From Hellea sp. (GTDB lineage: Bacteria; Pseudomonadota; Alphaproteobacteria; Caulobacterales; Maricaulaceae): 43,664 bases of DNA. This document shows, one piece after another, positions 1 through 43,664 of this stretch; position 1 is the stretch's first letter; every line of letters starts with the position of its first letter. The position numbers and the translations under genes are program-made. The notes under the pieces are model-generated. The model did no database searches. It was given only the letters and a program-made list of their open reading frames with translations, and was not told the DNA's origin. The stretch spans positions 1 to 43,664 of the forward strand of contig JABDKG010000009.1 of assembly GCA_013002305.1 (NCBI GenBank), written 5' to 3'.

Positions 1-104
1 AGCGGCTTGCCAAAGTCAGAGTTTTTCACCCCGCCAGCCTGAAACAAAGCGCGCGCGGCGGCCGCCAGATTACCTTTAGTGACAGTGTCGGAACGATAGG
101 CCAT
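1..104 (-). CDS. ilvD: Dihydroxy-acid dehydratase IlvD, N-terminal fragment (cut by window edge)
   Basis: Only the first 34 codons and two bases are inside the window; the gene runs off the left edge. The ATG lies at 104-102. The translated start carries AYRSDTVTKGNLAAAARAL followed by FQAGGVKNSDFGKP, which resembles the N-terminus of IlvD/Edd-family iron-sulfur dehydratases, where a YRS...T..G.N.A.AR.L pattern and an SDFGKP stretch are conserved. IlvD makes 2-oxo acids from dihydroxy acids in branched-chain amino acid synthesis in the cytosol. The gene is divergent from the nuclease gene at 197. Another member of the IlvD/Edd family remains possible because the catalytic and cluster-binding regions are outside the window. 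Confidence 0.75.
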   Translation of the reverse strand, partial: MAYRSDTVTKGNLAAAARALFQAGGVKNSDFGKP

Positions 105-196
105 TTTATCTCTCTTGGTCTTAAAAACCGGTCAATCATGCCTCTTAGCCTATCAAGCGAGGATGCCAATAGAATTTTTACCGCAAAGGCGCGTTA

Positions 197-2431
197 ATGA
201 AAAACCATTGGACAAAGCCGCGAACATTGTTCTATTTTTGTTCTTCAGTGTTTAGAAACCAGACAATATCCGCTCATAAGAGACCTACGCGGCGATCTCT
301 GCCTGATTTACCGGTCTATTATTACCATACGAACTTTTGTGACATGCTCACCTTTGTGCGTGACCGATATACGGGCGCTATGGGTAAGGAGCATTTGGCG
401 TTTTTGTCTGATTTTCAAAATTTGTCCCATGCCGCACAATGTCTCTATGCTCGTCTCGCCAGCAGAAAGGCGAATGTATTTGATCTGTCCAAACTAACCT
501 ATCCTGAGATAGGCGATCTTTATTTGGTGACAGCGGAACTTACGGAATTCGGATTTACATCGGCGATATGCGAGCGGACCATAGGTGAATTTTATGCAGT
601 TCTAACTAAGCCGGAATTGATAGCAAAATTGGAGAGTGCACCGCAGCCGATTGAGTTTAAGAAATCGGCGAAAAAAGATTTGCTGGTCGCCATCGCGCGT
701 GAACAATTATTGCTAGATCACCTTGACCTGTCAGATCGTTTTGTGGCGCAGGGCCGCCGCGACGCCCTCGCCTTCATCAGCTTTCTGTTCTTTGGCAAGA
801 TTGAAGACAATCTACAGAGCTTCACCATGCGCGATCTCGGCCTGATTAAGGTTCCTGATTTTAAAACGGAATATGCGGCGCGGTTCCATAATTATGACGA
901 AGCCTATGCCGCCTATTTTTACGCAAAAGCACTGCGCGATTTAAAAGACGATACAGCGATTACCCAATTGATTGACAGTGTAGCGACCTGGCCTAAGCCT
1001 GAAAGTGAAACGGATCATAACCGGCGCGACACGCTATTATTTCAGCTCGGCAAAATTTGCGAGAAAGCGGACGACGCGGAGATGGCGATCGAACTCTACG
1101 GTCAGGTCGACGGACCGAAATGCCATGAACGTGAGGTACGCTTGCGTTACAAGCTTGGCGATAAAAACTGGGTAGAAAAACGCCTTGAGACGCTCATTGA
1201 GAATCCGGTCAGCGATAGTGAATATGATTTCGCTGTCGATTTTTATGCCCGCAAATTCGGCAAGAAACGCACGAGCCATATGACAGACATCTTGCGCGAG
1301 GGTGTCGATATTGAGGTAGATGAGGCCCTGCGCCATTTGCCCGAATATGCCGCCGCCCGCTATTTTGAGCGTGACGGGTATGAAGTCTATCGCAGTGAAA
1401 ACGGGCTCTGGCGCATGCTGTTTGGGCTTCTATTTTGGCAAGAGCTGTTCAATTCAAAGAAGTCAGCCATTCACAACGCTTTTGATCGCAGGCCGAAAAA
1501 TCTGAAAGACGGGACATTTTACATCGATTTCGAGAGCGCAATTGAAGCTAAATTGGACGGGCTTTCGAATCCTAAACAGACCCAACTTTTGTTGCTAAAA
1601 TCTTTTTCCAAAAATTTCGGGACACCCAATGGGATATTTGGCTGGAGCCAGGCTGAGTTTGATATGGTAACGACGCTCATAGCTCATGCCCCTGCCCAAG
1701 GACTCGCCGATATAATTCGGAGCATGTGCCAAAATTATCGCGGGATGAAAGATGGATATCCGGATTTGATGCGGATCTGGGACGGTGAGCTTAGCTTTAT
1801 TGAAGTCAAAGCGCCCGGGGATGTCATCCGGCGCAATCAGCTCACTCGCATCCGGCAAATGCGGGATGCAGGGTTTACGACTGATATTGCTCAGATCAAA
1901 TGGAATGTTGATCCCGAACAAATTTATGTCGTCGTCGACATCGAGACAACCGGCGGCAGAAAATCGAACCACCGCATCACCGAAATCGGCGCTCTTAAAG
2001 TGCGCGGCGGCAAGGTCATTGATGAGTTTCAAACGCTCCTGTACCCGGAACGTCATATTCCCAGTCACATCACGCGCTTGACCGGAATATCCAACGAGAT
2101 GGTCAAGGACGCGCCAAAGTTTGAAAAAATTGCGGATGAGTTTCGAAAATTCCTCGAGGGCTCAATCTTTGTCGCCCACAATGTAAATTTTGATTATGGC
2201 TTTATTCGCGAAGAGTATAGCCGGCTTGGCCGCCCATTTAAGTATCCCAAGCTTTGTACCGTTAGTTCCATGCGGACCTATTATCCGGGTCTGAAGTCCT
2301 ATTCCCTCGCCAATTTATGCCGTGAGTTTTCAATCGATCTGAACGGTCACCACCGCGCTATGGTCGATGCCCGCGCCGCCGCTGAGTTATTATTTATGGT
2401 GAATGACCGAAGACAGGAGTCATCTGCTTAA
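197..2431 (+). CDS. FAN1-like VRR-NUC nuclease fused to a DnaQ-type 3'-5' exonuclease
   Basis: This 744-residue protein has two nuclease parts. Residues about 38-130 (YYYHTNF, then LYARLASRK and LTYPEI) resemble the N-terminal region of bacterial FAN1, an interstrand-crosslink repair and 5'-flap nuclease. Residues about 515-560 form a VRR-NUC PD-(D/E)xK site with P522-D523 and E536-V537-K538. Residues about 578-735 are a DEDDh exonuclease domain like the DNA polymerase III epsilon subunit, with D581 and E583 in VVDIETTGG, D666 in AHNVNFD, and H719 and D724 in the HRAMVD motif. All expected catalytic residues are present in both domains. Bacterial FAN1 is usually around 550 residues with no DnaQ part. 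The first ~35 residues look poorly conserved, so the start may lie slightly downstream. A role in DNA repair is inferred. Confidence 0.8.
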   Translation: MKNHWTKPRTLFYFCSSVFRNQTISAHKRPTRRSLPDLPVYYYHTNFCDMLTFVRDRYTGAMGKEHLAFLSDFQNLSHAAQCLYARLASRKANVFDLSKLTYPEIGDLYLVTAELTEFGFTSAICERTIGEFYAVLTKPELIAKLESAPQPIEFKKSAKKDLLVAIAREQLLLDHLDLSDRFVAQGRRDALAFISFLFFGKIEDNLQSFTMRDLGLIKVPDFKTEYAARFHNYDEAYAAYFYAKALRDLKDDTAITQLIDSVATWPKPESETDHNRRDTLLFQLGKICEKADDAEMAIELYGQVDGPKCHEREVRLRYKLGDKNWVEKRLETLIENPVSDSEYDFAVDFYARKFGKKRTSHMTDILREGVDIEVDEALRHLPEYAAARYFERDGYEVYRSENGLWRMLFGLLFWQELFNSKKSAIHNAFDRRPKNLKDGTFYIDFESAIEAKLDGLSNPKQTQLLLLKSFSKNFGTPNGIFGWSQAEFDMVTTLIAHAPAQGLADIIRSMCQNYRGMKDGYPDLMRIWDGELSFIEVKAPGDVIRRNQLTRIRQMRDAGFTTDIAQIKWNVDPEQIYVVVDIETTGGRKSNHRITEIGALKVRGGKVIDEFQTLLYPERHIPSHITRLTGISNEMVKDAPKFEKIADEFRKFLEGSIFVAHNVNFDYGFIREEYSRLGRPFKYPKLCTVSSMRTYYPGLKSYSLANLCREFSIDLNGHHRAMVDARAAAELLFMVNDRRQESSA

Positions 2432-2437
2432 ATAGAT

Positions 2438-3286
2438 CTAATTCTGATATTCGAAGTTATAAGCAAAATCCCGCGCCAGGTCGCCAGCAATTTCCATGAT
2501 TTCTAACTGTTGTTGCCGAGACAATTGCGTTTTCCATTTATCAACTGAAGCATCGTCGACCGAACGCGATCGGTTAATTTTTCCCGGCCCCTCACCCTGA
2601 TAGATAAATTCATGTCGGACCATTTTTCCGTCAAACGGCAATCCGCAATGTTTTGTCATTGCACGCACTATCTCCCGCTTATTCTCGATCAATGATTCAT
2701 ATCTAAATACGAACGGTTTTAGGCCGACCTTCGTAAAGCACGGGAAAATGGAAGATTTAATCCTCCAAATATGGGCCTGCCAGATATGTTCGGGCGTTTC
2801 TGGGTTTCCAAAGATCTTTAATTCATCTGAAAATTCTGCGTGGATTCCCGCGTGTCTTTCCATCGACGCTATTTGTTTTGCAAGAATATCTATATGCCCA
2901 AGCTTGTTCATCGACGCAACAACCGCGCGCGGGTCACGGATTGGGTAAATGATCCTGACATCATAATCCAGCGTGGCCAGCGCCTCGAAACCGAATGTCA
3001 GATTCGGCGCTTTTAGCACCAAACAATCCACTCCTTTTTTCAGAGTTTTATGACCATCATTTTCCAATCGGGAATGTTTTGACCTATATTTTGTGTTGGC
3101 TTTTGCTATCAGCTTTTCAAAGCCCTGAGGCTTACCCAATTGAAATTCACCAAACCATTGGTATAGGCCGTCAGACTCATCCAGTAGAATCGCCCTTTCG
3201 TGAGCGCCCATGATTTGCCCCGTCAAAGTCGTTCCGCTGCGCTGACATCCGACAATCACTATCAACTTTTGAATTTGATTCAACAT
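2438..3286 (-). CDS. Sulfotransferase family protein
   Basis: A 282-residue cytosolic protein with the two PAPS-binding signatures of sulfotransferases. The 5'-phosphosulfate loop is GCQRSGTTL (residues 13-21) directly after an N-terminal beta strand, and the 3'-phosphate-binding strand is IYPIRDPRAVV (about 113-123). These enzymes move a sulfuryl group from PAPS to a hydroxyl or amino group of a lipid, sugar or other small molecule. The acceptor cannot be read from the sequence. It is convergent with the nuclease gene (six bases between stops) and divergent from the acyltransferase at 3411. The pairing with an acyltransferase suggests, but does not prove, a sulfated lipid product. The region is visibly more AT-rich than the steroid block downstream. 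Confidence 0.85.
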   Translation of the reverse strand: MLNQIQKLIVIVGCQRSGTTLTGQIMGAHERAILLDESDGLYQWFGEFQLGKPQGFEKLIAKANTKYRSKHSRLENDGHKTLKKGVDCLVLKAPNLTFGFEALATLDYDVRIIYPIRDPRAVVASMNKLGHIDILAKQIASMERHAGIHAEFSDELKIFGNPETPEHIWQAHIWRIKSSIFPCFTKVGLKPFVFRYESLIENKREIVRAMTKHCGLPFDGKMVRHEFIYQGEGPGKINRSRSVDDASVDKWKTQLSRQQQLEIMEIAGDLARDFAYNFEYQN

Positions 3287-3410
3287 GTGGTTTTATTTTG
3301 CTGCATTCTTTTACGACAAGAGCTATTTTTTGCTGTGGTAGCTGTTTTTTTCTCAGTTTTTTTGTTAATTCAGATAGATAATCCAAATTGATTCCTTTTG
3401 AAATATTCAG

Positions 3411-4358
3411 TTGAGCATAGCAAACACAAAGCTTGAATCTGTAGCAAGTCTGCAGAGAAACGGATCTCGCACATCGGAGCGGTTCGCGAAAATTTTGCTC
3501 GACCATAAATTATCCGAAAGCCAATTTCGAGAATTTATGGGTTTGCCTTATTCTGAAGCGTTACAAGCGGCAAGAGATGCTATTGCCGGAGACCTGGAAT
3601 ATACATTTTTACTGACCAATAATGACAAAATTTTTTCACTGCCTGAACATATCTTGCCGAGGATTCCAGACACTGATGAAAGATTGAAACAAATTTATAT
3701 TGATCGAATCTTTGAGTTCTATCTGATGAAATATTTTCATTCTTGTTCTGATGATGAATTCGAGAAATATTCGAATATTTCCGGATTAGAAATATTGGAT
3801 CGGCATCTGAAAAAAAACAAAGGGATTTTATTACTCAATAGTCATTACGGTCCCGGCCATCTTGCTCAAATATTTCTATCGCGTCTCGGCTACCCACTTA
3901 CGACGATTTCATCTCGAGATTTTTACGGGACGATCGGCATCGAAAATCACAATATTTCCGTTTTGCAAATTGCACGGAATTTTGGTGCAAAGATTGTCGC
4001 CGCTGGTTGTTCGGTTTTGAAGGATCGCAAAATATTGCATATGACCGGCGAAGGCGTTTCCGGTAAAAGTGGCCGGAAGCATGCCTTCTTCGGTAAGAAA
4101 TGGCATATCCCGAACGGGTTCGCTTATATGATTGAACGAACAGGCGCTATATGTGTACCTGTCATCATGAACATTGACGCCGCTGGCAAAGTCTCCATGT
4201 CACTTAAGCCGCGCATTGCACCAAACCTCTCGATCGAGGACCGCTATGAAAGAATTGATCGCATGGTAACTCGGTACGTTCATTTGCTAAGATCAGCATG
4301 GCGGGAGGATCCTGCAAATGTGCCTCCAATTATCATCCGAAACTATAAGCGATTATAA
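3411..4358 (+). CDS. LpxL/HtrB-like acyltransferase (LPLAT fold) with an altered catalytic motif
   Basis: A 315-residue protein of the lysophospholipid/lipid A acyltransferase superfamily. ILLLNSHYGPGHLAQ (about 139-153) occupies the place of the family's H-x4-D/E motif, and a later stretch, GEGVSGKSGRKHAFFG followed by PNGFAYMIERTGAICVPV, matches the LpxL-type acceptor and substrate region. Here the motif reads H145-x4-H150, so the usual acidic partner is replaced by histidine. An in-frame TGA at 3399 leaves TTG at 3411 as the only conventional early start codon; the next ATG is inside the protein. No strong ribosome-binding site is visible. It is divergent from the sulfotransferase over about 124 AT-rich bases. 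It probably acylates a membrane lipid or a small hydroxylated acceptor, but the substrate is unknown. Confidence 0.6.
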   Translation: MSIANTKLESVASLQRNGSRTSERFAKILLDHKLSESQFREFMGLPYSEALQAARDAIAGDLEYTFLLTNNDKIFSLPEHILPRIPDTDERLKQIYIDRIFEFYLMKYFHSCSDDEFEKYSNISGLEILDRHLKKNKGILLLNSHYGPGHLAQIFLSRLGYPLTTISSRDFYGTIGIENHNISVLQIARNFGAKIVAAGCSVLKDRKILHMTGEGVSGKSGRKHAFFGKKWHIPNGFAYMIERTGAICVPVIMNIDAAGKVSMSLKPRIAPNLSIEDRYERIDRMVTRYVHLLRSAWREDPANVPPIIIRNYKRL

Positions 4359-4433
4359 GTTCACCAGTCATTTAACGTGAGATTATATTTGAACTAAACT
4401 TGCCTAAGCTGAACGATTGATCCAAAAAAAGCC

Positions 4434-6719
4434 ATGTCTAAATTCGGCGCCGCCATTATTGTTTCCCTTTCGGTTTTTATAGCGGCCTGTTCGGGTTCAA
4501 AGTCTCTCGACATAGCCGAAGTCAAAAAATTTGCATCAGCCAACATTATCGATAGCGCGGCGCATTGGATTTCATCGGATATCATTTTATTGCCCAAGTC
4601 GAGCACTGCCCAGCGAGTTCACCTGATCGGGTTTTCGAAAGGTCTCAAAAGCAATGAAAAACCGGCGCGCTTCCAGCTAAAAGCTGTGTCATCTACCGGA
4701 TCCAGCGATAACTCTAGTTCATATTTTCAAGACTGGAGCCGCTATCAACTTACGGCAAATGATAACGACAAACGAAGATTACTGAGCGGCGAAGTAGTCG
4801 TCATTGGGATGGAAGATGACGCTATAGCATTCCTACATCACGTTCAAACACCCGGCGCGATAGATGACATTTATACATCCGGGCCGAATGATGCCGACGA
4901 AATCATGGATTATGGAGTCGTCGTCGGCGTTGATAAGGTTTCATTTCGGCTTTGGGCGCCGACAGCGCGCTCCGCAAAGCTTGAGCTTTTTGATGGAAAT
5001 TTCAACACCATTTCTACCAAGCCTATGACATTGGACGCAACCACCGGAAGCTGGCACACAGACACAAACCAAGAGAATGTCAATTCATATTACAGGTACC
5101 AAATCAAAGCCTACCACCCCAGTGCCCGGAAAGTTGAAACCTACTCGGTAACAGATCCCTATTCGCTAGGCCTGTCTGCCAATGGGGAGTTTTCTTTGAT
5201 TGTGGATTTAAATGATCCCGCAACCAAACCGGATGACTGGGACAATCACAAGGTTCCCTTGGCACTACCACCAAATGAGCAAATTTTTTACGCCGCGCAT
5301 GTCGGAGATTTTTCAGGAACCGATCTATCAACCCCTGCTGCCGATCGCGGCAAATTTAATGGATTTACAAATCAAGACACCGCGCCAGTCAAACATCTTC
5401 AAGATCTTGCAGAGACTGGAATCACAACATTCATTCTGGACCCCGTTTTTGATTATGGAGCGGTCAACGAAATTGAATATGAACAGGTCACCTTAGACCG
5501 CACAATCGATCAAGCTTGCATTACGATTTATGAGAGCGCCAAATTTTGTGACACGCCAGATCGTTCTATCACCCTACGCCAGCTTATATCGTCGTTCGAC
5601 CCGAATACTGGGCAAGCTAGTGAGGTCATAAAAGCAATTCAAAATGTCGACGATTACAGTGCTGGGATCGGTCCTGTTCACTACTCAGTTCCAGAAGGGA
5701 GCTATGCCAGCGATCCCGATGGATTGCCCCGCATTGTCGAATTTCGACGGATGGTAATGGCTTTACACAATATGGGTCTTCAAGTCGATATGAAGGTCTC
5801 TTACGATAAGGCATATCACATCGGGATGGATGGCCAGTCCGTTCTCGATAAAACTGTTCCAAATTATTATCTTGAACGTGATCCTTTCACAGGCGAACCG
5901 ATCAAAACTGAAAATGATACAAAGTTATCTTCTGATCGTTCCATGATGTCTAAACTTAAAAAGGACTCGTTGAACGTTTGGACAAATGCTTACAAAATAG
6001 ATGGTTTTCACCATGGTGAAATTCCACCGCGCAAGCTCGGGACGCAATGGGATTCTCTTCAATATGATCTGGATAGCAAAATGGAATTGAAGGACCGGCT
6101 CCGTCAACACATCCAAATATTTTACAAGGATTTATTGAATATTGAGAAACCCGTCATTTTAATGGGTGACGAGATTCTGCGGTCAAATTCAATGTGGATG
6201 AGTAGCGGCAATGCCGGTCATTGGTTTAACGCCGTTGATTTCACCTACCAGACCAATAATTTTAATGTTGGAATTCCGCCGAATACCGATTTTATAGACA
6301 AGGAAGGTCGTTATGTGGTCAGTCCGGAAGATATCCAGTTCTCACTCGCCGTTTTCAAAGACATATTACGCCTTAGAAAGAGCAGCTCCCTTCTAACGCT
6401 CAGCGGCGCCGACAGCGAACGGCGTGTCAGAATTGACCAAATATCCGCTTCCGAACATGGACGGGTTTTTGTGACTACGATCGACAATGGATTTATCAAT
6501 TCCGATCTGGACAATATCGATTCTAGCTTGTCTCAAATCATCATCGTGCAAAATGAATCCTCGAAGCGCCAGACCGTGAAAATCGATCAGGCTGGAAAAC
6601 TGCGTCTACACCCGGTCCAAACCCGAGGCGCCGACAAGGTTGTACGCCAGAGCGTGATCGCTCTGGATCACGTTACCGTACCAGGATATACGACGGCCGT
6701 TTTTGTTCGGCCGGAGTAA
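4434..6719 (+). CDS. Pullulanase-like (GH13) lipoprotein, predicted catalytically dead
   Basis: A 761-residue protein with a lipoprotein signal (IAAC, Cys19), so it is probably anchored in the outer membrane. Middle and C-terminal parts are clearly related to bacterial pullulanases: a GKFNGFT segment, HLQDLAETGITTFILDPVFD, the stretch PVHYSVPEGSYASDPDG, and later MGDEILRSNSMW with WFNAVDFTYQTNNFNVG. The GH13 active site is lost. The region I DVVYNH motif reads KVSYDK (about 454-459). The nucleophile motif GFRFD reads G524-F-H-H-G528. The barrel segment that normally holds the acid/base Glu and the HDN motif is missing, with only about 50 residues between the nucleophile site and the C-terminal domain. 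The reading frame is intact, so it is a pseudoenzyme rather than an obvious pseudogene. It may bind alpha-glucans. It abuts the thiolase gene tail-to-tail. Confidence 0.8.
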   Translation: MSKFGAAIIVSLSVFIAACSGSKSLDIAEVKKFASANIIDSAAHWISSDIILLPKSSTAQRVHLIGFSKGLKSNEKPARFQLKAVSSTGSSDNSSSYFQDWSRYQLTANDNDKRRLLSGEVVVIGMEDDAIAFLHHVQTPGAIDDIYTSGPNDADEIMDYGVVVGVDKVSFRLWAPTARSAKLELFDGNFNTISTKPMTLDATTGSWHTDTNQENVNSYYRYQIKAYHPSARKVETYSVTDPYSLGLSANGEFSLIVDLNDPATKPDDWDNHKVPLALPPNEQIFYAAHVGDFSGTDLSTPAADRGKFNGFTNQDTAPVKHLQDLAETGITTFILDPVFDYGAVNEIEYEQVTLDRTIDQACITIYESAKFCDTPDRSITLRQLISSFDPNTGQASEVIKAIQNVDDYSAGIGPVHYSVPEGSYASDPDGLPRIVEFRRMVMALHNMGLQVDMKVSYDKAYHIGMDGQSVLDKTVPNYYLERDPFTGEPIKTENDTKLSSDRSMMSKLKKDSLNVWTNAYKIDGFHHGEIPPRKLGTQWDSLQYDLDSKMELKDRLRQHIQIFYKDLLNIEKPVILMGDEILRSNSMWMSSGNAGHWFNAVDFTYQTNNFNVGIPPNTDFIDKEGRYVVSPEDIQFSLAVFKDILRLRKSSSLLTLSGADSERRVRIDQISASEHGRVFVTTIDNGFINSDLDNIDSSLSQIIIVQNESSKRQTVKIDQAGKLRLHPVQTRGADKVVRQSVIALDHVTVPGYTTAVFVRPE

Positions 6720-7922
6720 TTACAGCACCTCGAACAGGCCTGCCGCGCCCATACCGCCGCCGACACACATGGTCGAGACGATATATTTCGCGCCGCGTCT
6801 CTTACCTTCGATCAGGGCATGTCCAACCATTCGCGCGCCGCTCATACCAAATGGGTGACCGATGGAAATTGCGCCGCCATTGACGTTGAGTAGCTCGTTC
6901 GGAATCCCAAGGCGATCCCGGCAATAAACGACTTGTACGGCGAAAGCTTCGTTCAGCTCCCACAGGCCAATATCGTCCATTTTAAGGCTGTGACGCTTGA
7001 GCAAGTTCGGCACCGCAAAAACCGGTCCAATTCCCATCTCATCCGGCTCACACCCTGCATATTCGATCCCGACAAACCGGCCAAGCGGCGTAAGTCCTTT
7101 TTGCTCCGCCAGCTTGCTGCGCATCACAACAGCAGCTGACGCGCCGTCTGATAGCTGAGACGCATTACCGGCCGTAATATATTTACCTTCTTTGACGAAT
7201 TGACCGTCTTTCCAGACCGGCTTGAGACCTGACAGGCTTTCAGCCGTCGTGCCCGGGCGATTGCCCTCATCTTTTTCGAGCGTCACATCATGTTTGGAAA
7301 CTTCTTTGGTTTCGCGGTTCATCACCATCATGGTTGAGGCCAGCGGAACAATCTCATCATCAAAAGCCCCGGCTTCCTGCGCGGCGGCGGTCCGGGCCTG
7401 ACTCTGCGCCGCATATTCGTCCTGCATTTCGCGCGAGACATTATAGCGATCCCCGACGATTTCCGCCGTCTCGATCATCTGGATATAGGCTTTTGGCGCG
7501 GCTTCAATGGCGGCCATGGAGACAGCGCGGTGTGTATTGCGGTGCTGGTTTTGCGTCAGAGATATACTTTCACAGCCTCCACCCACAACGATATCGGAAT
7601 TGCCCGTCATGACGCTTTGCGCCGCAAGTGCGATCGCCATCATGCCGGATGAACACTGACGATCAACCGTCGTGCCCGAAACCGTGCGCGGCAATCCTGC
7701 CGTATAGGTCGTCAAACGACCCAGATTATAACCCTGCGTCCCCTGCTGCGACGCACAGCCAATGATCACATCATCAACTTCAGCGCCTTCAATCCCGGCC
7801 CGAGCCACAGCATGTTTGACCGCATGCCCCGACAAAACCGGCGCTTCAGTGTCATTAAATGCCCCGCGATAAGCTTTGCCAATCGGCGTCCGGGCGGTTG
7901 ATACGATTAATGCGTCTCTCAT
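6720..7922 (-). CDS. Acetyl-CoA acyltransferase (thiolase), last gene of the steroid block
   Basis: A 400-residue thiolase with all signatures: nucleophilic Cys90 in [11 protein letters not shown], the NEAFA motif in the C-terminal half, [17 protein letters not shown], and the second catalytic Cys in [10 protein letters not shown]. It cleaves 3-oxoacyl-CoA with CoA to give acetyl- or propionyl-CoA and a shortened acyl-CoA. It is the last gene of the minus-strand run, nine bases after the ketosteroid isomerase gene, with an AGGA ribosome-binding site before its ATG. The context suggests a role in sterol side-chain or ring-derived acyl-CoA breakdown, comparable to FadA5 or FadA6 of actinobacteria, but the sequence alone does not assign the substrate. 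No terminator is visible before the convergent pullulanase-like gene. Confidence 0.85.
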
Positions 7923-7931
7923 GGTGAATTC

Positions 7932-8342
7932 CTATGTCTGTCTCAGGTTTACGGCGGGGTCCCAGTAAGCCTTCATGGCCGTGACTTTGTCGCCTTCGTT
8001 AAATTGAAATGTATCTATCACGTCAATTTCCATTTTGCCCATCGGCATGTCAATATCGACGCCTTTGCTCTCTTCATCTAGCCCGCCAATATAGACGGTG
8101 AAGGCGAAGGCGGCCACATTTGAGGCAATCTGCGTCGGACCTGTGCGTACGAGCGTTGAGCCACTTTTGACGGCTCCCGAATAGAATTCCAAAATTTCCG
8201 CACGTCCTTTTTTAGGCTGCGTCCCGTAAGGGTCCTCAACCGTTGCATTATCAGCGTAGAGATCAGCTATGCCCTCTGCATCCTTGGCATTGAAAAGATC
8301 GATATAGGCCTGAACAGCGGCCTGCATTTTCGTGTGATTCAT
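7932..8342 (-). CDS. Steroid delta5-3-ketosteroid isomerase (SnoaL/NTF2 fold)
   Basis: A 136-residue NTF2-fold protein closely patterned on the Comamonas and Pseudomonas ketosteroid isomerases. The catalytic triad can be placed: Tyr13 (in AAVQAYIDL) matches the oxyanion Tyr, Asp37 in ATVEDPYG matches the catalytic base Asp38, and Asp110 in VIDTFQF matches Asp99. The enzyme moves the double bond of delta5-3-ketosteroids to the delta4 position in the cytosol. It is about 10 residues longer than the classical enzyme, with an insertion around residues 86-105. It sits between the MaoC hydratase and the thiolase with nine-base gaps. Its presence in a steroid ring-degradation run makes a true isomerase function likely, though a limonene-1,2-epoxide-hydrolase-like relative cannot be excluded. 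Confidence 0.82.
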   Translation of the reverse strand: MNHTKMQAAVQAYIDLFNAKDAEGIADLYADNATVEDPYGTQPKKGRAEILEFYSGAVKSGSTLVRTGPTQIASNVAAFAFTVYIGGLDEESKGVDIDMPMGKMEIDVIDTFQFNEGDKVTAMKAYWDPAVNLRQT

Positions 8343-8351
8343 GACGGTTCC

Positions 8352-8810
8352 TTACGGGTAATAGCGACTGATCGTATCAACAACGCAGGCTGGCTTATCT
8401 TCGCCTTCGATCTCGATTGTGACGCGCAAGGTGGATTGATAGCCGCCCGCCACTTCTTTGATTTCCAGAAGCTCACCATGACCGCGGACGCGTGATCCGA
8501 CTTTAACCGGATTGATAAAACGGGTTTTCTCGGTGCCGTAATTGATGCCCATTTTCATACCTTTGATCTCGATGATTTCCGGCATCAACTTGGCGGCCAG
8601 CGAGAGCGTCAAATATCCATGGGCAACGGTCGTCCCGAACGGCCCTAGCTTGGCCTTTTCCTCATCAACGTGGATCCATTGGTGATCGCCTGTGGCGTCG
8701 GCAAATGTGTTGATCCGCTCTTGATCAATGGTCATCCAATCAGACGGGCCAATTTTTGTGCCCTCCTGACCCATTAGGGCTCCGGGGCTATCAAATGTTG
8801 TTTTGGTCAT
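8352..8810 (-). CDS. MaoC-family (R)-specific enoyl-CoA hydratase
   Basis: A 152-residue single hot-dog-fold protein. The hydratase motif FADATGDHQWIHVD carries the catalytic Asp and His pair, and GPFGTTVAHGYLTLSL is the conserved helix that follows in MaoC-like R-hydratases. The overall pattern resembles the mycobacterial Rv0130-type hydratase. It adds water to trans-2-enoyl-CoA to give (R)-3-hydroxyacyl-CoA. The start has a good ribosome-binding site (AGGAG seven bases upstream). It lies downstream of the repeat-bearing 152-base gap after ipdF and nine bases upstream of the isomerase gene. A role in steroid side-chain or ring-derived beta-oxidation is inferred from context. Confidence 0.85.
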   Translation of the reverse strand: MTKTTFDSPGALMGQEGTKIGPSDWMTIDQERINTFADATGDHQWIHVDEEKAKLGPFGTTVAHGYLTLSLAAKLMPEIIEIKGMKMGINYGTEKTRFINPVKVGSRVRGHGELLEIKEVAGGYQSTLRVTIEIEGEDKPACVVDTISRYYP

Positions 8811-8829
8811 TGTCTCTCCTTATCCTTCA

Positions 8830-8941
8830 TTGTCATCCCGGACTTGATCCGGGCCCCCTCCCTCAAGGGTTCTTGTATAATTCTGCCAATTTGATCTCAT
8901 CCCTTTGCGGCGAAGTCGCGGCTCGGAGGCCGGGATGACAA
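8830..8941. repeat. Palindromic repeat element with 12-base inverted ends
   Basis: This 112-base stretch fills most of the gap between ipdF and the MaoC gene. It begins with TTGTCATCCCGG (8830-8841) and ends with the exact reverse complement CCGGGATGACAA (8930-8941). A small hairpin, CCCGG-N7-CCGGG, sits in the left end. The form is that of the dispersed GTCATCCCGG...CTTGATCCGGG repeats common in alphaproteobacterial genomes. It is likely transcribed within the operon and could fold in the mRNA. Confidence 0.75.
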
Positions 8942-8962
8942 GATTTATTCAGACTTTTCAAT

Positions 8963-9751
8963 CTACGCTCTCTGCGAACTTGTCGAAATAACCTCACCGG
9001 TCATATAGGATGAATAGTCTGAGGCAAGGAAGACCATAACATTGGCCTGCTCCCAAACCTCGCTGCCGCGGCCATAGGCTTCTTTGGCTTCCAGCTCGGC
9101 GAGCAATTCTTTGGAGGTGACTTTGTGCAGAAAGGGATGCAACGCCAGGCTCGGCGCGACCGCATTGACGCGGACGCCAAATTCCGAGCCTTCGACACCG
9201 GCGCAACGCGTCAATGCCATAACGCCCGCTTTGGCGGCCGCATAGTGAGCTTGCCCCTTTTGCGCGCGCCAACCCAGGACAGAGGCATTATTGACGATCA
9301 CGCCTCCGCTATTGTCTTTCATATATTGCATGGCTGCGCGGTTGACCCTGAAACACCCATTGAGCGTCACATCAAGCACCACCATCCATTGCTCATCGGT
9401 CATATCAACGAGGTCTGCCGTCCCGCCAAGACCCGCATTATTGATCACAACGTCGATCCCGCCCATGGCTTTGGCGCCCTCATTGATCAGATTATCAACA
9501 TCGTCTTGCACCGTGACATTACAGATCGCAAATTCCGGGCGCTGACCTGTCTCTTCCGCGAGTTTGTTTTGAGCTTTTTCCAGTCGGCCTTCATGAATGT
9601 CGGAAATAAAGATCGTCGCGCCTTCTTCAGCGCATTTCTTAGCTGCCGCGAACCCGATACCAGTACCCGCTGCGGCGGTAATAACGACCTTCTTGCCTTT
9701 GAGCAGGCCATGGCCGGGGACATAACCTGGAATATTCTTCAAATCACTCAT
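8963..9751 (-). CDS. ipdF: Short-chain dehydrogenase IpdF (5-hydroxy-HIP-CoA dehydrogenase)
   Basis: A 262-residue SDR, the same length I recall for mycobacterial IpdF. It has the nucleotide-binding VITAAAGTGIG motif, the NNAGLGG motif, and the Ser-Tyr-Lys triad in NNASVLGWRAQ and HYAAAKAGVMALTRC. These last stretches and the C-terminal FLASDYSSYMTGEVIS are characteristic of IpdF. In the known pathway IpdF oxidises the 5-hydroxyl of HIP-CoA, the propionate of the remaining C and D rings, to the 5-oxo form in the cytosol. The start codon overlaps the fadE30-like stop by four bases, and the same pair is adjacent in Mycobacterium tuberculosis. After its stop comes the 112-base repeat. Confidence 0.82.
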   Translation of the reverse strand: MSDLKNIPGYVPGHGLLKGKKVVITAAAGTGIGFAAAKKCAEEGATIFISDIHEGRLEKAQNKLAEETGQRPEFAICNVTVQDDVDNLINEGAKAMGGIDVVINNAGLGGTADLVDMTDEQWMVVLDVTLNGCFRVNRAAMQYMKDNSGGVIVNNASVLGWRAQKGQAHYAAAKAGVMALTRCAGVEGSEFGVRVNAVAPSLALHPFLHKVTSKELLAELEAKEAYGRGSEVWEQANVMVFLASDYSSYMTGEVISTSSQRA

Positions 9752-10908
9752 TTAGGTTTCCCTCGGGGTTCTTTTGGCATGCCGAGTGCGCGCTCGGCAA
9801 TGATATTGCGCTGAATCTGGTTGGTGCCGCCGTAAATCGTGTCAGAGCGCGAGAACAGGAAGAGCTTGTGCAGCATACCATATTCCCCGTCTTTCAAAAG
9901 CTCAGCGTCCGGTCCCATAACATCCATGGCGAGTTCTCCGAGATCACGGTGCCAGGTCGCCCAGTATATTTTGGACATATAACCTTCGCGAGATAGCTCA
10001 CCATGATGCGCGGCTTCAAGCGTGCGCAGTGCGGTCATCCGCATGACTTTGAGGCCGCAATAGGCTTTGGCGATACGTTGCCGAATAGTCGGGTCGTGCG
10101 CCGCGCCGTTTTCTTTGGCCAGCTTCACAATGCTTTCAAATTCATTGGTAAAGGTCATTTGCTGACCGAGAGTCGATGCCCCGCGCTCAAAGCCGAGCAG
10201 CGCCATGGCGATTTTCCAACCATCCCCCACGCCGCCGATCATGTCGTCCTTGTGACAGCGCGCGCTGTCAAAAAAGACTTCGTTAAACTCGGCCGTTTCG
10301 CTGATCTGTTTGATCGGTCGGATATCAATGCCGGCTTGATCCAGTTTCATCAAAAGAAAGACCAGCCCGTGACGACCGACCGTGCCCTCTTCAGCGCGGG
10401 CAATCACAAAGACATAGTCGGCGTCCATTGCCAGTGACGTCCAGATTTTTTGACCGTCAACCACCCATTCATCCCCGTCCAGACGCGCTTTGGTTTTGAT
10501 ATTCGATAGGTCTGATCCAGCATTCGGCTCAGAATAGCCCTGACACCAAAGCTCGGTCCCGTTTTTTATTCCTGGCAGATATTTAGCTTTTTGCGCGTCA
10601 GTCCCGTAAGCGATTAAAGTCGGCGCAAATAGTGTCTCGCCAATATGACCATTGCGACCCGGGCCGCCATGACGCGCATAGACCTCGTTAAACGCAACCA
10701 ATTCCTCAAGGCTCGCGCCTTTGCCGCCATGTTCTTTAGGCCAGCCCACACCGACCCAGCCCGCCTCGCCCATTTTGCGTTCCCAAGCAAATCGAAGCTC
10801 GGGCATGATGTCTTCATCGCCAGGCGTCGCGCGGCCTCTTAGCGATTCAAACTCCCCGCAAAAGTTTTCCGCCATCCAGGTGTCAAATTTGTCGATCAGC
10901 CCGCTCAT
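9748..10908 (-). CDS. fadE30: Acyl-CoA dehydrogenase, FadE30-like
   Basis: A 386-residue flavoprotein dehydrogenase. ELWCQGYSEPNAGSDLS (about 119-135) is the FAD/substrate signature, AEFNEVFFD (about 206-214) is a strand typical of FadE30, and FERGASTLGQQ (240-250) carries Glu241, the likely catalytic base in the position used by isovaleryl-CoA-type enzymes. The MCAD-type YEGT position reads YGGT here. FadE30 introduces a double bond into HIP-CoA-derived thioesters in C/D-ring breakdown. It overlaps its upstream neighbour, a dehydrogenase homologue without a catalytic Glu, and ipdF by four bases each, which suggests translational coupling and possibly a mixed complex with the upstream product. 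Confidence 0.8.
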   Translation of the reverse strand: MSGLIDKFDTWMAENFCGEFESLRGRATPGDEDIMPELRFAWERKMGEAGWVGVGWPKEHGGKGASLEELVAFNEVYARHGGPGRNGHIGETLFAPTLIAYGTDAQKAKYLPGIKNGTELWCQGYSEPNAGSDLSNIKTKARLDGDEWVVDGQKIWTSLAMDADYVFVIARAEEGTVGRHGLVFLLMKLDQAGIDIRPIKQISETAEFNEVFFDSARCHKDDMIGGVGDGWKIAMALLGFERGASTLGQQMTFTNEFESIVKLAKENGAAHDPTIRQRIAKAYCGLKVMRMTALRTLEAAHHGELSREGYMSKIYWATWHRDLGELAMDVMGPDAELLKDGEYGMLHKLFLFSRSDTIYGGTNQIQRNIIAERALGMPKEPRGKPK

Positions 10909-11987
10909 GCGGCGTTCCCAAAAATTCGGTCGGCGATTTTATTATAACCCCGAGACGTTGACCCGAAAATCGAGCGGTTGGCACGGGCCCGTTTAAAGAA
11001 GAAATGCAGCGGATATTCCCAGGTAAAGCCAATCCCACCGTGCAGCTGAATGGCATCCCCGGCAATCTTGAAATAAGCGTCAGCCGCAACGACCTTGGCA
11101 ATCAAAGCCGCTTCGGTCTTATCATCGGGTCTTGCAATAGCGGCCGCATAAGTCGCAGATCGCGCCTCTTCGAGCGCAATAAACATATCCGCGCATCGAT
11201 GTTTATAAGCCTGAAAGCTGGCGATTGGCCGATCAAATTGTTCGCGCTGCCCCGCATATTCGAGCGTAATATCCAGGCACTTCTGCGCGCCCCCAACACA
11301 CTCTGCTGCCAGCGCAATAAATGATTGGTCAACAATATCTTGAAGACGGCCGCGATCCGTTGTGCCAATGACTTTTACATCGTCCAATGAAAGATTATTA
11401 AATGTTATCTTCGCCAGGCTGCGGGTCGGGTCCAGTGTCTTTTGCTGCTCAACCTCGATATTAGGGTTCGCTGCCATAACAACGCCTAAAGAAACCTTTT
11501 TATCCCGTTGAAAAGAAATCAAAAAATGGCTTGCGGCATTGCCATAGGCGTTCATGGATACAACGCCTGATAGGCTACTTTCTTTGATGGAAAATGCATC
11601 CAATCCTTCGACATAGGTCGGGCAAATTTGGCCCGACGCTATACGCGGTAAGTACATGGATTTGCCGGACGCCGTTCCCAGTTTTTGCAGGATGTCCGTA
11701 CAGATACCGCCTGCCATTTGGAACGGCACAGAACATAGGCTCGCACCGAGTTCTTCCATAACCACGACGCGACCTAAATCGCCCAGACCTGCGCCGCCAT
11801 ATTCTTCCTTGATGGCAACACCCGCCATGCCAAGCTCGCCGGATAAAGCTTGCCAGGCCTCAAGATCAAACCCTGTCCCGGATTGATAGACCCTCTCCGG
11901 CCCCTTCCCGCCATCATACCATGCTTGCGCCCAGCCGCGAACGGCCTCGCGGATCATGTCATGATCTTCTGTGAAGGGGTAAGCCAC
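10905..11987 (-). CDS. Acyl-CoA dehydrogenase family protein, probable non-catalytic partner subunit
   Basis: A 360-residue acyl-CoA dehydrogenase homologue. The C-terminal half is conserved (YAGQREQFDRPIASFQAYKH, then IQLHGGIGFTWEYPLHFFFKRA). By hand alignment the isovaleryl-type catalytic Glu position is a Ser (in DQSFIALAAE), and the MCAD-type YEGT motif reads FGST, so neither usual base is present. In actinobacterial steroid catabolism, acyl-CoA dehydrogenases such as FadE31-FadE32 work as alpha2beta2 pairs in which one subunit lacks the base. This gene overlaps the complete fadE30-like gene by four bases, so it may be the partner subunit. The start is GTG, with a GGAG ribosome-binding site overlapping the end of the SDR gene. 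FadE32- or FadE33-like by context. Confidence 0.72.
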   Translation of the reverse strand: MAYPFTEDHDMIREAVRGWAQAWYDGGKGPERVYQSGTGFDLEAWQALSGELGMAGVAIKEEYGGAGLGDLGRVVVMEELGASLCSVPFQMAGGICTDILQKLGTASGKSMYLPRIASGQICPTYVEGLDAFSIKESSLSGVVSMNAYGNAASHFLISFQRDKKVSLGVVMAANPNIEVEQQKTLDPTRSLAKITFNNLSLDDVKVIGTTDRGRLQDIVDQSFIALAAECVGGAQKCLDITLEYAGQREQFDRPIASFQAYKHRCADMFIALEEARSATYAAAIARPDDKTEAALIAKVVAADAYFKIAGDAIQLHGGIGFTWEYPLHFFFKRARANRSIFGSTSRGYNKIADRIFGNAA

Positions 11988-11991
11988 TATA

Positions 11992-12873
11992 CTAAGCTCC
12001 GTACACCGGCTGCGCGGGCGGCGAAATATTCATTAGCTCATCAACCACAGCGCCGATTTCATCGACATCATAGCGTGCGCCTTTGTCCTTGACGGTGCCA
12101 GTCTTCCAGCCATCCGCGATAGAGAGTTTACCGCCGAAGCTTTCGAAACAATGACCGTTCACGTGCGACGACGTCTCCGAACACAAATAAACAATCAGCG
12201 GCGCGACATTGGCGGGGTCGAATTTATCAAAACTGCCGTCCTCCGGCACTTTCATCATTTCCGCGAACACTTTTTCAGTCATGCCCGTTCGGCCCTGCGG
12301 CGCGACAGCGTTGGCTGTGATGCCATAGCGTCCAAGTTCGGCCGACTGGTTAAGAGTCAGGGTTAGTATACCACCTTTGGCCGCCGCGTAATTGCTCTGC
12401 CCAACAGATCCCTGAAGGCCTGCGCCGGACGACGTGTTGATGATCCGACCGCTCACTTCTTCACCAGCTTTAGACTTCCCGCGCCAATATTTGGCAGCAT
12501 GAGATGACAGGCAGAAATGGCCTTTGAGGTGCACTGAAATAACCTGATCCCAGTCCTCTTCGGTCAGGCTTGTGAACATCCGATCGCGGTTGTTCCCGGC
12601 ATTATTAACGATCGCGTGAACATCGCCAAATGTATCGAGCGTCGCCTTGAAGATATCTCCAGCGCCTTCGTAACTTGTGATGTTCCCAAGATTATATTCC
12701 GCCTTTCCGCCGACCGCTTTGATGTCGTCGACAGTCTGGGCCGCCGTAACGGCATTAATATCGACGACCATGACATTGGCACCATGCTCAGCCAAAGCGA
12801 GCGCATAGGCGCGGCCAAGACCGCCGCCTGCGCCGGTGACAATAACCGTTCTGCCGTCACAGAGCTTTGCCAT
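11992..12873 (-). CDS. Short-chain dehydrogenase of the steroid block (Hsd4A/Rv3548c-like)
   Basis: A 293-residue SDR with TGAGGGLGRAYALALAEHGA as the NAD-binding loop, NNAGNNRDRMF, and the catalytic Ser and YxxxK in NTSSGAGLQGS and SNYAAAKGGILTLTL. The long form resembles the dehydrogenase domain of peroxisomal multifunctional enzyme type 2 (17-beta-HSD4) and mycobacterial SDRs of the KstR2 region. It most likely oxidises a 3-hydroxyacyl-CoA intermediate. Its first base is shared with the last base of the fadA6 stop, so the two are probably translationally coupled, as expected for consecutive beta-oxidation steps (dehydrogenase then thiolase). The exact substrate cannot be read from the sequence. 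Confidence 0.78.
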   Translation of the reverse strand: MAKLCDGRTVIVTGAGGGLGRAYALALAEHGANVMVVDINAVTAAQTVDDIKAVGGKAEYNLGNITSYEGAGDIFKATLDTFGDVHAIVNNAGNNRDRMFTSLTEEDWDQVISVHLKGHFCLSSHAAKYWRGKSKAGEEVSGRIINTSSGAGLQGSVGQSNYAAAKGGILTLTLNQSAELGRYGITANAVAPQGRTGMTEKVFAEMMKVPEDGSFDKFDPANVAPLIVYLCSETSSHVNGHCFESFGGKLSIADGWKTGTVKDKGARYDVDEIGAVVDELMNISPPAQPVYGA

Positions 12874-14021
12874 CAGAGTCTCTCAATGATGGTAACATTG
12901 GCAACGCCGCCGCCTTCACACATGGTCTGAAGACCGTAACGGCCTTCACGGCGCTCTAATTCATGGAGCAGTGTCGTCATCAGCTTGGTCCCGGTCGATC
13001 CTAGCGGATGACCGAGCGCAATCGCGCCGCCATTCACATTAACCTGATCATGGGTAAAGCCGGTTTCCTTCATCCACGCCATCGGCACCGGCGCGAAAGC
13101 TTCATTACATTCCGCAATATCGATATCGCCCGGAGTCATCCCTGCCCGTTTCAGGGCACGCTTTGTCGCGGGAATTGGCCCGGTCAGCATGTAAATCGGG
13201 TCATCGCCCATGACGTCGAGATGATGGATACGGGCGCGCGGCGTCAGGTTATAGCGCTTGAGCGCATGTTCGGAAACGACGAGCATAGCTGAAGATCCAT
13301 CGCAAGTCTGGCTGGCCACGGCCGCGGTTATTCGGCCACCTTCAACGAGCGTATCGAGCTCTGCCATTTTCTCGATCGATGTGTCGCGAATGGTCTCGTC
13401 TTGCTCAAGCCCATTAATGGCGGTGATTTCGCGGTCAAACCAGCCTTCGGCGCGGGCATGCGCGGCACGTTGATGTGATGCGAGAGAATATTCTTCAAGA
13501 TCGCGGCGGGAGAACCCCCAATCCTTCGCGATCATTTCTGCCCCGTGGAACTGGCTGACAGGCTCTTTGCCAAAGCGCTCAACCCATCCGGGCGATGTAT
13601 GAAAGACGTGATCAAAACCGAGAGTTTGGCCCGCAATCATGGAGGCGCCGATCGGAATTTTGCTCATGGTCTGGACGCCGCCGGCAATAACAACATCTTG
13701 CGTCCCGCTCATGACGGCCTGAGCCGCAAAGTGAACAGCTTGTTGGGAGGATCCGCACTGGCGATCAATCGTAACGCCGGGAACCGTTAAGTCATAACCG
13801 GCCACCAGCCAAGCCGTCCGCCCGATATTACCTGCCAGCGGGCCAACCGTATCAAGGCATCCAAACACCACATCATCATATTCATCTTGCGGGATATTAT
13901 TACGTTCGACAATTTCCTTGATGACATGCGCGCCTAGGTCGGCACCGTGAATGTCCTGCAAGCTGCCGCGCCGTTTACCGGTCGGGGTTCGTGTTGCGTC
14001 TACAATATAGGCTTCTGCCAC
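12873..14021 (-). CDS. fadA6: Thiolase FadA6-like (C/D-ring steroid catabolism)
   Basis: A 382-residue thiolase with nucleophilic Cys89 in DRQCGSSQQAVHFAAQ, NVNGGAIALGHPLGSTG, and the C-terminal CEGGG motif. The N-terminal EAYIVDATRTPTGKRRGSL and the GSSQQA signature resemble mycobacterial FadA6, assigned to thiolysis of the late C/D-ring product of cholesterol breakdown. The start is GTG preceded by AGGAG six bases upstream, nine bases after the preceding dehydrogenase gene. The catalytic residues are intact. The neighbours (echA20, ipdABC, ipdF, fadE30) support the FadA6 role. A general acetyl-CoA acetyltransferase is the main alternative. Confidence 0.78.
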   Translation of the reverse strand: MAEAYIVDATRTPTGKRRGSLQDIHGADLGAHVIKEIVERNNIPQDEYDDVVFGCLDTVGPLAGNIGRTAWLVAGYDLTVPGVTIDRQCGSSQQAVHFAAQAVMSGTQDVVIAGGVQTMSKIPIGASMIAGQTLGFDHVFHTSPGWVERFGKEPVSQFHGAEMIAKDWGFSRRDLEEYSLASHQRAAHARAEGWFDREITAINGLEQDETIRDTSIEKMAELDTLVEGGRITAAVASQTCDGSSAMLVVSEHALKRYNLTPRARIHHLDVMGDDPIYMLTGPIPATKRALKRAGMTPGDIDIAECNEAFAPVPMAWMKETGFTHDQVNVNGGAIALGHPLGSTGTKLMTTLLHELERREGRYGLQTMCEGGGVANVTIIERL

Positions 14022-14030
14022 GTTGCTCTC

Positions 14031-14927
14031 CTAACTAAATGTTGTTCCGGGCCCGAGGGGCTCATCCCCCTCCAGCACCAATTCTTCTAATTTCTTCATG
14101 TGATAATTCCTATCACCCCATTCGCCGCACAGCGACCAGGCCCGTTTCATGAACAGGTGCAAATCCACCTCGAAAGTATAGCCCATCCCGCCATGGACTT
14201 GAATAGCCGTTTCCGCTGCCATCATGGCGGTATCGATAGCCGCGACTTTAGCGGTATGAACAGCGCGGCCGCCTTTGATAGCCGCGAGATGCACCATGGG
14301 GCGGGTAAATTCGATTTGTGTATAGACAGTCGCCAAATGATGTTTGATCGCTTGAAATGAACCGATAGGCTTGCCAAATTGATGGCGGTCTTTGGCATAT
14401 TCGACAGACATATCGACCATGCGTTGTGACAGACCCACGAGCTGCGCGGCGGATAGGACGGCGCCGTGATGATTGATACTGTCTATATTTTGGTCGTTGC
14501 CGCTATCAGCTTTGACCAACTTGCGCAGGGGATCAATGGACATGACGACCTCGCCAGAATCTGCCAGCGATGAATCTATATGGGGACGCAATTCACTGCG
14601 CATCGCGCGAGTTATTTGCCCCGAAAGTTCTTCCTCATTCGCGTGTGGTACTGAAACACCCGCTATCTCAAGGCACGGTTCAGGCAAGCCCGCATAGCCC
14701 GCCGCTTCCGCGACCCCTGCCATAACCACTAACGGCTGCTCAAGCCCGCCTGCGCTTTCAGGGGCCATTAGACCCAATAAGCCTAGCTCGGCGAATTGAG
14801 GCCATAAATTGTCTACGGTTTCACCAGCAGCAATTTTGCGCATTCGCTCCGCCGTGTTTTCACCAATAAAAAAGGCTTTCGCAGCGTCGATTAAATCCTG
14901 CTGGTTTTCTGTGAAACGAAAATCCAT
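14031..14927 (-). CDS. Short acyl-CoA dehydrogenase family protein, probable non-catalytic partner subunit
   Basis: This is 298 residues from the ATG at 14927, clearly shorter than the usual ~380. It keeps the N-terminal helical domain (MDFRFTENQQDLIDAAKAFF) and the C-terminal helical domain (YAKDRHQFGKPIGSFQAIKH, IQVHGGMGYTFEVDLHLFMKR) but has a shrunken middle beta domain. The isovaleryl-type base position is Gly by hand alignment, and no YEGT-like motif follows, so it probably lacks its own catalytic base. It lies next to a full-length dehydrogenase gene with Glu243, again suggesting an alpha2beta2 pair like FadE31-FadE33. The frame stays open upstream to 14999, but that part translates the palindromic repeat and lacks homology, so ATG 14927, preceded by a purine-rich GGGGGGAAA stretch, is chosen. 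Confidence 0.75.
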   Translation of the reverse strand: MDFRFTENQQDLIDAAKAFFIGENTAERMRKIAAGETVDNLWPQFAELGLLGLMAPESAGGLEQPLVVMAGVAEAAGYAGLPEPCLEIAGVSVPHANEEELSGQITRAMRSELRPHIDSSLADSGEVVMSIDPLRKLVKADSGNDQNIDSINHHGAVLSAAQLVGLSQRMVDMSVEYAKDRHQFGKPIGSFQAIKHHLATVYTQIEFTRPMVHLAAIKGGRAVHTAKVAAIDTAMMAAETAIQVHGGMGYTFEVDLHLFMKRAWSLCGEWGDRNYHMKKLEELVLEGDEPLGPGTTFS

Positions 14928-14950
14928 TAGTAGATTTCCCCCCACATTCC

Positions 14951-15050
14951 GATTGTCCCGTGCTTGACACGGGATCCAGTTCTTCTCGCGTCTACCCAAC
15001 TAAAGATATGGCGCAGACTGGATTCCGGCTTGCGCCGGAACAGTCGGGAA
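14951..15050. repeat. Palindromic repeat element inside the steroid run
   Basis: A 100-base element fills most of the gap between two acyl-CoA dehydrogenase genes. It contains two strong hairpins, CCCGTG-N5-CACGGG (14957-14973) and TTCCGGC-N4-GCCGGAA (15023-15040), and an outer pairing ATCCAGT (14974-14980) with ACTGGAT (15017-15023). This is the CTTGACACGGGATCCAG class of dispersed alphaproteobacterial repeat. It differs in detail from the element at 8830 but occupies the same kind of site, an intercistronic gap of about 150 bases. Confidence 0.7.
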
Positions 15051-15078
15051 GAAGGAGGGGATTTGAAAAAAATTTTCC

Positions 15079-16236
15079 TCATTTCCGCGGCAATCCCAAT
15101 ACCCGTTCGGCTAGGATATTGCGCTGGATTTCATTGGTGCCGGCATAGATCGGGCCCGCGAGACTGAACATATAGCCGTCGAGCCACCGGCCATTATCAA
15201 TGGCGTCCAGTCCCTCTTCGAGCTCGGCCTTGGCCCCCATGATGGTCATGGCAGTACGATGGAGGTGGCGGTCCATTTCGGACCAGAACAGCTTATTCGC
15301 GCTGGCTTCCGAACTGACGCTGGCACCGGCCTGAACGCGGGACACGAGTTGATAGGTTGCGGCGCAAAAGCGTTCTGTGTTCATCCAGGCCTGAAGCACC
15401 TGCTCGCTCACACCGGATGACAGGCGGTCTTTGTGTTCCCGCCATAGATTCACAAGACGCGCTGCGGCGGCCTGAAACCTTGCTGGAGATCTTAGCAATA
15501 AACCCCGCTCAAAACCGGCGGTCGCCATCGCTACACCCCAGCCGCCATGTTCAGGACCAAGAAGATTTTCAGCTGGCACGCGCACTTCGTCAAAGAAAAG
15601 TTCTGCAAAACCTGGATCGCCATCGAGCTGCGCGATTGGTCGTCTTGTTAGTCCCGGACTATCCAGCGGAATTAGGAGTTTCGACAATCCCTTATGGCGT
15701 TCACTGCCCTCTTCCGTACGTACCAACGCAAAACACCAATCAGCAAAGACGGCTCGCGAAGACCAGGTTTTCTGCCCGGTTACGACGTAATGTTCGCCGT
15801 CTCGCACGGCCTTCGTTCGGATCGCGGCCATATCCGAGCCTGCACCCGGTTCTGACCAGGCCTGCGCCCAAATCTCTGCGCCCGACGCCATTGGCGGCAG
15901 AAACCGTGCTTTTTGGGCGTCTGTGCCATATTCCATAATCGTGGGCGCCAGCAGAAATATGCCGTTCTGGCTGACCCGTAGCGGCGCATCTGCGCGGTAA
16001 TATTCTTCCTCAAAAATCAGCCAATGGGTCAGATCAAGCCCGCGTCCGCCATATTCTTCCGGCCAATTGACATTACCCCATTTATCCTTGGCGAGTGTCC
16101 GTTCCCATTCCCGGTGCAGATCAAAGCCTTCCTGAGTATCAAAGCTCGGAAGACGTTTTGACGGCACATGCGCTGCGAGCCATTCGCGAACCGCCTCGCG
16201 AAATGCCGTGTGCTCGGATGTGAACTCAATATTCAA
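15079..16236 (-). CDS. Acyl-CoA dehydrogenase, FadE31-like catalytic subunit
   Basis: A 385-residue dehydrogenase from a TTG start at 16236, one base after the echA20 stop and with an AAGGA ribosome-binding site about ten bases upstream. The open frame continues to an ATG at 16326, but those 30 residues overlap echA20 and show no family pattern. AQAWSEPGAGSDMA (about 124-137) is the FAD/substrate signature and GFERGLLL carries Glu243 as likely catalytic base; the C-terminal IYAGTNEIQRNILAERVLG is the usual FAD-binding tail. It is followed, across a repeat, by a short homologue without a base. The pair resembles FadE31 with FadE32 or FadE33 in C/D-ring catabolism. The exact CoA ester is not known. 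Confidence 0.78.
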   Translation of the reverse strand: MNIEFTSEHTAFREAVREWLAAHVPSKRLPSFDTQEGFDLHREWERTLAKDKWGNVNWPEEYGGRGLDLTHWLIFEEEYYRADAPLRVSQNGIFLLAPTIMEYGTDAQKARFLPPMASGAEIWAQAWSEPGAGSDMAAIRTKAVRDGEHYVVTGQKTWSSRAVFADWCFALVRTEEGSERHKGLSKLLIPLDSPGLTRRPIAQLDGDPGFAELFFDEVRVPAENLLGPEHGGWGVAMATAGFERGLLLRSPARFQAAAARLVNLWREHKDRLSSGVSEQVLQAWMNTERFCAATYQLVSRVQAGASVSSEASANKLFWSEMDRHLHRTAMTIMGAKAELEEGLDAIDNGRWLDGYMFSLAGPIYAGTNEIQRNILAERVLGLPRK

Positions 16237-16237
16237 G

Positions 16238-16999
16238 CTAGCTCTTATCCTTGAAGTCAGCGGCCTTGCCGGTTTCGACAAAGGCATCGCGGGATTTCTG
16301 GCTGTCCTCATGCATATACATTTCAAAAGTGAAGCCTTGCTCCCAGCGATAGGAGGCGTTGACGTCTGTCGGCTCTATGCCGTTGAGCGCCTGTTTCGCA
16401 ATCCGAAGGGCATCACGCGATTTCGCCGCCAGTGTTTTAGCGTACCCCATGGCTTCATCGATAAGCTGATCTCGTGGAACAACTTTCTCGATACCGCCCA
16501 GGCGCCAAGCTTCCTGCGCGCTGATTTTTCCGCCGGTCAGGAAGGCCGCCCTAACTTTGGCCACGCCCAACATTCTTTGAAGATGCGCCGCGCCGCCCAT
16601 AGCGCCGCGGTCAATTTCCGGCAATGAGAAATAAGCATCGTTCGAGGCAATGACGATATCAGCTGCGCCGCACATAATCACGCCGCCGCCAATGATAAAT
16701 TTATGGGCCGCGACAATCACCGGAACCTCGCACTGATGGATAGCTTTTCCGGTTTCGTAATTGCCTTTGTTGACGCCTACAATAGCCGAGCCGTCATGGG
16801 CTAGCTCTTTGATATTAACTCCTGCGCAGAAGCCTTTGCCTTCTGACCTAATGAGGATGACCTTAACATCAGGATTAACACCTAATGCATTGATTATTTG
16901 TGGTATTTCATTCCAGGTACCGCCATTAAAGGCGTTGACTGGCGGGTAATCGAAAACGACTTCGGCGATCCCGTTCTTGATATTCTGGTGAATGGGCAT
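16238..16999 (-). CDS. echA20: Enoyl-CoA hydratase-family ring hydrolase EchA20
   Basis: A 253-residue crotonase-fold protein. It shows VDYPPVNA-like DYPPVNAFNGG at the start, GKGFCAGVNIKEL as the oxyanion-hole strand, GGGVIMCGAADIVIAS, LPEIDRGAMGGAAHL, and the C-terminal SYRWEQGFTFEM stretch, nearly the same as SYRMEQGFTFEL that I recall in mycobacterial EchA20. EchA20 hydrolyses the remaining D ring of the steroid-derived CoA thioester, before ring C is opened by IpdAB. An AGGAGG ribosome-binding site overlaps the ipdC stop region. It lies one base from ipdC and one from the next dehydrogenase gene. Confidence in the assignment is high because both sequence and neighbours agree. Confidence 0.85.
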   Translation of the reverse strand: MPIHQNIKNGIAEVVFDYPPVNAFNGGTWNEIPQIINALGVNPDVKVILIRSEGKGFCAGVNIKELAHDGSAIVGVNKGNYETGKAIHQCEVPVIVAAHKFIIGGGVIMCGAADIVIASNDAYFSLPEIDRGAMGGAAHLQRMLGVAKVRAAFLTGGKISAQEAWRLGGIEKVVPRDQLIDEAMGYAKTLAAKSRDALRIAKQALNGIEPTDVNASYRWEQGFTFEMYMHEDSQKSRDAFVETGKAADFKDKS

Positions 17000-17000
17000 G

Positions 17001-18059
17001 CTAGCCTCCTACCGCTTTGAGCCGGATTTCCGCCTCGCTTATAATTCTCGAGATAAGTTGCTCACAATTTGGCAAATCATCGATCAATCCGGCGACCTGT
17101 CCGCTGGGCAATACACCCTCATCCGGCTTGCCTTCGACCATGGCCTTTTGAATGATCATGGGCGCGTTACCCGCCATCATGGTTTGGCCGAGCGTCATAT
17201 CGGTTTTACTGGCCATGCCCCAGGCGGTCTTGATAGTTTCAATCATCGACATGCCGGTTTGGGATTTATATTTCAGACCGTTGGAAAAGCCACGCATTAA
17301 CATGCCCAGCTTGCCGGATTTCTCCAAATCATCAAGCAGCGGGTTCATCACCATGCGCTGAGGCAGACCATCAAGCTTTTTTGAAACCGGTATTTTAGTG
17401 ACTTCCGAGGATAAATACTTCGCCTTGGTCGCATCCGGGGTTGGGCTGTCTGATGTCATCATAAATCGCGTCCCCATGGCAATACCGTCCGCGCCAAATG
17501 TCAGCGCCGCAGCGAGCCCTCGCCCGTCTTTAAAGCCTCCGCAGGCGACAACCGGAACACCGAGACCATGATCCAGCACCTGTGCCAGTAGAAGCCATGT
17601 CGGCGTGTAGCCTGTGTGACCCCCGCCTTCTTGTCCCTGACAGACGAGGATATCCGCACCCATCTTCACGGCTTTAGGCGCGTGATTAGCCGCGCCGATA
17701 GTTGGCACGCATTTAAGACCCGCCGCTTTGATTTTCTCGACAATTTTGGGTGATGGTCCACGGCCATAGGACAATGCAGCCACGTCATAATCGATACACA
17801 TATCGATGATTTGATCTACGCCTTTCTGGAAGGCGTGAATATTAACGCCAAAAGGCTTGTAGGTCTTGGCTTTAATTGCCTTAATCTCGGCTTCGCATTC
17901 TTCTGGTGTCATGACAGCCGCCGCGAGAAACCCAAACGCGCCGGCCTTAATGCTCGCCGTGACAAGAGACGACGTCGAGACCCAGCCCATCGCCGTCTGA
18001 ATGACGGGATAGTCACAACCCAAAGCCTGGGTCAGCGGAGTATTGAGAGCCTTATGCAC
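17001..18059 (-). CDS. ipdC: FMN-dependent reductase IpdC (nitronate monooxygenase fold)
   Basis: A 352-residue TIM-barrel flavoprotein of the nitronate monooxygenase/2-nitropropane dioxygenase family. PVIQTAMGWVS is the N-terminal FMN-binding strand, VCQGQEGGGHTGY is the central Gln-Gly-rich loop, and VVACGGFKDGRGLAAALTFGADGIAMGTRF is spread over the phosphate-binding region. In steroid-degrading bacteria IpdC is the flavin reductase acting on the 5-oxo HIP-CoA intermediate before D-ring opening. It lies between ipdB and echA20 with 8-base and 1-base gaps, and the ipdA-ipdB-ipdC order matches that of Mycobacterium. A plain nitronate monooxygenase is unlikely in this context. Confidence 0.84.
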   Translation of the reverse strand: MHKALNTPLTQALGCDYPVIQTAMGWVSTSSLVTASIKAGAFGFLAAAVMTPEECEAEIKAIKAKTYKPFGVNIHAFQKGVDQIIDMCIDYDVAALSYGRGPSPKIVEKIKAAGLKCVPTIGAANHAPKAVKMGADILVCQGQEGGGHTGYTPTWLLLAQVLDHGLGVPVVACGGFKDGRGLAAALTFGADGIAMGTRFMMTSDSPTPDATKAKYLSSEVTKIPVSKKLDGLPQRMVMNPLLDDLEKSGKLGMLMRGFSNGLKYKSQTGMSMIETIKTAWGMASKTDMTLGQTMMAGNAPMIIQKAMVEGKPDEGVLPSGQVAGLIDDLPNCEQLISRIISEAEIRLKAVGG

Positions 18060-18067
18060 CGACGTAC

Positions 18068-18871
18068 CTAAGCCGCCCGCCGTCCCGGCGGATTGTCTTT
18101 GAAAATATAGGCGCGAATATCATGCGGGTCGAATTTCGATATAATATCAAGTTGAGCCTGCGTTGGGGGGGCTGTTTCTCCGAGATCATCCGGCCTAATC
18201 AGGTCAAACCCTGTATTATCCTGGACTTCGTCAAAGCTTACGCCCGGATGTAACGACCTGACACGTATGGCGTGGTCAGGACCTTCGAAATCAAGCACAC
18301 ACAGATTTGTGATGATTTGGCGATGATCCAGGCCTTTAGGGTATTTTCCACCCGGATAGCGCGCCGGATTATAACCAGCCCCGCTAACCATATCCACTTC
18401 GTTTGCCACTAAAGCGCGTTTGTTATGGCTGGCAAAGAACATCGACGTACGATTATTGACTGTATTGCCCGGCAACCCCCTAACCCCCAACATTGTCACC
18501 TTTGGCGCGGCGTATTCGCCGATACAAGACAGGTTCATTTGGCCAAATCTATCGACCTGAACCGGGCCAACAAAGGCGTGGCGGTTGCCTTTGGCGACAA
18601 TTGTAAATACGCGCTCATAGCCGATACGGCCTTCAGCTTTGACTTGATAATCCCCGCGTGGCCCAACCGGCACAGGTTCGGCGGCCAGATAATAGATACC
18701 ATCGCTCATCATCATACCGGGCTTGAAGGTTGCTTTAGCTAAATAGCCCGCAATTTTCGGTAGCGTTCCGATCAGGGTGGCGAAAACCTCATCTGTTTCG
18801 TCGCGGAAGATTTCGGAGGCGGCCGCAATGCAAAGCTCAGCTAGGGTGAAGTCGTTTTCAGTATAAGACAT
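18068..18871 (-). CDS. ipdB: COCHEA-CoA hydrolase beta subunit IpdB
   Basis: A CoA-transferase-family beta subunit of 267 residues. FTLAELCIAAASEIFRD, the loop VGPVQVDRFGQMNLSCIG, GVRGLPGNTVNNRT and the final DPHDIRAYIFKDNPP region fit IpdB. With IpdA it forms the hydrolase that opens the last steroid ring (ring C). Two consecutive ATG codons are available. AGGAGG sits two bases before the first and five before the second, so the second (18871) is preferred. The gene begins six to nine bases after ipdA and ends eight bases before ipdC, so the three are surely co-transcribed. A 3-oxoacid CoA-transferase is the general family alternative. Confidence 0.85.
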   Translation of the reverse strand: MSYTENDFTLAELCIAAASEIFRDETDEVFATLIGTLPKIAGYLAKATFKPGMMMSDGIYYLAAEPVPVGPRGDYQVKAEGRIGYERVFTIVAKGNRHAFVGPVQVDRFGQMNLSCIGEYAAPKVTMLGVRGLPGNTVNNRTSMFFASHNKRALVANEVDMVSGAGYNPARYPGGKYPKGLDHRQIITNLCVLDFEGPDHAIRVRSLHPGVSFDEVQDNTGFDLIRPDDLGETAPPTQAQLDIISKFDPHDIRAYIFKDNPPGRRAA

Positions 18872-18880
18872 CATACCCTC

Positions 18881-19759
18881 CTAAAACGCCGGCAGCGGCA
18901 GGCTGCGAATATGATCAGCCCCGCCCACTTTGGAAACATAATCATCGGCTTCGACGAATTCGGATACATAGCCGTCCCAGCCCTCTTTGGCGATCGCGCT
19001 ATAGGCTTTCAGATGCGGAACATCGAATCCATAGTCCGGGCCGCTCGAAGTTGGATGGGCTCCGAAAGGTACCTCGGCAACTCCAGTTACCAGATTACGT
19101 TCAATCGGCATGCGCAGGATTTTATGATCGTCATTAAACGCGCTGGTTTCGACAATACGCTCGCAGGTCAGATAGGCTTTCTTCGCCGCGCGGCAGAACC
19201 ATTCGTCGAAAAACATATCAGGCCCGCCAATATGGCTATTACCGCGCTGATCAGCTTCTGTGACGTGACATAGCGCGACATCGAGATTTATAGCCGGCAT
19301 AGCGACGTAGTGTTCATCGCTATAAGGGCTTTGAATCGTTTTAATTCCCGGATTATAGGTCATGACATCAGTGCCTAACCCAGCAACACAGGGCAGAAAA
19401 TCGAGGTTTTGGGCGGCAGCTTTCAGGCCCAGCTGAAACATGCCTTCATCGACTTCCATGACCTCGAACTCACCCGCTGATCTGGCGCGGCGGAAATGGC
19501 TCTCCAGCGGTATCGCGTCGAGCGAGACAAAACTGAAAACCAATTTTTTGATTTTTCGGGCGCTTGCGAGCATGCCGACATCGCAGCCGCCATAGGATAC
19601 GATAGTCAGGTCTTGGAGATCAGATTTCACAATCTCGCGGATTAGCGCCATCGGCTTTTGCCGCGCGCCCCAGCCGCCAATACCGACGGTCATGCCGGAT
19701 TCCAGATCGCCGACAATATCGGCGACGGACATGCGTTTGTCTAATACGGAATGGCTCAA
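18881..19759 (-). CDS. ipdA: COCHEA-CoA hydrolase alpha subunit IpdA
   Basis: A 292-residue CoA-transferase-family alpha subunit. DLESGMTVGIGGWGARQKPMAL near the start and DLTIVSYGGCDVGMLASARKIKKL resemble mycobacterial IpdA rather than ordinary CoA transferases. With IpdB it hydrolyses the ring-C intermediate in the cytosol. The start is TTG at 19759, because the preceding DKR and following MSVADIV residues align with the beginning of known IpdA proteins; an internal ATG ten codons later is the alternative. A GAGAGGCG stretch serves as ribosome-binding site. It lies 12 bases after hsaC, which joins the A/B-ring genes to the C/D-ring genes in one transcript. Confidence 0.85.
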   Translation of the reverse strand: MSHSVLDKRMSVADIVGDLESGMTVGIGGWGARQKPMALIREIVKSDLQDLTIVSYGGCDVGMLASARKIKKLVFSFVSLDAIPLESHFRRARSAGEFEVMEVDEGMFQLGLKAAAQNLDFLPCVAGLGTDVMTYNPGIKTIQSPYSDEHYVAMPAINLDVALCHVTEADQRGNSHIGGPDMFFDEWFCRAAKKAYLTCERIVETSAFNDDHKILRMPIERNLVTGVAEVPFGAHPTSSGPDYGFDVPHLKAYSAIAKEGWDGYVSEFVEADDYVSKVGGADHIRSLPLPAF

Positions 19760-19771
19760 ATCAGCGCCTCT

Positions 19772-20668
19772 CTATTCCGGCATCGGGAAGTCATATTCAT
19801 GCCCCCAATAATCGCCGGATGTTGTTTTTGTGGGCGTAAACTTCGACCAATCTTTAACCTGCTTGCCGTCATAACCGACTTCAAACCCGATACCGCCCGG
19901 CGCGAAGAAATAAAACGAGACCATCTCGTCATTAGAATGCCGCCCAAGGCTAGCAAATATATGCAGACCCGCCGCCTTAACGCGGTCCATGCAATAACCA
20001 ACTTCATCCATCGATCCAACCTCGGCCATTAAGTGAATAACGCCGGTGGGGTTTGGAAAATTGTAGAGGCCAAGCGTGTGGTGACGGGGGTTATCCGCAT
20101 GCATGAAATAAATCCGCTGCTTTGGCATGCCGGGTGCGAACGCTGGCAAGCTTAAGTCATCGCTGACCCCAAATCCCATATGTTTACGATAGAAATCGAT
20201 CGTCGCTTTGTTTTCCGGCGCCGGTAGCACCAAATGGCCCAGACCCATTTTGCCGGTTTTAAAATCCTTGATACCATGACCCGGCGTGAAAGGTTCTTGC
20301 TTATCCCGACCATGAAAAAATTCGACAAGATTACCAGAAGGATCGGTAACTGATGCAAAGCCTTTGACAGCGCGGCGTTTGGAATCCCGCTCATTGCCAT
20401 GGGTAACTTCAATGCCTGCTTTTTCGAAAGCAGCGACCTGCGCGTTAAAGGCTGTCTTGGAGCCCATATCATAACCAGCGGCGACAAAACGGTCGGCCTC
20501 GCCTTTTTCAATCATATAGCGAAACGGCGCCTTATCCATGCGTAGATATTTCGTGCCCTGGCGGTCGCGGCTTTTACCGGCCCCGAAGCCTAAAATATCC
20601 TTGCCAAACTTGGCCCATACGGCCGGGTCCTGCATTTCAAGTCTGACATATCCAAGACTGGCTACCAT
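19772..20668 (-). CDS. hsaC: Extradiol ring-cleavage dioxygenase HsaC/TesB (3,4-DHSA dioxygenase)
   Basis: A 298-residue protein with two VOC-type domains, the usual size for type I extradiol dioxygenases. The iron ligands can be placed at His145 (GLGHLVL), His212 (GVIHLMAE) and Glu263 (IGFEVGYD), with the active-site LGRHSNDEMVSFYFF loop just before the last. The enzyme cleaves the catechol ring A of 3,4-DHSA by meta cleavage, using Fe(II) and O2, to give 4,9-DSHA. The gene directly abuts hsaF and is 12 bases from ipdA. A biphenyl-type BphC is the family alternative, but the neighbouring HsaA and Ipd proteins argue for the steroid substrate. Confidence 0.88.
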   Translation of the reverse strand: MVASLGYVRLEMQDPAVWAKFGKDILGFGAGKSRDRQGTKYLRMDKAPFRYMIEKGEADRFVAAGYDMGSKTAFNAQVAAFEKAGIEVTHGNERDSKRRAVKGFASVTDPSGNLVEFFHGRDKQEPFTPGHGIKDFKTGKMGLGHLVLPAPENKATIDFYRKHMGFGVSDDLSLPAFAPGMPKQRIYFMHADNPRHHTLGLYNFPNPTGVIHLMAEVGSMDEVGYCMDRVKAAGLHIFASLGRHSNDEMVSFYFFAPGGIGFEVGYDGKQVKDWSKFTPTKTTSGDYWGHEYDFPMPE

Positions 20669-21709
20669 TTATTTCCCCTTTTCTTTCTTCAAGTCGAGCG
20701 CAACGTCGACGATCATATCTTCTTGTCCGCCGACCATACGGCGGCGGCCAAGCTCTACTAATATCTCTCTGGTATCCATGCCGTAATCCTCGGCAGCCTT
20801 TTCGGCGTGACGCAAAAAGGACGAGTATACGCCCGCATAGCCCAGGCTCAAAGTCTCTCGGTCAACACGGACCGGACGATCTTGCAATGGCCGGACAAGT
20901 TCTTCGGCGGCGTCCATCAGCTTGTAGACGTCACAGCCATGGTTCCAGCCCTTTTTATCAATGGCGGCAATAAATACTTCTAGCGGTGCATTGCCAGCGC
21001 CCGCCCCCATTGCCGCCAAGGATGCATCCACCCTACGTGCACCGTTCTGGACGCCTACAATTGAGTTTGCCACGCCAAGCGAGAGGTTATGGTGCGCATG
21101 GACTCCGCGTTCGGTTTCAGGTTTTAAAACATCGTTGTAAGCTTTCAAGCGCTCAGCATATCCATCCATATCCAGCGCGCCGCCAGAGTCGGTGACATAG
21201 ATACAGGTCGCGCCGTAATCCTCCATCAGCTTGGCTTGCTGCGCCAAATGTTTCGGTTCCGCCATATGGCTCATCATCAGAAAGCCAATCGTATCCATGC
21301 CGAGCTCTCGCGCCATTTCGATATGCTGGCGCGAGACGTCGGCTTCGGTGCAGTGGGTCGCGACGCGGACCGAGCGGACGCCTAGGTCATAGGCGCGCTT
21401 GAGCTCATCGATTGTTGCGATACCGGGCAGAATGAGGGTGGTAACGATGGCACTTTCGACCACACCACAGACGGCTTCGATCCACTCCCAATCGGTATGC
21501 GCTCCAAAACCATAATTAAACGCACCGCCGTTAAGGCCATCGCCATGGGCTATTTCGATCGCGTCAACACCGGCTTCATCCAGCGCCTTGGCAATCGCGC
21601 GGACATGATCGACGCTATACTGATGGCGGATCGCGTGCATACCGTCACGCAGGGTGACGTCCTGAATATATAGACGGTCCTTGGTGGAATCTGTGACGAC
21701 ACCCGCCAT
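20669..21709 (-). CDS. hsaF: 4-hydroxy-2-oxovalerate aldolase HsaF/TesG (BphI family)
   Basis: A 346-residue DRE-TIM metallolyase. [16 protein letters not shown] carries the conserved Arg and metal-binding Asp, and [14 protein letters not shown] carries the two metal-binding His residues. It splits 4-hydroxy-2-oxo acids into pyruvate and an aldehyde; in the steroid pathway the substrate is 4-hydroxy-2-oxohexanoate, giving pyruvate and propanal. It works as a channelling complex with the aldehyde dehydrogenase HsaG, whose gene overlaps it by one base (TAATG). Length and motifs are normal. Confidence 0.9.
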
Positions 21710-22650
21710 TATGCGACCACTCCAAATTTTTTGCGGGCGATGGCTTCGGCTGTACCCATTCCGGCAGAAGTCATAATGTCCAGATTACCGGCATATTTCG
21801 GCAGATAATGCCCGGCCCCTTCGACTTCCAGGAATATTGTGACTTTCGTTCCCTCATAGGTTCCGAGACCCGGTATATGTAATTTATTATTGCCCATGAA
21901 CCGTTCAAACTGCACTTCCTGCTTAAGGCGATAGCCGGGCACATAAGCCTGCACATCTGCGACCATATCGGCAACCGATTGGCGGATATCCTCTTCTTTC
22001 CCGCCAACAGATAGCGCGTAAACCGTATCGCGCATGATCATAGGCGGCTCGGCCGGATTGAGGATGATTATCGCCTTGCCCTTTTCGGCTCCGCCAACTT
22101 CTTCAATGCCCTTTGCGGTCGTGCGGGTAAATTCGTCGATATTGGCACGCGTTCCGGGGCCGGCAGAGCGGGATGACACAGAGGCTACAATCTCGGCGTA
22201 AGGGACACTGTCGGAAACGCGCGTCACCGCATAGACCATTGGGATCGTCGCCTGCCCGCCGCAGGTCACCATATTGACGTTTTTCTCTTCCAGATGCTGA
22301 TCCATATTCACGACCGGAACGCAGTAAGGCCCAATGGCGGCCGGTGTCAGATCGACCATTTGCTTACCCTGGGATGTACAAATGTCGGAGTGTTTAGCGT
22401 GGGCATAGGCTGAGGTCGCATCAAATACGATTTTGATATCGTCCCAAACATCCAGTTTCTGCGCGCCGTCTATGCCTTCATGGCTGGTCGCAAATCCGCG
22501 AGCTCTGGCCAAAGCTAGGCCTTCGGAATCGGGATCAATTCCGATGACGCAGCCGACTTCCAACACGTCCGAGCTTTCGGCAATTTTGATCATCAAATCC
22601 GTACCGATATTGCCCGATCCGATAATGGCAGTTTTTATTTTCGTTCCCAT
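21709..22650 (-). CDS. hsaG: Acylating acetaldehyde/propanal dehydrogenase HsaG/TesF (BphJ family)
   Basis: A 313-residue NAD-dependent acylating aldehyde dehydrogenase. [13 protein letters not shown] is the Rossmann loop, and Cys130 in [11 protein letters not shown] is the catalytic thiol. It converts propanal or acetaldehyde from the aldolase directly to the CoA ester. Its stop overlaps the hsaF start by one base, in keeping with the known aldolase-dehydrogenase complex. A nine-base gap separates it from hsaE. Length and motifs match the BphJ/DmpF family, and the steroid role follows from the operon. Confidence 0.9.
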
Positions 22651-22659
22651 GGAACTACC

Positions 22660-23445
22660 CTACACGAAAGCCACGGCGCATGCACCTAGGCCATCAATTG
22701 TCATTAACATTTCGTCGCCGCGAACAACAGGTTCAAGCGGCACCAGCGATCCAGAGAGAATAATCTCGCCGGCTTCAAATGGAATTCCATATTCGCCGAG
22801 TGTATTGGCCAGCCAAGCCACCGCGTTTTCAGGCGCGCCCTGCACGGACGATCCGATGCCCCGACTAATTTCTTTGCCGTTTTTCTCAACGATTACTTCG
22901 AGCGCTGCCAGGTCGAGCTCGCGCGGATCGACCTTTTCAGCGCCGAGGGCAAACACCCCGCACGAGGCATTGTCCGCAATCGTGTCGCCAATGATGATTT
23001 TCCAGTCCTTGAGGCGGCTATCAACAATTTCAAAACAAGGCTGCACATATTCAGTTGCATCGATAACGTCCTGAGCCGTCACGCCCGGACCTTTGAGACC
23101 GGATTTTAGCTTGAATGCAATCTCCGCCTCAGCGCGCGGCGCGATATGGCAATCCATATGAACATTTCCGTCAACGCTGAGCATGGCGTCGGTCAGAAAT
23201 CCAAAGTCCGGCTGAAATACGCCGAGCATTTCCTGAACGGGCTTGGAAGTGACGCCAATTTTTTTGCCAATGACTTTTTCGCCGTTCTCGCGTTGACGAA
23301 TTTTTAGAAACTCGAGCGATATCTTATAGGCATCATCAATGCTCATATCTGGATAGCGATCTGTCAGTGCGCCTATGGCGACACCGGACGCCAACGCATC
23401 AAATAACTCGCCGCCGAGCGCAGTATGATCGATCACCAAACTCAC
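22660..23445 (-). CDS. hsaE: 2-hydroxypenta/hexa-2,4-dienoate hydratase HsaE/TesE
   Basis: A 261-residue member of the fumarylacetoacetase/2-oxopent-4-enoate hydratase family. GKKIGVTSKPVQEMLGVFQPDFGFL and the metal-binding AEAEIAF segment (residues E..E in APRAEAEIAFKL) are the family signatures, followed by EIVDSRLKDW. It hydrates the dienoate released by HsaD to the 4-hydroxy-2-oxo acid used by HsaF. The start is GTG, whose G is the last base of the hsaD stop codon TAG, so translation is probably coupled. A meta-cleavage pathway hydratase for aromatics is the alternative. Confidence 0.88.
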   Translation of the reverse strand: MSLVIDHTALGGELFDALASGVAIGALTDRYPDMSIDDAYKISLEFLKIRQRENGEKVIGKKIGVTSKPVQEMLGVFQPDFGFLTDAMLSVDGNVHMDCHIAPRAEAEIAFKLKSGLKGPGVTAQDVIDATEYVQPCFEIVDSRLKDWKIIIGDTIADNASCGVFALGAEKVDPRELDLAALEVIVEKNGKEISRGIGSSVQGAPENAVAWLANTLGEYGIPFEAGEIILSGSLVPLEPVVRGDEMLMTIDGLGACAVAFV

Positions 23446-24275
23446 TAGCCGTTCCTTAAGAAATCGAGCGACGCATTATTGAACATCTCGGGATGCTCAA
23501 TCATGACCCAGTGGCCACAAGCATTCACTTCGATGAGACGCGAAGTCTCGTTGGCTTTAATGCATTTTGTCTTACCTTGCGGCGGCATGAATTCATCCTG
23601 ATGACCCCAGAACGTCAGGATCGGACAGGTCAGCTCCTGCATTCGTGAGCCGAGTTCAGGCGTTTTCATCGTGGTCAGAACTTCTTTGGGCTGATCCTGC
23701 GCCACAGCCCAGCGCATATCGATCAGGTCTTGCGTGACATGTTTCGGATCATAGGTAAAAAGCCGCATAACATCGCCTTGAGTTTTTTTACTCATGCCCG
23801 CTTTATTGGCCTCCATCATTTTAGCAATGCCCGGCATGGTCCAATAGGCGCCTTGCTCCTCAAGACAGCCAGGTCCCATCAGGATCAGTTTTTCAACAAA
23901 CTCCGGATCATCAAGCGCGATTTGTATGGCGATGCCGCCGCCAAGCGAATTGCCGACAAAACTACATTTTTCGACCCCAAGCGCCTTGAAGCCTGCCATC
24001 AAAGTATCGCAAAATAGCTGCAGCGTATAATCGCCTAAATTCAACGGCTTATCTGTATAACCGAATCCAATCATATCAGGCATGATGACGTGATATCCGG
24101 CATCCGCGAAGGCCTGCGCGTTAAACTGAAAATTGGCCCATGCGCTATTGCCCGGGCCGGACCCGTGCAAAAACACGACAACTGGATTACCCTTTTTGCC
24201 GAACTCCAAATAGTGCATCCGGATCGGGCCGGCCTGCACGTATTGGCCTTCCGGCGGGCCGCCGGGAACGGACAT
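23445..24275 (-). CDS. hsaD: Meta-cleavage product hydrolase HsaD/TesD (4,9-DSHA hydrolase)
   Basis: A 276-residue alpha/beta hydrolase. FLHGSGPGNSAWANF is the oxyanion-hole region, Ser110 in VGNSLGGGIAIQIA is the nucleophile, and the C-terminal ACGHWVMIEHP supplies the catalytic His. It cleaves the carbon-carbon bond of 4,9-DSHA, giving HIP (DOHNAA), the C/D-ring propionate, and 2-hydroxyhexa-2,4-dienoate. The ATG overlaps the hsaA stop as TAATG, and its own stop overlaps hsaE. Length matches the family. Confidence 0.9.
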   Translation of the reverse strand: MSVPGGPPEGQYVQAGPIRMHYLEFGKKGNPVVVFLHGSGPGNSAWANFQFNAQAFADAGYHVIMPDMIGFGYTDKPLNLGDYTLQLFCDTLMAGFKALGVEKCSFVGNSLGGGIAIQIALDDPEFVEKLILMGPGCLEEQGAYWTMPGIAKMMEANKAGMSKKTQGDVMRLFTYDPKHVTQDLIDMRWAVAQDQPKEVLTTMKTPELGSRMQELTCPILTFWGHQDEFMPPQGKTKCIKANETSRLIEVNACGHWVMIEHPEMFNNASLDFLRNG

Positions 24276-25450
24276 TAGACGAAGACGTCCGTGCTATCGG
24301 CGCCGAGCTGAACCGCGCCCCAATTGCGGGCAAAACCGATAGGGTTATTGGCAACGTGCGCTCTGGCGATATGGATGTCATGCCAGATATCCTGGATCGG
24401 AGAGCCGTTAAAAACGCTGCGTCCGCCTGCGACATCAAACAACATATCAACCGCCTGCATCATGCGCTCGATCACGAGGCTAGCCTGATAGCGATATTTG
24501 ATCCGGTCTTCCATCGGGATATCGATGTCATTATTGACCTTGTGCATCAGCTCATCAAAATTGCGATACATGATCGCTTCAGTCTCATCGATCAGATTAG
24601 CGCATTCCGCGACGCGGCGCGTGATATCAGGATCACCGGCAAGCCTTGTTGGATCGGTTGAACTGCCAGTCGCGTTTTCAATAAAAAGCTTAAGCGCGTG
24701 CTTAGCCGCGCCAATGGCCGGCGTGCAGACGACGCGGACGAACATCTGCGCCCACGGAATTGAATACATCGGATTGTCTTGATAGTGGACGCGGTTAAAA
24801 CCGTCCATCTGGTGGTGGGTTCGATGTTCGGGCACAAATACCGGTGTGTCGATTACAATATCGTTGGAGCCAGTCCCCTGCAGGCCCATAGCATTCCAAG
24901 TATCTTCAATCTCATAATCGGCGCGCGGCACCAAAAATGTCCGGTAGTGAATATTCTCCGGTCCTTGATCAAATATTAGGCCGCCAACCAGTACCCAGGA
25001 GCAATGACCAGAGCCGCTGCTCCAGCCCCAACGGCCCGACAGGTTAAATCCGCCCTCAGCAGTTTCGACCTTAGCTCCCGCCGGATTGTATGACGAGCTC
25101 ACTAAGGTATCAGGCCCATCGGCGTAAACTTCTTGCGCTGCCTTCGGATCCATCAGAGATAATTGGTAGGCATGAACCGCGATAATGCCCGCGATCCAGC
25201 TCGTCGCCATATCGCGCTCAGCAATATCGATTGCCGCTTTAAAAATTTCATTGGGCGTGCATTCCAGACCGCCATACTGCTTGGGCAAGAATGAACGTAG
25301 AAACCCGGTATCACGCAAGGCATCAACGGCCTTTTTGGAAATCTGGCGATTGGCGCGGCCTTCAGCGGCGCATTCAGAGACGATGTCCAGCGCACTGGAA
25401 ACATCGAGACTTTGCTCAATAATATCTTCTTTGCGTTTTGCTTGGCCCAT
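24275..25450 (-). CDS. hsaA: Flavin-dependent 3-HSA hydroxylase, oxygenase subunit HsaA
   Basis: A 391-residue protein with an acyl-CoA-dehydrogenase-like fold, typical of two-component flavin monooxygenases. ATSWIAGIIAVHAYQLS, NLSGRWGWSSGSGHCSW, and the C-terminal GGRSVFNGSPIQDIWHDIHIARAHVANNP stretch fit HsaA/TesA2. It hydroxylates 3-HSA to the catechol 3,4-DHSA with reduced flavin from a separate reductase, HsaB, which is not encoded in this window. The open frame reaches a GTG at 25456, but ATG 25450 is preferred because GGAGG lies five bases before it and overlaps the GTG. It heads the hsa-ipd run, downstream of the shared regulatory element at 25511. Confidence 0.88.
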   Translation of the reverse strand: MGQAKRKEDIIEQSLDVSSALDIVSECAAEGRANRQISKKAVDALRDTGFLRSFLPKQYGGLECTPNEIFKAAIDIAERDMATSWIAGIIAVHAYQLSLMDPKAAQEVYADGPDTLVSSSYNPAGAKVETAEGGFNLSGRWGWSSGSGHCSWVLVGGLIFDQGPENIHYRTFLVPRADYEIEDTWNAMGLQGTGSNDIVIDTPVFVPEHRTHHQMDGFNRVHYQDNPMYSIPWAQMFVRVVCTPAIGAAKHALKLFIENATGSSTDPTRLAGDPDITRRVAECANLIDETEAIMYRNFDELMHKVNNDIDIPMEDRIKYRYQASLVIERMMQAVDMLFDVAGGRSVFNGSPIQDIWHDIHIARAHVANNPIGFARNWGAVQLGADSTDVFV

Positions 25451-25510
25451 TACCACCTCCGTTATTTATCTCAAACTAACACGCCGTGCGCATTTTTCAA
25501 TGCGATTTAA

Positions 25511-25561
25511 TACGCATTCCGCCGTATTTAGGCAGTAAAATAGCCGTTTTGCGTAGCAAAC
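25511..25561. promoter_or_regulatory. Copy A of a 51-base shared regulatory element, upstream of hsaA
   Basis: This stretch aligns without gaps to 27104-27154, upstream of the ligase gene, with 35 of 51 bases identical by hand count. The most conserved blocks are TACGCATT at the left end (25511-25518), GTATTT (25524-25529) and TTTTGCGTA (25547-25555). TACGCA on the left and TGCGTA on the right are inverted repeats of each other. The left part also contains AATACG-N8-CGTATT. It lies 60-110 bases before the hsaA start, a plausible place for an operator. Confidence 0.6.
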
Positions 25562-25569
25562 AGCCTATT
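25539..25569 (-). terminator. Imperfect palindrome after the ligase gene: terminator or operator
   Basis: A 31-base imperfect inverted repeat starts three bases after the ligase stop. Paired blocks are AATAG with CTATT at the ends and TTTGC with GCAAA around a three-base centre. Read on the minus strand it ends in CTATTTTAC, a short U-run, so it could be a weak intrinsic terminator for the ligase gene. It overlaps the right half of regulatory element copy A, so an operator function is equally possible. Confidence 0.4.
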
Positions 25570-25572
25570 TAA

Positions 25573-27087
25573 TCACGATTTTAGTTGAAACTTTAAAATC
25601 TTGCCTGAGGCGTTTCGCGGCAGGTTCTCATGAAAACTTACGACTCGCGGGACCTTGTAATTGGCCATTTGTGACCGGCACCATGTGGTGACCTCCTCGG
25701 TTGTCAGATTTCCCGTCGCAACGATATGGGCATGGGTAACTTCACCGAGGCGCTCATCAGACATGCCGACGACCGCGACGTCGGCAATTTGCGGGTGCTG
25801 TAAGAGCTGTTTCTCGATCTCTGCCGGATAGCAGTTAAACCCTCCGACAATGACCATGTCCTTTTTACGGTCGGTCACTTTGATATAGCCGCGCGCGTCC
25901 TGAACGCCGATATCACCGGTTTTGAGCCAACCCTCCGGCGTTATGGTCTCTGCGGTTGCGGCCGGGTTATCCAGATAGCCTTGCATGACATTAAAGCCCC
26001 TCACCCAAATCTCGCCGGTTTCGCCGCGCGGTACTTCTTGGCCGTCATCATCGGTTATCTGTAGGTCTGTCCCCGGCAGGGGCTGGCCGCAGGTTGTGGC
26101 GATGGTTTCAAAATCATCCCCTCTGCGGCACAAGCTAACGACGCCGGTGGATTCAGTCAGGCCGTAAGCGGAGAATACATCATCAATACCGAGGTCTTCA
26201 TGCATGCGCCGGATCAGATCGACCGGAATGGTCGTCGCGCCGATCGTCGCAACGCGCAGAGACGAGATATCATGCTCGTTCAAATCCGGATGCGCCAGCA
26301 GCGTTTGAAATATTGTCGGCGCGCCCGGCATGACCGATATTTTGTCTCGCTCAATCTGCTCGAGAACAGCCTTGGGATCATAAACCGCGAGCGGATAAAT
26401 CGCGCAGCCAACCACAAGGCAGGCTAGCCAACCCGCTTTATAGCCAAAGCTATGGAAGAACGGATTGACGACCAAGTATCGGTCGTCTTCATTCATACCG
26501 ATGGCAGAAGTGAAGCTTTTGAAAACCTGAACATTTTGGCCATGGGTCGTCATCGCGCCTTTGGGCGCGCCAGTTGTCCCAGATGTAAAGATGATGTCGG
26601 AAATGTCATCATCGCTAACGGTGATTTCTGTGATGATTTTATCTGAATTTTTAACAAAGTCAGCAAAAGCATTTGGATTATCATCGTCCTTAAGAAGGAT
26701 AACTTCGTCGAGCTCTGGCAATTCTTGGCCATCCAGCATGGCCGGATAGTCATGTCCCAAAAACCCTTTAACTGTGAACAGAAGCTTGCAATTCGAGCGC
26801 CGTAAAATATCGGCCGCTTCGCCGCCTTTATAGCGCGTATTGAGCGTAACCATAATACCTCCCAGCATTTGTCCCGCGAGGCAGGCAATTATCCACTCCG
26901 CGCAATTAGGCGCCCAAATTCCGAACCTTTCGCCCTTTTTAAGACCTTTTGATTTAAGTGTTCCCGCGGCTTGCCGGACTTGATCGGCTAGCTGTCCATA
27001 GGTCAGAGTAAGCAAGCCATCTTGAATAGCCAGAGCGCTCGGCCGGCGAACTGCCTCTCGAAACAGCAAATCTGGGATTGTCGTCAT
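25573..27087 (-). CDS. fadD3: HIP-CoA ligase FadD3-like (acyl-CoA synthetase)
   Basis: A 504-residue ANL-family adenylating enzyme, the size of mycobacterial FadD3. It has the P-loop IIFTSGTTGAPKGAM, the substrate-side NPFFHSFGYKAGWLACL stretch, SAYGLTEST, the hinge TGDIG with TDRKKDMVIVGGFNCYP, and the catalytic lysine in PRNASGKILKF. FadD3 ligates CoA to HIP, the propionate released by HsaD, and so starts C/D-ring breakdown. The order of genes places the ligase upstream of hsaA and separated by about 120 bases of regulatory DNA. The start has only a weak ribosome-binding site. A medium-chain fatty acid or cyclohexane-carboxylate ligase is the general alternative. Confidence 0.8.
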   Translation of the reverse strand: MTTIPDLLFREAVRRPSALAIQDGLLTLTYGQLADQVRQAAGTLKSKGLKKGERFGIWAPNCAEWIIACLAGQMLGGIMVTLNTRYKGGEAADILRRSNCKLLFTVKGFLGHDYPAMLDGQELPELDEVILLKDDDNPNAFADFVKNSDKIITEITVSDDDISDIIFTSGTTGAPKGAMTTHGQNVQVFKSFTSAIGMNEDDRYLVVNPFFHSFGYKAGWLACLVVGCAIYPLAVYDPKAVLEQIERDKISVMPGAPTIFQTLLAHPDLNEHDISSLRVATIGATTIPVDLIRRMHEDLGIDDVFSAYGLTESTGVVSLCRRGDDFETIATTCGQPLPGTDLQITDDDGQEVPRGETGEIWVRGFNVMQGYLDNPAATAETITPEGWLKTGDIGVQDARGYIKVTDRKKDMVIVGGFNCYPAEIEKQLLQHPQIADVAVVGMSDERLGEVTHAHIVATGNLTTEEVTTWCRSQMANYKVPRVVSFHENLPRNASGKILKFQLKS

Positions 27088-27103
27088 TATTTGTCCGAAA
27101 TTC

Positions 27104-27154
27104 TACGCATTTGGCGGTATTTTCGTAACAATAGAGTATTTTTGCGTAATAAAA
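27104..27154. promoter_or_regulatory. Copy B of the 51-base shared regulatory element, upstream of the ligase gene
   Basis: Same arrangement as copy A: TACGCATT at 27104-27111, GTATTT at 27117-27122, and TTTTGCGTA at 27140-27148, with the same 36-base distance between the end blocks. It begins 17 bases before the ligase start codon, so a protein bound here would overlap the promoter or the leader. It overlaps the 28-base palindrome at 27144. Confidence 0.6.
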
Positions 27155-27171
27155 AGCGCTTTTTACTACGC
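27144..27171. promoter_or_regulatory. 28-base near-perfect palindrome between divergent ligase and racemase genes
   Basis: The arms read GCGTA, two bases, then AAAAAGC against GCTTTTT, two bases, TACGC. Only one base pair of fourteen mismatches. The core AAAAAGCGCTTTTT is a perfect 14-base palindrome. It lies about 57 bases upstream of the ligase start and about 240 upstream of the racemase start. The symmetry suits a dimeric repressor such as TetR or GntR type. It is not the AAC-N2-GTT or CAAG-N2-CTTG pattern of mycobacterial KstR or KstR2. Confidence 0.55.
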
Positions 27172-27201
27172 GGACGTAGATGGTAATATACGAGGAAAAG
27201 A

Positions 27202-27378
27202 GTGGCCAGCTCCGCAGGCAGGACTTCACTATCATTTAATCGTGCTCAAACCACAATTGATGGGGTTGCCTACGTGACGAAAGGTTGGATAATCATGCGG
27301 CGCCGCAAGCACGAAAGTATTGAGTATAGCCGGGTAGTCCTGATAGGCCTCGGAATAGAAAATAGAATCTTGGTCTGA
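27202..27378 (+). CDS. Possible small ORF, 58 residues, unknown
   Basis: A GTG at 27202 is preceded by AGGA at five bases and opens a 58-codon frame ending in TGA at 27376-27378. It lies 30 bases before the racemase gene on the same strand. The product is rich in Arg and polar residues with no recognised motif, no signal peptide and no membrane segment. It may be a short leader peptide, a gene remnant or chance. The rest of the 27172-27408 gap shows no other feature. Confidence 0.2.
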   Translation: MASSAGRTSLSFNRAQTTIDGVAYVTKGWIIMRRRKHESIEYSRVVLIGLGIENRILV

Positions 27379-27408
27379 TCGGCCGTGGCAATAAAGTAAG
27401 AAAAATTC

Positions 27409-28497
27409 ATGACTATTCTATCCGGCATTAAGATCATTGAAATTGAGGGTATTGGCCCTGCACCATTTTGCGGTATGCATTTGGCTGATTTGGGAGCAGA
27501 CGTCGTCGTTATTGAACGCCAAGGCTTGCCTACTCTTGGTAATATGGGTGATAAGACAATCACAAAACGCGGCAAACGCTTCATCAAGCTTAACCTGAAA
27601 GATGAATCCGACAGGGACCAACTCCTGAAACTTGTAGAGCAGGCCGACGGCCTAATCGAGGGTATGAGGCCCGGGGTTATGGAACGGCTCGGTATCGGTC
27701 CTGACATCTGTCATGCGATCAATCCAAAACTTGCCTACGGCCGTGTCACGGGTTGGGGACAGAGCGGACCACTATCCGAGGCGGCAGGTCATGATATTAA
27801 TTACATAGGCCTGTCGGGCGCGCTTTGGTATTCGGGTCAGCCGGGAAATCCGCCTTTCGCCCCTCCAACACTGTTGGGAGATATCGCTGGCGGTGCTTTA
27901 TACCTGACCATCGGCATTCTCGCGGCAATATTAAACGCGCGCCAAACTGGTAAAGGAGATGTCGTTGACGCAGCCATGATCGATGGCACTTCCCATATGA
28001 TGAACTTATTGTTGTCTCTTAAAGCCCAGGGAGGACTATCCTATGAACGCGGCCAAAGCATGATAGATGGTCCGCACTGGTTTGACAGCTACGAATGCAG
28101 TGATGGAAAATTCATCACGATCGGATCGCTGGAGCCAAAGTTTTATGCGCTATTACTTACGACACTGAACCTAACAGATGACCCTCTTTTTAAAGACCAA
28201 TTTAATGCCAAAAAATGGCCATTGCAAAAGAGCCGCCTGACAGAAATTTTCAAATCGGAGTCTCAACAACATTGGTGTGAACTCATGGAGGGCACCGACG
28301 TTTGTTTTGCTCCGGTATTGCATCCAGGCGAGGCAGCATTACATCCACATATCAAAAATCGCCAGATTTATAAAACCCACCAAGGGAATATCGAAGCAAG
28401 TGCCGCACCAAGATTCACTAATTTCGCTGCCAATTCAGAACGCGCCAACGCAGTAGAAACAAGTGTTTCTGAACTATTGACTGATTGGATTGCTTAA
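27409..28497 (+). CDS. Alpha-methylacyl-CoA racemase (CoA-transferase family III)
   Basis: A 362-residue family III protein starting MTILSGIKIIEIEGIGPAPF and GMHLADLGADVVVIER, the N-terminal CoA-binding pattern. The racemase catalytic pair can be placed at His128 in GHDINYIGLSGAL and Asp158 in LLGDIAGG, as in mammalian AMACR and mycobacterial MCR. DVVDAAMIDGTSHM and GTDVCFAPVL are further family marks. It inverts the methyl-bearing alpha carbon of 2-methylacyl-CoA esters, the step that makes 25R sterol side chains accessible to beta-oxidation. It is divergent from the ligase gene across the palindrome region, so it may share control with the steroid run. The ribosome-binding site is weak. No terminator is evident downstream. 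Confidence 0.85.
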   Translation: MTILSGIKIIEIEGIGPAPFCGMHLADLGADVVVIERQGLPTLGNMGDKTITKRGKRFIKLNLKDESDRDQLLKLVEQADGLIEGMRPGVMERLGIGPDICHAINPKLAYGRVTGWGQSGPLSEAAGHDINYIGLSGALWYSGQPGNPPFAPPTLLGDIAGGALYLTIGILAAILNARQTGKGDVVDAAMIDGTSHMMNLLLSLKAQGGLSYERGQSMIDGPHWFDSYECSDGKFITIGSLEPKFYALLLTTLNLTDDPLFKDQFNAKKWPLQKSRLTEIFKSESQQHWCELMEGTDVCFAPVLHPGEAALHPHIKNRQIYKTHQGNIEASAAPRFTNFAANSERANAVETSVSELLTDWIA

Positions 28498-28595
28498 GAA
28501 AACCCCCTAACAAGGCAGATTCAAGTCGTGTTAATTGAACATTATCAAATTGGTTCAAAGTTGCTTCTATATTTATAAAATTTTTGAAAAATGGG

Positions 28596-28671
<76 letters not shown>

Positions 28672-28741
28672 TCACCATTGGTGAATGGCGGGCTGTTAGC
28701 AGAATTTTCGCCTTCGTTACAAGCGTTAATTTGCGTGGAAC

Positions 28742-28772
28742 CACCAAAAAAAATGGGAACCCGGAGGTTCCC
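28742..28772 (-). terminator. Rho-independent terminator, leftward
   Basis: On the minus strand a 7-base perfect stem GGGAACC-N4-GGTTCCC (28755-28772) is followed by A and then eight T (28745-28752). It would end a transcript coming from the right, that is from the 29038 gene and the small ORF at 28902, before tRNA-Asn. Confidence 0.8.
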
Positions 28773-28901
28773 GAAGGTGTTAGGTGAATGGTGGGGTGTC
28801 TTTCGTAAAAGACATGTTCTTTATTAACGAATAAGGTGAATCAAACGTTAACAATAGAAAGTTTTTTTCATATTTGATTCAGCGAAGTTAATAGGCGCTA
28901 T

Positions 28902-29000
28902 TTAATGCCGAGGTTTTATAGGACGATATATGAAAACGACTAATATGAAGCTGATGAGCCCTAACAGAAACCTGGATCCTAATTTAACCACCGATACCAT
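28902..29000 (-). CDS. Candidate 32-residue single-pass membrane protein
   Basis: A short minus-strand frame from ATG 29000 to TAA 28902 encodes 32 residues. After a basic start (MVSVVKLGSR) comes a 15-residue hydrophobic stretch FLLGLISFILVVFIY, followed by RPIKPRH, the layout of a small inner-membrane protein with a positively charged tail. It starts 38 bases after the stop of the 29038 membrane-protein gene on the same strand. A leftward terminator follows 130 bases later, giving a plausible two-gene transcript. An AGGAG sits 12 bases before the ATG, farther than ideal; a GTG seven codons upstream is an alternative. No homologue is recognised. The 28773-28901 stretch holds nothing else I can support. 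Confidence 0.35.
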   Translation of the reverse strand: MVSVVKLGSRFLLGLISFILVVFIYRPIKPRH

Positions 29001-29037
29001 TTGCCATCCAGACTCCTGCACCGGATAGGTCTAAGCC

Positions 29038-29736
29038 TTATTGAGTAGATTCAAAGATCTCTGGATTATCATCCACCACCTTTTCGATCGTTTGGGAAAG
29101 TACGCCTTTCCCTTTTCGGCGGGATTTCAAATAGACGTAGCCAGCAGACGCGCCAATCGCCGCCCCGCCGACGTCGACAATCAAATCAAACATTGTATCA
29201 ATCAAGCCGCTTTTTTGCATATTTGTTCCGACTAACTGGTCCATACCAAATTCGAAAACTTCCCAAACCGCCCCGATCGACACTGCGAAACTAAATGCCA
29301 TCAAGACCAGCATGGATGGAGGCGTACTGCGGATCCGATCGTCTTTTACTAAAAACAGGACAATCAACATCCCCATAATCGAAAACCCAATTGCGGAGAA
29401 AGTGTGTAGAGCTGCATCCCACCACCAAAAGCGCTCGTAAAAATTACCGGCTTCACCCAAGAAAATCGTCGCGACCATGAAAAAGACGATCGCGCCAACA
29501 AATCCCCGGGGAAGTGTTATTTGAGAAAGAGACTGAAAAACAAATGGAACGAGTGTCAGAATAAACACCACAGCTGACAAAAATACCGTGCTCCAATTTT
29601 GGGTTAGTGCGCTAAAAATTGCCGAACCTACTAGCAGCGCCCAACAAAGATAGGTAACCAGGCTTTGACGTTTGCGCATAACGTCTTTGGTTTCTTCAAT
29701 GGCATTCTCGATGCCGTCTAATACGGATGATTCCAT
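29038..29736 (-). CDS. DUF2238/YjdF-like multi-pass membrane protein
   Basis: A 232-residue inner-membrane protein with about five or six hydrophobic segments. FYERFWWWDAALHTFSAIGFS, then AVWEVFEFGMDQLVGTNMQKSGLIDTMFDLIVDVGGAAIG, is the conserved pattern of the DUF2238/YjdF-like family, in which acidic and aromatic residues such as WDxxxH and the D-T-M-x-D-L motif are shared. The function of the family is not established. The N-terminus is cytosolic and helical (ENAIEETKDVMRKRQ), and the C-terminus ends in a charged tail after the last segment. It lies alone between terminators at 29754 and 28742. Confidence 0.7.
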   Translation of the reverse strand: MESSVLDGIENAIEETKDVMRKRQSLVTYLCWALLVGSAIFSALTQNWSTVFLSAVVFILTLVPFVFQSLSQITLPRGFVGAIVFFMVATIFLGEAGNFYERFWWWDAALHTFSAIGFSIMGMLIVLFLVKDDRIRSTPPSMLVLMAFSFAVSIGAVWEVFEFGMDQLVGTNMQKSGLIDTMFDLIVDVGGAAIGASAGYVYLKSRRKGKGVLSQTIEKVVDDNPEIFESTQ

Positions 29737-29753
29737 GAGGGGTCACTATCTGG

Positions 29754-29789
29754 GCAAAAGCCACCGCCGAAACTCGGGGTGGCTTTTGC
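29754..29789. terminator. Strong 12-base-stem hairpin, terminator for the PA2169-like gene
   Basis: A perfect 12-base stem, GCAAAAGCCACC pairing with GGTGGCTTTTGC, encloses a 12-base loop. On the minus strand it lies about 34 bases after the stop of the 29823 gene and carries its own TTTT run in the 3' arm. On the plus strand it is followed by TTTTCG. It thus probably stops leftward transcription, and perhaps also rightward. Confidence 0.7.
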
Positions 29790-29822
29790 TTTTCGTTCTT
29801 ACAATTTTATCGCTTGTACGGT

Positions 29823-30299
29823 TTAAACAGCGTCTTCGAGCATATCGAAGAAACGCGCGGACGCTTTGGCATCATCGCAACATTTGCGCATCAAAGCTTC
29901 ACCGGTGGAATCAAGCTGGCCGTCATGGAGCGCATCTTCGATCCGGTTGGCAAGAAAGCTTTCACCGTTTTCAACAGACTTAATGGCACCTTCTTCGTCA
30001 TCACGGAAGATATTGGCGAAGTTCATCCATCCACGATGGACCGCGCCACGCATTGTGCCGTGTGTTGACGGCTCGCCGCCCAAAGAACGAACATAGTTCT
30101 GAACTTCTTTGATATATTGCGACCGGCGCTGAGCACGTTCCTGAAATTCACGGCGAAGCGCAAAACTGTCGTCACATTCTTCACATGCTGCTTCGTAGCC
30201 TCTTTGGCTATCGATCAGCAGGCGGGTGACATCGTTAAGCTCTTCAATTGTGTCTTCTTTTGTCAGTACTCCTGGAGTCGGTGTATTTGTAATATCCAT
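29823..30299 (-). CDS. PA2169-family four-helix-bundle protein (DUF2383)
   Basis: A 158-residue soluble, mostly helical protein. The N-terminal LTKEDTIEELNDVTRLLIDSQRGYEAA and the later EVQNYVRSLGGEPSTHGTMRGAVHRGWMN match the PA2169/DUF2383 family, which has a ferritin-like four-helix bundle. Family members are often induced in stress or biofilms, but no biochemical role is settled. The gene has an AGGA ribosome-binding site and lies alone, between the hairpin at 29754 and the alaS 3' region. Confidence 0.8.
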   Translation of the reverse strand: MDITNTPTPGVLTKEDTIEELNDVTRLLIDSQRGYEAACEECDDSFALRREFQERAQRRSQYIKEVQNYVRSLGGEPSTHGTMRGAVHRGWMNFANIFRDDEEGAIKSVENGESFLANRIEDALHDGQLDSTGEALMRKCCDDAKASARFFDMLEDAV

Positions 30300-30354
30300 G
30301 TTTTTTTCCTTTCATTTGTGGATTGAATTATGCCTAAACAACACACAAAAGCGG

Positions 30355-30383
30355 AAATCGTTCCTGAAATAAGGGCGATTTTT
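30355..30383 (-). terminator. Weak hairpin downstream of alaS
   Basis: AAATCG and CGATTT pair around a loop with an inner CCT-AGG match. It lies about 57 bases after the alaS stop in the transcript direction and before the PA2169-like gene. There is no good U-run on the minus strand, so a termination role is uncertain. Confidence 0.3.
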
Positions 30384-30439
30384 AGAATATTGAATTTGGC
30401 AAAGGAAACGAGTTAGCGATTGCCCAAAATGATGACGGC

Positions 30440-33076
30440 TTAATGAATGGCCGCCTTAATCGCAGCCAAGGCATCGGCTGCGCCGTCGACATTATTGCCG
30501 CCCGCTTGCGCCATTTCAGGCTTTCCGCCGCCGCGGCCACCGACCTTTTCAGCGCCAGCATTTACGAGTGTCACTGCTGAGTATTTGTCAGTCTTATCGG
30601 GGGTGACCCCTACAGCAACGGCAACCTTACCGCCGTCCGTCGCGACTAGCGCAACTATTCCCGAACCAATAGCTTGCACCTGTTCGTTTAGCATCGAGCG
30701 TAAATCTTTACCGGATACGCCGTTTAGAACACGGCCCAAAAATTTGGTGCCGCCAATATCTTCGGCTTGAGCCGCTTCTCCGCCGCCACCCATGGCGACT
30801 TTTTTCTTAAGTTCAGAAATTTCTTTCTCCATCTGGCGTCGTTCTTCAAGCAAGGAGTTTACGCGTTCTGGCACTTGCTCCACTTTGATCTTGAGCTTCG
30901 ATGCGACCTCACGGGAAAGCGCAGCCTGACTTTCCAAATATTTGCGCGCATCTTCGCCGGTGACAGCTTCAACCCGTCTAATGCCCGCCGCTACGGCCCC
31001 TTCCGACGTAATCTTAAAAAGTGCAATATCACCTGTTCGCTTGACATGGGTGCCGCCGCACAATTCAACAGAGTAAGATTTCGGATCGTCATCTATTGGA
31101 TTCCCTAAAGCTAATACGCGAACCTCGTCGCCATATTTTTCGCCGAATAATGCCATTGCGCCGGCTTCAATCGCGGCTTCCGGCGCCATTAGCTGAGTGT
31201 CTGCCTTGGCATTTTGTAATATGACTGCATTGACTTGGTCTTCGACTTTTGACAGCTCTTCTGCGGAAATCGCCGCGCCGTGCGAAATATCAAATCGAAT
31301 ACGCTCTCCGTCCACCATTTGGCCTTTTTGGGTTACATGCGGGCCAAGGACACGCCGAAGCGCCTCGTGCATGAGATGTGTGGCAGAATGGTTGCGTTTG
31401 GTTTTTTCCCGGTTTTCAGGATCCACCTCCAATCTGGCAATATCTCCCTTTACAATTGTGCCCGAAAGCTGGCCGATATGAACATGTAGATCACCCGCTT
31501 TTTTAAGAACATCGGTCACCGAGATTTTCGCACCATTTTCAAAACTCACCGTTCCTTTATCCCCGGCCTGACCGCCGCTCTCGGCATAAAAGGGGGTTTT
31601 TCCGGTCACAAACATAATGTTTGAGTCGCATGCCTGATCGACAAATGTACCATCTGCGATAATCGCAACAATCGGTTCGCTTGCTGTTAGGTCGCTATAT
31701 CCCATAAACTCTGTCGGGCCGAGTTCTTCGCGGAGCGCCAGCCATATTTCATCCGTTCCGGCATCACCCGAGCCCTTCCAATTCTTGCGTGCCAATTGTT
31801 TCTGACGGGTCATTGCCGCGTCAAAACCATCCGTATCGACACTGATCCCGCGGGCCCTCAAGGCATCTTGTGTCAGATCTAGCGGGAAACCATAGGTGTC
31901 ATAGAGTTTAAAAGCTGTTTCGCCGGACAGCACATCTCCGCTACCGAGCGCGTTAGTTTCAGCTTCTAAAAGGGCCGTTCCGCGCCCGAGCGTTTTCCGA
32001 AACCGTAGCTCTTCTTGTGCAAACGTTGCTTCAATTGAAGCTTGAGCCCGGCCCAATTCACCATATGCATCTCCCATTTCCGATATTAAAGCCGGGACGA
32101 GGCGGTGCATGAGCGGGTCTTTGGTGCCCAATATATGAGCGTGGCGCATAGCGCGGCGCATGATACGGCGGAGCACATAACCTCGCCCTTCATTAGACGG
32201 CGAGACGCCATCGGCCATTAAAAAAGAACAGGATCGCAAATGGTCTGCAATCACCCGATGAGAAAATTTAGCGTCACCTTCGGCTTTGACACCGGTCAGT
32301 TCAACCGACGCTTCGATTAGATGTTTGAACAAATCAATGTCATAATTGTCGTGCTTGTCCTGCAAGATAGCGGCGATGCGCTCAAGACCCATGCCGGTAT
32401 CTATGGACGGCTTAGGAAGATTGGCCCGCTCACCCCCGACCAGGCTTTCAAACTGCATGAAAACAAGGTTCCATATTTCTACAAATCGGTCACCGTCTTC
32501 TTCCGGAGTGCCGGGGGGGCCGCCCGGAATGCTATCGCCGTGATCAAAGAAAATTTCAGAGCAAGGGCCACACGGACCCGTATCGCCCATAGCCCAAAAA
32601 TTATCGGACGTTCCGATACGAATTATCTTGTCTTCGGGCAGGCCAGCTATCTTCTGCCACAGCGAATAGGCCTCATCATCATCCGCGTAAACAGTGACCA
32701 GCAGGCGTTGTTTGGAAAGGCCAAACTCTTTCGTAATAAGATTCCAAGCCATTTCGATCGCGTGATCCTTAAAGTAATCGCCAAACGAAAAATTACCGAG
32801 CATCTCGAAAAATGTATGGTGGCGAGCTGTATAGCCAACATTATCCAGATCATTATGTTTTCCGCCCGCACGCACACATTTTTGGGAGGTTACAGCCCGG
32901 TTGAATGCGGGCTTCTCAGCGCCTGTAAAATAATTTTTAAACTGAACCATTCCGGCATTTGTAAATAGAAGCGTCGGGTCATTATCTGGCACGAGCGGGC
33001 TTGAGGAGACCTTTTCATGACCATCATTTCCGAAATAGTCGAGAAACTGGGCTCGTATATCGCGCAGACTGGTCAT
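30440..33076 (-). CDS. alaS: Alanine-tRNA ligase
   Basis: A full-length 878-residue alanyl-tRNA synthetase. The class II N-terminal domain ([34 protein letters not shown]) charges tRNA-Ala. The middle carries [11 protein letters not shown] and [13 protein letters not shown], the zinc-binding editing domain that clears Ser-tRNA. The C-terminal C-Ala domain ends in [13 protein letters not shown]. An AGGA lies seven bases before the start. It follows recA on the same strand with about 200 bases between, an arrangement common in alphaproteobacteria. Confidence 0.97.
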
Positions 33077-33110
33077 GATGAAATCCTAAATAGTCGAAGG
33101 CTTCATATAG

Positions 33111-33141
33111 AAAGAGCGCCCAGCATTGCCAAGCGCTCTTT
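33111..33141. terminator. Hairpin between recA and alaS
   Basis: AAAGAGCGC pairs with GCGCTCTTT around a 13-base loop. On the plus strand the 3' arm runs into TTTTGG. On the minus strand, the direction of recA, it is followed by TCTATAT, a poor U-run. It may be a weak recA terminator just before the alaS leader. Confidence 0.45.
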
Positions 33142-33196
33142 TGGACGTTTAGACGATTTTGAGCCCTCAAGGGTAAGGGTAGAGAGGTGAGAAGGT

Positions 33197-33235
33197 GATT
33201 ATCGGCCCGCTCATCAGATGAACGGGCCGATAATC
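33197..33235. repeat. 39-base near-perfect inverted repeat downstream of recA
   Basis: A perfect 13-base arm, GATTATCGGCCCG, pairs with CGGGCCGATAATC. Inside, one mismatch is followed by TCATC-A-GATGA, so symmetry continues almost to the centre. It lies 42 bases after the recA stop. There is no U-run on either side, which is unusual for an intrinsic terminator. It may protect or end the recA mRNA, or bind protein as DNA. Confidence 0.7.
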
Positions 33236-33276
33236 TGGGCTCAGGCTCGCCTGAACGAGCCAAACTTTAAACTAAT

Positions 33277-34383
33277 TTATCCGGCATTGGCCGTGTCTTT
33301 TGCGTCACCACCCTGATCACGATCTTCATCTTCTTTTGGCATAAGCAGCTCATCCGAGATCAAGCCTTCATTGCGGCGAACTTGAAGTTCGATAGTGTCC
33401 GCAATATCCGGGTTTTTGAGTAAGAACTGGCGGACATTTTCACGGCCCTGCCCTATGCGTTCTTCGCCATAGGAATACCAAGAGCCGGATTTCTCAACCA
33501 CACCGGCCTTAACGCCAAGATCAATCAGCTCACCGGTCTTGGAAATGCCCTCACCATACATGATATCAAATTCGACCTGACGAAATGGCGGTGCCACCTT
33601 GTTTTTGACGATTTTGACCCGGGTTTGATTGCCGACAACTTCATCGCGGCTTTTGATTGAGCCAATCCGGCGAATATCCAGACGAACAGATGAGTAGAAT
33701 TTAAGAGCATTACCGCCAGTTGTCGTTTCGGGAGACCCATACATAACGCCAATTTTGTGTCGGATTTGGTTGATAAAGATCACCATACAGCCGGATTTTG
33801 CAATAGAACCTGTAAGCTTGCGCAAAGCTTGACTCATCAGACGCGCTTGTAGCCCAGGCAGACTATCGCCCATATCCCCTTCAAGCTCCGCTCGAGGGGT
33901 CAAAGCCGCAACCGAGTCGATGACCAGAATATCAACAGCACCGGACCGAACCAGCGTGTCAGCAATTTCAAGTCCCTGCTCGCCTGTATCAGGCTGGGAG
34001 ATCAAAAGCTCATTCACGTCCACACCGAGTTTGGCCGCATAAACCGGATCAAGTGCATGTTCCGCATCAATAAAGGCAGCCACGCCGCCAGTTTTTTGCA
34101 TTTCAGCCACGCAATGCAAAGATAATGTGGTTTTCCCTGAACTCTCCGGGCCATAAATTTCAATGACGCGTCCTTTGGGAAGGCCGCCGATACCCAGAGC
34201 TATATCCAGCCCGAGCGAACCCGTCGATACAGCCTCAATATCGAGGCTGCTTTTTTGGCCAAGTTTCATCACTGAACCTTTGCCAAATGCACGGTCAATC
34301 TGACTAAGCGCCGCTTCGAGTGCAGAGGATTTGTCTGCGTCCATAGGATTACCTACTACTTTTAATCTTGCCTTACTGGCCAT
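33277..34383 (-). CDS. recA: Recombinase RecA
   Basis: A 368-residue RecA with all core motifs: [13 protein letters not shown] (Walker A), [33 protein letters not shown] (Walker B and loop L1), and [40 protein letters not shown] (loop L2 region). It drives homologous recombination and LexA self-cleavage. The C-terminus is acidic, as usual. GGAG lies seven bases before the ATG. The 5' leader holds a small stem TGACCG-N8-CGGTCA, and a LexA box lies about 115 bases upstream, indicating SOS control. Confidence 0.98.
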
Positions 34384-34498
34384 TTCTTATCTCCAAATTA
34401 GATGACCGGAGCCCTTCGGTCACCTGTTTATTTTGCGGCTGGAAATGGACTGCCGTAGCATTTATGTACTGGGTTTGTTCTCTAGGGTCAAGGAAAAA

Positions 34499-34513
34499 GA
34501 ACATTTACAGAAC
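34499..34513. promoter_or_regulatory. Alphaproteobacterial SOS (LexA) box upstream of recA
   Basis: GAAC-N7-GAAC, or GTTC-N7-GTTC when read toward recA, is the direct-repeat LexA box of alphaproteobacteria. Both half-sites are exact. It lies between the cckA stop and the recA start, the position expected for recA control. Confidence 0.85.
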
Positions 34514-34534
34514 AAATAGCATAAGCCATTGGAA

Positions 34535-37078
34535 TTAAACAGCTTCTCCGATTTGCTGTTTTACTTTTTCAGCGAGTTGAATCAGGGTGAACGGCTTCGG
34601 GAGGAAAGTAACGTCCGGTTCTTCAGCTAAAAGTTCTGAGAACTCTTCTTCGGCATATCCCGAGATAAAGACGATTCGGGTTTGCGCTAACATCGGTCGC
34701 GCCTTCTTCAGTAGGGTCGGGCCGTCCATCCCCGGCATGACGACATCCGAAATCATCAAATCAAACGGTGTTTCCGTTTCTTCTATGATCTCATACGCTT
34801 CTTCTCCGTCGCCCGCTTCGACAACATTATAACCTCGCTTACGGAGCGTTTTCGCCGCGATAACTCTGACAGAGGCCTCATCTTCAACGAATAAAATATT
34901 TCCCTGTCCTGCCAGATCATGGGGTGCCTTCGGAATTGGCGGCGACTTAATAACCGGAGCTGCGACCGGCCCACCTTGCTCTACCACCGCTTTATCGGCC
35001 TCTGGCAAATAAATCGTGAATGTTGTGCCTTGTCCAATCTCGCTATCGACCGTTAAATGACCGCCCGATTGTTGAACAATGCCATAGACTGTTGAAAGGC
35101 CAAGACCGGTTCCCTCACCTTGAGCTTTGGTCGTGAAGAATGGCTCGAAAATTTTATTTTTGATTTCCTCTGTAATTCCCGTGCCGGTATCTGCGACCGA
35201 AATTGAGACCAATCGGTCGCTTTTGACCCGCTCTAAAGCGGCTTTAAGCCCCGGTTTTTCGATATCAGATTTTAATAGACTCTGGCTTTCGATCGTAATT
35301 TTGCCGCCGCCTTGTTTCTTCATCGCATCGCGGGCATTCACAGCGAGATTCATCAAGACCGTATCGAACTGGCTTTTATCGACGTGGATCGGCGGGAGGT
35401 CGCGCCCATGCTTTATTTCGAGATGAACTTTCTCACCAAGAACCTGCTTCAGTGTTACAGCCATATCAGATAGCGTTTCAGAGACATCGAGATTTTCCGC
35501 GCGAATGGTTTGTTTGCGGGAATAAGCCAGTAGTTTTTTAACCAGCGCCGCGGCGCGATTTCCGTTAGCGTTAATTTGTTGAAGCTCGGGATATGATGGA
35601 TCCCCGATAGGATGGCGGCCTAATAATGTATCTGTGTAAAGGCGAATTGCTGCTAGCAAATTATTGAAATCATGCGCTATTTCGGCAACCAAGCGGCCGA
35701 TTGCTTGCATTTTTTGCGACTGCACCAATTGATCTTCAAGAGCCTTTCGCGCGGACACATCGACGAGATATAATTTCTGTCGGCCGGTAGACTCATCGGC
35801 TTGCGAGTAGATTGAAACAAAAATTCCTTCCCGGCCCTTAACGCCAGCCTCCACCGAGCTTCCAAACGTAAGTTGCTCGGCATCGACTTCGAAAATATTG
35901 GGGCCCATTGCCGATGGCTCAAGAACGTCGATCAGCGCCATCCCAGTTGCGTCCTCAATCCCCGCAAGCTCTGCAAAGATGGAATTGGCCGCCAAAATTT
36001 CCGCGGATTTAAAATCGTTTGTATTCAAATCTAACATCGCAAATGGACTTGCCATCGATGATTCAGGTGTAGCGTCGACCGACTGTGAAGGCGTCTCATT
36101 ATCGCTTTTTAAAGCCACACTGTCAGCGAGACTGGAATGACCATGAACGGCGCAGCTTGCAATTAAGCGTCCTGACGGTGCTCTATGCCAATTCGCCACC
36201 AAGACAATCGGGGTTGCGACGCCCTTTTGAGTAATGAGACGAGTGTCAAATCGAACAGTCCGATCCGGCTCTTTCGGACTGTCCAGAAGGCCCTCAGGAT
36301 GATCGATAAAATCTCGGAAATCGAGGCTTGAAAGATCGCTGATACCCACCCAATCGCGGAATTTATCGTTTGATGAGACGACTTGTCCATTTTCCAAGAC
36401 TGAAAATAAGCCGATTGGAACTTTTGTCAGTAGCTGCCCGTCAATCGTACCATCATATGACAGGTCAACAATTTCCCAGAATTGTTGGGATTTAAAGACC
36501 GTGACGCGCAGAAGGAACCGAAGTAGTCGATCATCATCTGACCAAAATTCAATCTCTTCTTCGCCGAATGCCTCGCTATCCTCTAAATGGCTAAGCCGGT
36601 AAATGACAGACTGGGTTTGATCGGAGGCGTGTTCGAATAACTTTTCCGGAAGCGGCGGAACGCCGTCGTTTGATTTATATCCATATTCGGCAGCGAGCTC
36701 CAAATAGCTTTCATTGGCACGAACCGCCCGTCCTCTTTCCATAATCAGTCCGGCGTGCGGACTACGGGCAAAACCACGCTCTAAAACACTTGATACCGGG
36801 ACCGCTACGCGAAATGCCGCCGTGTCAGGTTTCTTGAAAACTTGGTGAAGAAATAATATCGTACCAATAATGGAAGCGGATCCAAATATTATCCAGGCAG
36901 AGCGGCCATATTCGGGCGCGTAGTAAAGGCCCAGAAACAAGCAGATTATTGCTAAAATCAGCAGTAGAAACTTCCATATCCCACCGCGCCGAGGCGCCGG
37001 TAGATTCCGGCTCTGTTCATTATCGCGAATCACTGAGACCATAGGTTTTTTTGTGGGCTTTTTTGCGTTCAAGGGCAA
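34535..37078 (-). CDS. cckA: Hybrid histidine kinase CckA
   Basis: An 847-residue hybrid kinase. Two N-terminal membrane helices (about 33-53 and 60-80) are followed by PAS-like sensor regions, then the H-box EIAHDFNNLLAAIRLYTD with the phosphorylated His469, the ATPase boxes NLAVNARDAM and GTGLGLSTVYGIVQQSGG, and a C-terminal receiver domain with acceptor Asp778 in MISDVVMPGMDGP. This layout and the position next to recA fit CckA, the kinase and phosphatase that drives CtrA and CpdR through ChpT in the alphaproteobacterial cell-cycle relay. It is divergent from the DUF885-like gene, with 64 bases between the starts. Confidence 0.88.
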   Translation of the reverse strand: MPLNAKKPTKKPMVSVIRDNEQSRNLPAPRRGGIWKFLLLILAIICLFLGLYYAPEYGRSAWIIFGSASIIGTILFLHQVFKKPDTAAFRVAVPVSSVLERGFARSPHAGLIMERGRAVRANESYLELAAEYGYKSNDGVPPLPEKLFEHASDQTQSVIYRLSHLEDSEAFGEEEIEFWSDDDRLLRFLLRVTVFKSQQFWEIVDLSYDGTIDGQLLTKVPIGLFSVLENGQVVSSNDKFRDWVGISDLSSLDFRDFIDHPEGLLDSPKEPDRTVRFDTRLITQKGVATPIVLVANWHRAPSGRLIASCAVHGHSSLADSVALKSDNETPSQSVDATPESSMASPFAMLDLNTNDFKSAEILAANSIFAELAGIEDATGMALIDVLEPSAMGPNIFEVDAEQLTFGSSVEAGVKGREGIFVSIYSQADESTGRQKLYLVDVSARKALEDQLVQSQKMQAIGRLVAEIAHDFNNLLAAIRLYTDTLLGRHPIGDPSYPELQQINANGNRAAALVKKLLAYSRKQTIRAENLDVSETLSDMAVTLKQVLGEKVHLEIKHGRDLPPIHVDKSQFDTVLMNLAVNARDAMKKQGGGKITIESQSLLKSDIEKPGLKAALERVKSDRLVSISVADTGTGITEEIKNKIFEPFFTTKAQGEGTGLGLSTVYGIVQQSGGHLTVDSEIGQGTTFTIYLPEADKAVVEQGGPVAAPVIKSPPIPKAPHDLAGQGNILFVEDEASVRVIAAKTLRKRGYNVVEAGDGEEAYEIIEETETPFDLMISDVVMPGMDGPTLLKKARPMLAQTRIVFISGYAEEEFSELLAEEPDVTFLPKPFTLIQLAEKVKQQIGEAV

Positions 37079-37142
37079 AAAGAAATATACAATTATTTTA
37101 TAAGAGTATTAGCGATACAACGCGGACAGATTGGAGACAAGA

Positions 37143-38225
37143 ATGAAATCGAAACCCAGATTTCTGAGGTTAGGATTAGTGCTTATCACAATTCTTGCGG
37201 CGATCTTATTTTTTGTTTTCGGATTTGGTACTAACACTCATCAGCGTGAATTCGAATTGGCGGCACAAGTTCAGTCTGAAAGTCAAAAATTGTCCGACTG
37301 GTTTGACGTTCGGCATCAGGATGAAATCGCCCGCTCACCAATGACAGCGGCCACTTTGGGCTTAAGCCACGACAATTCCAACCTAGATGACACGTCACGA
37401 TTGGCGCTCGAAGAAACCATCGCTCTTCACACAGCATGGTTAGAGGAGTTAGATTTGGGCTTTGAAATAAATCGCTTAGATTCGGAGTCTCAATTTTACT
37501 ATTCGCTGTTCAAAAACCGGTCGGAAATTCTCACGCTACATCTAAGTGAAATCGATCAAAAATTTATGTTCGATGAGACCTATGGACCTCATTTAGAGTT
37601 GCCAGCTTTTATGATCAATCATCACTATATTAAGTCTGAACAAGACGCCGCAAATTACATTGAGCGATTAAAACTTTTTCCTGCATATTTTGGCCCTTTA
37701 ATGGAGCACGCTGAAAGGCAGGCAATCGAAGGACTATTTCTACCGTCGGACAAGTATCCAATCATGGTAGAAACTTGTAAGGAATTCCTGGAACTTAATC
37801 CCATATTGCGCGATTTTGAAGTTAAACTAGAGCACGCAGATCTTGAGTTATCTGCCGTACAACAACGAGGCCTGATCAATGGCGTCCGGGACGCTTTAAT
37901 GTATGAAGTAAACCCCAGCATTGTTGCGCTGATCGAGCAGTTTAATCGCCATGAACAACTGGCATCCAGCAATGAGGTTGCGTCAGATTTGAGCCTATCA
38001 AATTCTGAAAATGCCATTAGCTGGCCTCGTCGACCCACCACATTTCTCACAAAAAAAGTTTCAATTGAGACGCTAAGAGAACGCGCAATATTGCAACTTG
38101 GGTCGGACTTTGACCAAGATAGCTTTCACGAGCAAATAATAGAACACGAAATGGTGCCGCGAAACGAGTTAGAAAATATCATTGAGGCATGGATAATAGC
38201 TACGAAAATTCAGCGAAATTTTTGA
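37143..38225 (+). CDS. DUF885-like protein lacking the metallopeptidase core
   Basis: 360 residues from ATG 37143, which has GGAG six to seven bases upstream; a TTG four codons earlier overlaps that site. A signal anchor (LGLVLITILAAILFFVFGF) opens the protein. Residues about 45-265 align with the N-terminal half of the DUF885 protein encoded next to it (SDWFDVRHQDEIARSPM against DAWFEASFMEAIFRSPM). The last ~50 residues (LGSDFDQDSFHEQIIEHEMVPRNELENIIEAWI) align with that protein's last ~50. The intervening ~270 residues, which hold the HEGIPGHH metal site, are absent. The frame is intact. It may be a non-catalytic partner or a decaying duplicate. Confidence 0.7.
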   Translation: MKSKPRFLRLGLVLITILAAILFFVFGFGTNTHQREFELAAQVQSESQKLSDWFDVRHQDEIARSPMTAATLGLSHDNSNLDDTSRLALEETIALHTAWLEELDLGFEINRLDSESQFYYSLFKNRSEILTLHLSEIDQKFMFDETYGPHLELPAFMINHHYIKSEQDAANYIERLKLFPAYFGPLMEHAERQAIEGLFLPSDKYPIMVETCKEFLELNPILRDFEVKLEHADLELSAVQQRGLINGVRDALMYEVNPSIVALIEQFNRHEQLASSNEVASDLSLSNSENAISWPRRPTTFLTKKVSIETLRERAILQLGSDFDQDSFHEQIIEHEMVPRNELENIIEAWIIATKIQRNF

Positions 38226-38250
38226 ACTCTTAGTTACACCGAGCCCGCTT

Positions 38251-38304
38251 CCCCCGTTGGCTTAGCCCCTGGCTTCCAGGGAACCCATTCCGAAACTGCG
38301 GGGG
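38251..38304 (+). other. Possible structured RNA element before the DUF885 gene
   Basis: CCCCCG (38251-38256) can pair with CGGGGG (38299-38304), enclosing a perfect hairpin CCCTGG-CTT-CCAGGG (38267-38281). The 180-base gap between the two DUF885-like genes contains no supported ORF. There is no U-run, so it is not a typical terminator. A leader element or small RNA is possible, but no known family is recognised. Confidence 0.35.
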
Positions 38305-38406
38305 CTTTCCAAGTCCTATTCTCAGCAGGGGCAAATAATGAGTTAACTTGGCTTTCTCAAATCTCTCGGCTAATGTCCCTCCGACCTAATTCTTGGAGGA
38401 AAGTTC

Positions 38407-40275
38407 ATGCGCAAAATATTATTGGCCACAACAGCGTTTTTACTCATGACCGGCTGCTCAGCGGATCAGAAAACAAATGCTGACTCGGGAATGTCGTCAG
38501 CCGGCGCGGCCGAAAACGAGAGTAAATCTACTGTCACAAAAGCAGCAACATCCGATGAGGACATTAACGCTAAAATCGATGCTTGGTTTGAAGCCAGTTT
38601 CATGGAAGCAATTTTTCGGAGCCCGATGTTTTTAGCTCAAATCGGCATAAAGCAGCGCATGGATGAATGGGATGAAACCTCCCGAGAAGCTGCTCTTGAA
38701 GATGTCGCCTACTACAAGGCCGGTCTCGCCGAGTTGACGTCGACATTTGACCGCGATCAACTGGATGAGTCCCATCAACTTTCTTACGATCTTATGGTTC
38801 GGTTTTTAGAACAGCAAATTGAAGATGATAAATGGTGGGAATATGGCTATCCATTCAATCAAATGTTCGGCGTCCATTCCATGGTGCCGACGTTTATGAA
38901 GAACCAGCACCCTGTTGACAATGTCGATGACGCGAAAGCTTATATTGCGCGGCTCAATGGCGTTCCGGAGTTTCTCGGGGGTGTCACCGCCAATTCCGAA
39001 TCTAGCGCGAATAAGGGGATATTGCCGCCCCGCTTTGTATATGATCACGTGCTGCGTGACGCAGCGAATATCATTACGGGCGCTCCATTTGATGATTCCA
39101 GCGACCCAAGCGTCTTGCTCGATGATTTCACCGTGAAAGTCGGAAAATTGGACATTGGTGACGATGAAAAACAAACCCTAATAGACGACGCCAAGACTGC
39201 TTTGACCGACTCTGTGAAACCTGCTTATCTCGAATTTATCGCGGTCATGGAATCCCAGCAGGCCAAAGCAACGACAGACGATGGTGCTTGGAAACTACCG
39301 AACGGGGCTGAATATTACGCCCACCGGCTTAACCGTATGACAACCACCAATATGAGCGCGGAGGAAATCCATCAGCTAGGTCTCGATGAGGTTGAACGCA
39401 TTCACGGCGAAATGCGGGCCATCATGAAACAGGTTGGATATGAAGGGACGCTGCAGGATTTCTTCGTCCATTTGAAGACCGATCCAAAATATGTCTATGA
39501 AGATTCAGATGCAGGACGTGCGGCCTATATTAAAGATGCAGCAGACCTGATTGACACAATGGAAGCCGAACTTGGTGACTATTTCTCAATGACTCCCAAG
39601 GCGAAACTTGAAGTGCGCGCTGTCGAAGCATTTAGAGAGAAATCTGCTGGTAAGGCCTTTTATAATCGTCCCGCAATGGATGGCTCTCGGCCTGGTATCT
39701 ATTATGCCAATCTCTATAAGATTACTGATATGCCAAAATATCAAATGGAGGCGCTGGCTTACCACGAAGGCATTCCGGGACATCACATGCAATTTGCTGT
39801 TACGCAGGAACTGGATATACCAAAATTCCAACGGTTCGGCAGCGCAACGGCGCACTCGGAAGGATGGGGCCTATATTCCGAATATCTTCCAAAAGAAATG
39901 GGCTTTTATGAAGATCCGTATTCCGATTTTGGACGCCTATCAATGGAGCTATGGCGCGCCGCGCGATTGGTCGTAGATACAGGCCTTCACCATAAAAAAT
40001 GGACCCGCGAAGAGGCAATCGACTATCTCACAACCAACACGCCAAATCCTGAGAATGACTGCGTTAAAGCCATTGAACGTTACATTGTCATGCCGGGGCA
40101 GGCGACGGCATATAAAATCGGCATGAACAAAATTCTCGATCTTCGCACTATGTCTAAAGAAAAGCTTGGCGATAAATTCGACATTAAAGAATATCATGAT
40201 GTCGTGCTGGGCGCAGGGCCAGTACCGCTTGATATTCTAGAGCGCCGAGTCAATGCGTGGATTGACAGCAAGTAA
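38407..40275 (+). CDS. DUF885-family metallopeptidase-like lipoprotein
   Basis: A 622-residue lipoprotein (LMTGC lipobox, Cys17), preceded by GGAGGA. The DUF885 domain follows from about residue 50 to the end. The metal motif H453-E454-G-I-P-G-H459-H460 lies in LAYHEGIPGHHMQF, and SATAHSEGWGLYSEYL, about 30 residues on, supplies the likely third ligand Glu. Family members are thought to be zinc-dependent peptidases in the envelope, but substrates are mostly unknown. It is a full-length relative of the short gene just upstream, and it ends at the strong terminator at 40285. Confidence 0.85.
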   Translation: MRKILLATTAFLLMTGCSADQKTNADSGMSSAGAAENESKSTVTKAATSDEDINAKIDAWFEASFMEAIFRSPMFLAQIGIKQRMDEWDETSREAALEDVAYYKAGLAELTSTFDRDQLDESHQLSYDLMVRFLEQQIEDDKWWEYGYPFNQMFGVHSMVPTFMKNQHPVDNVDDAKAYIARLNGVPEFLGGVTANSESSANKGILPPRFVYDHVLRDAANIITGAPFDDSSDPSVLLDDFTVKVGKLDIGDDEKQTLIDDAKTALTDSVKPAYLEFIAVMESQQAKATTDDGAWKLPNGAEYYAHRLNRMTTTNMSAEEIHQLGLDEVERIHGEMRAIMKQVGYEGTLQDFFVHLKTDPKYVYEDSDAGRAAYIKDAADLIDTMEAELGDYFSMTPKAKLEVRAVEAFREKSAGKAFYNRPAMDGSRPGIYYANLYKITDMPKYQMEALAYHEGIPGHHMQFAVTQELDIPKFQRFGSATAHSEGWGLYSEYLPKEMGFYEDPYSDFGRLSMELWRAARLVVDTGLHHKKWTREEAIDYLTTNTPNPENDCVKAIERYIVMPGQATAYKIGMNKILDLRTMSKEKLGDKFDIKEYHDVVLGAGPVPLDILERRVNAWIDSK

Positions 40276-40284
40276 TCCAAAAAC

Positions 40285-40313
40285 AAAAAGCCCGCTTAAA
40301 TGGCGGGCTTTTT
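40285..40313. terminator. Bidirectional rho-independent terminator
   Basis: AAAAAGCCCGC pairs with GCGGGCTTTTT around a seven-base loop. U-runs follow on both strands, so it serves both the DUF885 gene from the left and dksA from the right. Confidence 0.92.
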
Positions 40314-40331
40314 CTATATTTCGGAGCCTAA

Positions 40332-40769
40332 TTAACCGGCCCGGGTGCGTTCACCACGCTCATGCATTTCTTGAGCTTCAATGGACAAAGTCGCAATCGG
40401 GCGTGCATCGAGCCGGCCAACGCGTATCGGATCACCCGTTTCTTCGCAATATCCGTAAGTTCCGGCTTCCAAACGAGCGAGCGCCTTATCAATTTTCTTC
40501 GTAAGTTTACGGAGGCGGTCCCGCGTGCGTAGTTCTAGCTGACGATCCGCATTGGCGACTGCCGTATCCGCCGGATCCGGATAAGAAACATTCTCCCCTT
40601 GCAGAAATTCAACCGTTTCACGGGTCGCGCTAATAATTTCAGCTTTCCAGGTCAAAAGTTTTTGTTTGAAATATTCGGTCATTACCGGGTTCATGAACCC
40701 TTCTTTGTCGGTCGGAACATAATCCGGCGACAGGACGACTTTTTTTGGCTTCTTCGCGCTTTTTGCCAT
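40332..40769 (-). CDS. dksA: RNA polymerase-binding transcription factor DksA (zinc-cysteine-poor type)
   Basis: 145 residues from ATG 40769. An open frame extends upstream, but the MAKSAKKPKKVVLSPDY start fits DksA and has a GGGTGAG ribosome-binding site. The coiled-coil region carries the DPADTAVANADRQLELRTRDR tip with the conserved acidic residues that reach into the polymerase secondary channel. The C-terminal globular part reads YGYCEETGDPI and RLDARPIATLSIEAQ, where canonical DksA has four zinc cysteines; only one Cys remains here. Such variants occur in other alphaproteobacteria. It shares a bidirectional terminator with the DUF885 gene. Confidence 0.9.
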   Translation of the reverse strand: MAKSAKKPKKVVLSPDYVPTDKEGFMNPVMTEYFKQKLLTWKAEIISATRETVEFLQGENVSYPDPADTAVANADRQLELRTRDRLRKLTKKIDKALARLEAGTYGYCEETGDPIRVGRLDARPIATLSIEAQEMHERGERTRAG

Positions 40770-40934
40770 TATCGACTCACCCTTTAGTTTGACTGATTTT
40801 CGGCCTATTAGACTCTGTTTTGATGGCTGACAATAAAAAACTTCACTCTTCAATTCATATTTTTTATCAAGGTAAATCTGGCTTGCAACTCTCAGGCCAT
40901 GGCCTTAGGAAGTGCGCATTAATCGGAGAGCGAA

Positions 40935-41780
40935 ATGAAATTCGAAGGTACAAAAAACTACGTCGCCACGCAGGATCTAAAAATGGCTGTGAATGCGGCG
41001 ATTACCCTGGAAAGACCTCTCTTGATTAAAGGCGAACCGGGAACAGGCAAAACCGTGCTCGCTCATGAAATTGCGACGGCGCTAAGCGCCCCGATGATTA
41101 CCTGGAACATCAAATCCACAACTAAAGCGCAGCAAGGTCTATACGAATATGATGCCGTTGCGCGTCTTCGGGATTCACAACTTGGCGAAGGCAAAGTGCA
41201 CGATATTGCCCACTACATTAAGAAGGGCAAACTTTGGGAAGCGTTTGAGAGCGAGAAGCGCCCGATCTTATTGATCGACGAGATTGATAAGGCCGATATC
41301 GAATTTCCGAACGATCTCCTGCACGAACTCGATCAAATGTCTTTTCACGTTTACGAAACCGGCGATATGATTACGGCAAAACAGCGCCCAATTATTATCA
41401 TAACGTCAAACAATGAAAAAGATTTACCTGATGCGTTTTTGCGCCGCTGTTTCTTCCATTATATTCAGTTCCCGGACGCCGACACTATGGCCGAAATCGT
41501 CAATGTCCATTTCCCGGACATCAAGTCTCGACTACTTGCGGCTGCAATGAAGCGGTTTTATGAAGTCCGCGAAATGCCCGGCCTTAAAAAGAAGCCCTCG
41601 ACATCTGAACTTCTCGATTGGCTCAAACTTTTACTTGTTGAGGATATTGACCCGGAAGTGATCAAAGAAGCGGATCCTAAAAAACTAATCCCGCCGCTTC
41701 ACGGCGCGCTTCTCAAGAACGAACAAGACGTGCATTTGTTTGAGCGTTTAGCTTTTTTGGCGAGGCGCGAAAGCCACTAA
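40935..41780 (+). CDS. MoxR-family AAA+ ATPase
   Basis: A 281-residue AAA+ protein with Walker A GEPGTGKT (about 34-41), Walker B LLIDEIDKAD, sensor 1 IIITSNNEKDLPDAFLRRC with the Arg finger region, and the N-terminal ERPLLIKG typical of MoxR. MoxR ATPases act as chaperones in the assembly of complexes and usually pair with a VWA-domain protein encoded directly downstream. No such gene follows here; the next gene is a lipoprotein on the other strand. GGAGAG lies before the ATG. The stop lies 11 bases from the convergent lipoprotein gene stop. Confidence 0.87.
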   Translation: MKFEGTKNYVATQDLKMAVNAAITLERPLLIKGEPGTGKTVLAHEIATALSAPMITWNIKSTTKAQQGLYEYDAVARLRDSQLGEGKVHDIAHYIKKGKLWEAFESEKRPILLIDEIDKADIEFPNDLLHELDQMSFHVYETGDMITAKQRPIIIITSNNEKDLPDAFLRRCFFHYIQFPDADTMAEIVNVHFPDIKSRLLAAAMKRFYEVREMPGLKKKPSTSELLDWLKLLLVEDIDPEVIKEADPKKLIPPLHGALLKNEQDVHLFERLAFLARRESH

Positions 41781-41791
41781 CCTATTCGATA

Positions 41792-43012
41792 TTAGTTAAA
41801 CCAAAGCGCAAACATACCGGTTTGCCGACCAGTTAGGCGGGAAAATTCACGCCAAGCATCCCGGTCTACGAGCTCGCCTTTTTCAAGATAGGGCGCAAGA
41901 GACGCGCCTTGAATGAGTAGGATTATGTCGGTATCTGGCGGATCCATGAATATTGCTTTCAGGTTCAATCCATATTCGGCGCCACCATCTTCTGCTTGTT
42001 CAATTCGCCAATAAGGCACGAGTTTTCGGCCTTCGAGCAGGTCTCTAATATCGCCCAATACATGTTGCCAGCTTTCCGCCAATTCTGGCGGCACTTGCGG
42101 GCCGAGCGCCGAGCTTTGTCGGCTATTTGGGATCCATTCTCGGTCATCATCATCTTCTTCTTCAAGCCGTTTCCAGAAATCCTGATTAGCATCGACCATT
42201 GCGAGGAAATGTTTGTGCGCCCGGCGACTATGCTCCGCTTTCGGCGCGCCGCGCATAATCATGATAAAAGCGGCAAAACTATCGACCTCCTCATCAAAAC
42301 CAAACATATTTGACGGATCGCGGCCATCGAGCAGCGCCTCGCGACCATCTGTAATTTGTTTAATCGCAGGTGCCGTGTCCATGGCTAAAACTATTTCGGC
42401 CATTCCGGATAAGGTGTGCGCGTAAGCCAAAAGCCAATCGGCATCCGCCGTATCAAAGCGGATTTCGCCAATTTCGGGTACTTCGCGCCAGCGCATTGAA
42501 TTTGGGTTTCCGAGAATACCCGGCAAATATTGCATAAGTGCCTCGTTTTCGCCCTGCTTGCCGTCCTGATCAATATCAAACCAGAAGTCATCAACATTCA
42601 GCACGACTGCGAAATCCTTCCCTGACGCATTTTCGAGCGCATTTGTGGCGCGCTTCAAATGCACCAAGCCGTCGCGCATAGCATTGTCGATGAAGGCCGG
42701 ATCAAATTCGGCGTCAGGATTTGTCGGTAGGCGATGACGTCCGCCAGGTGTTAGCGGCAACTGTCCGGAAAAGTGGTCATAGCGATATCGATAGACCGTC
42801 TCAATTGCACGCATAGTCTCCACGACGCCCAGCTCGAATTGCGCAGCAGGGCTAGATTGGGTCGCCAGGTAAGAGGCTTTATCTGCTAAACTGGCGCTCG
42901 CAACCGGCGGATCACCTGACCATTGTTCAGTAGCCCGTGATTGATCCTGACCTTCCGAACAGGAGGCAACGAGGATCGATAATCCAAGCATTAAAGATCG
43001 TCTAAAAATCAT
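41792..43012 (-). CDS. Lipoprotein with an EF-hand-like loop, function unknown
   Basis: 406 residues from ATG 43012, which has AGGA six bases upstream; an earlier in-frame ATG at 43027 overlaps that site. A signal peptide ends in LVASC (Cys18), so it is a lipoprotein. DIDQDGKQGENE, around residue 145-160, has the spacing of a canonical EF-hand loop (D-x-D-x-D-G, Glu at 12), suggesting calcium binding. The rest is helix-rich and acidic, with no recognised enzyme motif. It is next to the TadG-like gene on the same strand with a 52-base gap; whether they work together is unknown. Confidence 0.65.
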   Translation of the reverse strand: MIFRRSLMLGLSILVASCSEGQDQSRATEQWSGDPPVASASLADKASYLATQSSPAAQFELGVVETMRAIETVYRYRYDHFSGQLPLTPGGRHRLPTNPDAEFDPAFIDNAMRDGLVHLKRATNALENASGKDFAVVLNVDDFWFDIDQDGKQGENEALMQYLPGILGNPNSMRWREVPEIGEIRFDTADADWLLAYAHTLSGMAEIVLAMDTAPAIKQITDGREALLDGRDPSNMFGFDEEVDSFAAFIMIMRGAPKAEHSRRAHKHFLAMVDANQDFWKRLEEEDDDDREWIPNSRQSSALGPQVPPELAESWQHVLGDIRDLLEGRKLVPYWRIEQAEDGGAEYGLNLKAIFMDPPDTDIILLIQGASLAPYLEKGELVDRDAWREFSRLTGRQTGMFALWFN

Positions 43013-43064
43013 GATAAATCCTGTCATTTTCGGGACTATATCATGCTATTAGGCTGGAAGGAAA

Positions 43065-43664
43065 CTAACGAACGATCCGTGCGTTGGCTTTGATAACTTT
43101 GAGCGCATCCTGCAACGCGAGCTCCAAATCGGCATTGGTCGAGATCTCCATATAATGGTCCTCGCTTGTAGCGCAATCCTGCATATAGCTTGAAGCCGCT
43201 GCGTTTCCATTAACGCGGATCATGAAAAGTTCAATATCTTCGGCCTTCATTCCGTCACAGACGGCAACCATGTTATCAAAGCCGCCTTCAGATCCATTAT
43301 TCCAGCCCCAATGACTCTCCTTATCGACTTCCCAACTATAGGCTTCGGTTTTACCATCGGTCACCAAGATCGCGATTTGACGGCGTTCTTTATCCAACGA
43401 GAATGAATTTGGCATTCCGGGCCATTCGGTGCGCCATTTCTTAGCTAAAACACGCCATGACCAAGCCATGGCGACATCAAATCGTCCCGTTCCGCTTTTC
43501 GTTATCGAATTTGCGGCTGAGATGACTTCGCTCACATCGGACGTAGGTCCCGTGATCGGCACACTAGGGCAATATGGATAGTTCCCACCAAATCCAACAA
43601 GGCCGCCGGTGACGCCTTTTATAGAGGCTTCAAATTTTCCTGATCCATTGGGCTTATCGTCATC
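43065..43664 (-). CDS. TadG-like pilus protein with VWA domain, C-terminal part (cut by window edge)
   Basis: The open frame continues to the right edge of the window, so the start is missing; 199 residues are visible. PITGPTSDVSEVISAANSI, then GRFDVAMAWSWRVLAKKW, followed by RRQIAILVTDGKTE, is the pattern of the VWA domain of TadE/TadG-family pilus assembly proteins. The upstream visible part includes GNYPYCPS, also typical. TadG-like proteins are secreted or membrane-anchored parts of the Tad (tight adherence) pilus machinery. The last ~60 residues contain Cys pairs that may form a disulfide in the envelope. Other tad genes are not in the window. Confidence 0.7.
   Translation of the reverse strand, partial: DDDKPNGSGKFEASIKGVTGGLVGFGGNYPYCPSVPITGPTSDVSEVISAANSITKSGTGRFDVAMAWSWRVLAKKWRTEWPGMPNSFSLDKERRQIAILVTDGKTEAYSWEVDKESHWGWNNGSEGGFDNMVAVCDGMKAEDIELFMIRVNGNAAASSYMQDCATSEDHYMEISTNADLELALQDALKVIKANARIVR

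Follow-up and report, generated by a model that had tools for sequence, protein, structure and literature searches.

KstR and KstR2 are TetR-family regulators of the actinobacterial cholesterol regulons; they control the same gene classes as those found here, and their operators are short palindromes with the consensi TNNAACNNGTTNNA or ANCAAGNNCTTGNT. Different, short palindromes have been proposed for a TetR regulator of Caenibius tardaugens (available text of PMC12882949). According to the same text, the bile-salt cluster of Sphingobium sp. Chol11 contains a contiguous Lrp/AsnC pair (NCHOL11_RS15865/RS15860), which is described there without an operator or target and for which a role in amino-acid metabolism is suggested.

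In published descriptions, Lrp operators consist of several imperfect sites clustered on one face of the helix, two or three turns apart, with A/T centres (available parts of PMC2995911, PMC10201364 and PMC8707732); a review among these three sources calls natural Lrp sites degenerate and hard to predict. In Lrp/AsnC operators, the minor groove of the A/T-rich centres is turned towards the protein, and Ss-LrpB wraps about 100 bp (available parts of PMC2995911 and PMC10201364).

Hellea is one of two groups that dominate the steroid-degradation matches in metagenomes of Cymbastela sponges (available part of PMC5790920). Here we describe two elements in a Hellea steroid gene block that are likely to be operators of a steroid regulon governed by a tandem pair of Lrp proteins, with repression as the likeliest mode of control. 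Like the operators of the Lrp/AsnC (feast/famine) proteins Ss-LrpB, BarR and E. coli Lrp, they are built of phased imperfect sites with A/T-rich centres, and the candidate regulators carry the domains of this family. Unlike those operators, the Hellea anchors obey strict rules of hexamer and spacing that are predictive genome-wide, and the system differs from known Lrp/AsnC systems in its steroid gene targets and in two paralogues being encoded together. The contiguous arrangement of two Lrp/AsnC genes is shared with Chol11, where it lies inside a steroid catabolic cluster. The literature searched, largely papers free of subscription, held no description of an operator of the type TACGCA-N33-TGCGTA.

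Two copies of one element in the steroid gene block

The window is the whole stretch of DNA analysed, 43,664 nucleotides long, and corresponds to contig C38 of a 2.94-Mb genome of 102 contigs. It contains a fadD3 gene upstream of a minus-strand block that opens with an hsaA-like gene (Table 1). The ORF of the latter begins with a GTG at 25456, and the ATG at 25450 is the likelier start. Since best or near-best NCBIfam matches remained below the curated cut-offs (also for HsaC, 240.5 bits vs 450, and HsaD, 170 vs 400), several steroid gene names in the window are likely rather than certain.

The preliminary description had reported a gapless match at 35 of 51 bases between positions 25511-25561 and 27104-27154, with TACGCATT, GTATTT and TTTTGCGTA retained at identical spacing and inverted repeats at the ends. 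Our recount gave the same 35 of 51, the three blocks lie in register in the two copies, and the ends of both are the inverted repeats TACGCA/TGCGTA, so that the common core reads TACGCA-N33-TGCGTA. Pairwise identity of this degree is by itself no more than suggestive. Among all the one-strand 51-mers of the window, chance should yield about 0.07-0.18 pairs this similar, a number to which a reading as chance resemblance or as a functionless dispersed repeat could appeal. The inverted hexamers are far rarer, with two occurrences of TACGCA-N20..45-TGCGTA in the window vs 0.02 expected and none of 100 shuffles containing two.

The copies had also been said not to match the operators of KstR or KstR2, and we found neither consensus, both taken from general knowledge, in the two gaps. 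The Hellea elements thus differ from those short palindromic operators, which were rejected as an explanation. One KstR-like match, by the same consensus, lies at 39425-39438, outside the steroid block.

The CoA-transferase family III gene begins 261 bp from the core of copy 2, and this copy might be common to fadD3 and the divergent CoA-transferase gene.

Table 1. Positions of genes, operator copies and putative promoter boxes in the window.
Feature	Positions	Strand	Basis
Hydrolase (HsaD/BphD-like), 2-oxopent-4-enoate hydratase-like, acetaldehyde dehydrogenase, 4-hydroxy-2-oxovalerate aldolase and extradiol dioxygenase (HsaC/BphC-like) genes, downstream of hsaA	19772..24275	-	Domain/NCBIfam matches
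hsaA-like oxygenase gene, first behind copy 1	24275..25456	-	HsaA the best NCBIfam match, 317.5 bits, cut-off 450
Likely -10 box of hsaA promoter, TAGTTT, 16 bp from -35	25473..25478	-	By eye, 10 aligned hsaA upstream regions
Likely -35 box of hsaA promoter, TTGAAA, inside operator	25495..25500	-	By eye, same alignment
Full operator, copy 1, upstream of hsaA	~25487..25579	none	93-bp layout from 49 aligned sites; match of relatives' model 25492-25572, 38.8 bits
Outer half-site, copy 1, TGCGCA, 5/6 vs TGCGTA	25487..25492	none	Sequence and 49-site alignment
Core, copy 1, TACGCA-N33-TGCGTA	25511..25555	none	Pattern search
FadD3-family acyl-CoA ligase gene, behind copy 2	25573..27087	-	NCBIfam NF005801, 667 bits, cut-off 657
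Full operator, copy 2, spanning fadD3 start codon	~27080..27172	none	93-bp layout; model match 27086-27167, 37.9 bits
Core, copy 2, TACGCA-N33-TGCGTA	27104..27148	none	Pattern search
Outer half-site, copy 2, TACGCG, 5/6 vs TACGCA	27167..27172	none	Sequence and 49-site alignment
CoA-transferase family III gene, divergent from fadD3	27409..28497	+	ORF and domain search

Distribution of the element in the genome

Searching the 2.94-Mb genome for TACGCA-N15..45-TGCGTA revealed six places, against none for the reversed pattern. Taken with the count in the window, this means that the exact inverted hexamer pair is not due to chance. The spacing is N33 in five of the six cores and N34 in the other one. 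Five adjoin steroid-type genes and one precedes a tandem Lrp/AsnC gene pair; the element is rare at unrelated sites. Besides the cores before hsaA and fadD3, a third lies in the gap between a TonB-dependent receptor gene and that of a steroid-24-oyl-CoA-synthetase-like (CasG-like) ligase (356 bits, cut-off 750), a fourth at the start of the two tandem Lrp/AsnC genes, a fifth between an SDR gene and a KshA-domain Rieske gene, and a sixth at a second KshA-domain Rieske gene (KshA_C domain matches above cut-off). The stretch from the CasG-like ligase block to the Lrp pair also encodes a 651-aa DUF3604 protein (L007:9999-11954).

A sequence-only model was made from 44 sites of relatives, taken on both strands and with none from this genome, and was run on this genome. 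Ten places had E <0.002 among the 150 scored of 916 first-look candidates, and they include all six exact cores. The four added places (C53:18706, C85:38706, C66:45745 and C41:41278) adjoin, in this order, SDR and FGE-sulfatase genes, SDR and sulfotransferase genes, a TonB receptor gene, and FAD_binding_2 dehydrogenase and SDR genes; that these are steroid genes is plausible but not proven. The next-ranked place (C41:29296-29353, E 0.12) is joined to an exact TGCGTA-N18-TACGCA at C41:29329-29358. This weak site (G000:C41:29296-29358, or L007:2894-2956), located between flavin oxidoreductase and MFS transporter genes, is probably an eleventh operator, which would give about 11 sites in the genome.

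Conservation and targets in related genomes

We surveyed 99 genomes, this one included. Some TACGCA-N30..36-TGCGTA match was present in 29 of them, and 14 were judged by eye to be site-bearing among the matches listed (spacing N32-34, A/T-rich flanks). Six matches in G006, G010, G021, G047 (two) and G054, again among those listed, were taken for chance by eye on account of other spacings or G/C-rich flanks and stand outside the sets of 49 and 54 sites used below. The matches of the 15 site-negative genomes were also excluded, G023 and G087 having exact N33 among the matches listed; G025 (N32) was counted as site-bearing, with its site outside the set.

In a sample of 619 kb (40 stretches of 13 other genomes and five sequences of this genome), 58 pairs of the hexamers were found at spacings of 5-79: 49 with N33, three with N32, two with N34 and four at other spacings occurring once each, a tally biased by the choice of the stretches through their N30-36 matches. 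The N15-45 search of the genome and the N6-36 search for outer pairs described below are free of such selection for exact spacing.

Homologues of hsaA (E <=1e-60) occur in 10 of the 99 genomes, each time with an N33 core upstream. Homologues of fadD3 were found in 8 of the 33 relatives' loci searched, and all eight have a model site at the fadD3 start, weaker in score (12.5 to 28.1 bits). Thus, each of the two window copies has kept its position in relatives, with stronger conservation of the one at hsaA; the sites of related genomes are not independent of each other.

At 53 of the 54 sites, an ORF of 120 codons or more starts within 250 bp and reads away (ORFs were called mechanically, and a few, among them the sole ORF at L100, might not be true genes). 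The remaining site is found in G001, 90 bp ahead of a fragment of Lrp1 where a contig ends. Clustering of the targets in this genome and its relatives, with one member per cluster annotated, gave hsaA (10), a kstD cluster (10), SDR (7), KshA-like (7 + 2), CasG-like ligase (6), HsaB-like reductase (5), SnoaL-like (5), TonB receptor (4 + 1) and Lrp1 (4). Targets seen in single cases include an IpdE2-like dehydrogenase, a carboxyltransferase and an enoyl-CoA hydratase; the names KstD, HsaB and IpdE2 rest on matches below cut-offs. Non-steroid neighbours also exist, as two radA-like genes are divergent from a site.

Chance resemblance or a functionless dispersed repeat could account for the pairwise identity of the two window copies, but is contradicted by the genome-wide count, the fixed spacing, the coherent targets and the conservation, with an inner sequence that varies between fixed anchors, and we consider such an origin extremely improbable. 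Chance duplication in particular was rejected on the genome-wide pattern count and the spacing tally. On the DNA side, it is almost certain that the element is genuine and conserved and serves as an operator in a steroid regulon. The proposal of a duplicated site, at which an undescribed regulator of two steroid transcripts would bind, is thus supported by rarity in the genome and conservation in relatives.

Anatomy of the operator

Alignment of 49 sites revealed that the core is part of a larger operator with the layout TGCGTA-N18-TACGCA-N33-TGCGTA-N18-TACGCA, 93 bp in length. Therefore, of the 51-base element proposed earlier, the two copies are real and the length is not: the 45-bp core is the middle of the 93-bp operator. 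With the T of TACGCA as position 1, 47 of the 98 arms have an outer TGCGTA (5 or more of 6 bases matching) that starts precisely at -23, vs a total of 20 at the other 52 offsets. Both outer half-sites are present with at least 4 of 6 matches, within one base, in just 19 of the 49 sites, so the outer parts of the operator are degenerate; each window copy has one good outer half-site (5/6) and one poor (3/6).

A search for TGCGTA..TACGCA at spacings of 6-36 gave N18 in six of nine places in this genome. The same share was 2/2 in G004, 7/11 in G010, 5/7 in G021 and 5/8 in G035, all of which have the Lrp pair, and no match was obtained in G009, G012 and G018, where no Lrp1 was found. The reversed control of this search gave 4 places here and 0-10 elsewhere; since it is not empty, the exact N18 spacing, and not the count, is the evidence.

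GC content along the aligned sites changes with a period of 10.5 bp from about -25 to +70. None of 500 shuffles reached the power of this periodicity, and the same was true for the inner 33 bases alone (shuffles ignore the kinship of the sites). The alternation of A/T and G/C spans about nine helical turns, a phasing to be expected if the DNA is wound round an octamer of Lrp. If a dimer site consists of TACGCA and a G/C partner about nine bases on, there would be four dimer centres about 29-34 bp, or about three turns, apart. The operator accordingly displays several helically phased sites with A/T-rich centres, a trait of Lrp-type operators. An AraC-type reading of the half-sites was dropped in favour of the Lrp pair and the 10.5-bp phasing.

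A tandem Lrp/AsnC pair as candidate regulator

The fourth core of the genome, the one with N34, precedes Lrp1 (158 aa), which forms with Lrp2 (155 aa) a tandem of genes with overlapping ends (C41:38625-39568). The two proteins are 29% identical. Both have an AsnC-type HTH and a RAM ligand-binding domain (PF13404 and PF01037, above cut-offs), and profile comparison matched them to Lrp-type proteins of solved structure (about 6e-22 and 6e-23). The preliminary description, right about a site in two copies, had missed this pair on another contig together with the 93-bp layout and the regulon of about 11 sites.

Close Lrp1 homologues (at least 68% identity) were found in 12 of the 99 genomes, with the second paralogue adjoining in each. 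All 12 are among the 14 genomes judged site-bearing by eye from the matches listed, vs 0 of the 85 others; the two site-bearing genomes without Lrp1 are G002 (77% complete) and G006 (82% complete). Lrp1 is in two pieces on separate contigs in G001, and a stop codon interrupts its frame in G025; both genomes were left out of the protein alignment (A1), which thus holds 10 of the 12. The recognition-helix region of Lrp2 is nearly invariant in the 12 genomes.

Besides this genome, three relatives have a core before Lrp1. Scanning contigs with two very specific peptides yielded 16 named Lrp1-family loci, mostly from Hellea MAGs and with Hellea balneolensis DSM 19091 also among them, which places the source of the window with marine alphaproteobacteria of this kind. 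Of these loci, 15 with full-length Lrp1 were scored, and the model matched directly before Lrp1 at ten (some also gave training sites) and not at L064, L067, L072, L074 and L077. A site before the regulator's own gene, a common though not universal trait of Lrp proteins, is therefore found here.

Since Lrp1, the sites and hsaA nearly coincide, co-occurrence alone leaves room for another regulator of the pathway; G004 and G025, which have Lrp1 and sites without hsaA (E <=1e-60), provide a small separation of the two. A LysR, TetR, AraC or nucleoid protein might bind, with the Lrp pair being merely a member of the regulon: the site before the pair would fit a regulated gene as well, and in one relative (L106) a LysR gene is divergent from the Lrp1 site. 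However, LysR was seen only once among the annotated genes facing a site, nucleoid proteins are not expected to be confined to one pathway, and about nine turns of phased A/T tracts are, from general knowledge, unlike a single TetR, LysR or AraC operator. We regard such a regulator as unlikely and assign the operators with good confidence to the tandem Lrp pair, which is predicted to bind them.

Among 385 genomes of the class, an Lrp1 homologue (E <=1e-30) was found in four: this one, G247, G342 and G421. In the latter two (Lrp1 homologues at E ~1e-57) the operator is absent, with one chance-like pair in G342 and none in G421, and a search of the family around G421 (5 genomes) added nothing. 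G247 belongs to another family; it has Lrp1 and the operator between CasG-like ligase and SDR genes (L095, G247:C10:33001-52000), acquired perhaps by horizontal transfer.

Promoters and the sign of regulation

Alignment of upstream regions covered 10 of 10 members for hsaA, 9 of 10 for kstD and 6 of 7 for Rieske genes. Inspection of the 10 hsaA regions by eye showed TTGAAA in seven and close variants in three, followed 16 bases further by TAnnnT in nine and TATTCC in one; in the window, the -10 box falls just outside the outer half-site of the operator. Because the operator covers the likely hsaA -35 box and reaches over the fadD3 start codon, we favour repression by blocking of RNA polymerase, with moderate confidence, as the argument is one of position and some Lrp proteins activate.

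The Lrp pair could instead bind and activate, upstream wrapping aiding RNA polymerase on a steroid signal. Dual regulators are known among Lrp-type proteins (available parts of PMC10201364 and PMC2995911), 48 of the 73 listed target starts lie 30-85 bp from the core (mechanical ORF starts), and the hsaA operator is mostly upstream of the -35 box. Against this, both that likely box and an outer half-site are inside the 93 bp, and the start codon of fadD3 is covered. We view activation as possible but the less probable mode.

For repression, the following mechanism can be proposed. A complex of Lrp1 and Lrp2, the most likely binder of the operator, would place one dimer after another along the sites, at intervals of about three helical turns, and the resulting octamer would wrap the DNA. 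Without inducer, the bound complex would block RNA polymerase and keep the genes repressed; a steroid intermediate, perhaps a CoA ester, may loosen it. More tentatively, and doubtful as a whole, Lrp1 and Lrp2 may form a mixed octamer of heterodimers, in which one type of subunit would read TACGCA (Lrp2 being the better candidate, given its nearly invariant recognition-helix region) and the other the weak G/C partner. Such heterodimers, placed in alternation, would then wrap 93-110 bp to give a nucleosome-like particle, which would open when a steroid intermediate binds.

Related pairs in sphingomonads and significance

Plasmid-borne homologues of Lrp1 in sphingomonads are about 42-52% identical (21 records). 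On Novosphingobium and Sphingobium plasmids (L086, L087 and L088), Lrp/AsnC genes, mostly paired, lie in degradative clusters that contain Rieske, acyl-CoA ligase and dehydrogenase genes, and L086 has two Lrp/AsnC pairs about 7 kb apart. An operator common to the sphingomonads was rejected, as the model finds nothing in L086-L088 and L082-L083 (E <=0.05), and the N33 hexamer pairs there do not recur beyond two copies. The three plasmid-borne regions examined, which contain degradative genes, are without the Hellea operator.

The analysis provides a defined 93-bp operator, a list of targets and a candidate regulator pair, which are testable in Hellea balneolensis DSM 19091. As an unusually strict operator of the Lrp type, it would be useful for studying DNA recognition and wrapping by Lrp octamers, and the Lrp1/Lrp2 system for asking why paralogues stay side by side.
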